A stretch of 64,000 nucleotides of DNA, from the NCBI RefSeq assembly GCF_000353285.1, contig NZ_KB731324.1, positions 6,103,018-6,167,017 of the forward strand. The letters run 5' to 3'. Positions 1 to 64,000 of the stretch are shown here, piece by piece. The notes below the pieces were generated by a model. It did no database searches and was not told the origin of the DNA. It was given only the letters and a program-made list of their open reading frames with translations. Origin of the DNA: Leptolyngbya boryana PCC 6306 (lineage in GTDB: Bacteria > Cyanobacteriota > Cyanobacteriia > Leptolyngbyales > Leptolyngbyaceae). The position numbers were made by a program, and so were the translations under genes. Positions within the stretch are counted from its first letter, which is position 1; each line of letters starts with the position of its first letter.

Positions 1-275
1 CTGGAGCGATTTTCTTAGGAGATTCGACTCCTGAGGCAGTCGGAGATTATTTGGCAGGACCTAATCACACATTGCCAACGTCTGGATCGGCTCGATATGC
101 TTCGCCTCTGGGTGTGGAAACGTTTTTGAAACACTCAAGTGTGATTCAGTATTCGCCGATCGCGCTGCAAAAGGTTGCGAGTGCAGTCGATATCTTAGCG
201 ACGGCTGAGGGCTTACACTCTCATGCAAACTCGATCCGAGTTCGCAAAGATTCGCTGCTCAATCCTGAACCGTAG
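1..275 (+). CDS. hisD: Histidinol dehydrogenase, C-terminal part
   Basis: This is the 3' end of a gene that begins left of the window, open from base 3 in this frame. HisD oxidises L-histidinol to L-histidine in the last two steps of histidine synthesis, in the cytoplasm. The visible 90 residues carry the family signatures [21 protein letters not shown] and a [11 protein letters not shown] block, followed by a TAEGLHSHA segment near the C-terminus, all typical of the HisD C-terminal region. The protein ends about 100 bp before the next gene. Identification is firm. The active-site and zinc residues further upstream cannot be checked here. Confidence 0.93.
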
Positions 276-327
276 AAATACTCGATTGAAGATTAAGGGA
301 TTCCGGTAGTTTTTAGAACTCTAAAGA

Positions 328-358
328 TAGAGCGCTACAGTCAAAGTGTGGCGCTCTA
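328..358 (+). promoter_or_regulatory. Hairpin in the leader of the stress-protein gene
   Basis: TAGAGCGC (328-335) pairs perfectly with GCGCTCTA (351-358) across a 15-base loop. It ends three bases before the GGAGG ribosome-binding site (361-365) of the following gene and is not followed by a T run, so it looks like a leader hairpin or processing site more than a terminator. Function is unknown. Confidence 0.4.
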
Positions 359-373
359 TGGGAGGCAGACCTG

Positions 374-802
374 ATGCTAAATACGGTATTAGTCGCGATC
401 GATGTCGCAGAGTCTTCTGCGAGACAGGTGCTCAATACAGTTGAGGAGTTGAAACTCGAACCGCGCTCAAAAGTTGTGTTGTCGCATGTCGTGCCAACGA
501 ATCAATCTGAAGTGGATATCGTCGTCGATCGACCGAGCGCTGATTTAGAAAGCTTTCCCTACGCTGAAATTGAAAAGCAGTTACAAACCTATCAACACTC
601 GCTGGCTTGTAAGAGCGAAGTTGAAATTGTCACGGGTGATCCTGCCGAAGAAATTTTGAGGCTCGCAAAGATCCATCACGCGGATCTGATTGTGCTGGGA
701 AGTCGAGGTTTGACTGGGATGAAGCGAATTTTGCTTGGCTCTGTTAGCAGTCAGATTGTAGAAGATGCACCGTGTTCTGTCTTAGTGGTGAAACCAAAAT
801 AG
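374..802 (+). CDS. Universal stress protein, UspA family
   Basis: A single-domain UspA-fold protein of 142 residues, normal length for the family. The N-terminus has the expected first strand (NTVLVAIDVAE). The C-terminus carries the ATP-binding signature G-x2-G-x9-G-S seen as GSRG followed nine residues later by GS, so this member probably binds ATP. The start has a good ribosome-binding site, GGAGG at 361-365, eight bases before ATG. It is followed by a rho-independent terminator, so it seems monocistronic. Proteins of this family are cytoplasmic and help cells survive stress; the specific role here cannot be read from sequence. Confidence 0.9.
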   Translation: MLNTVLVAIDVAESSARQVLNTVEELKLEPRSKVVLSHVVPTNQSEVDIVVDRPSADLESFPYAEIEKQLQTYQHSLACKSEVEIVTGDPAEEILRLAKIHHADLIVLGSRGLTGMKRILLGSVSSQIVEDAPCSVLVVKPK

Positions 803-909
803 GCGGATCGCGAACTTGCCCATTTTTGGTTCAATCACTCTACGATTCGATTTTGCGATTTCAACCGATTGCGCTAACCCAGACATTTGCAATTCAGTAC
901 AACAATAAA

Positions 910-945
910 CCTCGCTCAATGTTGCGATTGTGAGCGAGGTTTTTT
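910..945 (+). terminator. Rho-independent terminator after the stress-protein gene
   Basis: CCTCGCTCA (910-918) pairs with TGAGCGAGG (931-939), followed by six T. It lies between the stress-protein gene and the convergent fabG gene, about 10 bp from the fabG stop. Confidence 0.85.
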
Positions 946-955
946 ATCGATTCAA

Positions 956-1729
<774 letters not shown>

Positions 1730-1920
1730 TCATATCGAGAAGCGGGAATCGCAGATCAGTGAATCTGCCAGGACTGATCCCGGATAGCTTGAAAATTTGG
1801 TGAAAAGATGATTAACTCGCAGAAGCTAGATGGTCTTTTCCCCTCATTGAGGAGTAGGATGGCTTCTATTGCGATCTCTCAATTTGTATCGATCGCTCTC
1901 TTGCAGTTTTACACTCACCT

Positions 1921-3783
1921 ATGACCAGAGAACGCGGCATTCCTAATCGTCGGAACCGTAAGTCATCGCCGTCTCACCGAAGCGTGGCAGCTTCTTCGCG
2001 ATCGACCCAAGCGGTTCAAGAACTCCCTTCCCCGAAAGAGTCTCCGACTAAGTTGGCTGCTGTGCTCGATCGCCTCAATCAAGCGCGAACCTGGCTATTT
2101 AGTGATTGGCGGGCAATGATCGCATTGTCACTCGCAATCACAGGGGGCACAACTGCGCTCTCGCTCGCATTTTTGTTCAAGCTTCCTGCCGTTCCCAATT
2201 GTCCTTCAATTTTCTGGCCGCTCGCTTCAGCTTCTCTAAGACTCCATTGTGCTCAGCTCGCAGCAAATAAGCGGACTCCAAATGATTTATTAGAAGCGAT
2301 CGAGCTTGTCAAAAATCTTCCCTCTGATCATCCGCTTTATGCAGAAGCGACTCGGTTGATTGAAGCTTGGGCCCAAGAGATTTTGGACTTGAGTGAAGAG
2401 TCATTCCAAGCTGGAAAACTCGATGCTGCCATTAAAACAGCAAGAAGGGTTCCAAGAGTTGGGACTGCCCATACTCAAGTCGAAGAGCGAATTAAAAAAT
2501 GGCAGAGTATTTGGTCATCTGCTGAAACGCTTTACCGCAAAGCTGAAGAAGCGCTACGGCAGCAAAATTGGCGGTTAGCAATGACAGAAGCAGGACGGTT
2601 ATTGTCGATCGACAATACCTTCTGGCAAACTACAAAATACCAAGAGATTAGCGGCATCATCGCTGCAACTCGCGACGACATCAGCAAGATTACGAAAGCA
2701 AAAAGTTTGATCGAGTCCGGCGGGATACAGAATTTTCAAGAAGCAATCAAACTGCTGGCTAGCATCAACAATAAGAGCTATGTCTACCAAGGTGCGCAGG
2801 AAACCCTGGTCGATGCTGGGAAGAAGATGTTGGCGTTAGCTGATGCAGCACTCGATCGTAGAGACACAACGGCTGCATTAGACATTATTCGGCAAATTCC
2901 AGAAGCTGCAAATTTGAAGCAAGAGATCGAAGACTACGAAACATTAGCAAGTGCGATCAATCGAATCGGCAATGGTTTGCCCGAAGACTATGATGCCGCG
3001 ACCGCCCAAGCGCAGAAAATTGGTGCAGATCGTCCGACTTTTGGAAAAGCGCAGCGGTTAATTGCGCGTTGGCAAGCAGAAAAAGGAGATATGGCGCAAT
3101 TGAATCGAGCACAGCAGCTTGCGCAATCCAACCGACCTGAAGATTTGCAAGCGGCGATTGATGCTGCATCTCAGGTTTCTAGTTCTAATCCGAAGTCTCG
3201 GGAAGCTCGCCAGTTGATCCAGCGAATTACCAGCGAGATGCAAGATCAAGAGGATCGTCCCCTCATTCAGCAAGCAGAGCAAATTGCGAGTCGAGGCGAT
3301 GCAGGATCGTTGCAACAAGCGATCGATTTGCTGGGTCGCATTTCTTCCCGGCGATCGCTCGGTGCAGAAGCAGCCGATAAACGCGGTCAGTATGCTCAGC
3401 AACTTCAAGCCATTCGCGATCGCGAACAGGAGTTGGCTCAACCTGTGTCTAGTCCTGTCCCTGATTCAGCAACTCCGCTACAGGGTGGGGATGCTGTACT
3501 CACGTTGCAGAAAGCAAGAGCGGCGGCGAATGGTGGTACGGTTGATTCGGTCACAGAAGGAATTCAGATTGCAGATACTGTACCCATAGCTAGCCCACTC
3601 CGCCCAGAAGCTCAGACGTTGATGAATGATCTGAGTCAGCAATTGCTGCAAACGGCAATGTCACAAGCGAGTGTAGATCCGGCGGGCGCGATCGCGATCG
3701 CTCAAAGAATTCCACTCGGCACGAATGCTTACGACCAGGCACAGTCGTTGATTCCTTTATGGCAACGCAGCTTAAGAAGATAG
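1921..3783 (+). CDS. Single-span membrane protein with helical repeats, unknown function
   Basis: This 620-residue protein is not recognised by function. The first 60 residues are basic and Ser/Arg rich and probably cytoplasmic. One transmembrane helix covers about residues 66-88. The rest is a long series of degenerate helical repeats of roughly 30-50 residues with recurring patterns such as QQAIDLLGRI and AIxxAxQI, resembling TPR-like alpha-solenoids. Similar cyanobacterial proteins are often labelled chromosome segregation ATPase, but no Walker motifs are visible, so that name is not supported. The solenoid probably sits outside the plasma membrane and binds partner proteins (inference). 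The inositol-phosphatase-family gene follows 117 bp downstream on the same strand. Confidence 0.75.
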   Translation: MTRERGIPNRRNRKSSPSHRSVAASSRSTQAVQELPSPKESPTKLAAVLDRLNQARTWLFSDWRAMIALSLAITGGTTALSLAFLFKLPAVPNCPSIFWPLASASLRLHCAQLAANKRTPNDLLEAIELVKNLPSDHPLYAEATRLIEAWAQEILDLSEESFQAGKLDAAIKTARRVPRVGTAHTQVEERIKKWQSIWSSAETLYRKAEEALRQQNWRLAMTEAGRLLSIDNTFWQTTKYQEISGIIAATRDDISKITKAKSLIESGGIQNFQEAIKLLASINNKSYVYQGAQETLVDAGKKMLALADAALDRRDTTAALDIIRQIPEAANLKQEIEDYETLASAINRIGNGLPEDYDAATAQAQKIGADRPTFGKAQRLIARWQAEKGDMAQLNRAQQLAQSNRPEDLQAAIDAASQVSSSNPKSREARQLIQRITSEMQDQEDRPLIQQAEQIASRGDAGSLQQAIDLLGRISSRRSLGAEAADKRGQYAQQLQAIRDREQELAQPVSSPVPDSATPLQGGDAVLTLQKARAAANGGTVDSVTEGIQIADTVPIASPLRPEAQTLMNDLSQQLLQTAMSQASVDPAGAIAIAQRIPLGTNAYDQAQSLIPLWQRSLRR

Positions 3784-3900
3784 CCTGTTCTAAGATGTGA
3801 GAGTCTGACTTTGCAGGATGAAAAGATGAAGGAGCATTTTGCAGGATGATGGAAGAATACTCCCTGCTCTCTATCTCCCGCACTGCTTTGGGATTTCGAT

Positions 3901-4716
3901 ATGTCTGAATTTTGGAATACGGTTCTCTCTTTTGCTCAGCAAATCACCACAGAAGTTGGTGCACAATTGCTCAAGGATTTTGGACAAGCTCAGGCAGCCG
4001 AAAAAGCCGATGGCAGTTTGGTGACACAATCGGATCAATGGGCGGATGAACGGATTCGGAGCGCGATCGCTCAAGCTTTTCCTGATCACGGGGTTTTGAG
4101 CGAAGAAGTCGAGCATATTTTTCCCGATCGAGAATGGTGCTGGATTATTGATCCAGTCGATGGCACAACGAATTTTGCACGAGGATTGCCGCTATGGGGA
4201 ATCTCGATCGGATTGCTTTATCAGGGCACTCCGGTTTTTGGATTGGTACATTTGCCCCCATTGGGGCAGTCTTTTTATGGATATTGGCAGGGTGAATCAG
4301 GGCTAGAGATGCCGTCGGGGGCTTTTCTCAATGGCAAACCGATTCGATCGAGCCAAGAAGCTTTAACGAAGAATCATTTTTTTAATCTCTGTGCAAGAAG
4401 TACTTCGGTTTTGCAGCAGCCGTTTCCTGCGAAAATTCGGATGTTGGGAGTAGCGACTTACAATTTGCTGACCGTTGCGGCGGGGTCAACAATGGGCGGA
4501 GTTGAGGCGACTCCAAAAATTTGGGATATTGCGGCGGTTTGGGCGATCGTGCAAGCATCAGGAGCCGTTTGGTATCCGCTAGAGTTAACCCCGATTTTTC
4601 CGTTAGAGGTTGGGAAAGATTATGGAGCACGATCATATCCCACGTTAGTCGTGAGTCGCAAAGAGTTGATCGAGGTTTTTGAGCCGTTGGTTCGGGCGAT
4701 CGGTAAATTTAAATAG
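3901..4716 (+). CDS. Inositol monophosphatase family phosphatase
   Basis: A 271-residue member of the FIG/IMPase superfamily of Mg-dependent, lithium-sensitive sugar phosphatases. Metal-binding motif A is seen as SEE (67-69) and IDPVDGTTNF (83-92, metal ligands D84 and D87), and motif B as WDIAA (208-212). Substrates in this family include inositol-1-phosphate, fructose-1,6-bisphosphate, PAP and histidinol phosphate, and the motifs do not decide between them. The protein is somewhat divergent (a SLVTQSD segment near residue 40 matches the family start). It is a soluble enzyme with no signal peptide. Confidence 0.85.
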   Translation: MSEFWNTVLSFAQQITTEVGAQLLKDFGQAQAAEKADGSLVTQSDQWADERIRSAIAQAFPDHGVLSEEVEHIFPDREWCWIIDPVDGTTNFARGLPLWGISIGLLYQGTPVFGLVHLPPLGQSFYGYWQGESGLEMPSGAFLNGKPIRSSQEALTKNHFFNLCARSTSVLQQPFPAKIRMLGVATYNLLTVAAGSTMGGVEATPKIWDIAAVWAIVQASGAVWYPLELTPIFPLEVGKDYGARSYPTLVVSRKELIEVFEPLVRAIGKFK

Positions 4717-4804
4717 CGGTGATTTGAACAATCTACAAGCCTTCAACGCTTCATGGTTCTTTCAATGATTGGATGGTGAACTCAGAAGTCTTGAAGTTTT
4801 CGGA

Positions 4805-5593
4805 CTAATTTGACTGAATAACAGTCACGATCGACGTTCCAATCCCCAATTTCAAATAGCTCTGAGCATTGCCATGATTCATCGCAATTTCAACCCAACC
4901 GTGACTTCCAATCAGTCCGATGATCTCGCCAACTTTCGCATCAGCATAGGTTGTATGACCTGCATAAATCGATTGATGAATCTGAACTGACCAAGAGCAA
5001 TTGAAAAACCTTTCCCCCGGAATATTGGTGATCAAATTGCCGAAATGATCGATCGCCTGAATTACTCCTTGAATGCCATTCTCGGTTGCGATCGCATCAG
5101 GAATTGGCAATTTGATGATCGAATTCAAATCAATTTCATCCCCTAACTCTTTCAAGGGAACGCCACTTGCAAGGTGTGCTCCAACCGGGGAAAAGATATC
5201 GCGCCCGTGGAATGTTGCGCTGGGAGTTTGAGATCGCCAATATTTTCGATTCGTTAACTCGACCGCTGCCACTGCATGTTCTAAGATGCCGCTCACCAAA
5301 CCATTATCTGGCGCAACCACAAATCCAGCTTTCAGCTGCACTGCGATCGCTCTGCGCGAACTGCCTACGCTTGGATCAACCACGACAACATGAACTGTTC
5401 CGTCCGGAAAATACGGATAGGCAGTCATAAGTTGAAAACGGGCAGAAGTAATATCTTGCGGAGGAATTTGATGCGTAAGGTCGATAGTTTGCAGCCTTGG
5501 ATTAATTTGAGCGATCGTACCTTTCATCACTCCGACATAAGCATCACTTAATCCAAAGTCTGTCATCAGGGTAACAATCATCTGTTTTGTCAA
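4805..5593 (-). CDS. SAM hydrolase / hydroxide adenosyltransferase (DUF62 family)
   Basis: This 262-residue protein matches the S-adenosyl-L-methionine hydroxide adenosyltransferase family, related to fluorinases, which converts SAM and water to adenosine and methionine. Signatures are the N-terminal LMTDFGLSDAYVGVMKG block (residues 9-25), the VHVVVVDPSVGS strand, VAPDNGLVSG, FHGRDIFSPVGAHLA, and the C-terminal IDHFGNLITNI segment. The physiological role in cyanobacteria is not settled. The gene is transcribed towards the IMPase-family gene and is divergent from the 50-residue protein gene at 5705, sharing a 111-bp upstream region that holds an NtcA-type box. Confidence 0.85.
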   Translation of the reverse strand: MTKQMIVTLMTDFGLSDAYVGVMKGTIAQINPRLQTIDLTHQIPPQDITSARFQLMTAYPYFPDGTVHVVVVDPSVGSSRRAIAVQLKAGFVVAPDNGLVSGILEHAVAAVELTNRKYWRSQTPSATFHGRDIFSPVGAHLASGVPLKELGDEIDLNSIIKLPIPDAIATENGIQGVIQAIDHFGNLITNIPGERFFNCSWSVQIHQSIYAGHTTYADAKVGEIIGLIGSHGWVEIAMNHGNAQSYLKLGIGTSIVTVIQSN

Positions 5594-5621
5594 AAAACTA
5601 CATCTTAAGTATGAATTTTTA

Positions 5622-5635
5622 GTAGCATAAGCTAC
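5622..5635 (+). promoter_or_regulatory. NtcA-type box upstream of the 50-residue protein gene
   Basis: GTAGCATAAGCTAC fits the NtcA consensus GTA-N8-TAC and extends to a perfect 5-bp palindrome (GTAGC/GCTAC). A TAN3T -10 box, TAATAT, is at 5655-5660, giving a 19-bp gap, slightly shorter than the usual 20-24. About 16 chance GTA-N8-TAC matches are expected in 64 kb, so the support comes from the palindrome, the intergenic site and the -10 box. The divergent SAM hydrolase gene could also be affected. Confidence 0.55.
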
Positions 5636-5704
5636 CGTTTTAATTTGCCAATGCTAATATCAAATCATGGTGATAAGAAAAACTAACCTCTAGGAACCCT
5701 ACAT

Positions 5705-5857
5705 ATGAATAGAAATCGTCTTCACGCAGCCGAAGTTACCCGCGTTCACCGCGAAAACTTACAACGAAATCTACAACGCCGCATGGAAGCAGCAAGAGCA
5801 CGTGGCGATCAAGCTCTGCTGCGGATGTTGGAAGCAGAAGCAAGTTATCTGAGATAA
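5705..5857 (+). CDS. Small basic protein of 50 residues, PirA candidate
   Basis: An open reading frame of 50 codons from ATG 5705 to TAA 5857. The product begins MNRNRLHAAEVTRVH and contains a strongly amphipathic, Arg-rich helix (ENLQRNLQRRMEAARARGD) ending in LRMLEAEASYLR. It has no membrane segment or signal peptide. The composition and the clean terminator downstream argue that it is a real gene. It resembles a small-protein family I associate with cyanobacteria. Its size, charge and NtcA-type promoter recall PirA, a 51-residue PII-interacting regulator of arginine synthesis in Synechocystis, but the sequences were not compared, so this is a hypothesis only. Confidence 0.7.
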   Translation: MNRNRLHAAEVTRVHRENLQRNLQRRMEAARARGDQALLRMLEAEASYLR

Positions 5858-5895
5858 AGTGTCTCCCTCATCTCTCATTGTAGGATCTCAAATAT

Positions 5896-5918
5896 GCGCG
5901 GCTTAGCCGCGCTTTTTT
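5896..5918 (+). terminator. Rho-independent terminator after the 50-residue protein gene
   Basis: GCGCGGC (5896-5902), loop TTA, GCCGCGC (5906-5912), then six T. It lies 38 bp after the stop codon of the small gene. Confidence 0.9.
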
Positions 5919-6108
5919 AATGGTGAATTTTGGATTGAGGAAGGACGGCTTCAGCAATCGTCCTGTCCCTATCAATTCTGCAATTCAAAATCCACCTTAA
6001 TATAAGAGAACTCAATTCAACTGATCGTGAGATCTGGGCTTGGGTTTCGCTGAACTCGCAGAAATTTTAGAATTGCACGTTGAGCAGAGCCGCAACCTGG
6101 CTGATGAT

Positions 6109-6273
6109 TCATCTCGGACGACGCGTGCCGAAGTCGAGCGTAAACCATACAGAGTCAAGCAGTGAGATGTATTCATCTGCCGATAAATGTCCGGAGTGGC
6201 AACACGCCTCTAAAGCTTGTGCGATCGCATTAAAGAGCGATTCAGTCAGTTCTAATTCGTTCGGTTCATTCAT
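6109..6273 (-). CDS. Small hypothetical protein, 54 residues
   Basis: The minus-strand frame is open from 6372, but the protein-like part begins at the ATG at 6273 (MNEPNELELTESLF). The product is acidic and alpha-helical, with ESLFNAIAQALEACCHSGHLS and a DEYISLLDSVWFTLDFG end that looks like a conserved small cyanobacterial family, though I cannot name it. No convincing ribosome-binding site is seen. An overlapping plus-strand frame (6080-6376) looks like a shadow. It lies between the terminator at 5896 and moaC, in the same direction as moaC. Confidence 0.45.
   Translation of the reverse strand: MNEPNELELTESLFNAIAQALEACCHSGHLSADEYISLLDSVWFTLDFGTRRPR
6221..6228. repeat. HIP1 octamer (example of many)
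   Basis: GCGATCGC is the highly iterated palindrome HIP1 of cyanobacterial genomes. Further copies are at 4063-4070 and 30545-30552 and in many genes throughout the window. It supports the cyanobacterial origin of the DNA. Confidence 0.9.
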
Positions 6274-6405
6274 TGCGGGAATACCACCTTGGATTTGCCA
6301 ATGGAAAAATGAGGGGGCGATGTCAAGGGAGCATTTCCTGAGTATAAGCAATTTCACGGGGAACGCCTTCAAATAGTTCCCGCTTTACAAAAAATTTAAG
6401 AGGAA

Positions 6406-6912
6406 TTACGGGTTTGGTGATTGCTGATAATCTCCCGATTTTCCTCCCGTTTTGCTCAGCAAGCAAATTTGTTCGATCGTAATGGATTTCTCGAGCGCTT
6501 TCGCCATGTCATAGAGCGTCAAAGCCGCAATAGAGGCTGCTGTCAAAGCCTCCATTTCAACGCCCGTCTCTGCTTTGATTTTCACAGTGGCTTGAATCTC
6601 AAATCCGGGAAGTTCGGGCACGGCAATAATATTGACTTCGACTTTTTGAATCGGGAGTGGGTGACACAGTGGAATTAAATTGGATGTTTGCTTCGCTGCC
6701 ATGATTCCGGCGATTCGGGCTGTGCTTAGAACATCCCCTTTCGGACTATTACCCGACTCGATCGCCAGTAAAGTTTCGGGCTTCATCCGCACCCGCGCGA
6801 TCGCTGTTGCTTGTCTTATCGTTGCAGATTTAGCTGATACATCAACCATCTGCGCTTGTCCTTGAGCATCAAGATGAGAAAGTGTTGAGGAATTTTCAGA
6901 ATTTTTTGTCAT
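6406..6912 (-). CDS. moaC: Cyclic pyranopterin monophosphate synthase MoaC
   Basis: MoaC converts the MoaA product to cyclic pyranopterin monophosphate in molybdenum cofactor synthesis. The 168-residue protein has the full set of family motifs: LSHLD with QMVDVS near the start, [21 protein letters not shown] with its conserved His, [20 protein letters not shown] and the C-terminal [10 protein letters not shown]. Length is normal. It is a cytoplasmic hexamer in characterised species. In cyanobacteria the cofactor serves nitrate reductase. No other mo genes are in the window, so moaC stands apart from its pathway partners. The divergent neighbour is the tRNA-Arg gene 38 bp away. Confidence 0.95.
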
Positions 6913-6950
6913 TTGGAGCAGATTGTTGTATATTGAATAAGTGCTGACAA

Positions 6951-7024
6951 GGGCTTGTAGCTCAGTGGACTAGAGCACGTGGCTACGGACCACGGTGTCG
7001 GGGGTTCGAATCCCTCCTAGCCCG
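6951..7024 (+). tRNA. tRNA-Arg (anticodon ACG)
   Basis: A full cloverleaf is visible: acceptor GGGCTTG/CTAGCCC, D arm GCTC/GAGC, anticodon stem CGTGG/CCACG with loop CTACGGA (anticodon ACG), variable loop GTGTC, T arm GGGGG-TTCGAAT-CCCTC, discriminator G at 7024. CCA is not encoded. The sixth acceptor pair is U-U. ACG is normally edited to ICG by TadA to read CGU, CGC and CGA. Confidence 0.93.
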
Positions 7025-7035
7025 TTTAATATTTT

Positions 7036-7062
7036 AGGGGTGTTGATGAGACACCCCTTTAA
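7036..7062 (+). terminator. Terminator downstream of tRNA-Arg
   Basis: AGGGGTGT (7036-7043) pairs with ACACCCCT (7051-7058), followed by a short T-rich stretch (TTAAT). It is 12 bp after the tRNA. Confidence 0.75.
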
Positions 7063-7136
7063 TGTTTTAAAGGCAATTTTCCTGTTCCACACTATTCTAT
7101 TTTCTGACTCGTACTTTTTATCCAAAATCCAAAATA

Positions 7137-7164
7137 AAAACCCCTAACTGCTGTGAGGGGTTTT
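7137..7164 (-). terminator. Bidirectional terminator after the four-helix membrane protein gene
   Basis: AAAACCCCT (7137-7145) pairs with AGGGGTTTT (7156-7164). Read on the minus strand it ends in a T run and lies 22 bp after the stop of the gene at 7186. Confidence 0.8.
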
Positions 7165-7185
7165 CAACGATCGCTGTTGCGACAA

Positions 7186-7830
7186 TTACTGCGCGACACG
7201 ACCTGGTTCAACATAAGCAGCCCGCGGTCTGCGAGTGCCGGTTGCTGCGCCTGCAAGAGATGCCGCTAAGCCCAAAAGTGAACCAATCACAAATGACCAA
7301 CCTGCGGTTGCAGTCGTACCTGCGATATTTCGGGCATCTTGAGCGCTGATATTGGGCGCTGCATTTGGATCGACATTCGGCACTCCAGTTTGAGGCAAAG
7401 CCGCCCCTGCAACATTTGCCGCTGTTGTAGCTGCTAAGCCAAACGCGCCTGATACACCACTCGCTAAAAGAAAAGCACTCAACGCTAGGGTCGTCGCCCA
7501 AAGAATTGCCCCATTCAGCAAAGCTGTACTTCGGGTCATCGGACCGCAAGCCCGTGCCATAATCCAGCTTCCAATAAACAGAGAAATCAGTAAGCTAATC
7601 GTTGCCCAGATGCCAACTGCTGTACCGACTCCACCTGCGTCAGAGCGGGGTGCGCCCGAATTTGCGATCGAGGTTGCCCCAATTGCTGCACCCAGTGCAC
7701 TCAAAATCAACTGCGAAACTAGCGCGACAAATAAGCCAGCGAGAATCGGACCCCAACGAACCCGATCATGATAATCAGCTGCTACAGGAATGACAGCCGC
7801 TTCAGTTACAGGACGATTAGTATATGCCAT
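7186..7830 (-). CDS. Four-helix integral membrane protein, unknown function
   Basis: A 214-residue protein with about four hydrophobic segments: near residues 29-52 (GPILAGLFVALVSQLI), 70-90 (AVGIWATISLLISLFIG), 103-125 and 175-195. A soluble loop of about 45 residues rich in Ala, Asn and Pro precedes the last helix (GVPNVDPNAAPN), and the tail is Arg/Pro rich. Related proteins are widespread in cyanobacteria as uncharacterised membrane proteins. No enzymatic motif is visible. It is a single-gene unit with its own terminator, followed upstream by a long gene-free stretch. Confidence 0.75.
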   Translation of the reverse strand: MAYTNRPVTEAAVIPVAADYHDRVRWGPILAGLFVALVSQLILSALGAAIGATSIANSGAPRSDAGGVGTAVGIWATISLLISLFIGSWIMARACGPMTRSTALLNGAILWATTLALSAFLLASGVSGAFGLAATTAANVAGAALPQTGVPNVDPNAAPNISAQDARNIAGTTATAGWSFVIGSLLGLAASLAGAATGTRRPRAAYVEPGRVAQ

Positions 7831-8425
7831 TGTAAATTTGCTCCTCGAACAAAATAGTCATTTGCAAAGAAATTACGCTTGCCTAAGACTATATGGGCTG
7901 CTCAATGGAAATCACTCTATCGAGAGTGAGATGACCTTGATCCATCATTAGAAAGAAATTCTGCGGGATCAGCAAATTTTTACGGTAGTCCACACTGCAG
8001 TGATCAGAAAAAAAACGCCAGATTGAACAAGATTAATCGTCTCAGTATTCATCTCGATACCCTATTACAGCAGGTGTAGCTAGAGTTTTTCCCACTGCTG
8101 AAGTTCTACCTGTCTAGGGTGGATGTTCTTGTGCAAATCTGCATTTGTAGCTTGTAGTCCTTTTCCTATCAGTCTTTGAATACCATCAAGAGGGTGTTTC
8201 ACGCATTTATCGCGTACCCGATGTCAGCTGTGACAATCGCAAGGTATGATCCGATCACTAGATTTTTAAGCACATCTGGTGTAGGTAAGATCATAGAATT
8301 TATCCAGGTGAAGACTGCCCTTTGATAGAAGTGCTCGCAAATAATTGCAATGTTTCATCGAACATCTGAACACGCTAGTTTCTGATCGACTTGACGTTCC
8401 TCGTAATTGTTTTATAGATTCTCGT
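7831..8425. other. Gene-free stretch of about 600 bp
   Basis: Between two divergent genes there is no reading frame that looks like a gene, no repeat and no hairpin with a T run. It must hold the promoters of both genes, but no -10/-35 pair stands out. Confidence 0.5.
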
Positions 8426-9508
8426 ATGCTCACAATGACTCGAATTCGTCGATCAATATTGCCACTGACTGTCTTGCTTTGGGCAGGATTGATGCCTTCG
8501 TTGGCGTTTGCCCAGTCTCAAGATACTGAACTCGATAAGCTCCTCGAACAAGGGCGAGAGTTAGTCGATCAAAAGAAGTGGACTGAGGCGATCGATGCCT
8601 TTCAGCGAGCTTCGTCGATCGATAATCGTAATGCTCGAATCTTTTCTGGCATGGGTTACATTTACGCTCAGCAAGGAAAGTTTCAGGAAGCCGCAGATGC
8701 TTATCAACAGGCAATTACGCTAGAACCTGCAAATGCAGATTTTGTTTATGCATTGGGATTTAGCCTGGCGAATTTGGGCAATGATAGTGCGGCGGCAACT
8801 GCTTATCGTCGGGCGACAGAATTAGACGCTCGCAATGTCAACGCGTTTTTGGGTTTGGGAACGGTACTCGCACGTCAGGGGAATTTGTCGCAAGCTTTGG
8901 CAGCCTATCAGCAGGCTATAAGGCTCAATAGTCGAAATGTAGATGCACAAGAATCAATGGGGCTAATCCAGATTCAACAAGGGCAGATTGATCAAGGAAT
9001 CGCTACACTTCAAAGGGCAGCTCAGCTTGATCCAAGACGAACCAGTACTCAAATTGGTATAGGGATTGCTTTGTTAAGTAAGGGAGATTCGACGGCTGCT
9101 TTGACTGCATTCAATCGGGCGGTCAGATTAGATCCGAATAATTCAAAGCTGCATCTTCAAATCGGCAAGATTCTTCGGGAAGTCGGGAATAATGCAGCAG
9201 CTTTAGCCGCGTTTCAGCGATCGGTCAATTTGGATCCAAATTCTGTTGAAGCACAATTTGCTCTAGCAGAAACAGCTTTAGAACAGAAAGAAACGATGCG
9301 GTCGATTATGGTATTTCGAGAAGTCATCAAGCTAGATCCAAATAATGCCAGTGCCTATTTCCAGTTAGGCACTGCGTTGAAGGCGCGTGATTTTCCAAGA
9401 GACGCGATCGAGGCATTTGAACGCGCTAAAACACTGTTTGAAGAGCAGGGCAAAGCAGAAGATGCGAAACGTGCAGAAGATGCAATCGAGCAAACAAGAC
9501 GATCTTAA
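8426..9508 (+). CDS. Secreted TPR-repeat protein
   Basis: A protein of 360 residues from the ATG at 8426, chosen because it gives a clean signal peptide (RIRRS, a hydrophobic core, then SLAFAQS with cleavage after AFA); the frame continues upstream to 8345 but that part is not peptide-like. The mature part is almost entirely tetratricopeptide repeats of 34 residues with the consensus spacing (for example AYQQAITLEPANADF, AYRRATELDARNVNAF, AFNRAVRLDPNNSKL), about nine units in all. Such proteins scaffold complexes in the periplasm or at the outer membrane. The partner is not evident from the neighbours. Confidence 0.85.
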   Translation: MLTMTRIRRSILPLTVLLWAGLMPSLAFAQSQDTELDKLLEQGRELVDQKKWTEAIDAFQRASSIDNRNARIFSGMGYIYAQQGKFQEAADAYQQAITLEPANADFVYALGFSLANLGNDSAAATAYRRATELDARNVNAFLGLGTVLARQGNLSQALAAYQQAIRLNSRNVDAQESMGLIQIQQGQIDQGIATLQRAAQLDPRRTSTQIGIGIALLSKGDSTAALTAFNRAVRLDPNNSKLHLQIGKILREVGNNAAALAAFQRSVNLDPNSVEAQFALAETALEQKETMRSIMVFREVIKLDPNNASAYFQLGTALKARDFPRDAIEAFERAKTLFEEQGKAEDAKRAEDAIEQTRRS

Positions 9509-9576
9509 ATGAATGCATGATCGGGCTGCTCGATCGTGCTGGATCAATCACAGCAAGCAACCGGAAGAATGCGTCT

Positions 9577-9627
9577 CGGCTCCGCTCAACCTATAACTCT
9601 AAGAGCGTCGCGGATTGAGTAAAGCCG
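9577..9627. repeat. Imperfect palindromic repeat, copy 1
   Basis: CGGCTCCGCTCAACC (9577-9591) partly pairs with GGATTGAGTAAAGCCG (9612-9627). The right arm TTGAG..AGCCGAAAC is shared with the palindrome at 56813-56857, so both seem to belong to one dispersed repeat family. It lies between convergent genes. Confidence 0.45.
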
Positions 9628-9648
9628 AAACTAAATCTCACAACGGTT

Positions 9649-10494
9649 CTAACGAATTTTACTGTCCTCGATTTCGATTTGAGTCGGGGGCAATTTTGGT
9701 TCTGAAGATTTGGGGGCTTTGCGAGATTCACTCGCATCCTTCACCATATCCGTTGCCTGTTTCAGAAGATCTTTCAGCAACTGCTTGACTTGCCGTTCCT
9801 TCTGAGCCAAAGCTATTCCTGCCTCTCCCATTTTTTGGTCTAGCTGAGCCATCTTCTGATCAGCTTGAGTCTTTGCAGCTTCAGCTTGCGGGCGTGCTTT
9901 GTCGTACCACTCTCTCGCTTCATCGAGATGAGCTTGTGCTCGATCGTGATAATCTTCTGTCCGCGCTGCCAAGTTTGCTCTGAGAATTGCCAATTGCGCT
10001 TGAACCTGAGCATATCGTCTCTTCAACAAAGTCGCTTCCTCGCTATTGCGAATCGATTCAATGGTTTGTTCAATCTGCTCTCGAACTTCGGCTGACATAT
10101 CTTTCGCTGCGTCTTTCAGTCCATGCATTCCCGCTTCTACTTCTTGCTCAAGTTCCTCTTCTTGCTCGGATAATTGCGATTGTAATTGCTTCACTTGAGC
10201 TTCGGTTTCTGCAATTTGCTGCTGCCGAGTGCGACTAATCCCTTCAATCACGCCTTCAACAGATGCAGTAATGTCTTCTTTGACTTGAGTTCCGCTTTCT
10301 TGCAGGCTGCTTGCAGCACTGGAGAAGGCGTCTTTCACCAGCGATCGAATATCTCCTGTACCGGATTTCAGTTCTGACATGACCTGAGCGATCGCGTTGC
10401 GCATGATTTCCCGAATCCGATCAGCACGCAGTTGTCCAACTTCTTTGGCTTGTTGCAAATCTGTTGAAATTTTTTCTTTGGCAGAATTAGTCAT
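9649..10494 (-). CDS. Coiled-coil protein, unknown function
   Basis: A 281-residue, highly charged protein, rich in Gln, Glu, Lys and Ala, and predicted to be almost wholly alpha-helical. Heptad-like stretches are clear at about residues 95-150 (QVKQLQSQLSEQEEELEQEVE) and 160-250 (ALLRANLAAR..., QMAQLDQKMGEAG region). There is no signal peptide or membrane helix, so it is probably cytoplasmic or peripheral. The pattern recalls LEA- or apolipoprotein-like amphipathic proteins that respond to stress, but this is only a resemblance in composition. It follows the outer-membrane protein gene (10655-11182) on the same strand, with a terminator between. Confidence 0.7.
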   Translation of the reverse strand: MTNSAKEKISTDLQQAKEVGQLRADRIREIMRNAIAQVMSELKSGTGDIRSLVKDAFSSAASSLQESGTQVKEDITASVEGVIEGISRTRQQQIAETEAQVKQLQSQLSEQEEELEQEVEAGMHGLKDAAKDMSAEVREQIEQTIESIRNSEEATLLKRRYAQVQAQLAILRANLAARTEDYHDRAQAHLDEAREWYDKARPQAEAAKTQADQKMAQLDQKMGEAGIALAQKERQVKQLLKDLLKQATDMVKDASESRKAPKSSEPKLPPTQIEIEDSKIR

Positions 10495-10584
10495 ACCATC
10501 CTCTAATTAAAAACTTTTTCAAATCTCTGTCTTTATATTGACGAAGCAGTTTTAAAACACCCTCTTTCTTAGGGCTAATAAAAA

Positions 10585-10615
10585 AGCCCCTAGCATTGCT
10601 AGGAGCTAATTTTTA
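10585..10615 (-). terminator. Terminator after the outer-membrane protein gene
   Basis: AGCCCCTAGC (10585-10594) pairs with GCTAGGAGCT (10598-10607) around ATT. Read on the minus strand the stem is followed by six T. It lies 40 bp after the stop of the gene at 10655. Confidence 0.85.
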
Positions 10616-10654
10616 GATCAGAGAGACAAACAGATTGAGATTGCAGAATTGCAA

Positions 10655-11182
10655 TTAGAATCTAATCCCAACGCCACCCTGTAAGCTCAATGAACCAGCG
10701 CCACTTCCTTGATAAGCATTGATGCCATATTTTGCATCACTGTAGACAACTACGCCTCTCGTAACTTCCGATTCAACACCTACAGAAAGAACGGCTGCAT
10801 CTTTGTTCCCCATTTGAGAAGCTTGACCATCTTTCTGAACGAAACCGTAGCCTGCGCCAGCATAAACGTTTGTGTTCTTAGCAACAGGAAGGTCGTAAGT
10901 TAAGGAAGGAATGATCACACTGTTGTTGCCATTAAACAAGACAGAGCCGCGAACAGAAACAGGAGCATTCGGAACTGCAAATCGTCCTTGAATATTACCT
11001 CCGAATGTGGCTGCATCATTATCACGTCCACCATTGGTAATACCTGCTGCAACCCCTGCACCAACGTAGCTACCATCGAAGCGAACAGGCTGAGCAGAAG
11101 CAGCACCAGCAACAAACAAAGGCGAGAGAACGAGTGCGGAAAGGGCAGAGAGAGTTGCAACCGACTTAAGAGAGAGTTTCAT
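10655..11182 (-). CDS. Small outer-membrane beta-barrel protein
   Basis: A 175-residue protein with a Sec signal peptide (basic MKLSLKS, hydrophobic core, AGAASA cleavage). The mature chain alternates polar and hydrophobic residues in short strands (GSYVGAGVAAGITNGG, NIQGRFAVP, PVSVRGSVLF, TNVYAGAGYGFVQ) and ends GGVGIRF, a C-terminal Phe as used by the BAM assembly machinery. It fits the eight-strand OmpA/OmpX-like barrel class. No periplasmic peptidoglycan-binding domain follows. The function is unknown, perhaps adhesion or envelope stability. It has its own terminator. Confidence 0.8.
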   Translation of the reverse strand: MKLSLKSVATLSALSALVLSPLFVAGAASAQPVRFDGSYVGAGVAAGITNGGRDNDAATFGGNIQGRFAVPNAPVSVRGSVLFNGNNSVIIPSLTYDLPVAKNTNVYAGAGYGFVQKDGQASQMGNKDAAVLSVGVESEVTRGVVVYSDAKYGINAYQGSGAGSLSLQGGVGIRF

Positions 11183-11475
11183 GACTATATCCTAGAGTAA
11201 CTGAAGATTTGATTGAGAGCTTTTTTCTCAGATTTCTTACTTTAATAGTCGTAAGAAAGAGTGTTTTTGTTCCTAGAAACTCAGCAACTTTTTGTCTTTA
11301 TTTACAAGCGGTTGATTTGCTGATTTGTCTTTAGAGGAACGGTGAGTTATCGTGTACAAACCGTATCGATTTCTCATATCTAATTTGTATCGTTAGGGCG
11401 CTTAACTTATCTAGAATAATGGTCTGTTCTTCAACTGTCACATAATAGAATATGACAATTTTTAAGGAACAAAAA

Positions 11476-11520
11476 AATAGGAATGCTGTCAGGTTTTTAA
11501 CTGAATAAAGCATTCCTATT
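11476..11520. repeat. Long perfect inverted repeat
   Basis: AATAGGAATGCT (11476-11487) pairs perfectly with AGCATTCCTATT (11509-11520). The 21-base loop contains a second small stem, TCAG/CTGA. Just upstream, AACTGTCA and TGACAATT flank 12 bases as a near-perfect repeat. It could be a MITE-like relic, a terminator-like structure or a small-RNA fold. Confidence 0.6.
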
Positions 11521-11618
11521 AGAAGTTATAGGCGTAAATATTTAGCGTTGAAGTTCGGTTATCCTCATACATAAGTTGTACGTTTGAAGAAGATTCCTAA
11601 CCTTAAAGGCTGAAGATA

Positions 11619-11669
11619 ACTACGCTCATCACTCGGGTGATTTCGGAAAGTTGTAGTAGTCTTTTTTCA
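11619..11669 (+). ncRNA. Possible small RNA 3' end or orphan terminator
   Basis: An outer stem ACTAC/GTAGT and an inner stem ATCAC/GTGAT (around the TCG loop near 11631-11644) are followed by TCTTTTTT. No protein gene ends just upstream on this strand, so the structure may close an unannotated small RNA. No promoter was identified. Confidence 0.25.
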
Positions 11670-11938
11670 TGAATGCTCTGTCTGCTGCTAAGAAGAACAC
11701 TCAGATTGATTGCATTGGTATACTTTTCGAGCGAGACTTTCACAGATGTATTGCTTTCAATCAGTTCAGCTCTAACTGCACCAAGTTCCCTAATTTGAAC
11801 GATGGAGCGAAGTCGAGCCGAACAAGACGCAGATTTTTAGAAAATGCGCACATGCTTCCACAGCTGTATTGAGATAAATTTCACCCTAATACAGCTTCAG
11901 ACCGTCCTAACTCTGAATTTGTTCCGATTGATTCCGCT

Positions 11939-12880
11939 CTAGCTCAGACACGTGCAATAGCGATCGCGTCCTTCCGCCTTTGCTTGATACAACGCTTTAT
12001 CTGCTGCGTTGATCAACAACTCTGGAGACGTAATCACACTCGGAATCGTGTTGGATACTCCTAGGCTCACTGTCACCGTGTCGCAGACCTTGGAAGCCGT
12101 GTGAGAAATTTGCAAATTCTTCACCCCGGTCTGAATATCCTGTGCAACTAAAATTGCGCCTTCTTGATCCGTATTAGGCAAAATGACGGCAAATTCTTCA
12201 CCCCCGTATCTGGCAGGTAAATCGATCGCTCTTTTTGCCGCATTCTGAATGACCTGTGCGACTTGGCGTAAGCAATCATCGCCCGCTTGATGCCCATACG
12301 TATCGTTATAGAGCTTAAAGCAATCGATATCGCACAAAATCAACGACAACGGCAACTGTTCGCGCAACATTCGCTGCCATTCTTGCTGTAAATACTCGTC
12401 AAATCTGCGGCGATTTGCGACCTGAGTCAGGCTATCGATCGCGGCTAATCGTTGCAGTTCATGATTCGCCGTCTCAAGCTGTTGATAAAGGCGAACTTGC
12501 TGAATCAATCGTTTCACGCGCTGCCGCAATACTGCCCAGTGAATCGGCTTCGTGATGTAATCAACCGCTCCAACTGAAAAGGCTTTATCCACTGAATCTT
12601 GGTCTTCCAGTCCTGTGATCATCAGAACCGGAGTACGACGTATTCCACTCATTTCTTGAATGCGACGGCAGCAGGTAAAGCCATCGATCGCAGGCATAAT
12701 GGCATCGAGCAAGACCACATCCGGGCGAACCCGCTCGAACACACTCAGACAGGTATTGCCATCGTGTGCCTCAATTACTTGATAGCCATCTTGCTCCATC
12801 GCTTGACGCACACCGAGCCGCATTGTTTTATCATCATCTGCGACTAAGATTAGCGGGGGATTATGGAAAGAGGGCATCAT
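11939..12880 (-). CDS. Response regulator with diguanylate cyclase (GGDEF) domain
   Basis: A two-domain protein of about 313 residues. The receiver domain has the acidic pair in VADDD, the phospho-acceptor Asp in VVLLDAIMP and Lys in ITKPI. A coiled linker leads to a GGDEF domain with an intact active site (YGGEEF) and an RxxD inhibitory site (RAID) exactly five residues upstream, so it should make cyclic di-GMP and be feedback inhibited. The start chosen, 12880, overlaps the stop of the upstream kinase as ATGA, indicating translational coupling; 12889 (MPEMM) is an alternative. It is very probably phosphorylated by that kinase. Its product could act on the PilZ domain of BcsA nearby. Confidence 0.92.
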
Positions 12881-15800
12881 TTCTGGCATTGCTGAAGTTC
12901 CAAATGTAGCGAAGCCTGGACACGATCGTACTCGGCTTCTAATTGGCGGACTCGAAAAGCGACCTGTTCTAGCGTTCCCAGACTCAGGCAGGATTCCAAC
13001 GTATCGCACTGCTCAACCATTGCCGTTGCTCCAACACGCAGACTGCTCGATCGCAAGCGGCGAACCATCTGATGTAGGGTTCGCACATCCGTTGATTGAG
13101 TGGCCTGCTGGAGCCGAGCAACCCAAAGTCGGGTATCGCTAAGATACTGATTGATCAAATCAGAAGAGAGAGTCGATCCGGAATCGTGGGTCAAGTCACG
13201 AGACAGCAGAACAGCAGGATCAGGGTTTGGATCTGAGGGAGCAATTGAGAGAGAGGATGGCACAGAAGCAGGGGGAGACTCTGTGGAATCGAGATTGCTC
13301 CGCTTGAGTACTGATCGTGCAACAGGGATACACTTGCTGAGAACAAATTTTAACGCATCAACCCGGATCGGTTTGCTTAAATAATCATTCATTCCTGCAT
13401 CTAGACAGAGTTGGCGATCGCCTTCCATCGCATTTGCAGTCATGGCAATGATATAGGGCTGAACTGGAAATGCACCCGATACAATCTTCCGGGTCGCTTC
13501 TAAGCCGTCCATTTCCGGCATTTGCACGTCCATGAGAATGACATCATAGACTTGACGATCCAGAGCAGATAAGACTTCTAGCCCATTGCCTGCAACGTCT
13601 GCGCGATATCCTAATCGGGATAGTAAATGTAAGGCCACTTTCTGGTTGACGACGTTATCTTCTGCCAGCAGGATTCTCAGCGGTTGAGATCGCGGTGTGA
13701 CCTGCGGAGATTCTTGCGTGAATTCGACATTGGCAATTGGCTCGATCAATTGAGTTGCATGGGAGTCAGCTGCACGTGTGCAAAGCGTGAAGTAAAATGT
13801 TGAACCCGGTTGAGATGAATGTTGAGTGGCAACAAAGTTTTGAGGAGGACATCCTCCGATCGCACCTTGGCTTTCGACCCAGATACATCCCCCCATCATT
13901 TCACTCAAACGCCGACTAATTGCCAATCCTAAGCCCGTTCCACCATATTGACGACTGGTTGAGGAATCGACTTGGCTGAATGATTTAAAGAGTCGTGTCA
14001 TCCGCTCCGGTGGAATGCCAATCCCTGTATCCCTGACGGCAAATTGCAATCCCAACGATTGCTCACTAGGAAGTTGAGCACAGTGAACGATTCTAGTCGT
14101 CTTGCAGACAGATGCCATGTTACAAGGGGGTGCAAGTGTGACTGAAACGGTAATTTCACCTTGCTGCGTAAATTTAACGGCGTTACTAAGCAGATTGACG
14201 AGAATTTGGCGCAGGCGGGTGACATCTCCCACGACCATCTTGGGGACATCGGGTGCAATTTGATAAGTGCAAGTCAAGTTTTTCTCGATCGCTTTAGGAC
14301 TCAGCAAGTCGATCGATTCGGTGACGCAAGCTTTCAAATCAAAGGGCTGTTGCTCAAAATCGAGTTTGCCAGATTCGATCTTGGAGAAATCAAGAATGTC
14401 ATTGATAATCGTCAGCAGAGAATCGCCACTGTTGCGAATCGTTTCCACAAAATCTCGCTGCTGCTCGGTCAGTTCCATCTCTAGCAGTAAGCCCGTCAAG
14501 CCAATGACGGCATTCATCGGAGTCCGAATCTCATGGCTCACCGTTGCTAGAAATTCACTTTTTGCACGGTTTGCGGTCTCGGCAATCTGTTTCGCTTGTT
14601 CTAGGGCTAAATTTTGTTTCGTGAGTTGCTCCCGTTGCAGTCGTTCTTGTTTGAGGAGTCGAGATTGTTCGATCGCGATGCCAACTTGGTCGGCAACGGC
14701 TTCGAGCAGTTCAATTTCGTCGTCTTTCCAAGCGCGCAATCCTTCACATTGATGTAAGCAAATCAGCCCATTGGGGACATCTTGATAAGAGGTGCGAACG
14801 GCAAGCATTGATTTGATGCGGGCGCGCTCACAGAGCGGTAGAGTAGAGCGAAGCAATGGATCGCGTTGCACATCTGGGGAAGAAATTGCCCGATCGCAGT
14901 TTAGAACTTTCTGGGTATGAGGATTGCCTTGAATTGGGACTTCAACCTCCTGCATGGAATCGCAGCCTCGCTCCAGATATTGCGCCACCACTGGAATTTT
15001 TGGAAAGACTGTATCGAGCTGAGACATGGCAAAGCCGGACGCGATCGCATCTTCTTCACGCTCGATATAGGCATGTAGCAAACAGCGATCGACCCCAAAC
15101 GTTCTGCCAATCTGAGTCACAGTGGTTTGAAAAATCTCTTGTGTATCGAGGCTTTGGCGGATCTCTTGCGTAATTTGCTTTAATAAGTGAGCGCGTTGGA
15201 TCTGAAGTTGCAGCGCTTCTTCTGTGCGAATACGTTCGGTTACATCAGTTTGAATTCCAATATAGTGAGTCACCTGTCCGTGCTCATTCATAATCGGTGA
15301 AATCGATAACTCATTCCAAAACACGGTTCCATCTTTCCGGTAGTTGCGAAGCGTAACCGTACAGTCTTCGTTTTCTTTAAAGGCTTGACGTAACCGCTCG
15401 AGCGCATCCTTTTCTGTTGCAGCGCCTTGCAGCAAGCGGCTATTTTTGCCAAGAACATCGACCGCAGCATAGCCTGTCATTCGCTCAAATCCTGGATTGA
15501 CGTAGATCATCGGATTATCCAACTGAGTTGGGTCGGTAATAATGATCCCGTTACTGCTCGCACTAATCGCGCGTTCTAGAACTTTGAGGCGAATCTCAGT
15601 CTGTCTCGTTTCAGTAATATCTCGACAGACGGAAACGACCCCTTTTTCAGTTTGTGTCAGGGAAACTTCTTCAAAGAAAGTACTGCCGTCTTTGCGCTTT
15701 GCGATCACCTGTCCGCGCCATTGTCCTGTCTGTTGCAGAATCGGGCGAATTTCCCGCTCAATACGCTGACTTTCTTCGGGGTAGTACAGCGTTTTCCAAC

Positions 15801-16101
15801 TTTTCCCAATCAGTTCTGTCCGACTGTAGCCAAACATTTCTAGATGAGCATCATTGAGATACAGCAATTTTCCGGCATCGCTGAGAATCGCAATTCCATC
15901 TAAAGCAGCTTCAACTGCGATCGATTGCCGCCAAAGTGCGGCTTGCAACTCTTGTTCCGAACTTTCGACACGAGACGATCGCCAATAATACCAAAACCCA
16001 ACGCCATTTGCGATCGCGGCGAAGAAAGCCGCCCCTCCAAAGACCCATTCGAGACTCACCGCCATTTTGCCTGCCAATTCCACAATTCGTAATTCGTACA
16101 T
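12877..16101 (-). CDS. Hybrid histidine kinase: PAS, LOV-like, GAF, REC, degenerate Hpt
   Basis: A 1074-residue sensor. A hydrophobic segment at about 20-40 anchors it. Domains in order: PAS (55-165), LOV-like PAS/PAC (175-290), GAF (310-480), HisKA with phospho-accepting His523, HATPase with N box near 637-641 and G boxes DTGIGI and GGTGLGL, receiver with Asp858 in [11 protein letters not shown], and a C-terminal Hpt-like helix bundle. The LOV-like domain keeps the flavin-contact residues N220, R222, Q225, N253, N263 and Q284 but has Ser221 where photoactive LOV domains have Cys. In the Hpt-like region Arg1014 stands where the phosphorylated His is expected. The stop overlaps the start of the diguanylate cyclase gene by ATGA, so the two form one signalling unit. 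Confidence 0.9.
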
Positions 16102-16147
16102 TTAGCTGACAAAACAGCCAAAATCACGAACATTTTGGTCACGCCTC

Positions 16148-16170
16148 AACTGAGAACACTGTTCTCAGTT
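16148..16170. promoter_or_regulatory. Perfect 23-bp palindrome upstream of the hybrid kinase gene
   Basis: AACTGAGAACA and TGTTCTCAGTT flank a central C, an 11-bp perfect inverted repeat. It lies 47 bp upstream of the kinase start. On the plus strand it is followed by five T, but no plus-strand gene ends here, so an operator is as likely as a terminator. Confidence 0.45.
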
Positions 16171-16206
16171 TTTCTTTTTATAGTCTATGGAAAAATTCCT
16201 CGATCG

Positions 16207-17172
16207 TTAATTCTCGGAATCTTTAGGTTCAATGACCAGGTCGGGTAATCCTTCCAATTTTTCTGTTGGAATTTCGGCTTCTGGATCTTGCATAAATACG
16301 GTCAGCCCCGCTGGAACGCATTCCACCTCGATCGGCGTTGTCCCGACCATTTCCCCATCGACCACAACTTTCTGAGGGGGATGGGTTGTCACTTTGAAAC
16401 GCTTGGATCGGACGTAGCCGACGTCATCTCGCTCGGCTGGATTGCCGCTGAGCGCAGACTGTAGCAGATGGTAAGTGGCTGCGATCGCACTAGTTCGATT
16501 GGCTGGAGCGACGATCGTCAAATCCAATAACCCATCATCGACAATTAACCCGGCAGGCCCTTGAGCCAAGACTGAAGTGGCAGGTGCGGCATTCGCGATC
16601 GTCAACGCCGATGCCGTGAAAGAAATCACGCGATCGTCAGTCTCCACTTCCGCTTCAAACTGTTCTAGCGTTTGTAACTTCCGCAAACCCGCTAAGATAT
16701 ACGCCAAAATTCCGAATCGATTTTTCGCTTCTCGGCTCGCCAGTTGAACGGTTTCTGCCTCAAATCCGATACCGGCAAGCAAGACCATCGGCAAATGATT
16801 ACAGAATGCGACATCGACAGTCTTAGTTTGCTGTTTCAGAATGACTTCACAGGCAGCCTCGATTCCAGTTGGAATCCCTAACGCATTCGCAAACGCATTC
16901 GCAGTTCCACGGGCAATCACACCGAGCGGAATCCCTGTCCGAATCACGGCTGTTGCTGCTGTCGAAACCGTTCCATCCCCGCCGGATACAAAAAGCGCAT
17001 CTACACCTTGCTGCACCGCCTGCTTTGCTAAGTCGTCTGCTCCGATCTCAGGTGTCGTTAAATGCGTCTTAAAGTCAAACTTCTTGCTTAAGAGTTCTTG
17101 AATCAGTGCAAGTTCCTGTTCAGCGTTTCCCTGGCCAGCGACGGGATTAAAAATCAAGTGTGCCGTTTGCAT
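16207..17172 (-). CDS. Diacylglycerol kinase family lipid kinase
   Basis: A 321-residue protein of the DagK/YegS/LCB5 family of cytoplasmic lipid kinases that phosphorylate diacylglycerol or related lipids. It shows the N-terminal IFNPVAGQGN motif, the nucleotide-binding VSGGDGT (62-68), the GVIARGTANAFANALGIP loop (84-101) and a C-terminal domain with DGLLDLTIV and VVDGE. Length is typical. The precise lipid is not predictable. It lies upstream of the hybrid kinase on the same strand with a 105-bp gap that contains the palindrome, so it is probably transcribed separately. Confidence 0.87.
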   Translation of the reverse strand: MQTAHLIFNPVAGQGNAEQELALIQELLSKKFDFKTHLTTPEIGADDLAKQAVQQGVDALFVSGGDGTVSTAATAVIRTGIPLGVIARGTANAFANALGIPTGIEAACEVILKQQTKTVDVAFCNHLPMVLLAGIGFEAETVQLASREAKNRFGILAYILAGLRKLQTLEQFEAEVETDDRVISFTASALTIANAAPATSVLAQGPAGLIVDDGLLDLTIVAPANRTSAIAATYHLLQSALSGNPAERDDVGYVRSKRFKVTTHPPQKVVVDGEMVGTTPIEVECVPAGLTVFMQDPEAEIPTEKLEGLPDLVIEPKDSEN

Positions 17173-17285
17173 ATCAATTCCGGATAGAAATACTTTCTGG
17201 ATATCATGGCTATAAAGCCATCTGGTTCTGACCTGCGGGAGATTTAAATGGCAAGATGAGAGAGATCTTCAATCTCCGAAACCTT

Positions 17286-17543
17286 ATGTCTGCGGCATCG
17301 ATGTACGAAGAAGAACACTTTGTTGTTCTTGAAACGAACCAGCCTGAAGCAATTCTGAGCGCAGCCGAACTGAGTGAAAAACTGCGATCGATTCTCGCAA
17401 CTCGTCAAGACACTTTGTCCCCAGACCTTCAACAAGCAGGCACAATCGACAACCAGATTCGATATCTATTAGATACGACCTGCGAGTTGGATATGGCGCC
17501 GGGCGAGTATTTACAGTGGTATGCGGTGCGGTTGGAGAAATGA
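17286..17543 (+). CDS. CRR7-type NDH-1 assembly protein
   Basis: A small acidic protein of 85 residues from ATG 17286; ATG at 17256 and 17301 are alternatives and none has a strong ribosome-binding site. The sequence MYEEEHFVVLETNQPE, the middle ELSEKLRSIL and the C-terminal DTTCELDMAPGEYLQWYAVRLEK match my knowledge of the chlororespiratory reduction 7 family. In plants CRR7 is needed for accumulation of the chloroplast NDH complex; in cyanobacteria the family is conserved but its role is less defined. It sits between the lipid kinase gene and rpaA, and its 3' end is 4 bp from the convergent rpaA stop. Confidence 0.75.
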   Translation: MSAASMYEEEHFVVLETNQPEAILSAAELSEKLRSILATRQDTLSPDLQQAGTIDNQIRYLLDTTCELDMAPGEYLQWYAVRLEK

Positions 17544-17547
17544 GCCG

Positions 17548-18285
17548 TTATCCAGCCATTTGCACATCTTCGATCGCAACACTTTCACTCGGCAGTTCCA
17601 AGCAATACCCTGCACCATAGACGGTTTTGATATAGCGAGGATGACGCGGATCTGGTTCAAGCTTGGTGCGCAAATGGCGAACATGAACGCGAATCGTCTC
17701 AATGTCGTCATCGGGATCGTAACCCCAAACTTCTTTGAGAATTTCGCTCGGTGAAACAGTTTGCCCATGTCGCTGTAGCAAGCAATGGAGCAACTCAAAT
17801 TCTAGATGCGTCAGTTTCACGGTTTTGCCAAACCAGATCGCCTCAAACCGCTCAGGTACGAGGGTCAGGGGTCCATAACTGAGAATTTCTGAGTGTTTCG
17901 CCGCTTGAGGAATGCGATCCGTCCGTCTCAGCAACGCCCGCACCCGCGCCAACATTTCTTCAACTTCAAACGGTTTTGTTAAATAGTCATCTGCGCCAGC
18001 GTTAAAGCCTTCCACTTTATTCTGGGTCTGACCCAAGGCAGTCAGCATCAGGACGGGAATGTCAGCCGTTCGTTCATCTCGGCGAATGCGCTGGCAGATG
18101 GTGAATCCATCGACTTGAGGCAGCATGAGATCCAGCATGATTAAGTCAGGCTGAATTTGGAGAGCAAGGGCTTGTCCACGAATGCCGTCCGACGCTTGGT
18201 TCACATCGTAGCCTGCCATTTCTAGATTGACAGCGACGAGTTCTGCGATCGCAGGATCATCGTCGATTACAAGGATACGCGGCAT
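17548..18285 (-). CDS. rpaA: Response regulator RpaA, circadian output regulator
   Basis: A 245-residue OmpR-type response regulator. The receiver domain has IDDD (8-10), phospho-acceptor Asp52 in LIMLDLMLP and Lys in [12 protein letters not shown]; the linker [20 protein letters not shown] and the winged-helix domain with [22 protein letters not shown] are nearly identical to what I know of cyanobacterial RpaA. RpaA is phosphorylated by SasA and drives clock-controlled transcription. Its partners kaiABC and sasA are not in the window. It is monocistronic, convergent with the crr7-type gene. A plausible -10 box lies about 80 bp upstream. Confidence 0.93.
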
Positions 18286-18363
18286 GATTAAATCTCTTCT
18301 AACTAAAGGAGGTTGAATGATTGTGGAAGTCGAGGCTCAAAAATAGTTAAGAACCTTGTTCAG

Positions 18364-18369
18364 ATTATA
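18364..18369 (-). promoter_or_regulatory. Candidate -10 box of rpaA
   Basis: Read on the minus strand this is TATAAT preceded by TTGCG, 78 bp upstream of the rpaA start. No clear -35 hexamer is seen at 17 bp, which would suit an activator-dependent promoter. Confidence 0.4.
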
Positions 18370-18578
18370 CGCAAGGATCTTAATTCCTTCGATATATAAA
18401 GTTAGTCTCATAGAAAAAATAGAGCAAAAAGGACTTTTTTTCAAATCTAAATTCTTTGTGATTTATTTGTAAATAAATGTATCTAACCGTCTCAGGATAC
18501 TCTGTCTAGTAGAAGCGTGCTGCCGTTGATGCGATAAGGTAAGGAACATTATTTGTCTCTTCTCGGCAGCCATTCATT

Positions 18579-19754
18579 GTGATAATTCTTGTCTTGGGTT
18601 TAGTTGTTTCTATCATTGCGATCATTATTTTTTCTGGCAAGCTTAGCCGCGCCTTAAATAGCGCCCCAAAGATTTCAATTGATCCTGATTCAATTGATTC
18701 TTCTTTCTCGGTATCCGTCATCATTCCTGCATATAACGAAGCTGCAAATATCGAGGCTTGTGTCACATCTGTTTTAGAAAGTACAGATTTAGAGATTGAA
18801 GTTTGGGTTGTGGATGATCAATCGACGGATGAAACGGCTGCGATCGTTGAACTTCTACAAGGCTCCCGTCTAGATCCCAGATTGAAACTTTTATCGGGAA
18901 AATCCCGCCCAGGAGGGAAGATTTGGGTCGGCAAAAATTGGGCCTGTACTCAAGCCGTGCAGCAGGTTCAAAGCGAGTTTCTTTTGTTTATCGATGCGGA
19001 TGTGCGATTGAAGTCAAAGAGTATTGAAACGGCGATCGCGTATGCTCAACAGGAAAAAATCGATTTGCTTTCGCTTGCCGTTGTGATCCTGTGTCGTCAT
19101 TGGTCGGAATGGTTAGTGCAGCCGATTGTTGTGCTTTTACTAGGGGTCGGATTTGATTTTGCTCCTGTCAATGATCCGACTTCGGACACCGCGTTTGCGG
19201 CAGGACCATTCATGCTATTTCGTCGTAGCGCTTATGACGCGATCGGCGGACATGCAGCCGTGCACGATCAAGTGGTGGAAGATGTCGAATTGAGCCGTCG
19301 CATTAAACAACAACATTTCAAACTGTGGTACGGTTTGGGAGCTAATCTGGCTGAAGCGCAGATGTATCAATCTTTTTCGGCTTTGTGGGAAGGTTGGACG
19401 AAAAATTGGTTTATGGGGTCAAATCGCAACTATCAAGCCGCCTTGTACTGTGTATTTGTCACATTCATGATTTTTGCGCTGCCTTGGATTGGGATAGTGA
19501 GTGGACTGATTGATCTGGCGTTCTCCTCGCTCACGATTTGGAATGCAATCGCGTTGAGCATCAGCGCGATCGGCATTTTTCTGCAATATCGAGTTCGACG
19601 CGAGAGCGCGCCCTTTACTACTATCCCACTGCAAAACTGGTGGATGATGGGAGCCGGAGGATTAGTGGTTTGTGCGATCGTCTTGACCTCGATCATTAAA
19701 ACCGAGACAGGTTGGGGTTGGACTTGGCGAGGCAGACAGTTAGAAAGACTCTAA
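18579..19754 (+). CDS. Membrane-bound family 2 glycosyltransferase
   Basis: A 391-residue GT2 enzyme starting at GTG. An N-terminal helix (1-20) anchors it. The catalytic domain shows SVIIPAYNEAANIEAC (46-61), the VVDDQSTDET nucleotide-sugar site (78-86), the DADVRL metal motif (139-144), AAGPFMLFRRSAYDAIGGH acceptor region, and the ED of VVEDVELSRR near residue 230. Three C-terminal helices follow from about 285. The arrangement resembles HpnB/CruC-like lipid-linked transferases. The acceptor cannot be deduced. It is convergent with the cellulose operon, and both share a strong terminator, so it is adjacent to but not part of that operon. Confidence 0.85.
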   Translation: MIILVLGLVVSIIAIIIFSGKLSRALNSAPKISIDPDSIDSSFSVSVIIPAYNEAANIEACVTSVLESTDLEIEVWVVDDQSTDETAAIVELLQGSRLDPRLKLLSGKSRPGGKIWVGKNWACTQAVQQVQSEFLLFIDADVRLKSKSIETAIAYAQQEKIDLLSLAVVILCRHWSEWLVQPIVVLLLGVGFDFAPVNDPTSDTAFAAGPFMLFRRSAYDAIGGHAAVHDQVVEDVELSRRIKQQHFKLWYGLGANLAEAQMYQSFSALWEGWTKNWFMGSNRNYQAALYCVFVTFMIFALPWIGIVSGLIDLAFSSLTIWNAIALSISAIGIFLQYRVRRESAPFTTIPLQNWWMMGAGGLVVCAIVLTSIIKTETGWGWTWRGRQLERL

Positions 19755-19846
19755 GAGCGAAAGGTTACTTGTAAACCGCACACCTGAAAGGCAATCTCAG
19801 TTTCGATCCTATGTCTACTCGCTTTCCTAGGCAGCTAGAAAAATAA

Positions 19847-19874
19847 AAAGAGGGCATGCTAATATGCCCTCTTT
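19847..19874. terminator. Bidirectional terminator between GT2 gene and bcsA
   Basis: AAAGAGGGCAT (19847-19857) pairs with ATGCCCTCTTT (19864-19874) around a 6-base loop, with A-rich sequence to the left, so it can stop transcription from both sides. Confidence 0.9.
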
Positions 19875-19893
19875 GCACAATTCCAGATTATTG

Positions 19894-22449
19894 CTAGTTC
19901 AGCGTATCGACAAGCTGCTTAATTTTGCTTTCTTGTCGTTGCATCACTTGCTCGGGAAACTGCAATTCAACGATTGTGCGATCGCCCATGATCAGGTCTA
20001 CCTGTTCTACCTTTGCAAGCAGTCGATTTGGCAAAGATTCATCCGCAGTCTGACTCAAGAGCACTCCAACCAAAGGCTGATAGTACTCTAAGAGCCTGAC
20101 ATCTTCGATCGCGTCAGATTGAATTTCTAATCTCAAACTGCGATTGCTAATTTGAGTCGCAATGCCTGAGTAGAATTGCCCTCTCCAATAAAGTTGAGCA
20201 TGGGCATGAATCTGTTTCCGCACTCTCGTGACATTGCTTGGCTCAGCATTGCGCTGCTGGAACGATCGAAAGAAGCTGCCTGCAATGAACTTGAAAGACT
20301 GCAACGGATCGTCCACGTTTTCCCGTTGCTGCGAGTACCATTCCCGCACATCTGAGTAAATCACAATACTGAGGGCATCCAGCTGAGCGCGGGTGAGATC
20401 AATAAACTCGATCGATAACATCGACTGCGTTTCACTGACCGGGACGATCCGAATAATCTGACCTTTTACAAACGCGCGCGCACCGTAGTCTCCCACCAGT
20501 TCGATTTCTGCATCTTCGAGAAAATCTGCCCAACTCTCAACAATCAACTGGCAACCCGTTTCGCTGACATTCTGAGTATAACCAGGAACGGCTGCCCCAT
20601 TGCTGTAAAGGGTTGCAGGCAACTTGCGATCGAGTCGATGCGCCCGTCTCAACTGGGGTTGTTCTAATGCAACCAATAATGCCGAAACAATCAGCAGCAG
20701 GTTGAAAATACTCCAAGCCATGTTGACTAACACAGCTTCCGCATCTTGAGGGCGCAAAATCAACCAGAACGGAACTGCCGCGATCGCAGCGATAACTAGC
20801 AACGTGACGACCGCTAGCGCTCTTGCTGAACCCCAATCGAAACTGCGTTTTGTCACCGATAACCCCTTATCTGTGACGTTGAAGCTTCCCAACTTCGGAT
20901 TGACCAATGCGAGGAATGTCACAATTCCAGCGTGAAATGACATGGCAAACTCATAGATCTCATTCCAGAACGAGAAGCGGACATTTTTGTAAGTAATGTA
21001 GTTTGCGTAAGTTGACACAAAGAAGTGTGGCAGTGCGTAAGCCAGCGTCTCTAACCCTAAACCTCGGATTGGATTAATCCCGAACACGAGAAACAGTGCA
21101 GGCGCAAGCGCATACATCAATCGAGGAAATCCATAGAAGAAGTGAGACGTTGCACTGAAATAACAGATTCTTTGCCCGATCGACAATTTCAACTTCGGAT
21201 TGAACAAAGGGTTTTCAATCCGAAGAATTTGTGCCATTCCTCGCGCCCATCGAATTTGTTGACCGACATAAGCTGAAAATTTCTCTGGTGCAAGTCCAGC
21301 TACCATGATCTTGTCATAGTAAATCGACTCATAGCCCAAAGAATGCAATCTCAACGAGGTATGACAATCTTCCGTCACCGTTTCTACTGCAATTCCACCC
21401 ACTTCTAGTAAGTGCGATTTTCGGACAACTGCCGCAGAACCGCAGAAAAATGCTGCGTTCCAAAAATCATTTCCTTTTTGTAGCACCTTGTAGAACAATT
21501 CATTCCCGACTGGAATTTTTCCGCCTGTCTGCAAGTTCCGTTCAAAGGGATCAGGGTTGTAGAACCAGTGAGGGGTTTGAACGAGAGAAACTTTAGGACT
21601 GTAGAAGAATCCAACGGTGTCTTTCAAAAAGTGACGGACTGGAATGTGATCACAATCGAGAATGAGAACTAGGTCGCCCCCTGTCCGACGCAGCGCTGTA
21701 TTGATGTTTCCAGCTTTCGCATGGTCGTTGTTATCTCGCGTAAGCAGCGTGCATCCTAGCTCAGCACACATTTGCCGTAACTGCTCACGTCTTGCCCGGA
21801 ACTTCTCTGCACGACCATCATCGAGAATGTAAACTCGTTTCTTGTCAGCCGGATAGTCGATCGCTAATGCCCCGAGTGCGGTTTTGCGAACAATCTCCAC
21901 ATCCTCACTGTAAGTTGGAATGTAGATATCGACCTTAAACCATTGATTCTCGGGAATCGTTGCCAGATCAACAGCCTTGCGCTCTTTGAGCTTTAGGGTT
22001 TGGAAGAACGCTAAAGCGAGCGTCATGATGGCATATAGTTCTGCTAAAAAGAGCAGCACACTACACACTGCATCAAGCCACCCACTTGTCAGATTGAGGG
22101 TGTAGTTGGTGCGGTAGTAAAGATAGCGAAACGTTGTAATCAGACTGAGCCACACCATGAAAAGGTGTAGATACTCGCTCGTCTGTCCTTTTGCGTGCTT
22201 GTGCTCGATGTCTGTGACGCCCCAGCCCAATCCGATTAAAAGGATCGCCACAATTCCTTGCTGCCAAATTTCAAGCGGAGTGATGATGAGAGGAATTGCG
22301 AGTACGAGCAGCAGCACCATCAGGAAGACAAGCTGAGGAGCGCTATTTCTCTGAAAAAGTCGATCGAAGAAATTTGGAATGAGTTCGACAAACCAAGCTA
22401 GAACTCTTTGTCCTTTACTTTGGTAGCGTCTTGGAGATGAATTTGCCAT
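19894..22449 (-). CDS. bcsA: Cellulose synthase catalytic subunit BcsA
   Basis: An 851-residue membrane glycosyltransferase that polymerises UDP-glucose into beta-1,4-glucan. All hallmark motifs are present (numbered from the TTG at 22455, two residues before the ATG used): LDDG (211-214), DCD (268-270), TED (361-363), QQIRW (399-403) and the gating loop FNVTDK (525-530). About eight transmembrane helices surround the catalytic domain. The C-terminal PilZ domain keeps both c-di-GMP motifs, RRAHR (603-607) and NVSETG (629-634), so the enzyme should be activated by c-di-GMP. The ATG at 22449 follows GGAGG overlapping the bcsB stop. It is the last gene of a five-gene operon. Confidence 0.96.
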   Translation of the reverse strand: MANSSPRRYQSKGQRVLAWFVELIPNFFDRLFQRNSAPQLVFLMVLLLVLAIPLIITPLEIWQQGIVAILLIGLGWGVTDIEHKHAKGQTSEYLHLFMVWLSLITTFRYLYYRTNYTLNLTSGWLDAVCSVLLFLAELYAIMTLALAFFQTLKLKERKAVDLATIPENQWFKVDIYIPTYSEDVEIVRKTALGALAIDYPADKKRVYILDDGRAEKFRARREQLRQMCAELGCTLLTRDNNDHAKAGNINTALRRTGGDLVLILDCDHIPVRHFLKDTVGFFYSPKVSLVQTPHWFYNPDPFERNLQTGGKIPVGNELFYKVLQKGNDFWNAAFFCGSAAVVRKSHLLEVGGIAVETVTEDCHTSLRLHSLGYESIYYDKIMVAGLAPEKFSAYVGQQIRWARGMAQILRIENPLFNPKLKLSIGQRICYFSATSHFFYGFPRLMYALAPALFLVFGINPIRGLGLETLAYALPHFFVSTYANYITYKNVRFSFWNEIYEFAMSFHAGIVTFLALVNPKLGSFNVTDKGLSVTKRSFDWGSARALAVVTLLVIAAIAAVPFWLILRPQDAEAVLVNMAWSIFNLLLIVSALLVALEQPQLRRAHRLDRKLPATLYSNGAAVPGYTQNVSETGCQLIVESWADFLEDAEIELVGDYGARAFVKGQIIRIVPVSETQSMLSIEFIDLTRAQLDALSIVIYSDVREWYSQQRENVDDPLQSFKFIAGSFFRSFQQRNAEPSNVTRVRKQIHAHAQLYWRGQFYSGIATQISNRSLRLEIQSDAIEDVRLLEYYQPLVGVLLSQTADESLPNRLLAKVEQVDLIMGDRTIVELQFPEQVMQRQESKIKQLVDTLN

Positions 22450-22455
22450 GATCAA

Positions 22456-24984
22456 TTAACCTCCAACTTGCTTCAAGAAAAGCTGACTGATGCCATAGAG
22501 CACGACTGAGCTGCCGACAATGCCGACCGGAAGCAGATACCACTGTTCTTGCAGGAATTGCCTTGCCTTGCTCACAATGCTTGTGTCTTCAATTCGACGG
22601 CGCTCCGATTGGCTCACAAACTGCATTTGATAAGCGTTGGAATCGAAAGGTGAAGGATTCGTTTGATTCGTGCTGATGAGAGCCGTGTCTTCTTTAAGTT
22701 GGTAGAACCAAAGGTCGTTGCTGAAGACATCTTGAACTTGCTTCAAGCCGAAATCTGTTTGAGCGGTCAGTGCTAGTAGAACGCGATCGCGATTCCAAGG
22801 CGACATCATGCTCTTGATCACACCGCCTTGATCGGGTAAGACGTTAATCTTCTCTTTGCCTGATTCTCTTGTGAAAGAATCCATCAGACGAAAACCGCTA
22901 TTGGCTTGCAGCATTTCCTGAATGGGGAAGCGATCGCGTGTCCCAATTCCGACTAAATGCCGATCTTTTTTCACTGCTTCAGTCAGGCTTCCAGGCTTGT
23001 AGACATCGAGCTTGACGGATTGAGCTTGGCTGAGCCGCCCTAAACGCTCACTAAATTTCAGCAGCGTCATCACATCTGCTTCAGTCGGAGCGTCAGGAAC
23101 CACGATCGCCGTTTGGGAAAGATCTTGCGGCGCGGCAAATGGATAACCCGTGGTCAACAGTTTGAGGTCTGGTAACTCGACAGAGTTTTCACGGTTGATC
23201 TTGAACTCTGTTGAACTGTGAACGGTTCCCGACAGCTGCTGATCGCTGACCTGGCCGCATTTCAAAGATTCTTTGGGATAGAGATCGAAAGCAACATCAA
23301 TTACAGAATCCGACTTGATCAAATTGGGCGGCAAATCAACGTTGAACGTTTCATTACTTGCGCCATTATCAGAAGTCAGTTTCTTGCTTCCGACTGTAAC
23401 GCCATCAATTCGTACAGAGAGCGAAGACTTGCGGGTGTTGACTTGAGCGCTGTAGCTATATTTCAAATTCATTGAGCTACCCCGTAACATGCGATCGTCG
23501 GGCAATGCTCGGAACTGAAACTGAACAGGTGGCGCAGAAGTTCCACGGACTGTCACATCCTTGAATGGCTTGTTATCTAAGCCTTTCAACGCACTCAATT
23601 GGAATGAATCTTCAAGTGGCAAGTAGCGTTCCCAACTGCGAGGTTTCGGGCTTTCGACTTCCGCAACATTCTGAACTAAGACAACTTGCCCTGCCCCAAT
23701 CTGGCTATTGCTCGGTTGCACCAGGAATTGAACTGCTTTCGCAACTGCTTCTGGACTGTTTCCAGAAGCAATGAGAACCGGAATACCACCGTTGTTGAGC
23801 GTTGCTAGCATCAATACACCGACATTGTCAGGAAGTGCCGTTTTATTCCCATCTACGATCTGATCGTTCGTGATGTTCAAAGGCAACTTCATCGATTTGA
23901 GAGTCGGCTGATCTTTAGGTGTGCCGATGACGATTAAGCGATCGTTCCACTGAAACTTCTTGGTGTCTCTTACGAGACTGGTTTCTAGCGATCGAAAATC
24001 AGCTAACCGTCCGAAATGCGCGTGAAAACGACTCGTAGCAGTGAGCCAAGCTTCATTCACTTGTCCGGGCAGAAGATAGTTCAACCGAGTTGTATCTAAG
24101 CCGAGATTGTCAAAGAACGGCAAAGGATAGCGGCTGAAATCTAATGCGAGTGGCTGAGGCTGATAATCTAGCACCACTTTCGAGTCAGGCAGAACTTCTG
24201 ACCAGAGGGCTTTATCGTCAGGATTTGCACAAGTTGGGGAATTAGATTGCTGAGCGACTAAAGTGACTTCGTTGTAATCCTGAATCAGATTCGCTGGGAT
24301 ATTCACCACTGCTTCACCGATTTGAGCATTCTTCAAGTTCAATGGAACGCTGCCGATGCTGGTATCGTTAACGCGGACAATCAAATTCGATTTGTCTGCC
24401 ACGATCGCGGGAGAATGCTGGAATCGAACGACAACCTTTGCCGTTTTGACCGTCCAATTTTTGGGTCGTGTGAAGCCAATCCGTGCTTCAGCGTAGGTTC
24501 CCTGTAAACGGAAACGGTTCCCGATCGCTGGACTCCGGTTGAATTCTAAAACGTATCGGCTCAATGCTTCAGCGCTGGCAGCTTTCGTTGGCTCAGACTT
24601 TGGCTCGGCTTTGGGTGCAGATTGCGACGGTGCGGGTATAGCCGATTCTACAGGCGCAGGTTGTGACGGTGCAGGCTCGTAGTAAGGCTCTGCTGCTGGT
24701 GGTGTTTCAACGATAGGAGCAGGTTCAGGCTGATAGACAGGGGCTTGTGGGCGATAGACAGGGGCCTCAACTGGCGTGGATGGGAGCTTAAAGTCCCGAA
24801 TGAGCTGATCTTCCTGTCTTTGAACACCTTGAGCTGAGATAGGTTGCGGGGTGTGCAGCAGCACGATCGCAAGCCCAGTGACTAAACCTGCACAGCAGAG
24901 AATCAGTGCCCGTTTTAGCAGTGTTTTAGAAAATCGACGTGGATGTCCTGAATGAGAGGACTGATCTGAAAACCGTTTGTTCAT
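22456..24984 (-). CDS. bcsB: Cellulose synthase regulatory/periplasmic subunit BcsB
   Basis: An 842-residue BcsB-type protein. A signal anchor lies at about residues 24-45 and a C-terminal transmembrane helix near 815-835 (WYLLPVGIVGSSVVLYGI), the arrangement by which BcsB docks on BcsA in the inner membrane. The periplasmic part contains two repeats of carbohydrate-binding and flavodoxin-like domains; the repeated pairs NRFRLQGTYAEARIGF/FQFRALPDDRMLRGSS and LIVRVNDTSIGSV/LSVRIDGVTVGSK mark the two halves. An unusual proline-rich stretch covers about residues 68-135. The start overlaps the bcsZ stop as ATGA. Partner of BcsA, needed for chain translocation in known systems. Confidence 0.92.
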   Translation of the reverse strand: MNKRFSDQSSHSGHPRRFSKTLLKRALILCCAGLVTGLAIVLLHTPQPISAQGVQRQEDQLIRDFKLPSTPVEAPVYRPQAPVYQPEPAPIVETPPAAEPYYEPAPSQPAPVESAIPAPSQSAPKAEPKSEPTKAASAEALSRYVLEFNRSPAIGNRFRLQGTYAEARIGFTRPKNWTVKTAKVVVRFQHSPAIVADKSNLIVRVNDTSIGSVPLNLKNAQIGEAVVNIPANLIQDYNEVTLVAQQSNSPTCANPDDKALWSEVLPDSKVVLDYQPQPLALDFSRYPLPFFDNLGLDTTRLNYLLPGQVNEAWLTATSRFHAHFGRLADFRSLETSLVRDTKKFQWNDRLIVIGTPKDQPTLKSMKLPLNITNDQIVDGNKTALPDNVGVLMLATLNNGGIPVLIASGNSPEAVAKAVQFLVQPSNSQIGAGQVVLVQNVAEVESPKPRSWERYLPLEDSFQLSALKGLDNKPFKDVTVRGTSAPPVQFQFRALPDDRMLRGSSMNLKYSYSAQVNTRKSSLSVRIDGVTVGSKKLTSDNGASNETFNVDLPPNLIKSDSVIDVAFDLYPKESLKCGQVSDQQLSGTVHSSTEFKINRENSVELPDLKLLTTGYPFAAPQDLSQTAIVVPDAPTEADVMTLLKFSERLGRLSQAQSVKLDVYKPGSLTEAVKKDRHLVGIGTRDRFPIQEMLQANSGFRLMDSFTRESGKEKINVLPDQGGVIKSMMSPWNRDRVLLALTAQTDFGLKQVQDVFSNDLWFYQLKEDTALISTNQTNPSPFDSNAYQMQFVSQSERRRIEDTSIVSKARQFLQEQWYLLPVGIVGSSVVLYGISQLFLKQVGG

Positions 24985-26207
24985 GGGAGGGATATAGTTG
25001 CAGCTTGAGTAGGATCTGTAAGATAAGCCGCCATGACATTTGGAGGGAGCAGTCCAAACCAGGCGAGATTCTGAGAGTAATAAGCGGAATCGTTATCCCA
25101 GAATCCGTTGCGATATGCAGGCAGGAGCTTTTCGGTGAGAATTTCCTCAGCGATCGCGGGATCAATCACTCGGAAGGCAGCATATAACATGCCGTATTGC
25201 GAGGTGGCTTCGTAATCCACAACAGCCTGTCCTTGTAAATCGAGTTTGGCAGGAATTTTGCGCTGAGCTTGCCACATCTGTTTGAGATGTCCCAGATTTG
25301 ATTGAAGGTATGACTTCGCTCTTGGCTCATTAAACCAGGTCGCATCCAAGGCAACCCGCCACCAAACTCGACTCGCATCAAAACCATATTGGGTAATCAG
25401 TGGACTGCCTGAATCTAATGCACTGTACTGTCCATTTTTCGGATCGAGGGCAATCCAATCGCTCGGTAAGCCGACAGGGGAGACTTTCGAGGATTGCTCT
25501 AACATCTGATAGCTACTATCGACTAGACTCAGCCAATTTCGCTCTGAATCAACTTGGGCAAAGAGACGAAAGGCATAAGGGGCAAGGTATGAGGGGTTCG
25601 CTTTGAGCTTTTCGTTGCGCTGAAATAGATTCACAGCGCCAGGGAGGAGATATCGTTTCTGATCGGCTGGAAGCGTGACGGTTGCTTTTGCCCAAAGATC
25701 TTTTAATTTACGGCGCGCGAGGGTGAGGTAGTCCGATCGCTGCCATCGTCGCGATGCCAAAATTAATGCGGTAATTCCATCAATATCAGCATCGCTCGCA
25801 ACATTTGGATCGAGGATTCTCCACTTGCCTCCAGCGTCCTGTCCCCATTTCCAAGCCCAGAGAGAATCGATCGGAGTCTGAGATTGATCTTGTCGTCGCA
25901 GGTTGGTTTCTGCCCAGCGTAGCGTTCGTTCAAATGTTTCGGGATCGTCTGCAATCACGGCTCGAAGCATGGCGTAGGCTTGACCTTCTGAAGTCGAGCG
26001 ACCCGTCGCTTCCCAGTCGATCACGCGACCATCGGCTTGAATAAATCGCTTTCGATAAGCTGTCCAACTCTCAGCAAGTAAGGCACGATGGTCAGAAACT
26101 TCCACGCTAGAAGCCAATGTCGATCGCGGAGGTGGAACGGTGCAAGACACTAAGCCACCGATGCTAATGCATCCGATAATCGTGAGCGGGACAAGCAATC
26201 GCAGCAT
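24981..26207 (-). CDS. bcsZ: Endoglucanase BcsZ, glycoside hydrolase family 8, lipoprotein
   Basis: A 408-residue GH8 endo-beta-1,4-glucanase. The N-terminus is a lipoprotein signal with lipobox LVSC (Cys22), so it is probably membrane-anchored rather than free in the periplasm. The family acid Glu is Glu74 in STSEGQAYAM and the conserved Asp cluster is DADID (139-143); the TPIDSLWAWKW segment also fits. BcsZ-type enzymes are required for or improve cellulose export by trimming tangled chains. It lies 20 bp after the TPR gene and overlaps bcsB by ATGA, so it is cotranscribed. Confidence 0.92.
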   Translation of the reverse strand: MLRLLVPLTIIGCISIGGLVSCTVPPPRSTLASSVEVSDHRALLAESWTAYRKRFIQADGRVIDWEATGRSTSEGQAYAMLRAVIADDPETFERTLRWAETNLRRQDQSQTPIDSLWAWKWGQDAGGKWRILDPNVASDADIDGITALILASRRWQRSDYLTLARRKLKDLWAKATVTLPADQKRYLLPGAVNLFQRNEKLKANPSYLAPYAFRLFAQVDSERNWLSLVDSSYQMLEQSSKVSPVGLPSDWIALDPKNGQYSALDSGSPLITQYGFDASRVWWRVALDATWFNEPRAKSYLQSNLGHLKQMWQAQRKIPAKLDLQGQAVVDYEATSQYGMLYAAFRVIDPAIAEEILTEKLLPAYRNGFWDNDSAYYSQNLAWFGLLPPNVMAAYLTDPTQAATISLP

Positions 26208-26227
26208 ACAGTTAAGTCACCGTTAAG

Positions 26228-28573
26228 TTAATAACGTTCCCAAGGCGGCTGGAAACCGCGTTGTTGCAACATTCCTTCCTGGAGTTTCTGAATTCGTTGC
26301 TCCAGTTCTAAATCTGATGCTCCTTGCTCGGTCTGTTGAATTTTCAGCCGTTCAAATTGATCTAGTGCTGCCAAAGGTTGACCTTGAGCCGCAGAGAGTT
26401 CAGCCAGAGATCGCTGAGCAATCAAATTGTCTGGATTCATTTCCAGGATTTGAGTGTAGATATTTTCGGCTGATGTAAATTGTCTCTGTTGGAACTTCAC
26501 TCCCCCTAAACCAGAAAGCGCGTCTAAATTCTCAGGTTCAACTTTCAAAATTGCTTGATAAGCATCTTCTGCACGATTACTATTTCCGAGTGTTTGCTCT
26601 AATTGAGCTTTGAGGAATAACAGAGAAAGATTGGTGCGATCGTCTGATGCAGTTCGCCGTACTTTAGCAATCAGCCGATTTGCCTGTGCTCTCGCTTGCA
26701 GCGGATCGCGACTGGCTAACAGTTGAATCAACCGCACCTGAACTGGAACATTTGTGGGATCAGCTTCAATGAGAGCGTTGTATAAAGCTTCACGGCTGAC
26801 ATCACTCGGTAAAATTCCTACCAAGGTATAGAGTTCAGCAGGGGTTTCAGAAGGGCGAGACTGCAAGAATCGAGCCAGCACAACTTCTGCTTCACGCTCT
26901 GAAATTTTCTTTGCCTGATAAGCAACAGAAGTGCGACCGAGTTGAAGTTGTAAATCGTCAGGATTGTCTGCAATTAAGCGATCGTACAATCTCAAGGCAT
27001 CGTCAAAGCGGTTTTGAGACAGTCTCAAGCCTGCGAGAGAACGAATTGCCCCTGCTTTCAACTCATCATTTGCTGAGGCACTCGCAATTAAAGTTTCATA
27101 GCGTTTTGCGGCAGCTTCTAAGTTACCTTGTCGGCGATCAAGTTCTGCAAATAGCAGTTCTGGAGCTTGGTCGCGTGCGCCAACTGGAGTAGATTGATAG
27201 CGAGATAAAGCCGCTCTTGCCGCTTCAAATTCGTTACGCTCAATCAAAAGCTGCGCGTAACGGAAGTTCAAGAACGGTTCACTGACTTCTTTCTGGATTA
27301 ATGTCTCATAGATGTCGAAGAACTCAGGATCGGGTTCTAATCGAACCAGTGCTTGAGCGATCGCAAATTGTTGAGCAGGCTCGTTCGGCAAACTTTGTAA
27401 AATCGGTCTTAAACGTTGCCGAATTTCGCTTTGATTCAGCGTGCCAAGCTGGCTCTCTAATGCCAATTGCTGAATGACTAAAGTCTGATTGTTCGGTTGT
27501 TGCTGAACGAGTTGACGATAGATCTGTAGAGCCGTTTGGCGCTCTTGAGAAATTCCACCCAAGACATCTGCAATCTCTCGAAGCAGCGTTGGAGAAGGGT
27601 TCGATGTTGATGCTAAGACCTGTCTGTACAATGCTCCTGCCTGTGCTAGAAGTTCTGGGCGGTTTTCCTGTCTGCCCAGTTCATTCAATGCACGTGCTAA
27701 CGGCAACCGAGAATCAGTGCGATCGCGTAATGGATCAAGGATTGCGAGTGCCTGCGCCGACTGCCGATTTGCCAAATAAGCTTGAGAGAGTTCAGAGCGT
27801 ACTTGAATTCCAAACGCATTCATTTGCTTTGGAAGTTGCCCTTCTAAAATTTGAATAGCTTGAGTATTGTTTCCTGCTGCACGCAAAGCACGGGCATAGG
27901 CGATCGCTGCATTGCCCGTAATTGGAGTACGAGTGCGCGAACGATATCGCTCAAATAACTCCAGTCCTTTCTGGCTATCTCCAGCATAGGTATAGATTTG
28001 AGCGGCTCCTAACAGAACTTCTGGCGTTGGATTTGTTGCTAAGACCATCTCATAATCTGCAAGTGCCTCGGTAAAACGACCTTGATAGCCATACAGCAAG
28101 GCACGTTGGGCACGTGCTTCAGTTTCCCCTGCGTTGAGTTGAAGCAGCGTCGTCAAGGCATCGATCCCTTGCTTCTGCCACTCCGGCTTAAAGCTTGCTA
28201 AAAGTCCAACTGTTTTCAGCGCTAATTGATTGTTCGGATCTTGCTGCAACACTCGTTGATAGGCTTGCCACGCCTCAGAATCACGACCTGCTCGACGCAG
28301 CGAGATCGCTAATCCTAGCTTCGCTTCAACTGAGTCTGGATAGCGTTGAATCGATCGCTGGAATGCTTGGATTGCATCGTCTACCCAACCTTTGCCGAGT
28401 AGCGTATAAGCTTGACGGACATCCGCAGGGATGTTTTGCGTTTGAGCGATTGCCATTTGTGCCTCTGCAAGAGTCAGCAGAGGTGTTCCGGCAAGTAGCC
28501 ATCCAAGGCAAAGAGAGAGCGTGAACTGTTTCTTAACGCGAGACATCTTAGCAGGGTGTTTCCGTGTACTCAT
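26228..28573 (-). CDS. BcsC-like periplasmic TPR protein without barrel domain
   Basis: A 781-residue exported protein with a signal peptide (ATG at 28573 or 28546; cleavage near AIAQTQ). The mature part is a continuous array of TPR-type helical pairs such as AFQRSIQRYPDSVEAKLGLA and AYQRVLQQDPNNQLAL, extending to the C-terminus, which ends in an amphipathic helix and a short PPWERY tail. E. coli BcsC has the same kind of TPR solenoid but continues into an outer-membrane barrel of about 300 residues; none is present here. Position between a barrel gene (12 bp upstream) and bcsZ (20 bp downstream) suggests it is the periplasmic half of a split BcsC. Confidence 0.85.
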   Translation of the reverse strand: MSTRKHPAKMSRVKKQFTLSLCLGWLLAGTPLLTLAEAQMAIAQTQNIPADVRQAYTLLGKGWVDDAIQAFQRSIQRYPDSVEAKLGLAISLRRAGRDSEAWQAYQRVLQQDPNNQLALKTVGLLASFKPEWQKQGIDALTTLLQLNAGETEARAQRALLYGYQGRFTEALADYEMVLATNPTPEVLLGAAQIYTYAGDSQKGLELFERYRSRTRTPITGNAAIAYARALRAAGNNTQAIQILEGQLPKQMNAFGIQVRSELSQAYLANRQSAQALAILDPLRDRTDSRLPLARALNELGRQENRPELLAQAGALYRQVLASTSNPSPTLLREIADVLGGISQERQTALQIYRQLVQQQPNNQTLVIQQLALESQLGTLNQSEIRQRLRPILQSLPNEPAQQFAIAQALVRLEPDPEFFDIYETLIQKEVSEPFLNFRYAQLLIERNEFEAARAALSRYQSTPVGARDQAPELLFAELDRRQGNLEAAAKRYETLIASASANDELKAGAIRSLAGLRLSQNRFDDALRLYDRLIADNPDDLQLQLGRTSVAYQAKKISEREAEVVLARFLQSRPSETPAELYTLVGILPSDVSREALYNALIEADPTNVPVQVRLIQLLASRDPLQARAQANRLIAKVRRTASDDRTNLSLLFLKAQLEQTLGNSNRAEDAYQAILKVEPENLDALSGLGGVKFQQRQFTSAENIYTQILEMNPDNLIAQRSLAELSAAQGQPLAALDQFERLKIQQTEQGASDLELEQRIQKLQEGMLQQRGFQPPWERY

Positions 28574-28585
28574 GATGCAGGTGAA

Positions 28586-30184
28586 TTATTGAACCAGTCT
28601 TCCTCTGGGTGTGACATCAAATTCGCTTCTAAGACGAACGCCCGCGATGGTTTCCGAGAAATTATTGCGCTGTTGGACTGAGAAGCCCACACGCAAGTTC
28701 GACAGAAGTTTGAAGTCGTAGAACAACTCCAAAGCATCGGGTACGTTTTCGCCACTGTTCCGTCTGAGCTTGTCATTTGACAACGCGCGACCGTAAGCGA
28801 GTCCTAAACGATCGTCAGGGCTAAATAAATCGAGGAAGGTGATGCCCCCACTGAAGGTGTCGCCACTTTCGTCTAGATCAAGATTGTTATAGCGTCCATA
28901 TCGCCCGAAGATGCCCATCTTCAAGTTAGGAATGAAAACTTCTGCATTGACACCATAAGCTTGTTCTCGATCGCCTTTTAATAATCCAGTACGACCTCCG
29001 CCCCGGCTCAGCTGGAAAATTTCTTGGAAGCCGCTGTTTGAGCCAGAATCTCGATCAGTGGCGTAGGTTCCACGCACGATCAAGTTTCCGTAGCGCATCC
29101 CCAACTCACCCGCAAAACCGTCTAAGGCAAAGTCGCTTAATCCCTTTGAAGAAGAGAAGACCGCAGCTTTTGCTTCGATGTTGTCCGTCAAGCTGAAATT
29201 AACAAGTGCGCCAGGACGAGATGCAATACCCGTTGCGCTGAGAGCAGGGTTCGTTTGGAAAATCGGATTGAAGAAGTGAGTTGCACCGTCTTTTGCAAAA
29301 CTATTGCGATCGAAGTAGGACGTAAAATCGATTTGTCCAACTACAAAGCGCAGGTTGGGAATGTCACGCGGAGACGTTGCAAAATACAGCTCGTTTACAT
29401 TAAAGCCGTTGTCGGGCGTATCTGTGAAACCTCTTCCAGTCGTGACATCTAAAGTTGCTCCCACTAAGGCACTTGGGCTAAGAGGGTATATGCCGTAAAG
29501 TCTTGCCCGTGCCGAGGTTTCATCACCTTGATAAAGAAAAACACCTTGAAAGGTCAAACTTGGAGGTGTTAAGGCTGTACTTCGCATGAACGGACGATTG
29601 GGTCTTCCTAGCATCTCCGCATCGCGTCCGGATTGGGCTAAGAAGTTCGCTTTATTTTGGGCGGCAATCGATGGAGCTTCTGTCGATGTTGTCGGAGATT
29701 GCAGTGCGATCGTAGGGTTGAATGCGTCTGGGTTAATGCCGCGAATCGATGCAGTCGAAGCCTTAAAACGGGGCGTGGGGACTAGATTCGTACCGACATC
29801 ACTGCCAGAGAGGGTAGAAGCGACTAGTGATGGAGAATCTGGCTCAGGACGTTGAACGCTTTGAGCAGCAATTGGAACTGTAGCAGCAGGCGGAGCGAAA
29901 CTGGGCATCGCAGCAGTTACAGGCTGCACAGAGGTCGCTTGACCGGATAATTGTTGAATTAAATCTGCTTCGCTCTGATTCACGGGTTGCGATTTCTCAA
30001 TCAGCAAAGCTGGGTTGCTGGGTTGGGAAACAGCAGCAATCTTTTCAGGAGATTTGGAATTTAAGGGGTTTGCTTGGGCTGAATTACCGAAACTTGCCTG
30101 AGTCGTCAGGACTGTTAAGACTGACGAGAAGGCAACCCAAGAAATGAGAGAGATAAATTTAGGAAACCGGGATACATCTGACAT
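28586..30184 (-). CDS. Outer-membrane beta-barrel protein of the cellulose operon
   Basis: A 532-residue exported protein, first gene of the operon. After a signal peptide (cleavage near residues 32-40) comes a 150-residue Ala/Pro/Ser-rich periplasmic linker. From about residue 205 to the end there are regularly spaced amphipathic strands with aromatic ends (LTFQGVFLYQG, ARARLYGIYPLS, ALVGATLDVTTG, MRYGNLIVRGTYATD, YGVNAEVFIPNLKMGIFGRYGRY, LRVGFSVQQRNNF), the pattern of a porin-sized barrel. It ends GRLVQ and not in Phe. I infer that it provides the export pore that the BcsC barrel provides elsewhere. No similarity to a named family was recognised. Confidence 0.8.
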   Translation of the reverse strand: MSDVSRFPKFISLISWVAFSSVLTVLTTQASFGNSAQANPLNSKSPEKIAAVSQPSNPALLIEKSQPVNQSEADLIQQLSGQATSVQPVTAAMPSFAPPAATVPIAAQSVQRPEPDSPSLVASTLSGSDVGTNLVPTPRFKASTASIRGINPDAFNPTIALQSPTTSTEAPSIAAQNKANFLAQSGRDAEMLGRPNRPFMRSTALTPPSLTFQGVFLYQGDETSARARLYGIYPLSPSALVGATLDVTTGRGFTDTPDNGFNVNELYFATSPRDIPNLRFVVGQIDFTSYFDRNSFAKDGATHFFNPIFQTNPALSATGIASRPGALVNFSLTDNIEAKAAVFSSSKGLSDFALDGFAGELGMRYGNLIVRGTYATDRDSGSNSGFQEIFQLSRGGGRTGLLKGDREQAYGVNAEVFIPNLKMGIFGRYGRYNNLDLDESGDTFSGGITFLDLFSPDDRLGLAYGRALSNDKLRRNSGENVPDALELFYDFKLLSNLRVGFSVQQRNNFSETIAGVRLRSEFDVTPRGRLVQ

Positions 30185-30587
30185 GCTTCACCCACACCAT
30201 ATTGACTCGATAGACAGGTTTTTACTGTTTGGACTTGGACGAACTGCGAAGCCTGTTCTAAGTAATCTCACGAATTAACTCGTGCTTTTAAATACTTAAT
30301 TTGATGACCCTACGGCTTCTGGAAAGCTGAATTTCAGTACTACAACTTGCGCCAGCATTTCCCATGCCTAGAGTTCCCGCGAAATCTCGGAATGAAACCT
30401 CAAATTTTCTCTGGTTATTACTCTTTTAACTTGCCTGGTAAAAAATGACACAATTATTTGGACGGTGGGCAAAGTGTCCTTGAAAATTAGAAATGTGAGT
30501 CAGTTCAGCTGTCAGGGAATGAATAAGGGTGTTGTCTGACATTTGCGATCGCTAGACAAATTGACTACCCTCTACCCATGATGAGTT
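30185..30587. other. Divergent upstream region of the cellulose operon
   Basis: About 400 bp between the minus-strand cellulose operon and a plus-strand lipoprotein gene. It contains one HIP1 site (30545-30552) and no reading frame or strong hairpin. It must hold the operon promoter, but none was assigned. Confidence 0.5.
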
Positions 30588-31283
30588 ATGAAAAGTTTGC
30601 AGCAATTTCTCCGTAAATTTGCGAGTAGTACCCTGATTTCGCTTCTGATTCTCTGCACAGGCTGTACCCAGATGCCATTTCTGAGTAGTTCTCAACAGAC
30701 GACGACTTTATCCATGCAAGTTGAGGCAACTGGAGAAACAGGCGTTTACAAAATCTCCGGTCAAACAAATCTGCCAGAACAGACTCAGATTACCGTTCAA
30801 GCAATCCGAGCGCTGCAAATTCCGGGACGAGATGTACAAATCGCTGCTGAGCGGTCTTACTCCATCCTGGCAAAGACTCAAGTGAGTGTTGAGAAAGGCA
30901 AATGGCAAACCTCGCTGAATCTGTTGCAACCTGGTCAGAATGGGGCTTTAGAAACTTGGCAGCAGAGCAATCAAGAATTGGCTTTGAAATTTCAGCCCGA
31001 TAATCAGGTGAGATTTCTAGCACTGACTGATCCAACTCGAAGTTCGATCTCAGTGCAATCACAAGCCCAAAAGAATCAAGCAACCAGTGTTCAATTCACT
31101 GCAGATGGGAAAAGTTACTTACAGACAGAACAGTGGATGTCGATCGAGCCGCCAACTGCGAAAGTGGCGAGTCAGAAATCCGGTACAACTGTGGTGAAAG
31201 TTTCAGTTCAACCTGTCAATAAAGTAAACGATGTGAAAGAGCAGATTGATGCTGCACTTCCTGTAAACGCATTTATGCGTTGA
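30588..31283 (+). CDS. Predicted lipoprotein, unknown function
   Basis: A 231-residue protein with an N-terminal signal of the lipoprotein type: basic start, hydrophobic core LISLLILCTGC with Cys26 as probable lipidated residue, although Cys rather than Leu at -3 is not ideal. The mature part begins with a Ser/Thr/Gln-rich linker and then has beta-rich stretches (TGVYKISGQTNLPEQTQITVQA, SSISVQSQAQ) suggestive of an Ig-like fold. I do not recognise a family. It is divergent from the cellulose operon and could be an accessory envelope factor, but that rests only on position. Confidence 0.65.
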   Translation: MKSLQQFLRKFASSTLISLLILCTGCTQMPFLSSSQQTTTLSMQVEATGETGVYKISGQTNLPEQTQITVQAIRALQIPGRDVQIAAERSYSILAKTQVSVEKGKWQTSLNLLQPGQNGALETWQQSNQELALKFQPDNQVRFLALTDPTRSSISVQSQAQKNQATSVQFTADGKSYLQTEQWMSIEPPTAKVASQKSGTTVVKVSVQPVNKVNDVKEQIDAALPVNAFMR

Positions 31284-31375
31284 CACAAGATAGGTTCTGC
31301 AGGCTCCCAAATGCGGGACTTTGAATTGAAGCAATGATGGGGCACTTGAGCAGGTGAGCTTGAGTGCTTTTTTGA

Positions 31376-32125
31376 TTACTTCTGGACTACCCAAGCTGGA
31401 TCAAGTGCTTGAAAGCGTTGAGCGAGATGATTCAGAGGAGCATCAGAGACAGGAGTTGAAGTTGATGCAGGCTCGACGCGCAGCGTGCTTTGGATCGTTT
31501 CAATCTCAGTCATGATGTGCTGAAGTTGGCTTTGGAGCTTTTGCATTTTTGCGATCGCATCCGCTTCATTGGGAGCAGTAGTAGACTGAGCTACCGCAGT
31601 CGAGCGTGAAAATCCCAGATAGGTTTGGGCTGCATGAAGAGGTACGGCAGTTTGAATTTGAGCCGCAACAGGTTGAGTCCCTTGAGTTGACCTGACAGCA
31701 GGTTGAGGCGTGACCAACTTAGGAACGCCAGGAGTAGGGAGCGGCACATCTTCATCGAGGAAAAACTTCAAGTTAGAATCTGCTAGATAAGCTTCAGACA
31801 TCAGCGTGTTCTGCAACTGAGCTTCTTTCTGCTTCAGCTGCTTTTCTACTTCTAGAAGTTGCGCTTCAGCGAATTCTGAGTTTTGGGCAGCACGTCTCCA
31901 ACCGAGAGCCGCACAGATCGTTAGGCTAGTTCCCAAGCTGAGAAAGCCGGCGATCGCGAGATAAGGAGTTGCAACCTCTCTCAATTGTCCCTCAAATATA
32001 CGCTCTTCCTTAAATTGAACCGCGAGCGGCTGAGAACCATATAGCGTAAGAGGGACAGCAGAGGCTGAGAAGACCGCTCCAGCACTGAGGGCAGCAGGCA
32101 CAAAGAGTTTTGCAAGTGAAGACAT
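31376..32125 (-). CDS. Membrane-anchored coiled-coil protein, unknown function
   Basis: A 249-residue protein with two hydrophobic segments (about residues 10-30 and 54-76) joined by a short loop, then a coiled coil at about 80-110 (EAQLLEVEKQLKQKEAQLQNTL), a proline-rich middle (PLPTPGVPKLVTPQP) and a second helical segment at about 190-215 (AIAKMQKLQSQLQHIMTEIETIQ). The C-terminal half is probably cytoplasmic. No known domain is recognised. It points towards the lipoprotein gene (30588-31283), which ends 92 bp away. A link to cellulose is possible but unsupported beyond location. Confidence 0.65.
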   Translation of the reverse strand: MSSLAKLFVPAALSAGAVFSASAVPLTLYGSQPLAVQFKEERIFEGQLREVATPYLAIAGFLSLGTSLTICAALGWRRAAQNSEFAEAQLLEVEKQLKQKEAQLQNTLMSEAYLADSNLKFFLDEDVPLPTPGVPKLVTPQPAVRSTQGTQPVAAQIQTAVPLHAAQTYLGFSRSTAVAQSTTAPNEADAIAKMQKLQSQLQHIMTEIETIQSTLRVEPASTSTPVSDAPLNHLAQRFQALDPAWVVQK

Positions 32126-32595
32126 AAGTGACTGTTCTGAGTATCTTGGTTAGAAAACCGGGTTAGAGCAGTAATTTCTTTGAGTGATCGCGGCCAGGAT
32201 TCACGATGGAAACGGAATCAAGACAACCGACGGCACTCGGAAGGATTACTTATTGCTACTAACCTTAATCTGTTTAAGAGGGAAAACAGGTGTAAATCTG
32301 ATGAAGAATCGCCAAATCACAGAAAAGTTTCTGTAAAAATGCGGTTGTTTTTATCAAGATTCACGAAATTCAACGGCTAACAGGGGTTAGATCCGTAGAG
32401 GCGAAATCGCAGAGGTTTGTCGCGATTTCAGGAATTCACAAAAGTTTCATCAATGAAGATGAGACTTTTGTCTGAGGGTTACGTCAAGGATGGAAGAGTA
32501 TTTTAGATGAGCATTTTCGCGATCGCTGCTTCAGGTTTAATAGCGCAAGATTCCTCTGCTTTATTCAGGTTTCTCTTTCAAACATTCCCGAAATC
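32126..32595. other. Gene-free stretch with two tandem hairpins
   Basis: About 470 bp between divergent genes. Two hairpins stand out near its right end: 32403-32429 and 32438-32471. No reading frame looks real. Confidence 0.5.
32403..32471 (+). promoter_or_regulatory. Tandem hairpins upstream of the GH5 cellulase gene
   Basis: First hairpin: GAAATCGC (32403-32410) with GCGATTTC (32422-32429). Second: a 14-bp stem, 32438-32451 with 32458-32471, with one U-G pair and a 6-base loop. Neither has a T run. They lie 125-190 bp upstream of the cellulase start and may be part of its leader. Confidence 0.4.
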
Positions 32596-33864
32596 ATGAG
32601 ACTCAATCAGCGAATTGATTGCTTTGTAAATAGGCTCCGTGAATTCTTGATTCGATCAATTTTGCATCGGCACTTGAGCCGTAAACCGTTCTATCCAATT
32701 CTGTTTGTCGCCGCGATCGCCGCAATTCTTTTCAATTTCATTGCACCTGAATCTTTGCCTTCCGTGGCTCAAATGACCGTGCGAATTCAACTTCCGCTCT
32801 CGACACGGGGATCTGAGATTGTAGATGCGGCAGGGCAACCTGTGTTGCTGCGAGGGGTGAACTGGTTTGGACTGGAGACAGAGACGAATTCGCCGCATGG
32901 GCTTTGGGCGCGTGACTATAAAGAAATGTTGGGGCAGATCAAGGGGTTGGGATACAACGTGATTCGATTGCCGTATTCGGTGCAAGGATTGCGGGCGGCT
33001 GAGGTAAGCGGGATCAATTTTGCGATCGGGAGCAATCAGGAATTACAGGGGAAAAAGCCGATCGAGGTAATGGATGCAGTGATCCAAGAGGCAGGACAGC
33101 AAGGATTGATGGTGTTACTGGATAGCCATCGCTTAAATAATCAGCGCATTCCTGAGCTTTGGTATGGCGATGGATTTACAGAAGAGGATTGGATTTCCAC
33201 TTGGACAATGCTGGCAGAGCGATATAAGAATCAGCCGCATGTGATTGGGGCTGATTTGAAAAATGAACCGCATGGCAAAGCAAGTTGGGGTACTGGAGAT
33301 CGAGCAACAGATTGGCGATTGGCGGCAGAACGGGCTGGAAATGCCATTTTGAAAGTAAATCGCAATTGGCTGATTGTGGTCGAAGGGGTTGAGAACAATG
33401 TGCCAGGGCAGAGACTGAAGCACTGGATGGGCGGCAATCTTGAAGGGGTGAAGCGATTCCCGGTTCGTTTAGCCGTGCAGAATCGCGTGGTTTACTCGCC
33501 GCATGAATATGGTGCAGGGGTCTTTCAGCAGCCTTGGTTTTCTGCGATCGATTTTCCGCGGAATCTGACCACCCGATGGGAGCAAGGATTTTTTTATATT
33601 GTCCGACAAAAGATTGCGCCGATCTTTGTTGGAGAGTTCGGCGGTCGGCAAGTTGACGAAAAATCTAAAGAAGGGATTTGGCAGCGCCGATTTGTGGATT
33701 ATTTGAAGCGCAACCAATTAGGATTCGCGTATTGGAGTTGGAATCCGAATAGCCAGGATACAGGTGGGATTTTGCAGGATGATTGGGTCGCGATCGATCA
33801 ACCGAAACAACAGTTACTCAATCAATTGCTCCCCGTTCAACCGATGCAGACCCAAGCTCGTTAA
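32596..33864 (+). CDS. Membrane-anchored GH5 cellulase
   Basis: A 422-residue glycoside hydrolase of family 5 (endo-beta-1,4-glucanase type). An uncleaved or cleavable signal anchor lies at about residues 32-52. The catalytic domain starts with LLRGVNWFGLE (84-93), with the acid/base Glu224 in ADLKNEPH and nucleophile Glu347 in IFVGEFGG. Conserved SPHEYG (301-306) and WSWNPNSQDTGG also fit the family. It is the second cellulase next to the cellulose operon after BcsZ and may remodel or release surface cellulose, or digest external glucan. Transcribed alone. Confidence 0.88.
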   Translation: MRLNQRIDCFVNRLREFLIRSILHRHLSRKPFYPILFVAAIAAILFNFIAPESLPSVAQMTVRIQLPLSTRGSEIVDAAGQPVLLRGVNWFGLETETNSPHGLWARDYKEMLGQIKGLGYNVIRLPYSVQGLRAAEVSGINFAIGSNQELQGKKPIEVMDAVIQEAGQQGLMVLLDSHRLNNQRIPELWYGDGFTEEDWISTWTMLAERYKNQPHVIGADLKNEPHGKASWGTGDRATDWRLAAERAGNAILKVNRNWLIVVEGVENNVPGQRLKHWMGGNLEGVKRFPVRLAVQNRVVYSPHEYGAGVFQQPWFSAIDFPRNLTTRWEQGFFYIVRQKIAPIFVGEFGGRQVDEKSKEGIWQRRFVDYLKRNQLGFAYWSWNPNSQDTGGILQDDWVAIDQPKQQLLNQLLPVQPMQTQAR

Positions 33865-33963
33865 CAGCACACTGTTTGAATATCAGTTGGTTTCACGTCA
33901 ATGGGTCTCACGCTCATGGATTTAACGTTAGTGGGGCGGGGACATTCCTCGCCAACACTTTAC

Positions 33964-34695
33964 TTAAAGTTCTTCACCGGGTTCTAGAATGCGCTGAAAG
34001 AGATAGCCTGTTCCACGAGCCGTCAAGATCAGTTCTGGATTGCTCGGATCGTCTTCCAGTTTGGCGCGCAGGCGGGAGATATGTACGTCTACAACGCGGG
34101 TATCGACATGGCGCTCAGGCGTATAGCCCCAAACTTCTTGGAGAATTTCCGATCGCGAAAATGGCTCGCCGGATCGGCTGACTAAGAGTTCGAGCAGGCT
34201 GAATTCCATGCCCGTTAAGCGAATCCGTTCGTCCCCTTTGTAAACTTGGCGTTTGTTGGTATCGATACGAATGCTGTTAATGTGGATGACGCCAGAACTG
34301 GGAATTCCGGTTACGCCCGTTTTGTCTACCCGACGCAGAACCGAACGAATGCGAGCTTCGAGTTCTTTAGGCGAGAATGGCTTGACGACATAATCATCTG
34401 CACCCAATTCGAGTCCGGTAATACGATCGGCAACATCACCCAGAGCAGTGAGCATGATGATCGGGACATCGGATTCTTTACGGAGTTCTTGGCAGACACC
34501 GTAGCCATCCAGCTTTGGCATCATGACGTCGAGAACGACGAGATCGGGATCAGCGTTGCGGAATGTATCAAGGGCTTCTTCCCCATCAGCAGCCGTCACG
34601 ACATCGTAACCAATCATTGAGAGCCGAGTTTCTAGAATACGACGAATGCTTGCTTCATCGTCTACAACCAGAATTTTTTCTTTATGACTTTCCAC
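33964..34695 (-). CDS. rpaB: Response regulator RpaB
   Basis: A 243-residue OmpR-type regulator matching cyanobacterial RpaB (plastid ycf27). The receiver contains VDDEASIRRILETRLSMIGY with phospho-acceptor Asp56 (VVLDVMMPKLDGYG), and Lys in YVVKPFSPKELEARIRSV. The DNA-binding domain has RHVDTRVVDVHISRLRAKLEDDPSNPE. RpaB is phosphorylated by Hik33/NblS and binds HLR1 sites to control high-light and photosystem genes; it is essential in studied species. The kinase gene is not in the window. It is divergent from radA. Confidence 0.94.
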   Translation of the reverse strand: MESHKEKILVVDDEASIRRILETRLSMIGYDVVTAADGEEALDTFRNADPDLVVLDVMMPKLDGYGVCQELRKESDVPIIMLTALGDVADRITGLELGADDYVVKPFSPKELEARIRSVLRRVDKTGVTGIPSSGVIHINSIRIDTNKRQVYKGDERIRLTGMEFSLLELLVSRSGEPFSRSEILQEVWGYTPERHVDTRVVDVHISRLRAKLEDDPSNPELILTARGTGYLFQRILEPGEEL

Positions 34696-34868
34696 GATTT
34701 GTAATACTCCTTAAGTCAAATCCGTAGTCGTTAATTTTTCCAACTTTTATTATGGAGATAGTAGCTCACTTTTTAATTTTCAGGGCATCAAATCCTGATT
34801 ATGTCTGAGCTTCAAGCTTTCTTAAGCTTTGCTAATGTCTACACGCAATTTATCATTAATTTTTACGA

Positions 34869-36365
34869 ATGCCTAAAGTACGATCGACGTTTGTTTGCAA
34901 TGAATGTGGGGCTGAATTTTCTCAACATTTTGGGCGCTGTCCGAGCTGTTCCACATGGAATTCGTTAGAGGAACAGGTCTCGCGCCCAACGACTCCCCCT
35001 GCGGCGGCTCAGATGACCCGGTTACGAGGCGCAACGAAAGGGCGTATGCAATCCGACTCTCCCGCCCGCGCGATCGCGTCGTTGAAATTGAATGAGATTT
35101 CGGATACGGCGCAGGATCGATTAGGGTCAGGATATGTGGAACTCGATCGCGTTTTAGGAGGCGGAATCGTACCAGGATCGCTGGTGTTGATTGGGGGCGA
35201 TCCAGGAATCGGGAAATCGACGCTGTTGCTGCAGACAGCGAATCGATTAGCGACGAAATATCGGACGCTATATGTCTGTGCGGAAGAATCCGGGCGACAA
35301 GTGAAACTGCGAGCGCAACGGCTTGGCGTTGGCAAGCAGGGAGAAGCAACTGAACTGCTAGAGCCTTCTGAGGAGCAAGGCAGTCTGCATTTATTGCCAG
35401 AGATTGATTTAGATACGATTCTGGCAGAGTTGGAATCGCTGAAGCCAAGAGTGGCGATCATCGATAGTATTCAGGCGTTGTACTACAGTGCGTTGACTTC
35501 GGCTCCGGGATCAGTTTCGCAGGTGCGTGAGTGTACTTCGGTGCTGATGCAGGTTGCAAAACGGCAGAATATTACGCTGTTTATCGTCGGGCATGTAACC
35601 AAAGAAGGCGCGATCGCGGGTCCAAAAGTCTTAGAACACTTGGTTGATACTGTTTTGTATTTTGAAGGCGATCGCTTTGCAAGTCATCGATTATTGCGAT
35701 CGGTGAAGAATCGATTCGGAGCAACTCATGAAATCGGCGTATTTGAAATGGTCGATCAAGGGCTGCAAGAAGTTCTGAATCCGTCGGAATTGTTCTTAGG
35801 CAGTCGAGAAGAAGCGGCAACCGGAACAGCTACAATCGTCGCGTGTGAAGGAACTCGTCCGATTGTGGTGGAATTGCAGGCTTTGGTGAGTGCGACGAGT
35901 TATAGTTCACCTCGTCGATCGACGACAGGGATTGAATACAATCGATTGCTGCAAATTCTGGCAGTTCTAGAGAAACGGGTTGGCATTCCGTTATCGAAGT
36001 TGGATGCCTATGTTGCGTCGTCGGGTGGGTTGAATGTTGGGGAACCTGCGGCGGATTTGGGCGTAGCAGTCGCGGTGGCAGCGAGTTTTCGCGATCGTAT
36101 TGTTGATCCCTACACGGTTTTGATCGGTGAAGTCGGTTTGGGGGGGCAGGTGCGCCCGGTTTCGCAGACGGAATTAAGACTGAAGGAGGCGGCGAAATTG
36201 GGATTTAAAAAAGCGATCGTTCCCAAGGGCGCGAGTTATGGAGATGTCGGAATGGAAGTGATCCCAGTGTCACGGGTTTTGGATGCGATCAGTGTCGCGC
36301 TGGCGGGAAGTCGGGCGCGACAGCAAGAGGAACATGAAATTGAGCGGGAGGATGTCGTCGAGTAG
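34869..36365 (+). CDS. radA: DNA repair protein RadA (Sms)
   Basis: A 498-residue RecA-like branch-migration helicase. It has the N-terminal zinc finger C10-x2-C13...C24-x2-C27, Walker A GDPGIGKST (110-118), the RadA-specific KNRFG motif (280-284), and a C-terminal Lon-protease-like domain (SGGLNVGEPAADLGVAVAVAAS) that lacks catalytic function in the family. It processes recombination intermediates in the cytoplasm. The end is acidic and Arg rich. The MntA gene follows 62 bp downstream on the same strand. Confidence 0.95.
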   Translation: MPKVRSTFVCNECGAEFSQHFGRCPSCSTWNSLEEQVSRPTTPPAAAQMTRLRGATKGRMQSDSPARAIASLKLNEISDTAQDRLGSGYVELDRVLGGGIVPGSLVLIGGDPGIGKSTLLLQTANRLATKYRTLYVCAEESGRQVKLRAQRLGVGKQGEATELLEPSEEQGSLHLLPEIDLDTILAELESLKPRVAIIDSIQALYYSALTSAPGSVSQVRECTSVLMQVAKRQNITLFIVGHVTKEGAIAGPKVLEHLVDTVLYFEGDRFASHRLLRSVKNRFGATHEIGVFEMVDQGLQEVLNPSELFLGSREEAATGTATIVACEGTRPIVVELQALVSATSYSSPRRSTTGIEYNRLLQILAVLEKRVGIPLSKLDAYVASSGGLNVGEPAADLGVAVAVAASFRDRIVDPYTVLIGEVGLGGQVRPVSQTELRLKEAAKLGFKKAIVPKGASYGDVGMEVIPVSRVLDAISVALAGSRARQQEEHEIEREDVVE

Positions 36366-36427
36366 AGAAGTCATCGGGAGGTGAGATAGAATTCTCGGTA
36401 GGTTTTCCTTTCGTTACAGCTTGGATT

Positions 36428-36718
36428 ATGCGTCAACAAGAAGCCCTTGCAGTACTGGCAAACCATCAAACAACGCTGAAGAGTTTTGGCGTGAAGTCTC
36501 TCATGCTGTTCGGTTCAGTGGCACGGGATGAAGGGCGAACAGACAGCGATGTGGATCTGCTAGTAGAGTTTGATCGTCCGGTCGGGTTATTCACGTTTGT
36601 ACGCTTGAAGCGATATCTGGAAGAGATTTTAGAGTGCCCGGTTGATCTGGGCACGCCTGACTCTCTCAAACCTTACTTGCGAGAACCCGTTTTTCGGGAG
36701 GCGATCCGTGCCTTCTAG
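36428..36718 (+). CDS. mntA: MNT-domain nucleotidyltransferase antitoxin MntA
   Basis: A 96-residue minimal nucleotidyltransferase. The motif GS-x10-D-x-D is exact (G29 S30, then D41 and D43), with LLVEFDRPVGLF following. In characterised pairs MntA adds AMP to the HepT toxin to neutralise it. It overlaps the downstream hepT by 11 bp, typical of this type VII toxin-antitoxin module. It follows radA by 62 bp, so it may be cotranscribed with a housekeeping gene. Confidence 0.9.
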   Translation: MRQQEALAVLANHQTTLKSFGVKSLMLFGSVARDEGRTDSDVDLLVEFDRPVGLFTFVRLKRYLEEILECPVDLGTPDSLKPYLREPVFREAIRAF

Positions 36719-37046
36719 AGATTGGCAAAATAGAGTCAGAGACGTGCTAACTGCGATCGTGGAGATCCGAGAGTTTACAAACGGGATCACGTTTGAACAG
36801 TTCCAAGCCGATCGAAAGACGATCAGTGCCGTTTTGTATAACCTTGCCATGATTGGTGAAGCAGTTCGTATCATTCCACCTGACTTAGAAGCTTCACACC
36901 CTGAAATTCCCTGGAACGACATGCGCGGAATGCGGAATATCGTGATTCACGAGTACTTTCAAGTGAATTTGTCTATCATCTGGCAAACGATTCAAGAAGA
37001 CCTTGTTTCATTGGAATTTTCTCTTCGCCAATTACTAGACCCTTGA
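36708..37046 (+). CDS. hepT: HepT-family toxin (HEPN RNase)
   Basis: A 112-residue HEPN-domain protein from the GTG at 36708, chosen because GGGAGG (36696-36701) lies six bases upstream; a longer frame from 36642 overlaps mntA without a ribosome-binding site. The catalytic R-x4-H-x-Y motif is RNIVIHEY (R76, H81, Y83); the Tyr is the residue AMPylated by MntA in studied systems. It is an all-alpha RNase. All catalytic residues are intact, so the toxin is probably active if freed. No other defence gene is nearby. Confidence 0.9.
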   Translation: MPSRDWQNRVRDVLTAIVEIREFTNGITFEQFQADRKTISAVLYNLAMIGEAVRIIPPDLEASHPEIPWNDMRGMRNIVIHEYFQVNLSIIWQTIQEDLVSLEFSLRQLLDP

Positions 37047-37096
37047 GGACAAAGCTAAAGGTTGCACATCATTGTAAGGATGCAAGGAGAGAAGTT

Positions 37097-37576
37097 TTAG
37101 TTGCGCCCTTTTATGGATGGGTGATCAGGGCAGTAGCGGACGATTTCGATCGTTTGAGGCAATACGCCGACCATTAGCGCAAACGCTTCGCTCGGTAAGC
37201 GGGACACTAATTCGGCTCCAAAATAATTTTCAAATTGATTCAGGATCATTTGCGCGCGCTGAAACGGCAGCGCATTATCTGTAATCTGCTGCGTTAAACG
37301 AATCCATTGCCGACGAATTAAATAAGCCTTCTGCCGCTCATCGTGAGCTTTTGGATACACTAATGACAGATCTCCGACTGCCAACACCCCTTTGCAATCT
37401 CGATCGAATAAATTTCCGACCGCCGCACCTGGACCTGCAAACTCCGCATGAAACTGCTTATAAATAATTAATCCATTTCGTCTACGGCTATTCACTATCA
37501 GCGATTGCCCGTGGCTAAGCTGAGTCAGAACATCAGACACTTTACGTAAAAAACAAGAACTTAAAGTTTGTGCCAC
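37097..37576 (-). CDS. Hypothetical cyanobacterial protein
   Basis: A 159-residue soluble protein starting at GTG 37576 (GTG 37540 is an alternative). It contains GQSLIVNSRRRNGLIIYKQFH, a Gly/Ala-rich GPGAAVGNLFDRDC turn, and a helical second half with QRAQMILNQFENYFGAELVSRLPSEAF. The fold and function are not recognised. It is read in the same direction as dnaA, 79 bp downstream of it, so it may be transcribed from the dnaA promoter. A hairpin overlaps its start codon. Confidence 0.7.
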   Translation of the reverse strand: MAQTLSSCFLRKVSDVLTQLSHGQSLIVNSRRRNGLIIYKQFHAEFAGPGAAVGNLFDRDCKGVLAVGDLSLVYPKAHDERQKAYLIRRQWIRLTQQITDNALPFQRAQMILNQFENYFGAELVSRLPSEAFALMVGVLPQTIEIVRYCPDHPSIKGRN

Positions 37577-37596
37577 TACACTCTAGTGGCTTTTTT
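37572..37596 (+). terminator. Hairpin with T run over the start of the gene downstream of dnaA
   Basis: GCCACTA (37572-37578) pairs with TAGTGGC (37584-37590), followed by six T on the plus strand. No plus-strand gene ends here. On the minus strand the hairpin covers the GTG start codon at 37576, so it may act there as a translational hairpin instead. Confidence 0.45.
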
Positions 37597-37655
37597 CTGA
37601 TCTGTCATGGGTGATGGACAGTTTCAAGACAGGATCATTGGCATTCTCTATACCC

Positions 37656-39047
37656 TTATTTTCGCCCCTGGCTTGCAAGCTGAATGCGATCGCTGAGTTG
37701 CCGTAAGGTTTGCGCCATGCTGGAGTCTTTCTCTTTTAATTGTCCGATTTTTTCGCAACTGTACATGACCGTCGTATGATCCTTGCCCCCAAACACTTCA
37801 CCGATTTTTGGCAGACTCAATTCAGTGTGATGACGCATTAAATACATCCCAACTTGTCGAGCAACGCTGATTTCTCGACGGCGAGAGTTGCCTTTGAGAT
37901 CCTCGATCGACACTCCAAACGCCTCTGAAACCGAGTTCAAAACCGCTTCAGGAGAGGCTTCAACTTTCTCGATCGGTGGATTCAGCATCGGCGCAATATT
38001 CTCAACGGTCATCGGCAACCCAGAGATTGAGATATATGCCACCGCTCGAATCAGTGCGCCTTCTAATTCTCGAATATTCGAGGTGTAGCTAGAGGCGATG
38101 TACTCGATCACTTCCCGCGGCAGTCGCATGTTCTCGTATTCCGCTTTCTTCTGCAAAATCGCCATCCGAGTTTCGAGATCGGGCGGTTGAATGTCGGCGA
38201 TTAAGCCCATGGAAAAGCGAGAACAGAGCCGCTCTTGCAGGCGAGGAATCTGATTCGGGGGGCGATCCGAAGCGAGCACAACCTGTTTGCCTGCTTCATG
38301 CAACGTATTGAAGGTGTGAAAGAACTCTTCTTGGGTGTATTCCTTGCCTTCGATAAATTGGATGTCATCGACGAGGAGCACATCAGCAGCACGATAGCGA
38401 TCGCGAAAACTCTGCAAATCGTCTTTACGAATGGCTGTGATCAAATCGTTGGTAAATTTCTCAGTTGAGACGTAGAACACTTTCGCATCCGCAGAAATCT
38501 CAAGACGGTAATGCCCAATCGCCTGCATCAAATGAGTTTTGCCCAGTCCGACCCCACCGCAGAGGAATAAAGGATTGAATTCTCGTCCGGGAGATTCGGC
38601 AACTGCCAGCGACGCGGCATGTGCCATGCGGTTATTCGGCCCGACAACGAGACGAGAAAAGACGTATTTCGAGTTGAGGTCAGTAGACTTGCTCGCTTGA
38701 CCCTGAGCAGGTAACTGGTTATTAATCGGCGGAGGTTCCGTCATGAACGGATAAAACAAATCGGCATCCTCCTCGACCACCGCATCCGGATCAGGCACAA
38801 ACCGAAATTGCACCTCGACCGGACGACCGAGAACATGGTGAACGACTTCGAGAATCGTTTTCATGTAGTACTTCTGAATCCAGTTCTTGGCAAATGGATT
38901 CGAGGTTCTCAACGTTAAACAAGTTTCTGTCAGCTCTTCAGGGATCGCCGTTTTCACCCACGCCTCAAACGTTGGGCGGCTGAACTTGAGGGCCAAAACG
39001 TCCAGAACTTCAGACCACATTCTATCGATCGAACTGTCTACCGCCAT
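37656..39047 (-). CDS. dnaA: Chromosomal replication initiator DnaA
   Basis: A protein of 463 residues from ATG 39047 (the frame extends to 39077 without protein-like sequence). Domain I is at about 1-90 ([18 protein letters not shown]). The AAA+ module has [17 protein letters not shown] (Walker A) and [19 protein letters not shown] (Walker B). The C-terminal DNA-binding domain carries the DnaA signature [16 protein letters not shown]. No dnaN or rpmH neighbours and no DnaA-box cluster (TTATCCACA-like) were seen beside it, so the origin cannot be placed here; in many cyanobacteria dnaA is separate from dnaN. Confidence 0.96.
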
Positions 39048-39238
39048 AGTTGCGCTCCGAACCCCAGACCAAAGCATAGAATAATCTACTCTATTGCATT
39101 TTGCCTCGAAGCGATCAAGCGAACTTTTTTTCGATCAAAACCGCATTCTGCGGTAATATCGATCGCTTACGTTAGCATGAGAGCGTAAAATCATTTAAGA
39201 CTTTTATCTGATTTTTAGTCCTTACCTTTTGGCTTTCC

Positions 39239-41908
39239 GTGGTGAACACTTCCCCTTCCAGAGTTGATCTTTCTAAGCTCTACCCGTTTGAACTCGACGA
39301 ATTTCAATTGAGCGCGATCGCTGCACTGGATGCCGGAAAATCCGTTGTCGTCTGCGCCCCGACCGGATCAGGAAAGACATTAGTGGGGGAATATGCGATT
39401 CATCGCGCACTCGCAGGTGGGAAACGAGTGTTTTACACCACGCCGCTCAAAGCCCTCTCAAACCAAAAGTTACGAGATTTTCGAGAAACGTTTGGAGCCG
39501 AAAATGTCGGGTTGCTGACGGGAGATATTTCAATCAATCGAGACGCACCGATCGTGGTGATGACAACTGAGATCTTTCGCAACATGCTGTATGGCACACC
39601 GATCGGGGAAGTTGGGACTTCAATGATTGGCGTAGAGGCGGTTGTGCTTGATGAATGTCATTACATGAACGATCGCCAGCGCGGCACAGTTTGGGAAGAG
39701 TCGATTATTTACTGTCCGCCTGAGATCCAACTCGTCGCACTCTCGGCAACCGTAGCAAATAGTGATCAATTAACCGATTGGATCTCGCAAGTTCATGGTG
39801 AGACGGAGTTAATTTATTCAGATTTTCGTCCGGTTCCGCTGCAATTCTCATTCTGCACTCCGAAGGGGCTGTTTCCACTGTTGGATGAGACGGGCAAGAA
39901 AATGAGTCCAAAACTGAAGCCGAAGCGCGCTCAGTACCGTCCAAGAGGGGCAAATCAACGCGGAGCAACTCGCCCAGAACCGCCCAGTTTGGCATTTACG
40001 ATTAGCCAACTGAGCGCGAAGAATATGCTCCCGGCGATTTATTTCATCTTTAGTCGCCGGGGTTGTGATAAAGCGGTCAATGAACTGGGTGCTTTAACCT
40101 TGGTGAATGACGTGGAAACGGCAAGGTTAAAAAAACGGATTGATGATTTTCTCGATCGTAATCCTGAAGCCGGACGGGCAGGACAAGTTGAACCGCTGTA
40201 TCGCGGCATTGCCGCTCACCATGCTGGAATTCTCCCGGCTTGGAAAGGGTTGGTCGAAGAACTGTTCCAAGAAGGTTTAATTAAAGTCGTATTTGCTACA
40301 GAAACACTGGCAGCGGGGATTAACATGCCTGCGAGAACGACGGTGATTTCCAGTCTTTCTAAGCGGACAGATGCAGGGCATCGATTGCTGAATCCTTCCG
40401 AGTTTCTGCAAATGTCAGGGCGGGCAGGACGACGCGGCATGGACGATCAAGGCTATGTTGTGACGGTACAAACGCCGTTTGAAGGGGCAAAAGAAGCGGC
40501 GTATTTAGCAACGTCTGGAGCCGATCCATTAGTCAGCCAGTTCACACCCAGTTATGGGATGGTGTTGAATTTGTTGCAAACGCATTCGATCGAAGAAGTA
40601 AAAGAATTGATCGAACGCAGTTTTGGACAATATTTGTCAACGCTTTATTTACGCCCGCAACAGCAAGAACTCGATCGCTGTAAGCTCGAATTAAAACAAC
40701 TTGAAACGATCGTTTCTGACATTGATTGGAAGCTTTTGACGCAATACGAAAAGCTACAAGGGCGAATCAAAGAAGAGAAGCGCTTGCTGAAAACGTTGCA
40801 GAGTCAAGCAGATGATATGCAAGCAGGGGAACGGGCGATCGCACTTTCTTTTGCTGTTGCCGGAACTGCTTTAACACTGAAAGGAGATGGCTCCACACTA
40901 ATTCCAGCCGTTTTGGTGATGAAGGCTCCTGGTTCTGGGCAGTTTCCTTACTTTGTCTGTTTGGGGCAGAACAATCGCTGGTATGTGGCAAGCGTCGCAG
41001 ATGTGGTTGCCCTTCGAGGTGAGATTCCGCGATTGCAGGAAGTCGATGGGTTGACCCCACCTCCGGAGTTGGTATTTAAACCAGGACAGGCGCGTCGAGG
41101 AACAGAAGAAAGTGCAGCGATCGCACAAATGATTCCCGACCCCGCCGGATTGCCAGATGATGCGCCGGAAGTTTACGCGCAGAAGCAAAGGTTGAATGCT
41201 GTTCAGGCTCAGCTTGAGGCGCATCCAGTGCATCAGTGGGGCGATCGTCCCCAAATTATCAAGCGGCAGAAGCGGATAGAAATGCTGCAAAGTGAGATTG
41301 ACGATCGACAAGAAAAACTCGATCGTCAATCTCAACGACACTGGGAAGAATTTGTGGCGCTGATCGAGGTACTCAGGAAGTTTGGATGTCTGGATGATTT
41401 GACTCCGACAATTCTTGGAGAAGCGACGGCTGCAATTCGCGGAGATAACGAACTGTGGTTAGGATTGGCGCTGATGTCGCATGATTTGGATCATCTTGAT
41501 CCGCATCACTTGGCGACCGCTTGTGCTGCCTTAGTAACCGAGGTTTCGCGTCCGGATAGTTGGACTCGCTATGACGTGTCGGAACCTGTGCTAGAAGCGT
41601 TGAGCGAGTTAAGACGGGTGCGACGGCAACTGTTTCAGGTGCAGCGGCGGTATCAGGTCGTGCTTCCGGTGTGGCTAGAAGATGAAATGGTGGGATTGGT
41701 CGAGCAGTGGGCTTTAGGAGTCGATTGGTTGGAGTTGTGTAAGAATACGAGCTTGGATGAGGGAGATGTAGTGAGATTGTTGCGGCGGACGTTGGATTTT
41801 CTGTCGCAGATTCCGCATACGCCCCACGTTTCCGATGCTTTGAAGGCGAACGCGGGACGGGCAATTCAATTACTCGATCGCTTCCCGGTCAATGAAAGTG
41901 TGGAGTGA
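39239..41908 (+). CDS. Ski2-like DEAD/DEAH-box RNA helicase
   Basis: An 889-residue superfamily 2 helicase, starting at one of two adjacent GTG codons (39239 or 39242). Motif I is APTGSGKT (about 41-48), motif II DECHYMNDRQRG, motif III SAT, motif VI QMSGRAGRRG. The C-terminal part after about residue 480 has the coiled-coil arch-like insertion and the rRNA-processing arch / DSHCT-like domain found in Ski2/Mtr4 proteins. The family unwinds structured RNA for decay or processing; a plant chloroplast relative, ISE2, acts in RNA processing. Divergent from dnaA. Confidence 0.88.
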   Translation: MVNTSPSRVDLSKLYPFELDEFQLSAIAALDAGKSVVVCAPTGSGKTLVGEYAIHRALAGGKRVFYTTPLKALSNQKLRDFRETFGAENVGLLTGDISINRDAPIVVMTTEIFRNMLYGTPIGEVGTSMIGVEAVVLDECHYMNDRQRGTVWEESIIYCPPEIQLVALSATVANSDQLTDWISQVHGETELIYSDFRPVPLQFSFCTPKGLFPLLDETGKKMSPKLKPKRAQYRPRGANQRGATRPEPPSLAFTISQLSAKNMLPAIYFIFSRRGCDKAVNELGALTLVNDVETARLKKRIDDFLDRNPEAGRAGQVEPLYRGIAAHHAGILPAWKGLVEELFQEGLIKVVFATETLAAGINMPARTTVISSLSKRTDAGHRLLNPSEFLQMSGRAGRRGMDDQGYVVTVQTPFEGAKEAAYLATSGADPLVSQFTPSYGMVLNLLQTHSIEEVKELIERSFGQYLSTLYLRPQQQELDRCKLELKQLETIVSDIDWKLLTQYEKLQGRIKEEKRLLKTLQSQADDMQAGERAIALSFAVAGTALTLKGDGSTLIPAVLVMKAPGSGQFPYFVCLGQNNRWYVASVADVVALRGEIPRLQEVDGLTPPPELVFKPGQARRGTEESAAIAQMIPDPAGLPDDAPEVYAQKQRLNAVQAQLEAHPVHQWGDRPQIIKRQKRIEMLQSEIDDRQEKLDRQSQRHWEEFVALIEVLRKFGCLDDLTPTILGEATAAIRGDNELWLGLALMSHDLDHLDPHHLATACAALVTEVSRPDSWTRYDVSEPVLEALSELRRVRRQLFQVQRRYQVVLPVWLEDEMVGLVEQWALGVDWLELCKNTSLDEGDVVRLLRRTLDFLSQIPHTPHVSDALKANAGRAIQLLDRFPVNESVE

Positions 41909-42111
41909 CATTACTTTTCCTGAAGTGTTTCGAGGGAAGCACTAACCACATCGTCTTGGTTTGCTATGCGGGAGTGAAACTCGAACGATCGCAGACCTAA
42001 TTCCGGCAGCAGTTCACTTTATTGCGTTGCACTCATCAGATATACAAGCTCCGATCCAAGCGATCGCAATATTCTGTATAGTTTTGTTAGGAGTCTTAGG
42101 AGACAAAATTT

Positions 42112-42204
42112 ATGGCAGTAGTCACTTACTTTGCATTAGTTGGCAGCATGATCGCGGTTGCTTATGGCTTATTTCTCGCCTTCCGCTCGATCAAGCTCAT
42201 CTAG
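42112..42204 (+). CDS. petL: Cytochrome b6-f complex subunit PetL
   Basis: An open frame of 30 codons from ATG 42112 to TAG 42202-42204. The product is one hydrophobic helix (VVTYFALVGSMIAVAYGLFL) with the C-terminal FRSIKLI, which matches the end of PetL as I remember it from other cyanobacteria (KSIKLI). PetL is a single-span peripheral subunit that stabilises the dimeric cytochrome b6-f complex in the thylakoid membrane. AGGAGA (42099-42104) gives a good ribosome-binding site seven bases before the ATG. It is isolated from other pet genes. A longer frame (41961-42320) that overlaps it is a shadow. Confidence 0.82.
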   Translation: MAVVTYFALVGSMIAVAYGLFLAFRSIKLI

Positions 42205-42308
42205 GCAAGATGGGGGAATGGGGAGAGTTAAAACAATTTCTTCTGTTGCCTGTTGCGAAACATCGCACACGATTCTCCCCATCTTCCACTTTTCCAGTTC
42301 CTACTCCT

Positions 42309-43256
42309 CTATCTCCCTAACCTTTTCTTCACCCCACTCAACTTCAACACATCCTCCATCGTCGAGCAATAATTCGCCATCCCAAAGGATGCCGGACTCA
42401 CTGGATTCAGATGTGTAAAGTGGCGATATTTCATCGAAAACCGATCCCATTCGCCCACCTGAATCCGAAACAGAAAGATGATAATATCCGCCATCCACAA
42501 GAGCGGAATATTCATCAAGGGGCGTAATTTCAGGTAATCACACAATTCCTCGATCGCTTGATTTACCGTAATTTTTGCATTGCCTAAAACTAAACTTTGT
42601 CCCGGTGCGGGATGATCGACCAAGTATCGCACAACCTGGGCAATATCATGTCCATGTGTAAAGTGAAAACTTCCATCCGCTTTAAACAGCCGAATTAATT
42701 TCGCCCATTTCGCGACGCCGGGAATTCCGGCAGTGATGGCTGAATAAGGATATCGATCTCCACCTCCAATCACTAAAGTTGGAAAGAGTTTGGTGATTTT
42801 CTTAGAGATCTCTAACTGCTCTAATTGCTCATAGCAAAGATATTTTGACTTCAAATACTCATTGCCCATTTCCTTCGCTTCAGGCAAGAGTTGATTTTGA
42901 CGATCGAGAATACTCGCAGTCGAAAAATAGAGAATTTGCTCCACCCGATTTGGATCAAGCATGGAAATCAATTGCAGATTCCGCTCCACATTCACGTCAT
43001 AAACAGCATCTCCACCCCAAGCGGTTGCCGCTAAGATTGCACAATCGATCGTCTGTAACAAATCCCGATGCTGCTCAATCTCCTGCATATCAGATTGAAT
43101 CACAGTCACATTCGGTCTGAAAGTCACATCGATCTTGAGCTTTCGGGCATCCCGAACTAGCAAAAATAATTCATGCTCAGTCTCTTGGATCAGGGTTTCA
43201 ACAAGGTAGTGACCAATGCAACCTGTTGCACCTGTCACAAAAATTCGCTTGGTCAT
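42309..43256 (-). CDS. NAD(P)-dependent epimerase/dehydratase (extended SDR)
   Basis: A 315-residue extended short-chain dehydrogenase. The Rossmann motif GATGCIG (8-14) starts the N-terminal domain, ILAATAW and YFSTASI mark the central strands, and YLKSK provides the catalytic Tyr-x3-Lys. The C-terminal region (LLWMADIIIFLFRIQVGEWDRFS) is hydrophobic and may touch a membrane. Members of this group act on sugar nucleotides, steroids or carotenoid-like substrates; the actual substrate is not predictable. hemE lies upstream on the same strand but a 280-bp gap with a repeat element separates them. Confidence 0.8.
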   Translation of the reverse strand: MTKRIFVTGATGCIGHYLVETLIQETEHELFLLVRDARKLKIDVTFRPNVTVIQSDMQEIEQHRDLLQTIDCAILAATAWGGDAVYDVNVERNLQLISMLDPNRVEQILYFSTASILDRQNQLLPEAKEMGNEYLKSKYLCYEQLEQLEISKKITKLFPTLVIGGGDRYPYSAITAGIPGVAKWAKLIRLFKADGSFHFTHGHDIAQVVRYLVDHPAPGQSLVLGNAKITVNQAIEELCDYLKLRPLMNIPLLWMADIIIFLFRIQVGEWDRFSMKYRHFTHLNPVSPASFGMANYCSTMEDVLKLSGVKKRLGR

Positions 43257-43409
43257 TGGGGGAGGTGATGATGGATGAAAGACATGATTACGTGTGAGGA
43301 AATCCCTATGAATAAACAGAATAAACGCTTCTGCCTATTTCTGATCCTTTCACCTGTCTTTTCAGTGAATCAGTAGGGTCAGTGTTTTCGCGACGTTTAA
43401 AACAGATCC

Positions 43410-43515
43410 AGCCCCCTAAATCTCCCAAATTTGCAGGACTTTGAACGGTAGAAATTTCTCAAGTCAGAATAATTTCTCTTGCTCAAAGTCCCCAGATTGG
43501 GGGACTTAGGGGGCT
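43410..43515. repeat. MITE-like element with terminal inverted repeats
   Basis: A left arm of about 35 bp (43410-43444, beginning AGCCCCCTAA and ending ACTTTGA) is an imperfect inverse of the right arm (43483-43515, beginning TCAAAGTCCCC and ending AGGGGGCT). Arms of this kind are a common dispersed cyanobacterial repeat. It lies between hemE and the epimerase gene and contains no gene. Confidence 0.65.
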
Positions 43516-43535
43516 AAACTCTCGAATCAAAGCGA

Positions 43536-44597
43536 TTAGACAGCGCTCAGGAGTTGATCAACTTGTTTTGCAGTCTCAAAGAAGTAAGCTGCATTTTCCT
43601 CAGGCGTATTCGGCAAAATGCCATGACCCAGGTTCAAAATATGTCCTCGGTTGCCTGCTTTGCGAATCGTGTCGAGAATGCGATCGCGGATAAATTCCTT
43701 CGAGCCAAACAATACGCCTGGATCAAGGTTTCCTTGCACTTTCACATCTTTGCCCAATCTGGCACGCGCATCTGCCATATCGACTGTCCAATCGATCGTC
43801 AAAATGTCCGCGCCTGCTTTCGACATCCGCTCTAACAAACCCGCGCTTCCGGTCACTAACAGAATCAACGGAGTCTCCGGATGAACCTGCTTAATCTTGC
43901 GGAAGACTTGTTGCTGATACGGTAATGCAAACGTATCGTAATCTTGGGGGCTAAGCTGACCCGCCCAAGAATCAAACATCTGAATCACTTGCGCGCCGCA
44001 ATCGATTTGATAACAAGCGTACGTTGCGATCGCATCTGCCAATTTCGACAACAACTGATGCAGAATGGCTGGATCAGAAAACGCCATATTCTTAATCACC
44101 GAATAGGTTTTCGACCCTTTTCCTTCCACCGCATATGCTGCCAACGTCCAAGGCGCACCGACGAAACCGAGAACAGTTGCCTCGTTCTTCACTTCTTCGC
44201 GCAACGAATTCAAAATCGTTTTAATAAACGGCATCGTCTCTTCAGGAACCAAAGGATGGAGCTTGTCCACCTGAGCCTGAGAGCGAATCGGATCAGCGAT
44301 AATGGGTCCTTTCCCTTCAGCGATATCCATTTCGATACCTAGCCCCGGTAAAGGAGTCACAATATCTGAAAACAAAATCACTCCATCGGGCTTAAATGCG
44401 CGCCACGGTTGCAGCGAGACTTCGATCGCGACTTCTGGAATTTCAGACCGCTCCCGGAATGACGGATAGCGATCGCGCAAATCCCGATATGCCTTCATAT
44501 AGCGACCAGCCTGTCGCATCATCCAAACTGGCGGACGATCCAACGCCTCGCCTCGTGCTGCCCGTAACAAAAGTGGAAGGTGCGAAGAACCCGTCAT
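43536..44597 (-). CDS. hemE: Uroporphyrinogen decarboxylase
   Basis: A 353-residue enzyme that decarboxylates uroporphyrinogen III to coproporphyrinogen III in heme and chlorophyll synthesis. The signatures [14 protein letters not shown] (21-34) and [15 protein letters not shown] with the catalytic Asp, [20 protein letters not shown] and [10 protein letters not shown] are all present. Length is normal. It is cytoplasmic and acts as a dimer in known cases. Transcribed alone, divergent from the small WGxxGW-type gene. Confidence 0.96.
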
Positions 44598-44841
44598 GGA
44601 GAAGCCTCTTAATAAATCCTTTTGTTTTCTACGTTTCTTAGCCTATCACCGGACGGGATCGCGTTGTGCCGCAAACCCAATCAATGTAACGGTTTTGAAA
44701 TATTCATGCTGCTAAGTGAAGAGGGTTCTTTACCACGAAATGTCCCTATTAACAGAGGGGATCTCAAGCTTTAGTCAGATTTAACGGGGGTTCAAAATTT
44801 CTACGCTGGAGTCGTTCAAGGTGAAACGAGGTTTATAAATC

Positions 44842-45135
44842 ATGTCTAATTTTGCTGCAAAGTTTGCAATTGTATCTGCTTTGATTCTTGCTCCGTTGTC
44901 TCTGCCAGCGATGAGCCAAACCACTCCTGGCGAACCGGGAACTGGAACTGGAACGACTGCGGTTGATGCTGATTATCATCAAGAAGGTCGGAATGGCTAT
45001 TGGGGCTTGTTAGGGTTGTTGGGTCTGTTTGGTTTGATGGGACGCAAGAGCAGTCGCGATGAGTACTCGTCGTCATCGTCGGCAACAGCATATCGCGATC
45101 CTGCTGATGTATCGAGTACCCGCGATCGCTACTAA
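44842..45135 (+). CDS. WGxxGWGxxG-type small secreted membrane protein
   Basis: A 97-residue protein with a signal peptide (AKFAIVSALILAPLSLPAMSQ), a Gly/Thr-rich linker (GEPGTGTGTT), then a single Gly/Leu-rich helix YWGLLGLLGLFGLMGRK, and a Ser-rich tail with DEYSSSSSATAYRDP. This fits the WGxxGWGxxG family, in which a Trp-Gly motif leads the C-terminal helix followed by basic residues. The similarity to sorting signals is noted in the literature, but the function is unknown. A strong terminator follows. Confidence 0.75.
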   Translation: MSNFAAKFAIVSALILAPLSLPAMSQTTPGEPGTGTGTTAVDADYHQEGRNGYWGLLGLLGLFGLMGRKSSRDEYSSSSSATAYRDPADVSSTRDRY

Positions 45136-45164
45136 ACGTATCCCAGAACTTCGGGATATTCCAG

Positions 45165-45196
45165 AACTCCGGGCTTGCAGAAGCTCGGAGTTTTTT
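45165..45196 (+). terminator. Terminator after the WGxxGW-type gene
   Basis: AACTCCGGGCTT (45165-45176) pairs with AAGCTCGGAGTT (45181-45192, one G opposite T) around GCAG, followed by a run of T to 45196. Confidence 0.88.
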
Positions 45197-45351
45197 AAAT
45201 TGATAGGGCTGATTCACAACATCCAGATACCGACTTAAAGCTCAGCCTTGATGCAATCTCGTGCTGTTCAATAGCAAGAAAAGTAAGCACTATACGAAGC
45301 AAAATTTCAGACTGTAAAATGAGATATTCCTCAGTTCGAGAAATTTGATGC

Positions 45352-46998
45352 ATGAGTAGTCCGATCAATCTTCTGAGCAATCGATATCGCATTCTCAATG
45401 TTTTGGGAGAGGGAGGATTTGGCAAAACCTACCTGGTCGAAGATACTCAAATGCCTTCGAGACGAAAATGTGTTCTCAAGCAACTCAAACCCATTCATGA
45501 CAATCTCCAAATTCATCAACTCGTCCAAGAGCGATTTCAACGAGAAGCCGCAATTCTCGAACAATTAGGAGAACATCACCATCAAATTCCACGGCTCTAT
45601 GCTTACTTTGCCGAAGGAGAAGAGTTCTACCTGGTAGAAGAATGGATCGAAGGCGAAACCTTGACACAGTGCGTCGAATCGCGAGGCGTGTTTAGTGAGA
45701 GGCAAGCACGATCGCTCTTACTGGATCTCTTACCCACGCTTTCAGATATTCATCGTCAAGGCATTGTCCATCGCGATATCAAACCCGACAACATCATTCT
45801 GCGGCATTCGGACGGAAAACCCGTTTTGATTGACTTTGGAGCCGTCAAAGAAACGATCAATACGGTAATGAGTGCTAGCGGGAATCCAACCCATTCGATC
45901 GTAATTGGCACCCCTGGATATACACCCTCGGAACAGATGGCAGGTCGTCCCGTATTTTCCAGTGATTTGTATAGCTTGGGATTAACTGCAATCTATCTGC
46001 TGACTGGCAGACAGCCACAACAGCTAGATAATGATCCGATGACCGGAAAAGTATTGTGGCAGCAGTATGCTCCGAATGGGAGTCCTGACTTTGCAGCAGT
46101 CCTCGATCGAGCAATTCAGCCCTACGCCAATCAACGATTTGCAGGCGCAGAAGACATGGCGATCGCATTAACGCCCGGTGCAGTTCCACCCTCGACGATC
46201 CTGCCGTCTGTATCTCAAATCCCTAACGATACGATACAGATTGCGCCAACACCTCTAACCCAACCGCCCTCTGTGGCACGATCTCCCTGGACTTGGCAAT
46301 GGGCATTTGTTGGCGTAGCCGTAGCTTCTCTGGCGGGAATCGCTGGGTTGATTGCCTACTTCACAAGCCGATCGACTCCGATCATCTCGAATTCGCCAGT
46401 CGAGAACGCGATCGCATCTCCGTCTCCGAAGCCATCTCTCGATCCATCTCCTGCACCTTTACCCAGCGAACCGCCGCAGTCAAAGCCTTCTCCAATTCCT
46501 GAGCAACCCGCAAAGCCTCCTGAGCCGCCTGCTAAACCTGTACCCGCGATCGACGCATCGTGCAGATTGCAAACAGGAACAACATTGAGATCGCAAACGT
46601 TGACCTTAGATACTTGTTCGATCGATGCCAGTAATCCTGCGGTGATTCGCTTTGTGTACTATCTCGATGCCGAACAAGTTCGAGCAGAAACCGACTGTGC
46701 GAGCGGGACTTGGAAAAGCTTGCCAGAACAACAGGTGAATCGTCCTCAATCTGCTGCAACTGAGCAAATGCTAGCGCGCATTTGTGGTCAAACAGTACCG
46801 CAAGATTCAGTCTCCAAAGCAGACGTTGCCACTGTAATTGATCCACCCTCGAATGTCAGAGCTTCGCCGAATGGAGCGATTCTTTGTGCCGTGCGAGAAA
46901 AGCAAGAAATTAACGTTTATGAACGGAAAGGAGATTGGTACACAACAGATGTGTGCGGAACTCCAGGCTTCATTCATCAAGGACAACTGAAATTTTAG
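45352..46998 (+). CDS. Serine/threonine protein kinase with C-terminal SH3-like domain
   Basis: A 548-residue Hanks-type kinase. The catalytic domain (12-280) has the Gly loop LGEGGFG (18-24), Lys43, HRDIKPDN with catalytic Asp142 and DFG Asp161, so it should be active. A transmembrane helix lies at about residues 308-330, followed by a proline-rich segment (PSPKPSLDPSPAPLPSEPP) and an extracytoplasmic C-terminal part ending in a bacterial SH3-like domain (VIDPPSNVRASPNGAIL...GDWYTTDVCG). Such modules may sense wall fragments. It is upstream of a VanY-type carboxypeptidase on the same strand, which would fit a cell-wall role, but this is inference. Confidence 0.9.
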   Translation: MSSPINLLSNRYRILNVLGEGGFGKTYLVEDTQMPSRRKCVLKQLKPIHDNLQIHQLVQERFQREAAILEQLGEHHHQIPRLYAYFAEGEEFYLVEEWIEGETLTQCVESRGVFSERQARSLLLDLLPTLSDIHRQGIVHRDIKPDNIILRHSDGKPVLIDFGAVKETINTVMSASGNPTHSIVIGTPGYTPSEQMAGRPVFSSDLYSLGLTAIYLLTGRQPQQLDNDPMTGKVLWQQYAPNGSPDFAAVLDRAIQPYANQRFAGAEDMAIALTPGAVPPSTILPSVSQIPNDTIQIAPTPLTQPPSVARSPWTWQWAFVGVAVASLAGIAGLIAYFTSRSTPIISNSPVENAIASPSPKPSLDPSPAPLPSEPPQSKPSPIPEQPAKPPEPPAKPVPAIDASCRLQTGTTLRSQTLTLDTCSIDASNPAVIRFVYYLDAEQVRAETDCASGTWKSLPEQQVNRPQSAATEQMLARICGQTVPQDSVSKADVATVIDPPSNVRASPNGAILCAVREKQEINVYERKGDWYTTDVCGTPGFIHQGQLKF

Positions 46999-47133
46999 AC
47001 GAGTGTATTTTCAAGTACCCGTTCCGCTAGATTGCTGAACATTTCTTACTTTTTGCGGAAATTATGCTGAAACCATGAATGATGCTATCGAAGAAGACCA
47101 TAGGCTTGATCTTAGGTTGCGCGAGGACGTTGG

Positions 47134-47817
47134 ATGAAACTCTCTTGGATATCTCTAAAGCTGTTGCGATTTTTGGCGATCGCGGCTCTCACAACCAGCA
47201 CTATTGTTGGACTGATTCCACAATTCGTTGTTTCACAGACAGAAACGCTAGAGATTCCGGTACGAACTGTACCAGCTAGCACGATGCGACCTTCCTACGG
47301 ACACTTTCCTTATCGAGAAGACGATCCATCGCGATTGAAAACGGTCGGTCAGTTTGTCCGTAGCCGCTCTTCGAGGTCTGAATCGATGGATGTTGAAGCC
47401 GTTCAAGCTTTTCAGCAGATGGCGATCGCGGCTCGAAAATCAGGTGTGTCGCTGATGCCCATTTCTGGATTTCGGTCTGTCTCGGTGCAGACTGGATTAT
47501 GGAAGCAACAGATTGCCCGTCGAGGCAGCAAACAAGCAGCGGCAAAATGGAGCGCTCCACCCGGATACAGCGAACATCATACAGGCTATGCGATCGATAT
47601 TGCTGATCGGCAACGCCCCGATACGGATTTACAGATCAGCTTTGCAAACACTCGGGCGTATCAATGGTTAGCTGCGACGGCTGATCAATATGGATTTGAG
47701 CTATCCTTCCCACGCAATAACAAGCAGGGCGTGAGCTTTGAACCTTGGCACTGGCGGTATGTCGGGAGTGCAAGAGCAGAACAAATTTTTTCTGTTGCTC
47801 ACAAAAGCGGATATTAG
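47134..47817 (+). CDS. VanY-type D-alanyl-D-alanine carboxypeptidase
   Basis: A 227-residue exported peptidase of the VanY/M15B family, which removes the terminal D-Ala from peptidoglycan stems. A signal peptide covers about residues 1-35. Zinc-site motifs are SGFRS (near 114-118), SEHHTGYAIDI (the S-x-H-x6-D zinc motif) and EPWHWRYVG with the catalytic Glu and third His. All metal ligands are intact. A 20-codon frame (47075-47137) ends in ATGA with this start and may be a coupling leader. Its stop codon overlaps that of the convergent kinase by a few bases. Confidence 0.88.
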   Translation: MKLSWISLKLLRFLAIAALTTSTIVGLIPQFVVSQTETLEIPVRTVPASTMRPSYGHFPYREDDPSRLKTVGQFVRSRSSRSESMDVEAVQAFQQMAIAARKSGVSLMPISGFRSVSVQTGLWKQQIARRGSKQAAAKWSAPPGYSEHHTGYAIDIADRQRPDTDLQISFANTRAYQWLAATADQYGFELSFPRNNKQGVSFEPWHWRYVGSARAEQIFSVAHKSGY

Positions 47818-49457
47818 TCATGCAAGCCTGCCTCCCAAACGCCTACATAAATCCGATCTTGTTCATTCCGGGCAATGACTCCTTGCAGATTGCCCTGTTG
47901 GAAATTATGGAGATTGCTCTGTCTGCGATAAACTCGCTTCAACGCCTCAATCACTTCTGGATTTGCTTCACTGCCTAACATGCCATTGACTGTGACTTGC
48001 ATGGTCAAATTATCCACAGCTTGAGCAAAGGAGGCTTCAGTTTGTCTGACTTGGTTACTATTGCGATCGTATAAATATGCCAAGGTAATGCGATCGGGAA
48101 CAACCTCATACAAAACGCTGCGAGTATTTTGCCAATAGCCCGGTTTCGTTTGGGCAGGCTCTCCTAGTGCGGCTCGCACCTCTCGTTCTGAAGTGCCAAC
48201 AGCAAAGCCTGGAACGCGACTCGGATTAGCTCGAGAGGCGGTGGGAGCTTCTTCTGTAATCGGCGCTGGCAGGGATGGATCGATCCGCACAGGCTGGGGT
48301 GCGGGTGTCGGAGTGGGCGATGCAGCAACGCTCGGTTTGGGTTTTGGTGTTTCAGAAGGCGTAGGTTTCGGTGGTGCAGAAGGGGTAGGAGAAACCGAGG
48401 GCAAGGGGCTTGGGGAATTGAGCGTAAGTTGTGGTGCCGGGGGTTGGCGGGATTGCCACCAGAGAATCGCGATCGCGACTCCAGTGAGCGTTAATCCTGA
48501 TAAAGCAGCAAGGAGCCAAACGGCTCGCAATCCCGGTTTCGCGATCGTCGTCATCGGTTCACGCGCAGGCAGCACGACAACGGTTGCAGAAGTTCCCGGT
48601 TTGGGGGGCTGAGTCACCGTTGAGCTAAGCTGAGTCACCGTTGGGCTAGACAGGGGCAATAGCTCTAGCCATTGCGCGATCGTCGCAGGTCGATCGCTGG
48701 CATTCATCGCCATTCCGCGCAGGATGGCTTGATTCACGCCTGGGCTGATCGAAGGTTCTAACTCTCTGGGTTCGGGCATCTGTTCGTGATCGCGTAAAAT
48801 TGATGCCGTCGGAATTCTGGCGGTGACTAATGCATACAGGGTTGCTGCTAAACCGTAAACATCACTAGCAGGACTGCGTTTTTCTTGAGCAAAATACTGT
48901 TCGATTGGTGCATATCCGACCGACATCATTTGCGTGTGAGTTTGGGTTTGATTCGGTGTAAATTCTCGTGCAATTCCAAAGTCGATGAGAATTGCTTCTT
49001 GAGTTTTCTCATGCAAAATGATGTTTTGCGGCTTGATATCTCGATGCAGCAGACCGTTGCGGTGAACGACTTCAAGGGCTGAGCCGATTTGATGGATGTA
49101 GCGAATTGCGATCGCTTCGGGCAGCGGTCGATCGGGAAAGACTAAGTCTTCCAAGGTCTGCCCTGGAATGTAATCCATCACCATGTAAGCGCGATCGTTT
49201 TCAACAAAAAAGTCGCTGACCCGGACAATATTGGGATGAATACAAGTCGCAAGCCGTCGGGCTTCATCTTGGAATTTGCGCTGAAAATCGGCAAAGTTTT
49301 TCTCTGCCTTCAAAGCTTCATTCAGCGTTTTGATCACGACGGTTTGATCCAAAAAGTGATGAACGGCTTTGAAGGTAATGCCAAATCCTCCCCGCCCGAT
49401 TTCTTCTTGCAGGGTGTACTTGCCGTTTGAAATTGTCTGACCGATGAGTGAATCCAT
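47814..49457 (-). CDS. Serine/threonine protein kinase with C-terminal envelope domain
   Basis: A 547-residue kinase from the ATG at 49457; a longer frame to 49649 overlaps the upstream gene and is not protein-like. The kinase domain has IGRGGFG (20-26), Lys43, HRDIKPQN (Asp140) and DFG (Asp159), all intact. A helix at about 310-335 crosses the membrane, then comes a Pro/Ser/Thr linker (SPLPSVSPTPSAPPKP) and a C-terminal domain of about 120 residues (FAVGTSEREVRAALGEPA) that resembles a SmpA/OmlA-like fold used by cyanobacterial kinases. It begins two bases after the stop of a degenerate histidine kinase, so both are cotranscribed. Confidence 0.9.
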   Translation of the reverse strand: MDSLIGQTISNGKYTLQEEIGRGGFGITFKAVHHFLDQTVVIKTLNEALKAEKNFADFQRKFQDEARRLATCIHPNIVRVSDFFVENDRAYMVMDYIPGQTLEDLVFPDRPLPEAIAIRYIHQIGSALEVVHRNGLLHRDIKPQNIILHEKTQEAILIDFGIAREFTPNQTQTHTQMMSVGYAPIEQYFAQEKRSPASDVYGLAATLYALVTARIPTASILRDHEQMPEPRELEPSISPGVNQAILRGMAMNASDRPATIAQWLELLPLSSPTVTQLSSTVTQPPKPGTSATVVVLPAREPMTTIAKPGLRAVWLLAALSGLTLTGVAIAILWWQSRQPPAPQLTLNSPSPLPSVSPTPSAPPKPTPSETPKPKPSVAASPTPTPAPQPVRIDPSLPAPITEEAPTASRANPSRVPGFAVGTSEREVRAALGEPAQTKPGYWQNTRSVLYEVVPDRITLAYLYDRNSNQVRQTEASFAQAVDNLTMQVTVNGMLGSEANPEVIEALKRVYRRQSNLHNFQQGNLQGVIARNEQDRIYVGVWEAGLHD

Positions 49458-49459
49458 GC

Positions 49460-50284
49460 CTAAGATTGAACCGCATTTCGAGGAAGAACGCACCGCAGTT
49501 GTGTGACGGTTTCGTTCAACTTTCCTAACTCTAACCGACCGTTCATCACCTCGACCAAAGTTTGGTTCATCAGCAGGCGAAATCCCAGAGAAGGTGGGTC
49601 TAAATCTTTTGGAGCTTCGGTTTTGAGCAGATCGATCGCTTCTCGCCATACCTCGATCGGTCGCTGATCTTCTAGCTCAATCACTGCAAATTCGGATTCT
49701 ATGTGAGCTGAGAGCTTGAGCGTGCCTTCCTGCATTGTTGCGATCGCGCTACTGATCAAACTGACTAAAATCTGCTCTAGCGTTTTGCGATCGACAAACA
49801 CATCCAGATCGGGTTCTGGTAACACGATTTGAAATCGCAAATTCCGGTTTTCTGCTAATAGATGCGTTAAAGAAAAGACATTGTCAAACACATCACTGAC
49901 GGAAACAGACTGAAAGTCTAATGGGCTGGTTCCATATTCGACTTTAGAAACATGGATGACTTCATCCAATAATTTCACGAGCTTTAAAGCGGATAGGTTC
50001 GCCTGTTCAATAAATTCGCGCTCCTCTTCAGGCGATTCGCAGAGATCGCCTAGAACTAATTGCTGCGAACCGATTAATCCACTTAAGGGCGATCGTAACT
50101 CGTGGGAAGTGCGGGCTAAAAATCCTGCCTTGAATTGCGCAAGTTCGAGTGCGGATTGATACGCCAATTCCAATGTGCGATCGGGAGTAGAGGATGCGAC
50201 TTTAGACGATCGCTTCGCCCACCAACCCCCCACAAATCCAATTCCCAAGCCGCCAGCTAGCCAAACCAAATTCATCCAACTCAT
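49460..50284 (-). CDS. Degenerate histidine kinase with dimerisation domain but no ATP site
   Basis: A 274-residue protein from ATG 50284 (frame open to 50380). An N-terminal membrane helix (5-22) precedes a HisKA domain with a normal phospho-accepting site, SHELRSP (His61). The ATPase domain is degraded: the N box reads DRKTLEQILVSLISSA, with Ser175 and Ser179 where Asn is needed, the G1 box DxGxGI is replaced by ELEDQRPIEV and no G2 glycine loop (GxGLGL) is present. It cannot be expected to bind ATP. It may be a phosphorylated scaffold or a regulator of the Ser/Thr kinase encoded two bases downstream. Confidence 0.8.
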   Translation of the reverse strand: MSWMNLVWLAGGLGIGFVGGWWAKRSSKVASSTPDRTLELAYQSALELAQFKAGFLARTSHELRSPLSGLIGSQQLVLGDLCESPEEEREFIEQANLSALKLVKLLDEVIHVSKVEYGTSPLDFQSVSVSDVFDNVFSLTHLLAENRNLRFQIVLPEPDLDVFVDRKTLEQILVSLISSAIATMQEGTLKLSAHIESEFAVIELEDQRPIEVWREAIDLLKTEAPKDLDPPSLGFRLLMNQTLVEVMNGRLELGKLNETVTQLRCVLPRNAVQS

Positions 50285-50455
50285 CGTTCTGGATTGCAAA
50301 AAGAAAGTCTTTATCACTCTAAACGACTTCACCCATTGCACTCGAAATCCTGACACCGAATTGATTTGTAACCAAATCAAACCAATTTAGTATCAGGATC
50401 TCATTTTTTCTAGAAACGTCGCAGATCTAACAAATCTCTAGCTTGAGCGAGACTG

Positions 50456-51637
50456 CTAAGCCGTTTTACCAACGACCCCTTCTACGAGCCAGTTCATCGA
50501 TTCAAGCTCGATCGCAGTTGTCGCATAGTCTTTTCCAGCAGGGACAACCTCTTTACCCGTATTATCTTTGAGTCCGCCTTTGTAAATGACTAGCGAACCC
50601 GCCTTCATTTTGTCCCTCGCGGCTTCTGCGTCCTTCTTCGCAGTCTCAGACACCGCCGGTCCAAATGCCGAAATCTTCACAAATCCATCCTTATATCCGC
50701 CGCGCAGCAAATGCGGAATCCCTCCATTCATCAAGGTTTTACCTTCTTGAATCATCTTGACGTAATCGGAATACACCTTCGTCCAATCCCACTCTGCACC
50801 CGTCAGATAGCCTTTCGGCGCAAGTGCTGCCTGATTGGCGTGATAGCCAGACGTAAACGCCCCGCGTTTCTCTGCCGTTTCTATCACAACTTTCGGACTG
50901 TCTACATGGCAAGTAATCACATCTGCCCCTTGGTCAATCAAACTGTTGGTCGCTTCCGCTTCTTTTACTGGCAAAGACCAGTCCCCGGTAAAAATCACCT
51001 GGGTTGTAATTGTTGGCTTAACGCTTCGCGCTCCCAGGGTAAAACTATTGATGTTGCGAAGCACTTGTGGAATTGGTTTTGCTGCCACAAAACCTAACTT
51101 TCCGGTTTTGCTCATATGCCCGGCAACCACGCCTGCAACATACTGCGCTTCATCAATGTAACCAAAATAGCTGCCGACATTTTTGGGATGCTTGGCTGCA
51201 TCATACATTGCGCCACAGTGGAAAAATTGTACTTCTGGATAATCGGTGGCGAGTTTAAGAATATGCGGGTCAAAATAGCCGAATGAGGTGGGAAACAGAA
51301 CGGTTGCTTTGTCCTGCTCGATCATGTTCCGCATTGCTTCTTGTACTTCGGTCGTTTCAGGCACGCTGGCTTGATCGACGACTTTCACACCTTGGACACC
51401 TTCTTTTCCCTGGAAGTGGGCTTGATTATAGCCAAAATCGTCTTTAGGACCGACGTAGATAAACCCCATTACAAGTTCTTTGCCTGCGGCGGGGCTGCTA
51501 CTGGATGTTGAAGAATCGTTCGCTGGGGTACAGCCAACCCAGAGCTTTGAAGTTGCACCAAATGCCCCAGTCGCTAACAATCCGCGTATGACTTGGCGGC
51601 GGGAAATGCGCGATCGCGGTGAATCCTGACTGCTCAT
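50456..51637 (-). CDS. BMP-family ABC transporter substrate-binding protein
   Basis: A 393-residue periplasmic binding protein of the basic membrane protein (PnrA-like) family, which bind nucleosides or related N-rich compounds. The N-terminus has a twin-arginine signal (SRRQVIRG) and a candidate lipobox with WVGC. Family features include FIYVGPKDDFGYNQAH, VLFPTSFGYFDPH, FFHCGAMYDAA and AGVVAGHMSKTGKLGFV. It is the last gene after amiF and biuH, with a 100-bp gap to biuH. No permease or ATPase of this transporter is in the window. The ligand may be an amide or biuret-like molecule (inference from the operon). Confidence 0.88.
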   Translation of the reverse strand: MSSQDSPRSRISRRQVIRGLLATGAFGATSKLWVGCTPANDSSTSSSSPAAGKELVMGFIYVGPKDDFGYNQAHFQGKEGVQGVKVVDQASVPETTEVQEAMRNMIEQDKATVLFPTSFGYFDPHILKLATDYPEVQFFHCGAMYDAAKHPKNVGSYFGYIDEAQYVAGVVAGHMSKTGKLGFVAAKPIPQVLRNINSFTLGARSVKPTITTQVIFTGDWSLPVKEAEATNSLIDQGADVITCHVDSPKVVIETAEKRGAFTSGYHANQAALAPKGYLTGAEWDWTKVYSDYVKMIQEGKTLMNGGIPHLLRGGYKDGFVKISAFGPAVSETAKKDAEAARDKMKAGSLVIYKGGLKDNTGKEVVPAGKDYATTAIELESMNWLVEGVVGKTA

Positions 51638-51737
51638 CGTTCCTCCTCACAGAAGTTAATTGCCATCGTATTGAAATCGATTTTTCTACTCGCTTTTGTA
51701 TTGTTCAACACGTATCTTGCGATGCCTGAGCAGAGGC

Positions 51738-52418
51738 TCACGCGATCGCAGAAATCAATGCTGTCGAATCGGCAACCGCCCCAAACACACCGCCCTGCAT
51801 TTTGACCATGTTCAGCGCGGCTAGATGGTTGCCATAGTCCGTTGCACCCGTACAATCGGACAGTAACAAACATTCATATCCTCGATCGTTGGCATCTCTC
51901 ATGGTTGTATGCACACAGACATCAGTGGTAATGCCGGACAGGATCAAGTTTTGTATGCCTTTACGGTGCAAAACCAAATCGAGATCAGTGGCATAAAATG
52001 ATCCTTTTCCGGGTTTATCAATGATCACTTCTCCGGGTAATGGAGCGAGTTCAGGAATAATCTCCCAACCTGACTCTCCTCGAACCAAAATTCGCCCACA
52101 AGGTCCCGGATCGCCAATTCCGGCTCCGATTTGCTGCGATCGCCAGCGTTTATTTTCTGGCAAATCTGAGAGATCCGGGCGATGTCCTTCGCGAGTGTGC
52201 AGAATTGTGTAATTCAGGTCTCGCATCACTTTGAGGAGGTTCCGAATCGGTTCGATCGGGGCGCGCGTCAGAGACAGGTCATAGCCCATCTTGTCCACAT
52301 AACCGCCCTTACCGCAGAAATCTGTCTGCATATCAATCACAATCAGAGCCGTATTCTCAGGGCGTAAATCGCCATTGAATGGATATTGATAAGGCTCAGC
52401 CTCTACATACCGTCCCAT
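51738..52418 (-). CDS. biuH: Biuret hydrolase-type cysteine hydrolase
   Basis: A 226-residue isochorismatase-like cysteine hydrolase. Comparison from memory with Rhizobium biuret hydrolase shows near-identical blocks ([83 protein letters not shown]). The catalytic triad Asp29, Lys135 and Cys168 and the substrate-binding Gln208 all sit at the same constant offset of 7 from the residues reported for that enzyme (36, 142, 175, 215). Biuret is hydrolysed to allophanate and ammonia. It starts 3 bp after the amiF stop, so they are translationally close. No allophanate hydrolase is in the window. Confidence 0.85.
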
Positions 52419-52421
52419 GAT

Positions 52422-53444
52422 TTAACCTCTGGTGACTGAAGTTGGTAATTCTTCGCCTTGATACGATCGCGTTGGCGCGTCAAATCCGCAGCTTGTGCCA
52501 TCGGTGTGAATCACTTCATCTTCCCAAGGCAGGCGATACGATTCATTCACCAAGTCTTTCATGTAGGTGTAGGGGCAATCCTGTGCTCCGCCTTTCACCG
52601 CGACATAGCCGCGATGCCCAAATTGGTAAATATTGTTTTCGACGCTCCAGTGTCTCCGAGCTTCTCGCACCAGATCGGGACGCAATTCGGCTGTGATAAT
52701 TTCATCCGGTCGATGGCTGCCCATCACTAAGGGCATTCCGTCGAAATTGACAAACATACCTTCGCCCATCGAGTCAAATGTGCCATCTGTGCCGCACATA
52801 CACACAGATGCGGTGTAGATCAGATTACAAAACGCATTCGCCTGGTTGGTAATTTGCCAACTGTGGCGGATTGGAGCGGTATATCCTGCGGTACGAATCA
52901 TGATTTCCGCACCCTTGTAAGCACATTCGCGCGCCATTTCTGGGAACATGCCGTCGTGGCAGATAATTAACGCAAGCGTGCTGCCATTCGGTCCTTCACA
53001 GACCGGAATTCCCAGATTTCCAGGTTCCCAAGGCTCAACCGGAACCCAAGGATGCAGTTTCCGGTAGTAGAGTTTCAATTCGCCTTGGTCGTCGATAATG
53101 ATGCCGCTATTGTAGGGATTGCCGTGTGGGTTGTACTCCATGATCGAGAAGCATCCCCAAATGCGATTTTCTCGGCAGGCGGCTTGGAAGGCTTGAACTT
53201 CTGGACCATCGATTCGGCACATAATTTTTGGATTTGTGTCCATCGAGAGTCCGTGTAGGGAATACTCTGGAAAGACGACTAAATCCATACTGGGCATATT
53301 ACGACGGGCTTTGCTGACCATTTGGCAAATGCGATCGGTCTGAGCCGCAAGATCGTCGGGCGTGACAACATTTGGAAGCTGTAGCTGCACCAGTCCCAAT
53401 ACAACACCCTTTGGAGATTTATTCAATCCACCTAAACCACTCAT
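52422..53444 (-). CDS. amiF: Formamidase AmiF
   Basis: A 340-residue nitrilase-superfamily amidase from the ATG at 53444 with GAGG seven to ten bases upstream; a TTG at 53459 is less likely. The Glu-Lys-Cys triad is seen in FPEYS (Glu60), YYRKLHPW (Lys129) and ICHDG (Cys162). Blocks such as YRKLHPWVPVEPWEPGNLG, VCEGPNGS, ENNIYQFGHRGYV and the KDLVNESYRLPWED end follow the known AmiF proteins rather than the aliphatic amidase AmiE. It hydrolyses formamide to formate and ammonia. First gene of the operon with biuH and a BMP binding protein; an NtcA-type box lies about 60 bp upstream. Confidence 0.9.
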   Translation of the reverse strand: MSGLGGLNKSPKGVVLGLVQLQLPNVVTPDDLAAQTDRICQMVSKARRNMPSMDLVVFPEYSLHGLSMDTNPKIMCRIDGPEVQAFQAACRENRIWGCFSIMEYNPHGNPYNSGIIIDDQGELKLYYRKLHPWVPVEPWEPGNLGIPVCEGPNGSTLALIICHDGMFPEMARECAYKGAEIMIRTAGYTAPIRHSWQITNQANAFCNLIYTASVCMCGTDGTFDSMGEGMFVNFDGMPLVMGSHRPDEIITAELRPDLVREARRHWSVENNIYQFGHRGYVAVKGGAQDCPYTYMKDLVNESYRLPWEDEVIHTDGTSCGFDAPTRSYQGEELPTSVTRG

Positions 53445-53505
53445 GCACTTTGCCCTCAAGACTCAACTGATTGTCAGCTTTATCACATTTGGTTGAGGGC
53501 GATTC

Positions 53506-53519
53506 GTACTTTGGAATAC
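53506..53519 (-). promoter_or_regulatory. NtcA-type box upstream of amiF
   Basis: On the minus strand the site reads GTATTCCAAAGTAC, a match to GTA-N8-TAC, ending 62 bp before the amiF ATG. A weak -10-like GATAAA lies about 21-22 bp downstream of it. By chance about 16 such matches are expected in 64 kb, so the support comes from the position before nitrogen-scavenging genes. Confidence 0.6.
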
Positions 53520-53601
53520 CGTTTTGCTCCGTTCCATCGATTCGCACAGTTTGCGCGATCGCTCCACCCCTAAGATGCAGAATGCCGAACGGATATTTGA
53601 A

Positions 53602-55164
53602 TCAGCGACGATTGGGTTCGATCGCAATCGTTCCAACCGTTGCCGGATGCTGAAGATTCATCGGTAAGCGAATCGTAAACTGACTTCCTTCTCCTTCCTT
53701 CGAGTGCATGAGCACCGTTCCAGCGTGAAGTTCAGCGAGTTTTTTGGTCAACGCTAACCCTAAACCTGTGCCTTCGTGCTTACGAGACAATGAGCCATCG
53801 ACCTGCTGAAAGGGTTTGAACAAGAGATGCTGTTTGTCTTCTGCAATTCCAATCCCTTGATCCCAAACAGTGAAATCTAGAAACTCGCCATTGAGTTTCA
53901 CGCTCAGTCCGATTTCATGATCTTCGTTCGAGAACTTAATCGCATTCGAGAGCAAGTTCAGTAGCATCTGTCGCAGCCGCAATTCGTCTGCCATCAAGGG
54001 TTCTAGATCCGGCTGGATCTCATAGTTCACGGTCAAATTTTTTATGCGAGCCTGTTCGCTGACAAACCCCAAGGTTTTCTCGCAAATTTCATCGACGACG
54101 AGCGGCGCGAGTTCTAAGCGCAACTGTCCTGCCTCGACTTTCGACAAGTCTAAGACATCATTGATCAAGCCTAGCAAATGCTGACCGCTTTGATAGATCT
54201 GATGAATGTAGATCTGTTGTTTTGAATTCAGACCGCCGAAGATTTGTTTTTGCAAAATCGACGAAAAGCCCAAAATCGAAGTCAGTGGAGTGCGCAACTC
54301 GTGTGACATGTTCGCCAAAAAGTCCGACTTCATCTGGCTTGCCCGTTCTAACTCATCGTTCTTTGTGGCAAGTTCGTCTTCTGTTCGTTTCTGCACCGTG
54401 ATGTCACGGGTAATCATTGAAACTGCGGTTGGGCGATTACGTTCATCCAAGACCGGACTGACGGAAACCAGAGCAGGAAAAGATTCGCCGTTGCGACGAT
54501 TACAAATGACTTCACCGCTCCAACCGCCTGAGATTGCTTGTTTAATTAACTCTTCGGTCTGCTTTTTCTCGGGGTAAAAAATTGCAGCATGTGCCCCGAT
54601 CATCATGTCGGTTTGCCAGTTAAAAATTCGGCTCGCCGCAGAATTTGTGTAGATAATTTCTCCGTTCAAATCCGTAATTACGGTACTGTCATAGGCGGAT
54701 TCAACTGCGCGAGAAAAGATTTTTAACTGTTTTTCAATCCGCTTTCTTTCCGTCACATCTCGCCCAATTCCTATACCGCCGATGAGTTCGCCATCGCGGC
54801 AGAGGAGTTTTCCATTTACTTCTAGAAAAATCTCTGTGCCCACTGCTGTCGTCAGCACAAACTCAAAATCTCTCAACTCTCCGGTCTGCATTAAATTCGC
54901 GAACGCTTGCATTGTTTTTTCGCGATAAAGCGGGGAGACAAAATCTAAATACGATCGTCCTAAGATTTCGTCTCTAGGACATCCCAGCAGTTTTTGACCA
55001 TAGGAATTCATGTAGGTCAGAGTTCCTGTCAAGTCAACGGTGTAAACCATATCGTTGGCAGTTTCGACATAAGCTCGGAACAGTTCTTCCGATTGACTCA
55101 GGCTGATTTCCACGGAGCCAATTCGTACGAGTTTGTCAGGAAGTGTATGATTCGACATTTCCAC
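53602..55164 (-). CDS. Soluble PAS-PAS histidine kinase
   Basis: A 520-residue sensor kinase with no membrane helix. Two PAS/PAC domains lie at about 25-140 (ending GIGRDVTERKR) and 145-265 (ending MITRDITVQKR). A HisKA domain with MSHELRTPL (phospho-accepting His near 286) and a complete HATPase domain follow: N box MLLNLLSNAIKF, G1 DQGIGI, G2 GTGLGL. It appears active. No receiver partner is adjacent. It precedes amiF on the same strand by about 140 bp, but the NtcA-type box lies between, so amiF is likely to have its own promoter. Confidence 0.88.
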   Translation of the reverse strand: MEMSNHTLPDKLVRIGSVEISLSQSEELFRAYVETANDMVYTVDLTGTLTYMNSYGQKLLGCPRDEILGRSYLDFVSPLYREKTMQAFANLMQTGELRDFEFVLTTAVGTEIFLEVNGKLLCRDGELIGGIGIGRDVTERKRIEKQLKIFSRAVESAYDSTVITDLNGEIIYTNSAASRIFNWQTDMMIGAHAAIFYPEKKQTEELIKQAISGGWSGEVICNRRNGESFPALVSVSPVLDERNRPTAVSMITRDITVQKRTEDELATKNDELERASQMKSDFLANMSHELRTPLTSILGFSSILQKQIFGGLNSKQQIYIHQIYQSGQHLLGLINDVLDLSKVEAGQLRLELAPLVVDEICEKTLGFVSEQARIKNLTVNYEIQPDLEPLMADELRLRQMLLNLLSNAIKFSNEDHEIGLSVKLNGEFLDFTVWDQGIGIAEDKQHLLFKPFQQVDGSLSRKHEGTGLGLALTKKLAELHAGTVLMHSKEGEGSQFTIRLPMNLQHPATVGTIAIEPNRR

Positions 55165-55775
55165 AAGGTTACCAGATCGAAGCGGATGGACAGATGAGGA
55201 TAGAAGCTTTTTGAAGTGAATCGTTGACGTCCTAGCAGGCGAAGAAATTGGATGAAGTAGAGGTGAGACGTGCTAAGTTGACAACGCGCATGATGAAAAG
55301 AAAAAGATTTAAACAAAAAGGAAATATTTAGCAATTTAATCAAATGAACGCTGAAAAAGCGTTTCACCCAAATGAGTGATCTTTCATTTCCAGCGGTGGA
55401 ATTCGATAGAAGGTTGGACAAAAGTTCAATCTCTGAAATCCTCATAGAAGTTTGTACCAGGATTAAAAAACATAAAGCGGGGTTTCTACGGATCATTGTC
55501 CCAACTAATTTTCTTTTTTGTTAAAAGTAAGTAAGTATTTTTACAAATGGCTAAATGAGAGTACGTAATTTAATGCGGCTTTATCTCAGTTGGTTGGCTG
55601 AACAGTCTAAGATAGAACTCTCTAACTTCACAAATTAAGACGAGAGAGCGGGTTGCCTCAGAACAAACAGACCTAATCTCTCTATTCATCGGCTCTCTGT
55701 AATTTCCGTAAAGTTTGAGTGAAGTTGTTTGCCAGCAACATATTATTTTTCCTTCTTCTCGCGATCGAGTGTTTT
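55165..55775. other. Gene-free stretch with an NtcA-type box
   Basis: About 610 bp between the PAS kinase and rlmN, divergently transcribed. It contains the box and -10 listed at 55531-55571, and no credible reading frame. A 132-codon minus frame at 55098-55496 shows no protein-like composition. Confidence 0.5.
55531..55571 (+). promoter_or_regulatory. Candidate NtcA-dependent promoter upstream of rlmN
   Basis: GTAAGTATTTTTAC (55531-55544) matches GTA-N8-TAC. A TAN3T -10 box, TAATTT (55566-55571), follows after 21 bp, in the 20-24 bp range of activated NtcA promoters. The first gene is rlmN, 205 bp further on, so a long leader or a small RNA could start here. Confidence 0.45.
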
Positions 55776-56792
55776 ATGAAAGCCTTAATTGGAGCGTCTT
55801 TACCAGAGTTAACGGAATGGGTCAAAACGCAAGAGCAACCCGCATACCGGGGACAACAATTACATCAGTGGATCTATCAGCGGGGCATCCGCTCTTTAGC
55901 TGAAATTTCTGTGTTTCCGAAGCAATGGCGATCGCAAGTGGCGGATTGGTCAATTGGGCGATCGGAAATTCATCACCAAGCGACCGCTTTAGATGGCACG
56001 GTGAAATTCTTGTTGCGATTAAGCGACGGTCAAATTGTTGAAACCGTTGGAATTCCGAGTGAGCAGCGGTTAACGGTTTGCGTCTCTTCGCAAGTCGGTT
56101 GTCCGATGGCTTGTGATTTTTGTGCGACGGGTAAAGGCGGATTTAAGCGCAATCTGGAACGCCATGAAATTGTGGATCAAGTGTTAACAGTGCAAGAAGT
56201 TTTTCAGCAACGGGTTAGCAATATCGTGTTTATGGGCATGGGCGAACCCCTGCTGAACGCGGAAAATGTTCTAGAGGCAGTGCGATCGATTAATGAAGAT
56301 ATTGGCATTGGTCGGCGCTATATCACTATTTCTACGGTCGGGATTCCTGGGAGAATCCGCAAACTTGCGGATCACCACTTGCAGGCGACGCTGGCGGTAA
56401 GTTTACATGCGTCGAATCAGCAGGTGAGAGAGCGATTAATTCCGAGTGCACGTCAATATCCGTTAGAAGCACTTTTAGAGGAATGTCGCGAGTATGTGCG
56501 TCTGACAGGACGGCGAGTGACGTTTGAGTATATTTTGTTGGCTGGAGTCAATGATTGTGCTGAACATGCGATCGAGCTTGCGGAGCATTTGCGGGGATTC
56601 CAGAGCCATGTGAATCTGATTCCGTACAATCCGATTAGCGAAGCGGATTATCAACGACCAGATCAGCGTCGGATTGATGGGTTTGTGAAGGCGTTGAAAG
56701 ATCGGAGAATCGCGGTGAGTGTGCGGCGGACGCGCGGATTGGAAGCGGATGCGGCTTGCGGGCAGTTACGCGCATCGTTTGCTGGAAGTTGA
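55776..56792 (+). CDS. rlmN: Dual-specificity RNA methyltransferase RlmN
   Basis: A 338-residue radical SAM enzyme from the ATG at 55776; a longer frame from 55719 adds a hydrophobic stretch unlike the family. It methylates C2 of adenosine 2503 in 23S rRNA and A37 of some tRNAs. The cluster motif C109-x3-C113-x2-C116 is seen in [20 protein letters not shown] is the SAM-binding loop, and the catalytic Cys near the end lies in EADAACGQL. Length is normal. Single gene; a palindromic repeat follows. Confidence 0.94.
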
Positions 56793-56812
56793 GCGTGGAG
56801 TTTGAGTTTTAA

Positions 56813-56857
56813 GCTGCGCTCAACTTGAAGAACCGATATCCTTGAGTTGAGCGCAGC
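56813..56857. repeat. Palindromic repeat, copy 2, after rlmN
   Basis: GCTGCGCTCAACT (56813-56825) pairs perfectly with AGTTGAGCGCAGC (56845-56857) across 19 bases. Its right arm continues as CGAAAC, like the repeat at 9577-9627. It lies between convergent genes and may help end transcription. Confidence 0.6.
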
Positions 56858-56874
56858 CGAAACACGGCTACAGA

Positions 56875-57054
56875 TTATCGACGAACATAAATTCCAGGCG
56901 CATATGCTTCGATGACACGACCAGACTTTGAGCAGGTGATCATTAGATAATCACATTCCGGGCATTGCGTCCGAGTCAAGGCTCCTGGTTCAATTCGATA
57001 TCGTTCTGCATGGCTACCGCAATTGGGACAATGAACGGTTTGAACAACTTGCAT
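56875..57054 (-). CDS. Small double zinc-ribbon protein
   Basis: A 59-residue protein from the ATG at 57054 (the frame extends to 57171 without conserved content). It has two CxxC knuckles, HCPNCGS and QCPECDY, and a short C-terminal strand region GRVIEAYAPGIYVRR. Similar short cyanobacterial proteins are often mislabelled as replication restart helicase PriA, but there is no helicase domain. The role is probably a rubredoxin- or zinc-ribbon-like binding module. It is convergent with rlmN. Confidence 0.75.
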   Translation of the reverse strand: MQVVQTVHCPNCGSHAERYRIEPGALTRTQCPECDYLMITCSKSGRVIEAYAPGIYVRR

Positions 57055-57444
57055 CTTAAAAATCCTCAATCTTGGCACTAAATTCAAACAATTTAAAGAG
57101 CGAACATTAGGTAGTTCTGAACAAATATTGCGCTGATGGAATTTTGTATCTACCGTTACTAAATTTCTCAAATCATTGAGAAGAATCTGATTCTATTATG
57201 GACAGCAAACATGCTGAGTGTGTTCAGAATTCATTTTTATTTTAAATTTCTTCAACTTGGGGATCACCTATCCGTAGGGTGATCCCGCCTCTCCATACGA
57301 CTTTACGCTGTTTATAAATTAATCTCAAATTAAATTGTGATTTGAAGGCGGCAAACGAAGTTTTTGAAGCTGAGTTTACAACTTTAGTAATAGAACGCTT
57401 GATTTTTCTCTCAAGTTTCAGCGTTCTTTCTATTACTTAAATGC
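57055..57444. other. Gene-free stretch with two hairpins
   Basis: Two inverted repeats occur: GGGATCACC/GGTGATCCC at 57260-57286, perfect over 9 bp, and AGTAATAGAACGCT paired with a 4-base interrupted partner at 57386-57437. The second lies just after the DUF4230 gene (stop at 57445) and may terminate it. No reading frame is convincing. Confidence 0.5.
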
Positions 57445-58149
57445 TTAAGAGGCAAGACACTGTTGAGGGTTTCCGGGTTGCGGTTCGACAATTACGTCTT
57501 TGATACCAGACACCCGAATTAAAGACGTAACGACTAGTTTTGCTCGATCGTTTGCCTTGTCTAAAATGCCATCTGAACAAGCAGCAAGTTGGATTTTCTT
57601 TAAAGCTTCGTCTTGAGCGAGTTTCTGTAAATTTGGTGCAACATCAGGGCCTAACCCAAGCGGGCCGCGATTGTAGTCGTAGACACTCGAACGCGTCACA
57701 TCGATTTTCTTGTCTAAAATTTTTGGTGCGGGCAGTTGCAATCGGATTGTATCCCCGACAATCTGCACATTGTCAGGCTTCAGCGTGCTGAGATCGACTC
57801 CTGCTCGCACTTCTCCGCGCGCAATATATAAAAGCTTGGTTGTCCCAATGACGACCCCTGCGATCGCGGCATCTTGCTGAGTGGGAACGACCGCTTCCAT
57901 TGTAAAAACCGCTGTGGTCAGTTCGCTGGCTTGGCGAACTTGTTGAATCACAACCGAGCGCGTTTCGACCTTCGGTTCCGGTGAGTTTGAGGCAATGAGC
58001 GATCGCAAGTGATCAAAGAACTGATTGCCTGATCGTGCAAACCCAACCAGCAGAACTACCCCGAGTAGCAATCCACTCCCCGCCAACATTAAACTTAAGT
58101 TTTTAAACACGCTGCTGCCTTCTCGTTTTTGGCGGTTTTTTCTTCGCAT
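57445..58149 (-). CDS. DUF4230 domain membrane-anchored protein
   Basis: A 234-residue protein with a basic N-terminus (RRKNRQKREGS), one membrane helix at about residues 20-40 (LSLMLAGSGLLLGVVLLVGF) and a DUF4230 domain: VVIQQVRQASELTTAVFTMEAVVP, KLLYIARGEVRAGVDLSTL, IRLQLPAPKILDKKID. The function of this domain is not established. The domain should lie outside the plasma membrane. It is divergent from the clpS gene by 146 bp. Confidence 0.82.
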   Translation of the reverse strand: MRRKNRQKREGSSVFKNLSLMLAGSGLLLGVVLLVGFARSGNQFFDHLRSLIASNSPEPKVETRSVVIQQVRQASELTTAVFTMEAVVPTQQDAAIAGVVIGTTKLLYIARGEVRAGVDLSTLKPDNVQIVGDTIRLQLPAPKILDKKIDVTRSSVYDYNRGPLGLGPDVAPNLQKLAQDEALKKIQLAACSDGILDKANDRAKLVVTSLIRVSGIKDVIVEPQPGNPQQCLAS

Positions 58150-58295
58150 CGTCTGAATTTCAGTGCTGCACCCGTAATTTAAGCAGAGATCTTCGTTTAC
58201 ATGCTATCGTACAAGATTACTATACTGAGAACTGCCCGACTTGGCGAAGAGTGAATTAGAATTTGTTAGGAAATTTTGTAGATTTTGCCAGCATC

Positions 58296-58616
58296 ATGAA
58301 GCGCGTTTCTATCAGTGCTATTTCAATGGCTGGAAGTGTGACCACTCCTGAGAAAACAAGTCAGACAACCCGCCAAACCTACCCGAATTACAAAGTCATT
58401 GTGCTTGATGACGATTTCAATACGTTTGAGCATGTTGCCCGGTGTCTGATGCAGTACATTCCGAAGATGACGGCTGATCTGGCTTGGAAATTGACGAATC
58501 AGGTGCATTTTGAGGGACAGGCGATCGTTTGGACGGGACCGCTAGAGCAGGCGGAGCTTTATCACATGCAGCTTGGCATGGAGGGCTTAACGATGGCTCC
58601 CTTGGAGCAAGCATGA
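58296..58616 (+). CDS. clpS: ATP-dependent Clp protease adaptor ClpS
   Basis: A 106-residue ClpS from the ATG at 58296 (ATG 58326 is an alternative). The core has the N-degron binding signature VIVLDDDFNTFEHVARCLMQYIP, then MTADLAWKLTNQVHFEGQAIVWTG. ClpS delivers N-end rule substrates to ClpC/ClpP. Cyanobacteria often have more than one ClpS. Its stop overlaps the start of the DUF2103 gene by ATGA, so the two are translationally coupled. Confidence 0.9.
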   Translation: MKRVSISAISMAGSVTTPEKTSQTTRQTYPNYKVIVLDDDFNTFEHVARCLMQYIPKMTADLAWKLTNQVHFEGQAIVWTGPLEQAELYHMQLGMEGLTMAPLEQA

Positions 58617-58900
58617 AAAATGAGCAGGGAAGACTGGTTCTCAACCATTCCACCCATATTCCAGGGCTGATTGCTCTGCTTGAGAAGCTGATTAAAGTTG
58701 AGGGAATTCAGACGATTACGCCCGGAGTCATTGGCTCTGTGCGCGCTCATTCACCCAAATTTAAGCTGAAGATTTCTGTACCGATTCGCGGTGGATTTAA
58801 AGCGATCGCGCGTCAAGGCAAAACCGTGCAAGAAGTGTTTATTCTGACGACACTGGCACAGGAGCAACTTGAAAACGCGATCGCTCAACGTTTGAAATGA
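58613..58900 (+). CDS. DUF2103 predicted metal-binding protein
   Basis: A 95-residue protein whose ATG (58613) overlaps the clpS TGA. The sequence LVLNHSTHIPGLIALLEKLI, TPGVIGSVRAHSPKF, LKISVPIRGGFKAIARQGKTVQEVFI fits DUF2103, annotated as metal binding because of conserved His residues, but with no defined function. The overlap suggests a functional partnership with ClpS, which I infer and cannot prove. Confidence 0.8.
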   Translation: MKNEQGRLVLNHSTHIPGLIALLEKLIKVEGIQTITPGVIGSVRAHSPKFKLKISVPIRGGFKAIARQGKTVQEVFILTTLAQEQLENAIAQRLK

Positions 58901-58938
58901 GGCAGCGAACTTCGATCGGCTCGGATTCGCCTTCTAAA

Positions 58939-59265
58939 TTACTCAACAGGCTGCTGAGTGGAAGCAATACGGTGCAGGGGCAAGCTTAATGCGCAGGAGA
59001 AAGTGAGGAGGTAAGAAATCACGGCTGTCCATTTGAGGCTTAACATACAGGTCGTCCAATCTGGACAAACCCACTTCTGTGCTCCCACTGCAATGCAATG
59101 TACAATCCAGTAGGCAAATGCCATCGAAAACAAAACTTGATCGGCAACTTCGTTCTCTTCTTGCTGAGTCTGCGCCTTTTTCTGATTCAACAAAAGATAA
59201 AGTCCAGCAACACTTGCGAAGAATGAAGCGAGATTGAGATATTCGTGCCAAGTGGAATGAGCCAT
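58939..59265 (-). CDS. Small membrane protein, unknown function
   Basis: A 108-residue protein with about three hydrophobic helices (residues 10-26, 44-62 and 78-98), separated by a charged loop (QKKAQTQQEENEVAD) and a Cys-containing loop (KWVCPDWTTC). Both Cys could form a disulfide in an external loop. No family recognised. It is convergent with the clpS-DUF2103 unit and its upstream region faces the HDAC-like gene. Confidence 0.65.
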   Translation of the reverse strand: MAHSTWHEYLNLASFFASVAGLYLLLNQKKAQTQQEENEVADQVLFSMAFAYWIVHCIAVGAQKWVCPDWTTCMLSLKWTAVISYLLTFSCALSLPLHRIASTQQPVE

Positions 59266-59404
59266 AGTGCGATGTCAGCGGGTTTCTTAAGTCTCGAATC
59301 AGTCTAAAGGATGAGGGGTGTAATCCTCTAGAAAGTCTTACAAATAGCAATATTCAAGCGCCTTTATTCACAAAACTACAGACAGTAATCAGATTAAAAG
59401 ATTG

Positions 59405-60322
59405 ATGGATTTGCCGCTAATTTACCACCCTAATTACGTTGCACCTCTTCCACTGGGTCATCGCTTTCCCATGGAGAAATTTAAGAAACTTTACGAGCTA
59501 TTGTTAAGCGATCGAGTGGCTGATCTCGATCAGTTTCATGTTCCCGATCGTCCTGCTCAAGATTGGATCGAGCTTGTTCATACTGCCGATTATGTGAATG
59601 CGTATTGTTCTGGAACGCTGGATGCAAAGGCTCAAAGACGAATTGGCTTGCCTTGGAGTTCAGAATTGGTGAATCGAACTTGTACGGCAGTCGGTGGAAC
59701 AATTTTGACAGCGCAGCTTGCTTTGAAATGTGGTCTTGCTTGCAATACGGCGGGGGGAACTCATCACGCATTTCCGAGCTATGGATCGGGATTTTGTATC
59801 TTTAATGATTTAGCGATCGCGTCTCGCGTTTTGCAGAAATTAGGGTTAGTTGAAAAAATTCTGATTGTTGATCTCGATGTGCATCAAGGAGATGGAACGG
59901 CGTTTATTTTTCAATCTGATCCGAGTGTATTTACGTTCTCGATGCATTGTGAAATTAATTTTCCTGGAACGAAGCAGCAGAGTGATTTAGATGTTCCTCT
60001 AAAAGAAGGAATGGAAGATGACGAATATTTGCAAGTTTTGGATCAGTATCTTCCTGATTTACTTTCTGAAGTGAAGCCGGATTTAGTTTTTTATGATGCA
60101 GGTGTTGATCCGCATTTCGGAGATCGATTAGGCAAGCTAGCCCTGACGGATTCTGGATTGTATCGCCGGGAAATGCAGGTCTTAACGACTTGTGTAGGGC
60201 GAGGCTATCCGGTCGCTTGTGTGATTGGAGGTGGATATGCTGAGGATATGGATGCTTTGGTTTACCGACATTCGATCGTGCATCGTGCTGCGAGTGATGT
60301 GTATCGACACGCTCGGCTTTGA
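59405..60322 (+). CDS. Histone deacetylase family enzyme
   Basis: A 305-residue arginase/deacetylase-fold enzyme from the second of two adjacent ATG codons. Catalytic features are GGTHHAFPSYGSGFC (the tandem His), DLDVHQGDG (zinc-binding Asp and His) and YDAGVDPHFGDRLG with another Asp. The domain is close to class I/II HDACs and bacterial acetoin-utilisation and acetylpolyamine deacetylases. In bacteria the substrate may be an acetyl-lysine protein or an acetylpolyamine. It is cytoplasmic and stands alone. Confidence 0.87.
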   Translation: MDLPLIYHPNYVAPLPLGHRFPMEKFKKLYELLLSDRVADLDQFHVPDRPAQDWIELVHTADYVNAYCSGTLDAKAQRRIGLPWSSELVNRTCTAVGGTILTAQLALKCGLACNTAGGTHHAFPSYGSGFCIFNDLAIASRVLQKLGLVEKILIVDLDVHQGDGTAFIFQSDPSVFTFSMHCEINFPGTKQQSDLDVPLKEGMEDDEYLQVLDQYLPDLLSEVKPDLVFYDAGVDPHFGDRLGKLALTDSGLYRREMQVLTTCVGRGYPVACVIGGGYAEDMDALVYRHSIVHRAASDVYRHARL

Positions 60323-60450
60323 TTCAGTCCAAACTCTTCAGGGATGATTATCAAGGAATGCCCTGCGATCGCGCTCAACCATTTGAGACAGAACGGAAGC
60401 AAACTCTTGTAAGCTTAGTGACTAGCTGAATTTTCAGAAAGAGCGAAATC

Positions 60451-62112
60451 ATGGCTTCTTTTCTTCCCAATCTCGACACACTTACCCTGCCTCAGCAAGT
60501 TGCTCAGATGGTAGTTGTCAGAGCATCCGGATTTCTATTTGATCACCAAATCCAATATCCAATCTGGGAACCCCCCGCGGCTACGCTAGAACACTGGGTC
60601 AAAGATTTGGGTGTAGGAGGTGTGATCTTATTGGGTGCGAGTGCTGGAGAAATTGCTCTGAGAACTCAGCAGCTTCAAAACTGGGCATCAACGCCATTAC
60701 TGATTTGTGCCGATGTAGAAGAAGGAGTCGGACAGCGATTCTCAGGTGCAACTTGGTTTCCGCCCCCCATGTCGATCGCTGAAATTGCCAAACGCGATCT
60801 TCCACTCGCCTGTCACTATGCCGAACAGATGGGAAGCATCACTGCAGAGGAAAGTTTAGCGATCGGCTTAAATTGGCTGCTATCTCCTACAGTCGATGTC
60901 AATAACAATCCGAATAATCCAGTGATCAATGTGCGGGCATTCGGTGAAACGCCTGAGATTGTCAGTGAATTAGCAAAAGCATTTATTCGAGGCGCACATC
61001 AACATCCGATTCTGACGACTGCAAAACATTTTCCCGGACATGGCGATACAGCCGTTGATTCGCATCTCGAATTGCCACTGATTCCGCACGATCGAGCAAG
61101 ATTAGAAGCAATTGAATTTCCGCCGTTTAGGAATGCAGTCTCTGCGGGTGTCGATGTTGTGATGAGTGCTCACTTACAGGTTCCCGCACTCGATCCGAAC
61201 TATCCTGCTACACTTTCGCCCAAAGTTCTCACAGATGAATTGCGGCAGAATTTAGGATTTGAAGGTGTGATTGTCACAGATGCTTTAGTTATGGGTGCGA
61301 TCGCGAATCGCTATGGAACAGCAGAAGCGTGCGTTTTAGCCGTCGAAGCTGGAGCCGATATTATGCTGATGCCATTAGAGCCAGAAAAAGCGATCGATGC
61401 TGTTTGTGAAGCAGTCGAAGCAGGACGGATTGATCGCGATCGCATTCGTGCATCTGTTGAAAGGATCTGGCGAGCGAAGCAGAAAGCTTGTATCCCAGAG
61501 ATTCCGTCTGAAGAAGGTCATGCTTGGGAAAATCTTGCTTCATTGCCTTTAGAGACGAATGATCTGACTCAAAAGATTGCTCAGCCTGAGATGCTAGCAA
61601 CTAATGCTCAGTTACTTCGAGATTCGATGCGAGTCTATCAGCCGAATCCATCGCGATTAGTAACTTTGTCGGGTGTGGGGCAAAACATTGTAGTCGTAGA
61701 TAGCATTCTCGATTGTGAGTTCTTAGGTCGAACAGCTCCCGCGATCGCAGTTCCGTCTCAGTTCGGATTCACTCAGACTCAGATTATCGATCGACATACG
61801 CCGTACATTGATTTGAGTACTCGCGATGCAAGTCCATCTGTCTTGCAGCTATTCATCCGAGGCAATCCATTTCGAGGGATTGCTGGACTAACACAAGCAG
61901 CACAAGATTGGTTTACTTACTTGCTCAATACTGATCAACTTTATGCGATCGTAGTTTATGGCAGTCCTTATGTCCTCGATCGTTTTATTCCACAGTTACC
62001 ATCTGATGTTCCCTATGTGTTTAGCTATGGGCAAATGCAATCTGCACAAGCGATCTCATTAGAGGCTTTGTTTGGATCTCCTTCCAAAGTAGCAATTGGG
62101 CAATTCATATAG
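60451..62112 (+). CDS. Glycoside hydrolase family 3, NagZ-like, with long C-terminal extension
   Basis: A 553-residue GH3 protein. The N-terminal 340 residues match NagZ beta-N-acetylhexosaminidase: ADVEEGVGQRF, the KHFPGHGDT motif (192-200) with catalytic His, and nucleophile Asp277 in VTDALVMGAI. The last 200 residues form a second domain absent from E. coli NagZ but usual in cyanobacterial versions. There is no signal peptide, so it would act in the cytoplasm on muropeptide sugars in wall recycling. A kinase-like phosphotransferase that could phosphorylate released sugars begins 1 kb downstream. Confidence 0.85.
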   Translation: MASFLPNLDTLTLPQQVAQMVVVRASGFLFDHQIQYPIWEPPAATLEHWVKDLGVGGVILLGASAGEIALRTQQLQNWASTPLLICADVEEGVGQRFSGATWFPPPMSIAEIAKRDLPLACHYAEQMGSITAEESLAIGLNWLLSPTVDVNNNPNNPVINVRAFGETPEIVSELAKAFIRGAHQHPILTTAKHFPGHGDTAVDSHLELPLIPHDRARLEAIEFPPFRNAVSAGVDVVMSAHLQVPALDPNYPATLSPKVLTDELRQNLGFEGVIVTDALVMGAIANRYGTAEACVLAVEAGADIMLMPLEPEKAIDAVCEAVEAGRIDRDRIRASVERIWRAKQKACIPEIPSEEGHAWENLASLPLETNDLTQKIAQPEMLATNAQLLRDSMRVYQPNPSRLVTLSGVGQNIVVVDSILDCEFLGRTAPAIAVPSQFGFTQTQIIDRHTPYIDLSTRDASPSVLQLFIRGNPFRGIAGLTQAAQDWFTYLLNTDQLYAIVVYGSPYVLDRFIPQLPSDVPYVFSYGQMQSAQAISLEALFGSPSKVAIGQFI

Positions 62113-62126
62113 ATTTTCTGTAGACT

Positions 62127-63089
62127 CTACGATCTCTCTTCACACTCAAACAAGTGTAATCCAAACTGCTCAGAAAGATCCTCACACACCTTAACTCCCC
62201 GCACACTATTTCCCCGCTCATCTAACGGGGGCGAAAAAATCCCAAGCCCTAACCTCCCCGGAACGACCACCATCAATCCACCGCTTACCCCACTTTTGGC
62301 AGGCAATCCAACTCGATATGCCCACTCTCCGGAATAGTTGTACATTCCACACATATACATCACGCTGAGCATATCCCGAACATAGCGAGACGGCACAGCT
62401 TGAACTCCAGTGCGCGGATTTTTTCCCTGATTTGCTAGAGTCGCTGCCATCGTAGCTAAATCACAGCAATTCACCATCAAAGAGCATTGCTGAAAGTAGA
62501 GATCCAAAGACTCATCAATGCGATCGTCAATCATGCCAAAGTTCCGCATCAGATAAGCCATCGCTCGATTCCGAAATCCAGTCGTTCGCTCAGACATAAA
62601 CGTTGGCATATCAATGTAGCTCTCATGTCCGATATAGCGCTCAAACATTGCCAACATTCGATTGAGCCGCTCTGATGCACCCTGACCTTTAATCAAACTC
62701 GTCGTCGCGATCGCGCCTGCATTTACCATCGGATTGTAAGGACGCTTCGACTGTTCATCTAGCACGATCGCATTAAAAGCATCCCCCGTGGGTTCGACTC
62801 CAACTTTAGAAAGCACCTGTTCCCTCCCATGATCTTCAAGTGCTAGCCCATGCACAAATACCTTAGAGATTGATTGAATGGTAAACAATTGCTCAGCATC
62901 GCCTACCGAAAACTGCTCTCCATCCACAGTGACAATGCAAATTCCAAACAACTTTGGGTCTGTTTTTGCCAGTTCAGGAATATAGGTCGCTGGAGTTCCT
63001 AAATTGAGCGATCGATACTTTTCATGAACCTGATTCAAGACCTCCTGAATCGGGTGAACGTCTGGGGCGGTTATAGGTTCGATCGTCAT
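62127..63089 (-). CDS. glsA: Glutaminase
   Basis: A 320-residue serine-dependent glutaminase of the beta-lactamase fold, converting glutamine to glutamate and ammonia. The start at 63089 is chosen over 63116 to match family length. Signatures include the catalytic Ser-x2-Lys in [57 protein letters not shown] and [24 protein letters not shown]. It is convergent with the nagZ-like gene, 15 bp apart. It is divergent from the next gene with only 37 bp between starts. Confidence 0.93.
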
Positions 63090-63126
63090 AGTAGAATGTC
63101 GAGGAAATCTTCTCAATGCTCTCAGA

Positions 63127-64000
63127 ATGGTAAATCATTACTCCCCCGAACATCTGCTCAAGATTGCACAGAAATTCACATCGCAATCGATTCGCGAAGT
63201 TCGAGCATTGGGAAACGGCAATATTAACGATACCTTTTTAGTTGCACTGGAAACGTCGCAATTTGTCTTGCAGCGAATGAATACGCAAGTCTTTCGCCAG
63301 CCTGAATGGGTGATGCAGAATATGTGTGTCTGCACTCAACACATTTGCGATCGACTTCCCACGCTGAATCTAGATCGACGTTGGGAAACGCCACAAGTGA
63401 TTTTCACCAACGAGAAGCAAGACCATTATTTAGAAGAAGACTCGTTTTGGAGAGCCATTAGTTTTATTGAAAATTCTCGATCGTATGACACCATTCAGAA
63501 TCTCAGTCAAGCCGAAGAGATTGGTTATGCTTTAGGACTGTTTCATTGTTTAGTCAGTGATTTACCTCCTGAAAAGCTCTTAGATACGCTAGAAGGATTT
63601 CACATCACGCCGCTTTATTTGCAACAGTACGATCGCGCATTATCAAATTCCACCGTTTCTCGCACGCCAGAAGTCAACTATTGTTTGAAATTTGTCAGCG
63701 ATCGCCAAGCTTGGGCACAGGTTTTAGAAAATGCGAAACACTCAGGAAAATTAAAACTGCGACTGATGCATGGCGATCCTAAGATCAATAACATCATGTT
63801 CGACACCCAAACAAACCAAGCCGTGAGTGTGATTGACCTCGACACTGTAAAACCTGGCTTGATTCACTACGATATTGGCGATTGTCTGCGCTCAGGCTGT
63901 AATGCGATCGGCGAAGAAACCCAAGCCTGGGAGACGGTAAGATTTGAACCTGATCTATGCGAGGGAATTTTACGAGGCTATGTCAGGATTGCAAAAACGT
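63127..64000 (+). CDS. APH-family phosphotransferase, N-acetylhexosamine kinase-like (partial)
   Basis: The gene starts at ATG 63127 and runs off the right edge, giving 291 codons without a stop. The protein kinase-like fold shows an N-terminal nucleotide-binding region ([13 protein letters not shown]), the Brenner motif HGDPKINN and the metal-binding [17 protein letters not shown]. This arrangement matches the aminoglycoside phosphotransferase superfamily, and the IDLDT-PG-DxGD block recalls NahK-type N-acetylhexosamine 1-kinases. It may phosphorylate sugars freed in wall recycling. Its start lies 37 bp from the glsA start, so the two share a compact divergent promoter region. Confidence 0.8.

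Follow-up and report, generated by a model that had tools for sequence, protein, structure and literature searches.

How does cellulose cross the outer membrane of cyanobacteria? This question is raised by a locus of Leptolyngbya boryana PCC 6306, analyzed here within a window of 64,000 nucleotides, in which cellulose synthesis genes follow separate genes for a beta-barrel protein and a TPR protein. The relevant passages of a 2025 review describe the cyanobacterial cellulose route as poorly defined and the operon type as typically lacking bcsB (PMC12430437). Those of a 2015 phylum survey report BcsB and GH8 domains from only a handful of strains, and neither a BcsC_C domain nor confident AlgK/AlgE counterparts (PMC4594306). 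Our literature search found no description of a cyanobacterial cellulose exporter composed of a TPR protein and an OprB-type barrel as two chains. The barrel and TPR gene pair is a concrete candidate for the means by which cellulose exits cyanobacterial cells.

Organization of the operon

The ORF calls place five genes on the minus strand in the order barrel, TPR, bcsZ, bcsB, bcsA (30184 to 19894). The barrel gene (30184-28586; 532 aa) has no Pfam match of its own, and the TPR gene (28573-26228; 781 aa) matches many TPR families. The following genes are bcsZ (26207-24981; 408 aa), encoding a GH8 endoglucanase (1.9e-43), bcsB (24984-22456; 842 aa) for the periplasmic co-catalytic subunit (PF03170, 6.1e-101), and bcsA for cellulose synthase (ORF 22455-19894), with GT2 and PilZ domains (TIGR03030). 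The barrel and TPR genes are 12 bp apart, TPR and bcsZ 20 bp, and bcsZ overlaps bcsB by 4 nt; gene order and spacing are those originally predicted. The bcsA start is probably the ATG at 22449 (gene 22449-19894) rather than the TTG at 22455, because a GGAGG sequence ends 10 nt upstream of the former and merely 4 nt upstream of the latter.

BcsA scores 703.1 bits against the TIGR03030 CelA equivalog (cut-off 699.1) and carries the motifs DDG, DCD, TED, QQIRW and FNVTDK, whose roles we take to be those of the cellulose synthase core. Its PilZ domain (20371..20655, minus strand), located by Pfam and a motif search, contains RRAHR and NVSETG, presumably the c-di-GMP signature. Both features by which we recognize a Bcs-type system, i.e. 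a BcsA with GT2 core motifs plus PilZ and a BcsB adjoining it, were found. We consider it likely that the locus is a Bcs-type, c-di-GMP-regulated operon for cellulose synthesis and secretion, with an outer-membrane stage of two proteins.

The N terminus of BcsZ contains a lipobox-like LVSC sequence, and a loose pattern detects such a motif in 30 of 37 BcsZ homologues (one of 38 was omitted as incomplete). Downstream of bcsA lies a terminator-like hairpin of 11 pairs with a T run (19847..19874, minus strand); the terminator scan gave 9 sites overall versus 11.5 in shuffles, so it is the 11 pairs and the location that speak for this hairpin. A search of positions 28000-34000 against Rfam at gathering scores produced no match.

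The XcsA/XcsB/TolC system of Thermosynechococcus is likewise cyanobacterial, with a PilZ-type synthase and cellulose as its product. The passages cited on it (PMC12430437) describe a system without BcsB in which XcsB is an HlyD-like adaptor and export is modelled through TolC. The expected difference of the PCC 6306 operon from this HlyD-type set was confirmed: BcsB is present. The same genome has, at another place, a second synthase-like GT2 and PilZ gene (31-34% identity to BcsA), in whose 20-kb stretch bcsB, bcsZ, the TPR gene and the barrel gene all lack a match.

The barrel protein

The 532-aa protein consists of a hydrophobic N terminus resembling a signal peptide, an A/S/P/Q-rich low-complexity linker (29600..30079, minus strand; model pLDDT below 50) and an OprB-like beta-barrel domain (residues 189-532; 28586..29620, minus strand), which was delimited from an alignment of 34 sequences (A3) and by hhalign against OprB porins. 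The linker is highly variable in length among relatives: the open frame preceding the C-terminal 345 aa spans 91-906 aa (median 250), values that are upper bounds since the starts are not fixed. In the longest ORF (L128; 1251 aa) an N-terminal low-complexity stretch was recognized by eye, and in four other long relatives Pfam gave nothing at E up to 0.01, neither OprB nor SLH.

Comparison of A3 with seven OprB-type cyanobacterial porins (A5) by hhalign gave 98.9% (E 2.4e-17), while the E. coli BcsC barrel gave 0.6%, as a single-sequence template. A5 combines the own-genome porin with six weak hits of the barrel profile, shorter porin hits being left out, and is therefore not an independent sample. 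OprB (PF04966) was matched by 19 of 34 barrel homologues at E below 1e-4 (best 4e-12), and one homologue checked further scored 43.3 bits against a cut-off of 22.9. The remaining 15, the PCC 6306 barrel among them, lack this match, so the latter is assigned to OprB through its family and the hhalign comparison. Neither BcsC_C (PF05420; 0 of 34) nor Alginate_exp, the Pfam family of AlgE, matched the barrel family at E up to 10, and no BcsC_C domain over the cut-off was present in the 16 phylum-sample genomes with BcsB and barrel (up to five candidates scored per genome). Six of seven cyanobacterial OprB porins scanned carry an SLH domain; the PCC 6306 barrel has none at E up to 1, and has instead the low-complexity stretch and linkage to the bcs operon. 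An SLH-OprB porin of the same genome (L083:9153-10655) aligns with it by BLAST at 25% over 268 residues (5e-11).

Judged by these sequence comparisons, the barrel has its relatives among the OprB-type porins of cyanobacteria and is not a detached BcsC barrel. The original prediction of a split BcsC therefore stands as regards the two chains, but not as regards the BcsC origin of the barrel. OprB kinship without detectable likeness to the BcsC barrel fits replacement or recruitment better than fission.

An AlphaFold2 model of the barrel, built from an alignment of 8 sequences, has 16 strands by our count at low confidence (pLDDT 46.5). BcsC does not appear among the best 50 PDB matches listed for it, all of them general porins. 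The best-conserved stretch (residues 287-318; 29231..29326, minus strand) lies between predicted strands 5 and 6, and residues 288-299 have a mean identity of 1.00. In 16-strand porins, loop 3 narrows the pore; residues 287-318 may occupy the place of this loop, in a part of the model where pLDDT is mostly <50.

The TPR protein

The model of the TPR protein is an all-helical solenoid over residues 50-771 (pLDDT 83.7) without a barrel; we counted 42 helices, or about 20 units. Its profile matches BcsC (9b8a, 8e-18), although generic TPR proteins outscore BcsC, and the best 50 of 1750 Foldseek matches of the model are other TPR or repeat proteins. The solenoid ends in a conserved tail, RGFQPPWERY (residues 772-781; 26231..26260, minus strand), in which Trp778 is invariant across a 27-row alignment. 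The last 12 residues fall in the 98.6th percentile of conservation, and PxW[EQ] occurs at the tail in 51 of 54 loci.

According to the passages cited on E. coli BcsC, its barrel has 16 strands, and Trp766, where the linker between TPR and barrel begins, touches a putative cello-oligosaccharide (PMC11379886). Both systems thus have a Trp near the TPR-barrel junction. They also share bcsA, bcsB and bcsZ in the operon, a full-length TPR solenoid and a barrel of similar length; the TPR protein (781 aa) and barrel domain (344 aa) together approximate E. coli BcsC (1157 aa). However, E. coli BcsC is one chain, whereas TPR and barrel are two ORFs in PCC 6306 and in the other loci with both genes; the E. 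coli order A, B, Z, C is reversed (barrel, TPR, Z, B, A); and the BcsC_C barrel of E. coli has no detectable likeness to the OprB-type barrel.

Distribution and conservation

In a phylum-wide sample of 386 genomes, full-length BcsB and a strong barrel match are found together in 16, from 7 families; one further genome of this sample, of another class, has BcsB without a barrel. Of 97 relatives, the 40 with BcsB are also the 40 with the barrel. Weak BcsB-like hits (best 4e-11) in G045, G056, G069 and G074 and, among relatives, G082 and G087 were not counted, nor were the bcs operon fragments of G046. The G056 hit is part of an MshEN-GT2 pair, and the G045 and G069 stretches have no bcs match by tblastn. 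By our count BcsB and barrel copy numbers are equal in 36 of the 40 relatives (61 BcsB, 57 barrels).

Gene order was compared in 54 loci, which, except for L121, were chosen via the barrel or are the PCC 6306 locus itself. Duplicates (L066, L073, L080) were removed beforehand and the near-identical L010 and L011 retained; the short loci L014-L043, L127, L132 and L133 lie outside this set. The order barrel-TPR-(bcsZ)-bcsB-bcsA on a single strand recurs in 53 of the 54, as far as each stretch extends, and its recurrence across genera argues that the operon is not due to chance. The estimated barrel-TPR gap has a median of 14 nt (range -54 to 351; 53 loci), and a fusion of TPR and barrel in one chain, looked for as a Rosetta stone, was absent from sets of 37 and 53 loci, 7 of them common to both. 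The Bcs-type operon with separate TPR and barrel chains was thus correctly foreseen, and the two-chain arrangement is a conserved trait in many cyanobacteria.

Some genomes count against a two-part exporter: a second operon in G064 (L121) is TPR-bcsB-bcsA with no barrel, G032, G036, G064 and G084 each have two BcsB and one barrel place, G427 has a barrel-TPR pair distant from any bcsB, and in G095 no bcsA follows bcsB. In G427, bcsA-bcsB (L127) lies close to a contig end; in G201, bcsA-bcsB-bcsZ and barrel-TPR (L132 and L133) each lie at one. Barrel copies outside a bcs context were considered and rejected, the second copies fetched belonging to second bcs operons. The only match in a plasmid search was in Allocoleopsis franciscana, where the barrel gene overlaps the TPR gene by 4 nt and the two form a pair separate from bcsB; a phage collection gave no match.

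The barrel and TPR trees have 26 of 36 splits in common (at most 3 in 200 label shuffles). As barrel splits are shared similarly with bcsB (25) and bcsA (23), the trees indicate co-inheritance, not contact. A mirror-tree partial correlation of 0.48 between barrel and TPR (bootstrap 0.28 to 0.58; four proteins, 39 loci) fell to 0.13 (-0.11 to 0.31; five proteins, 29 loci) when bcsZ was added and was therefore not used as evidence of contact.

A putative two-protein exporter

Separate TPR and outer-membrane barrel chains in synthase-dependent export have a precedent in AlgK/AlgE; in P. fluorescens, AlgK is a lipoprotein that has 9.5 TPR motifs, according to the passages cited (PMC9734138). The original suggestion that the system may be undescribed thus agrees with our literature search for cyanobacteria but not for two-chain export as such. 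In contrast to AlgK, the cyanobacterial protein has about 20 units and no lipobox that we could see; the AlgE family is unmatched, and the polymer is cellulose, not alginate. Most likely the TPR and barrel proteins jointly fill the role of BcsC, in the manner of AlgK/AlgE in alginate export; we infer both their contact and their function.

Judging from the gene families, BcsA would polymerize the glucan and extrude it together with BcsB. By comparison with E. coli BcsC, the TPR protein may be a periplasmic guide that starts close to BcsB with its N-terminal repeats and reaches the pore with its C-terminal tail. There the conserved Trp, comparable to Trp766 in position, may pass on the glucan, as Trp766 seems to do in E. 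coli. The barrel would be the pore, a dedicated porin of OprB descent substituting for the BcsC barrel, and BcsZ, probably a lipoprotein, may trim stuck chains. For the fuller proposal, that cyanobacteria turned an OprB-type porin of their own into a dedicated pore for cellulose, worked by a separate TPR scaffold with a pore-feeding C-terminal Trp, we see the chances as evenly balanced. Small solutes are the known substrates of OprB porins, which counts against a cellulose pore of this descent. If the proposal is true, a pore for cellulose export would have arisen independently here, and the recruited porin would be the missing cyanobacterial 'BcsC'. The gene pair is possibly also a case in which a pore gave way to a barrel of another type, scaffold and synthase being retained.

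OprB kinship, the naming of OprB as a carbohydrate-selective porin and a GH5 cellulase-family neighbour would also suit an uptake porin for cello-oligosaccharides freed by BcsZ or that GH5 protein, with cellulose leaving by another channel, as would the one operon without a barrel (L121, the second operon of G064). This is unlikely: the barrel is the first gene of a synthesis operon, a median of 14 nt from the TPR gene, its occurrence follows that of BcsB in 50 of 51 genomes, and the five operon genes, by ORF calls and Pfam, include no sugar transporter. L121, together with the single barrel for two operons in G064, could mean that another outer-membrane channel docks the TPR protein and that the barrel is an accessory, helping e.g. 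in assembly or anchoring; for XcsAB, the passages cited propose, as an untested model, export by a TolC-type route (PMC12430437). We hold this to be very unlikely, as the barrel is kept in operons both with and without bcsZ and the L121 TPR protein may use the barrel of the other operon in the same genome. A recent, functionally meaningless frameshift or fission of an ordinary BcsC, such as the two-fragment BcsC taken as a pseudogene in passages on Acidisarcina (PMC9693552), is hardly credible and was rejected, since the barrel is OprB-like rather than BcsC-like and separate chains are kept over many genera with differing gaps and overlaps.

Joint export by the TPR and barrel proteins would, according to the original prediction, be refuted if the barrel resembled an unrelated porin and did not touch the TPR protein. 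The first half, resemblance to a porin, was found in the OprB profile match; the tight linkage of the two genes speaks against the second.

Neighbouring genes

Three neighbours (30588..33864) are conserved beside the operon and are regarded as candidate members only. A divergent ORF of unknown function (30588..31283, plus strand), which looks like a lipoprotein gene, is present in 38 of 54 operon stretches, and a second gene of unknown function (31376..32125, minus strand) in 24. The third, encoding the GH5 cellulase-family protein (32596..33864, plus strand; PF00150, 2.2e-53), is found in 16.

Organization of the bcs operon

Analysis of the ORFs and gene borders confirmed the arrangement described in the original prediction: five genes forming one minus-strand operon (30184 to 19894) in the order barrel-TPR-bcsZ-bcsB-bcsA, the first two encoding a predicted outer-membrane protein of 532 aa (the barrel) and a 781-aa TPR protein. 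BcsA scores just over the cut-off of TIGR03030 and contains a PilZ domain. BcsB and BcsZ have clear Pfam matches but do not reach the curated NCBIfam equivalog cut-offs. The TPR protein is matched by numerous TPR families, and the barrel gave no match to Pfam. A terminator-like hairpin is located 3′ of bcsA. At the other end of the operon, the barrel gene and a divergent ORF at 30588 lie 403 bp apart.

The adjacent block (30588-33864) comprises a lipoprotein-like ORF, an ORF with no assigned function and a GH5 cellulase-family gene. The three are conserved neighbours of the operon in many cyanobacteria, occurring in 38, 24 and 16 of the 54 stretches compared, respectively. On the other side, a glycosyltransferase gene (18579-19754) converges on bcsA; its likeness to HpnB and CruG is below cut-off.

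The complete gene order was found in 33 of the 54 stretches, the same order without bcsZ in 11, the first two to four genes only in nine, and a locus lacking the barrel in one (L121); since all stretches except L121 were chosen via the barrel, these counts show the order and not its frequency. Seven of the nine partial stretches are cut off by a contig end. In the eighth (L126, genome G427) the barrel-TPR pair is followed by 7 kb without bcsB, and a bcsB-bcsA pair is present on another contig; in the ninth (L057, G095) no bcsA follows bcsB. On an Allocoleopsis plasmid the barrel and TPR genes, annotated as "hypothetical protein" and "tetratricopeptide repeat protein", overlap by 4 nt. No description of such a pair was found in a library of open-licence papers; Romling and Galperin (2015) may mention it.

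The barrel-less locus (L121:6510-13904, G064) is a second bcs operon composed of TPR, bcsB and bcsA genes, with a histidine kinase-like gene upstream on the opposite strand. Remnants of bcsB, bcsZ and a TPR gene in G046 (L125:8922-9518) are apparently a decayed bcs operon.

Co-occurrence of the barrel and BcsB

Among 97 relatives, 40 had strong barrel matches (E < 1e-50) and five had weak ones; BcsB was strong in the identical 40 and weak in seven. In an even phylum sample of 386 genomes, strong barrels (E < 1e-100) were detected in 16 genomes of seven families, all remaining matches being weaker than 1e-9; absences rest on the candidates scored, at most five per genome. Strong BcsB matches (E < 1e-50) were found in the same 16 genomes and in G411, a member of another class. 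Together, the samples contain 50 genomes with both proteins and one with BcsB alone; as the genomes are related, probabilities calculated for this co-occurrence are overstated. Copy numbers were 20 strong BcsB versus 19 barrels in the phylum sample and 61 versus 57 in the relatives, disagreeing in four relatives (G032, G036, G064 and G084). The two BcsB-like genes of G411 are in tandem (L119:9195-13936), with no bcsA, TPR or barrel match near them.

Affinity of the barrel

Sequence comparisons relate the barrel family to OprB porins. OprB was matched by 19 of 34 aligned family members at E < 1e-4 (best 4e-12), the other 15, including the window's copy, giving no match, and by four of eight members of a second, overlapping set. 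None of the 34 matched BcsC_C, even with hits allowed to E 10. When profiles were compared, seven OprB porins from cyanobacteria, six carrying SLH, gave 98.9% (E 2.4e-17), versus 0.6% for the E. coli BcsC barrel, a less sensitive comparison because the BcsC side was a single sequence. In BLAST, the window's barrel shares 25% identity over 268 residues with an SLH porin of its own genome, and nothing significant was obtained against E. coli BcsC. The barrel would have descended from a porin, and not the reverse.

BcsC-type barrels have been listed for five cyanobacterial strains (Simm et al., PMC4365693). BcsC_C matches were present in eight of the 386 genomes, two of them over cut-off. Only one of the 16 genomes with barrel and BcsB, G406, was among the eight, its match being below cut-off and 2.5 Mb away from the bcs operon.

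The TPR protein and a possible export route

AlphaFold2 predicts a confident solenoid for residues 50 to 771 of the TPR protein. Conservation of its last 12 residues lies at the 98.6th percentile, and Trp778 is invariant (27/27 alignment rows). The motif PxW[EQ] is present at 51 of 54 loci; of the others, one reads TPWE and two have a broken frame, the piece used lacking the C terminus. E. coli BcsC is described as having 19 predicted TPRs, the first of which binds BcsB, followed by a 16-strand barrel; Trp766, at the start of the TPR-barrel linker, touches a putative cello-oligosaccharide (PMC11379886). Judged by position alone, Trp778 may be the counterpart of Trp766; the surrounding residues did not align by eye.

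We propose that the operon's products secrete cellulose: the TPR protein would contact both BcsB and the barrel, the barrel would serve as the pore, and the C-terminal tail of the TPR protein may have a role in export. AlgK and AlgE illustrate that two separate chains can do such a job (PMC9734138). A BcsC in two fragments in Acidisarcina was interpreted as a pseudogene (PMC9693552).

Other synthase-like genes

The genome containing the window encodes a second cellulose synthase-like protein (L064:10139-12409; 756 aa, GT2 and PilZ), 31-34% identical to BcsA, with no bcsB, TPR or barrel matches near its gene. In G056, a BcsB-like protein adjoins an MshEN-GT2 fusion (L122:9013-13291), and this pair is possibly another BcsB-dependent polysaccharide synthase, in small-genome cyanobacteria.
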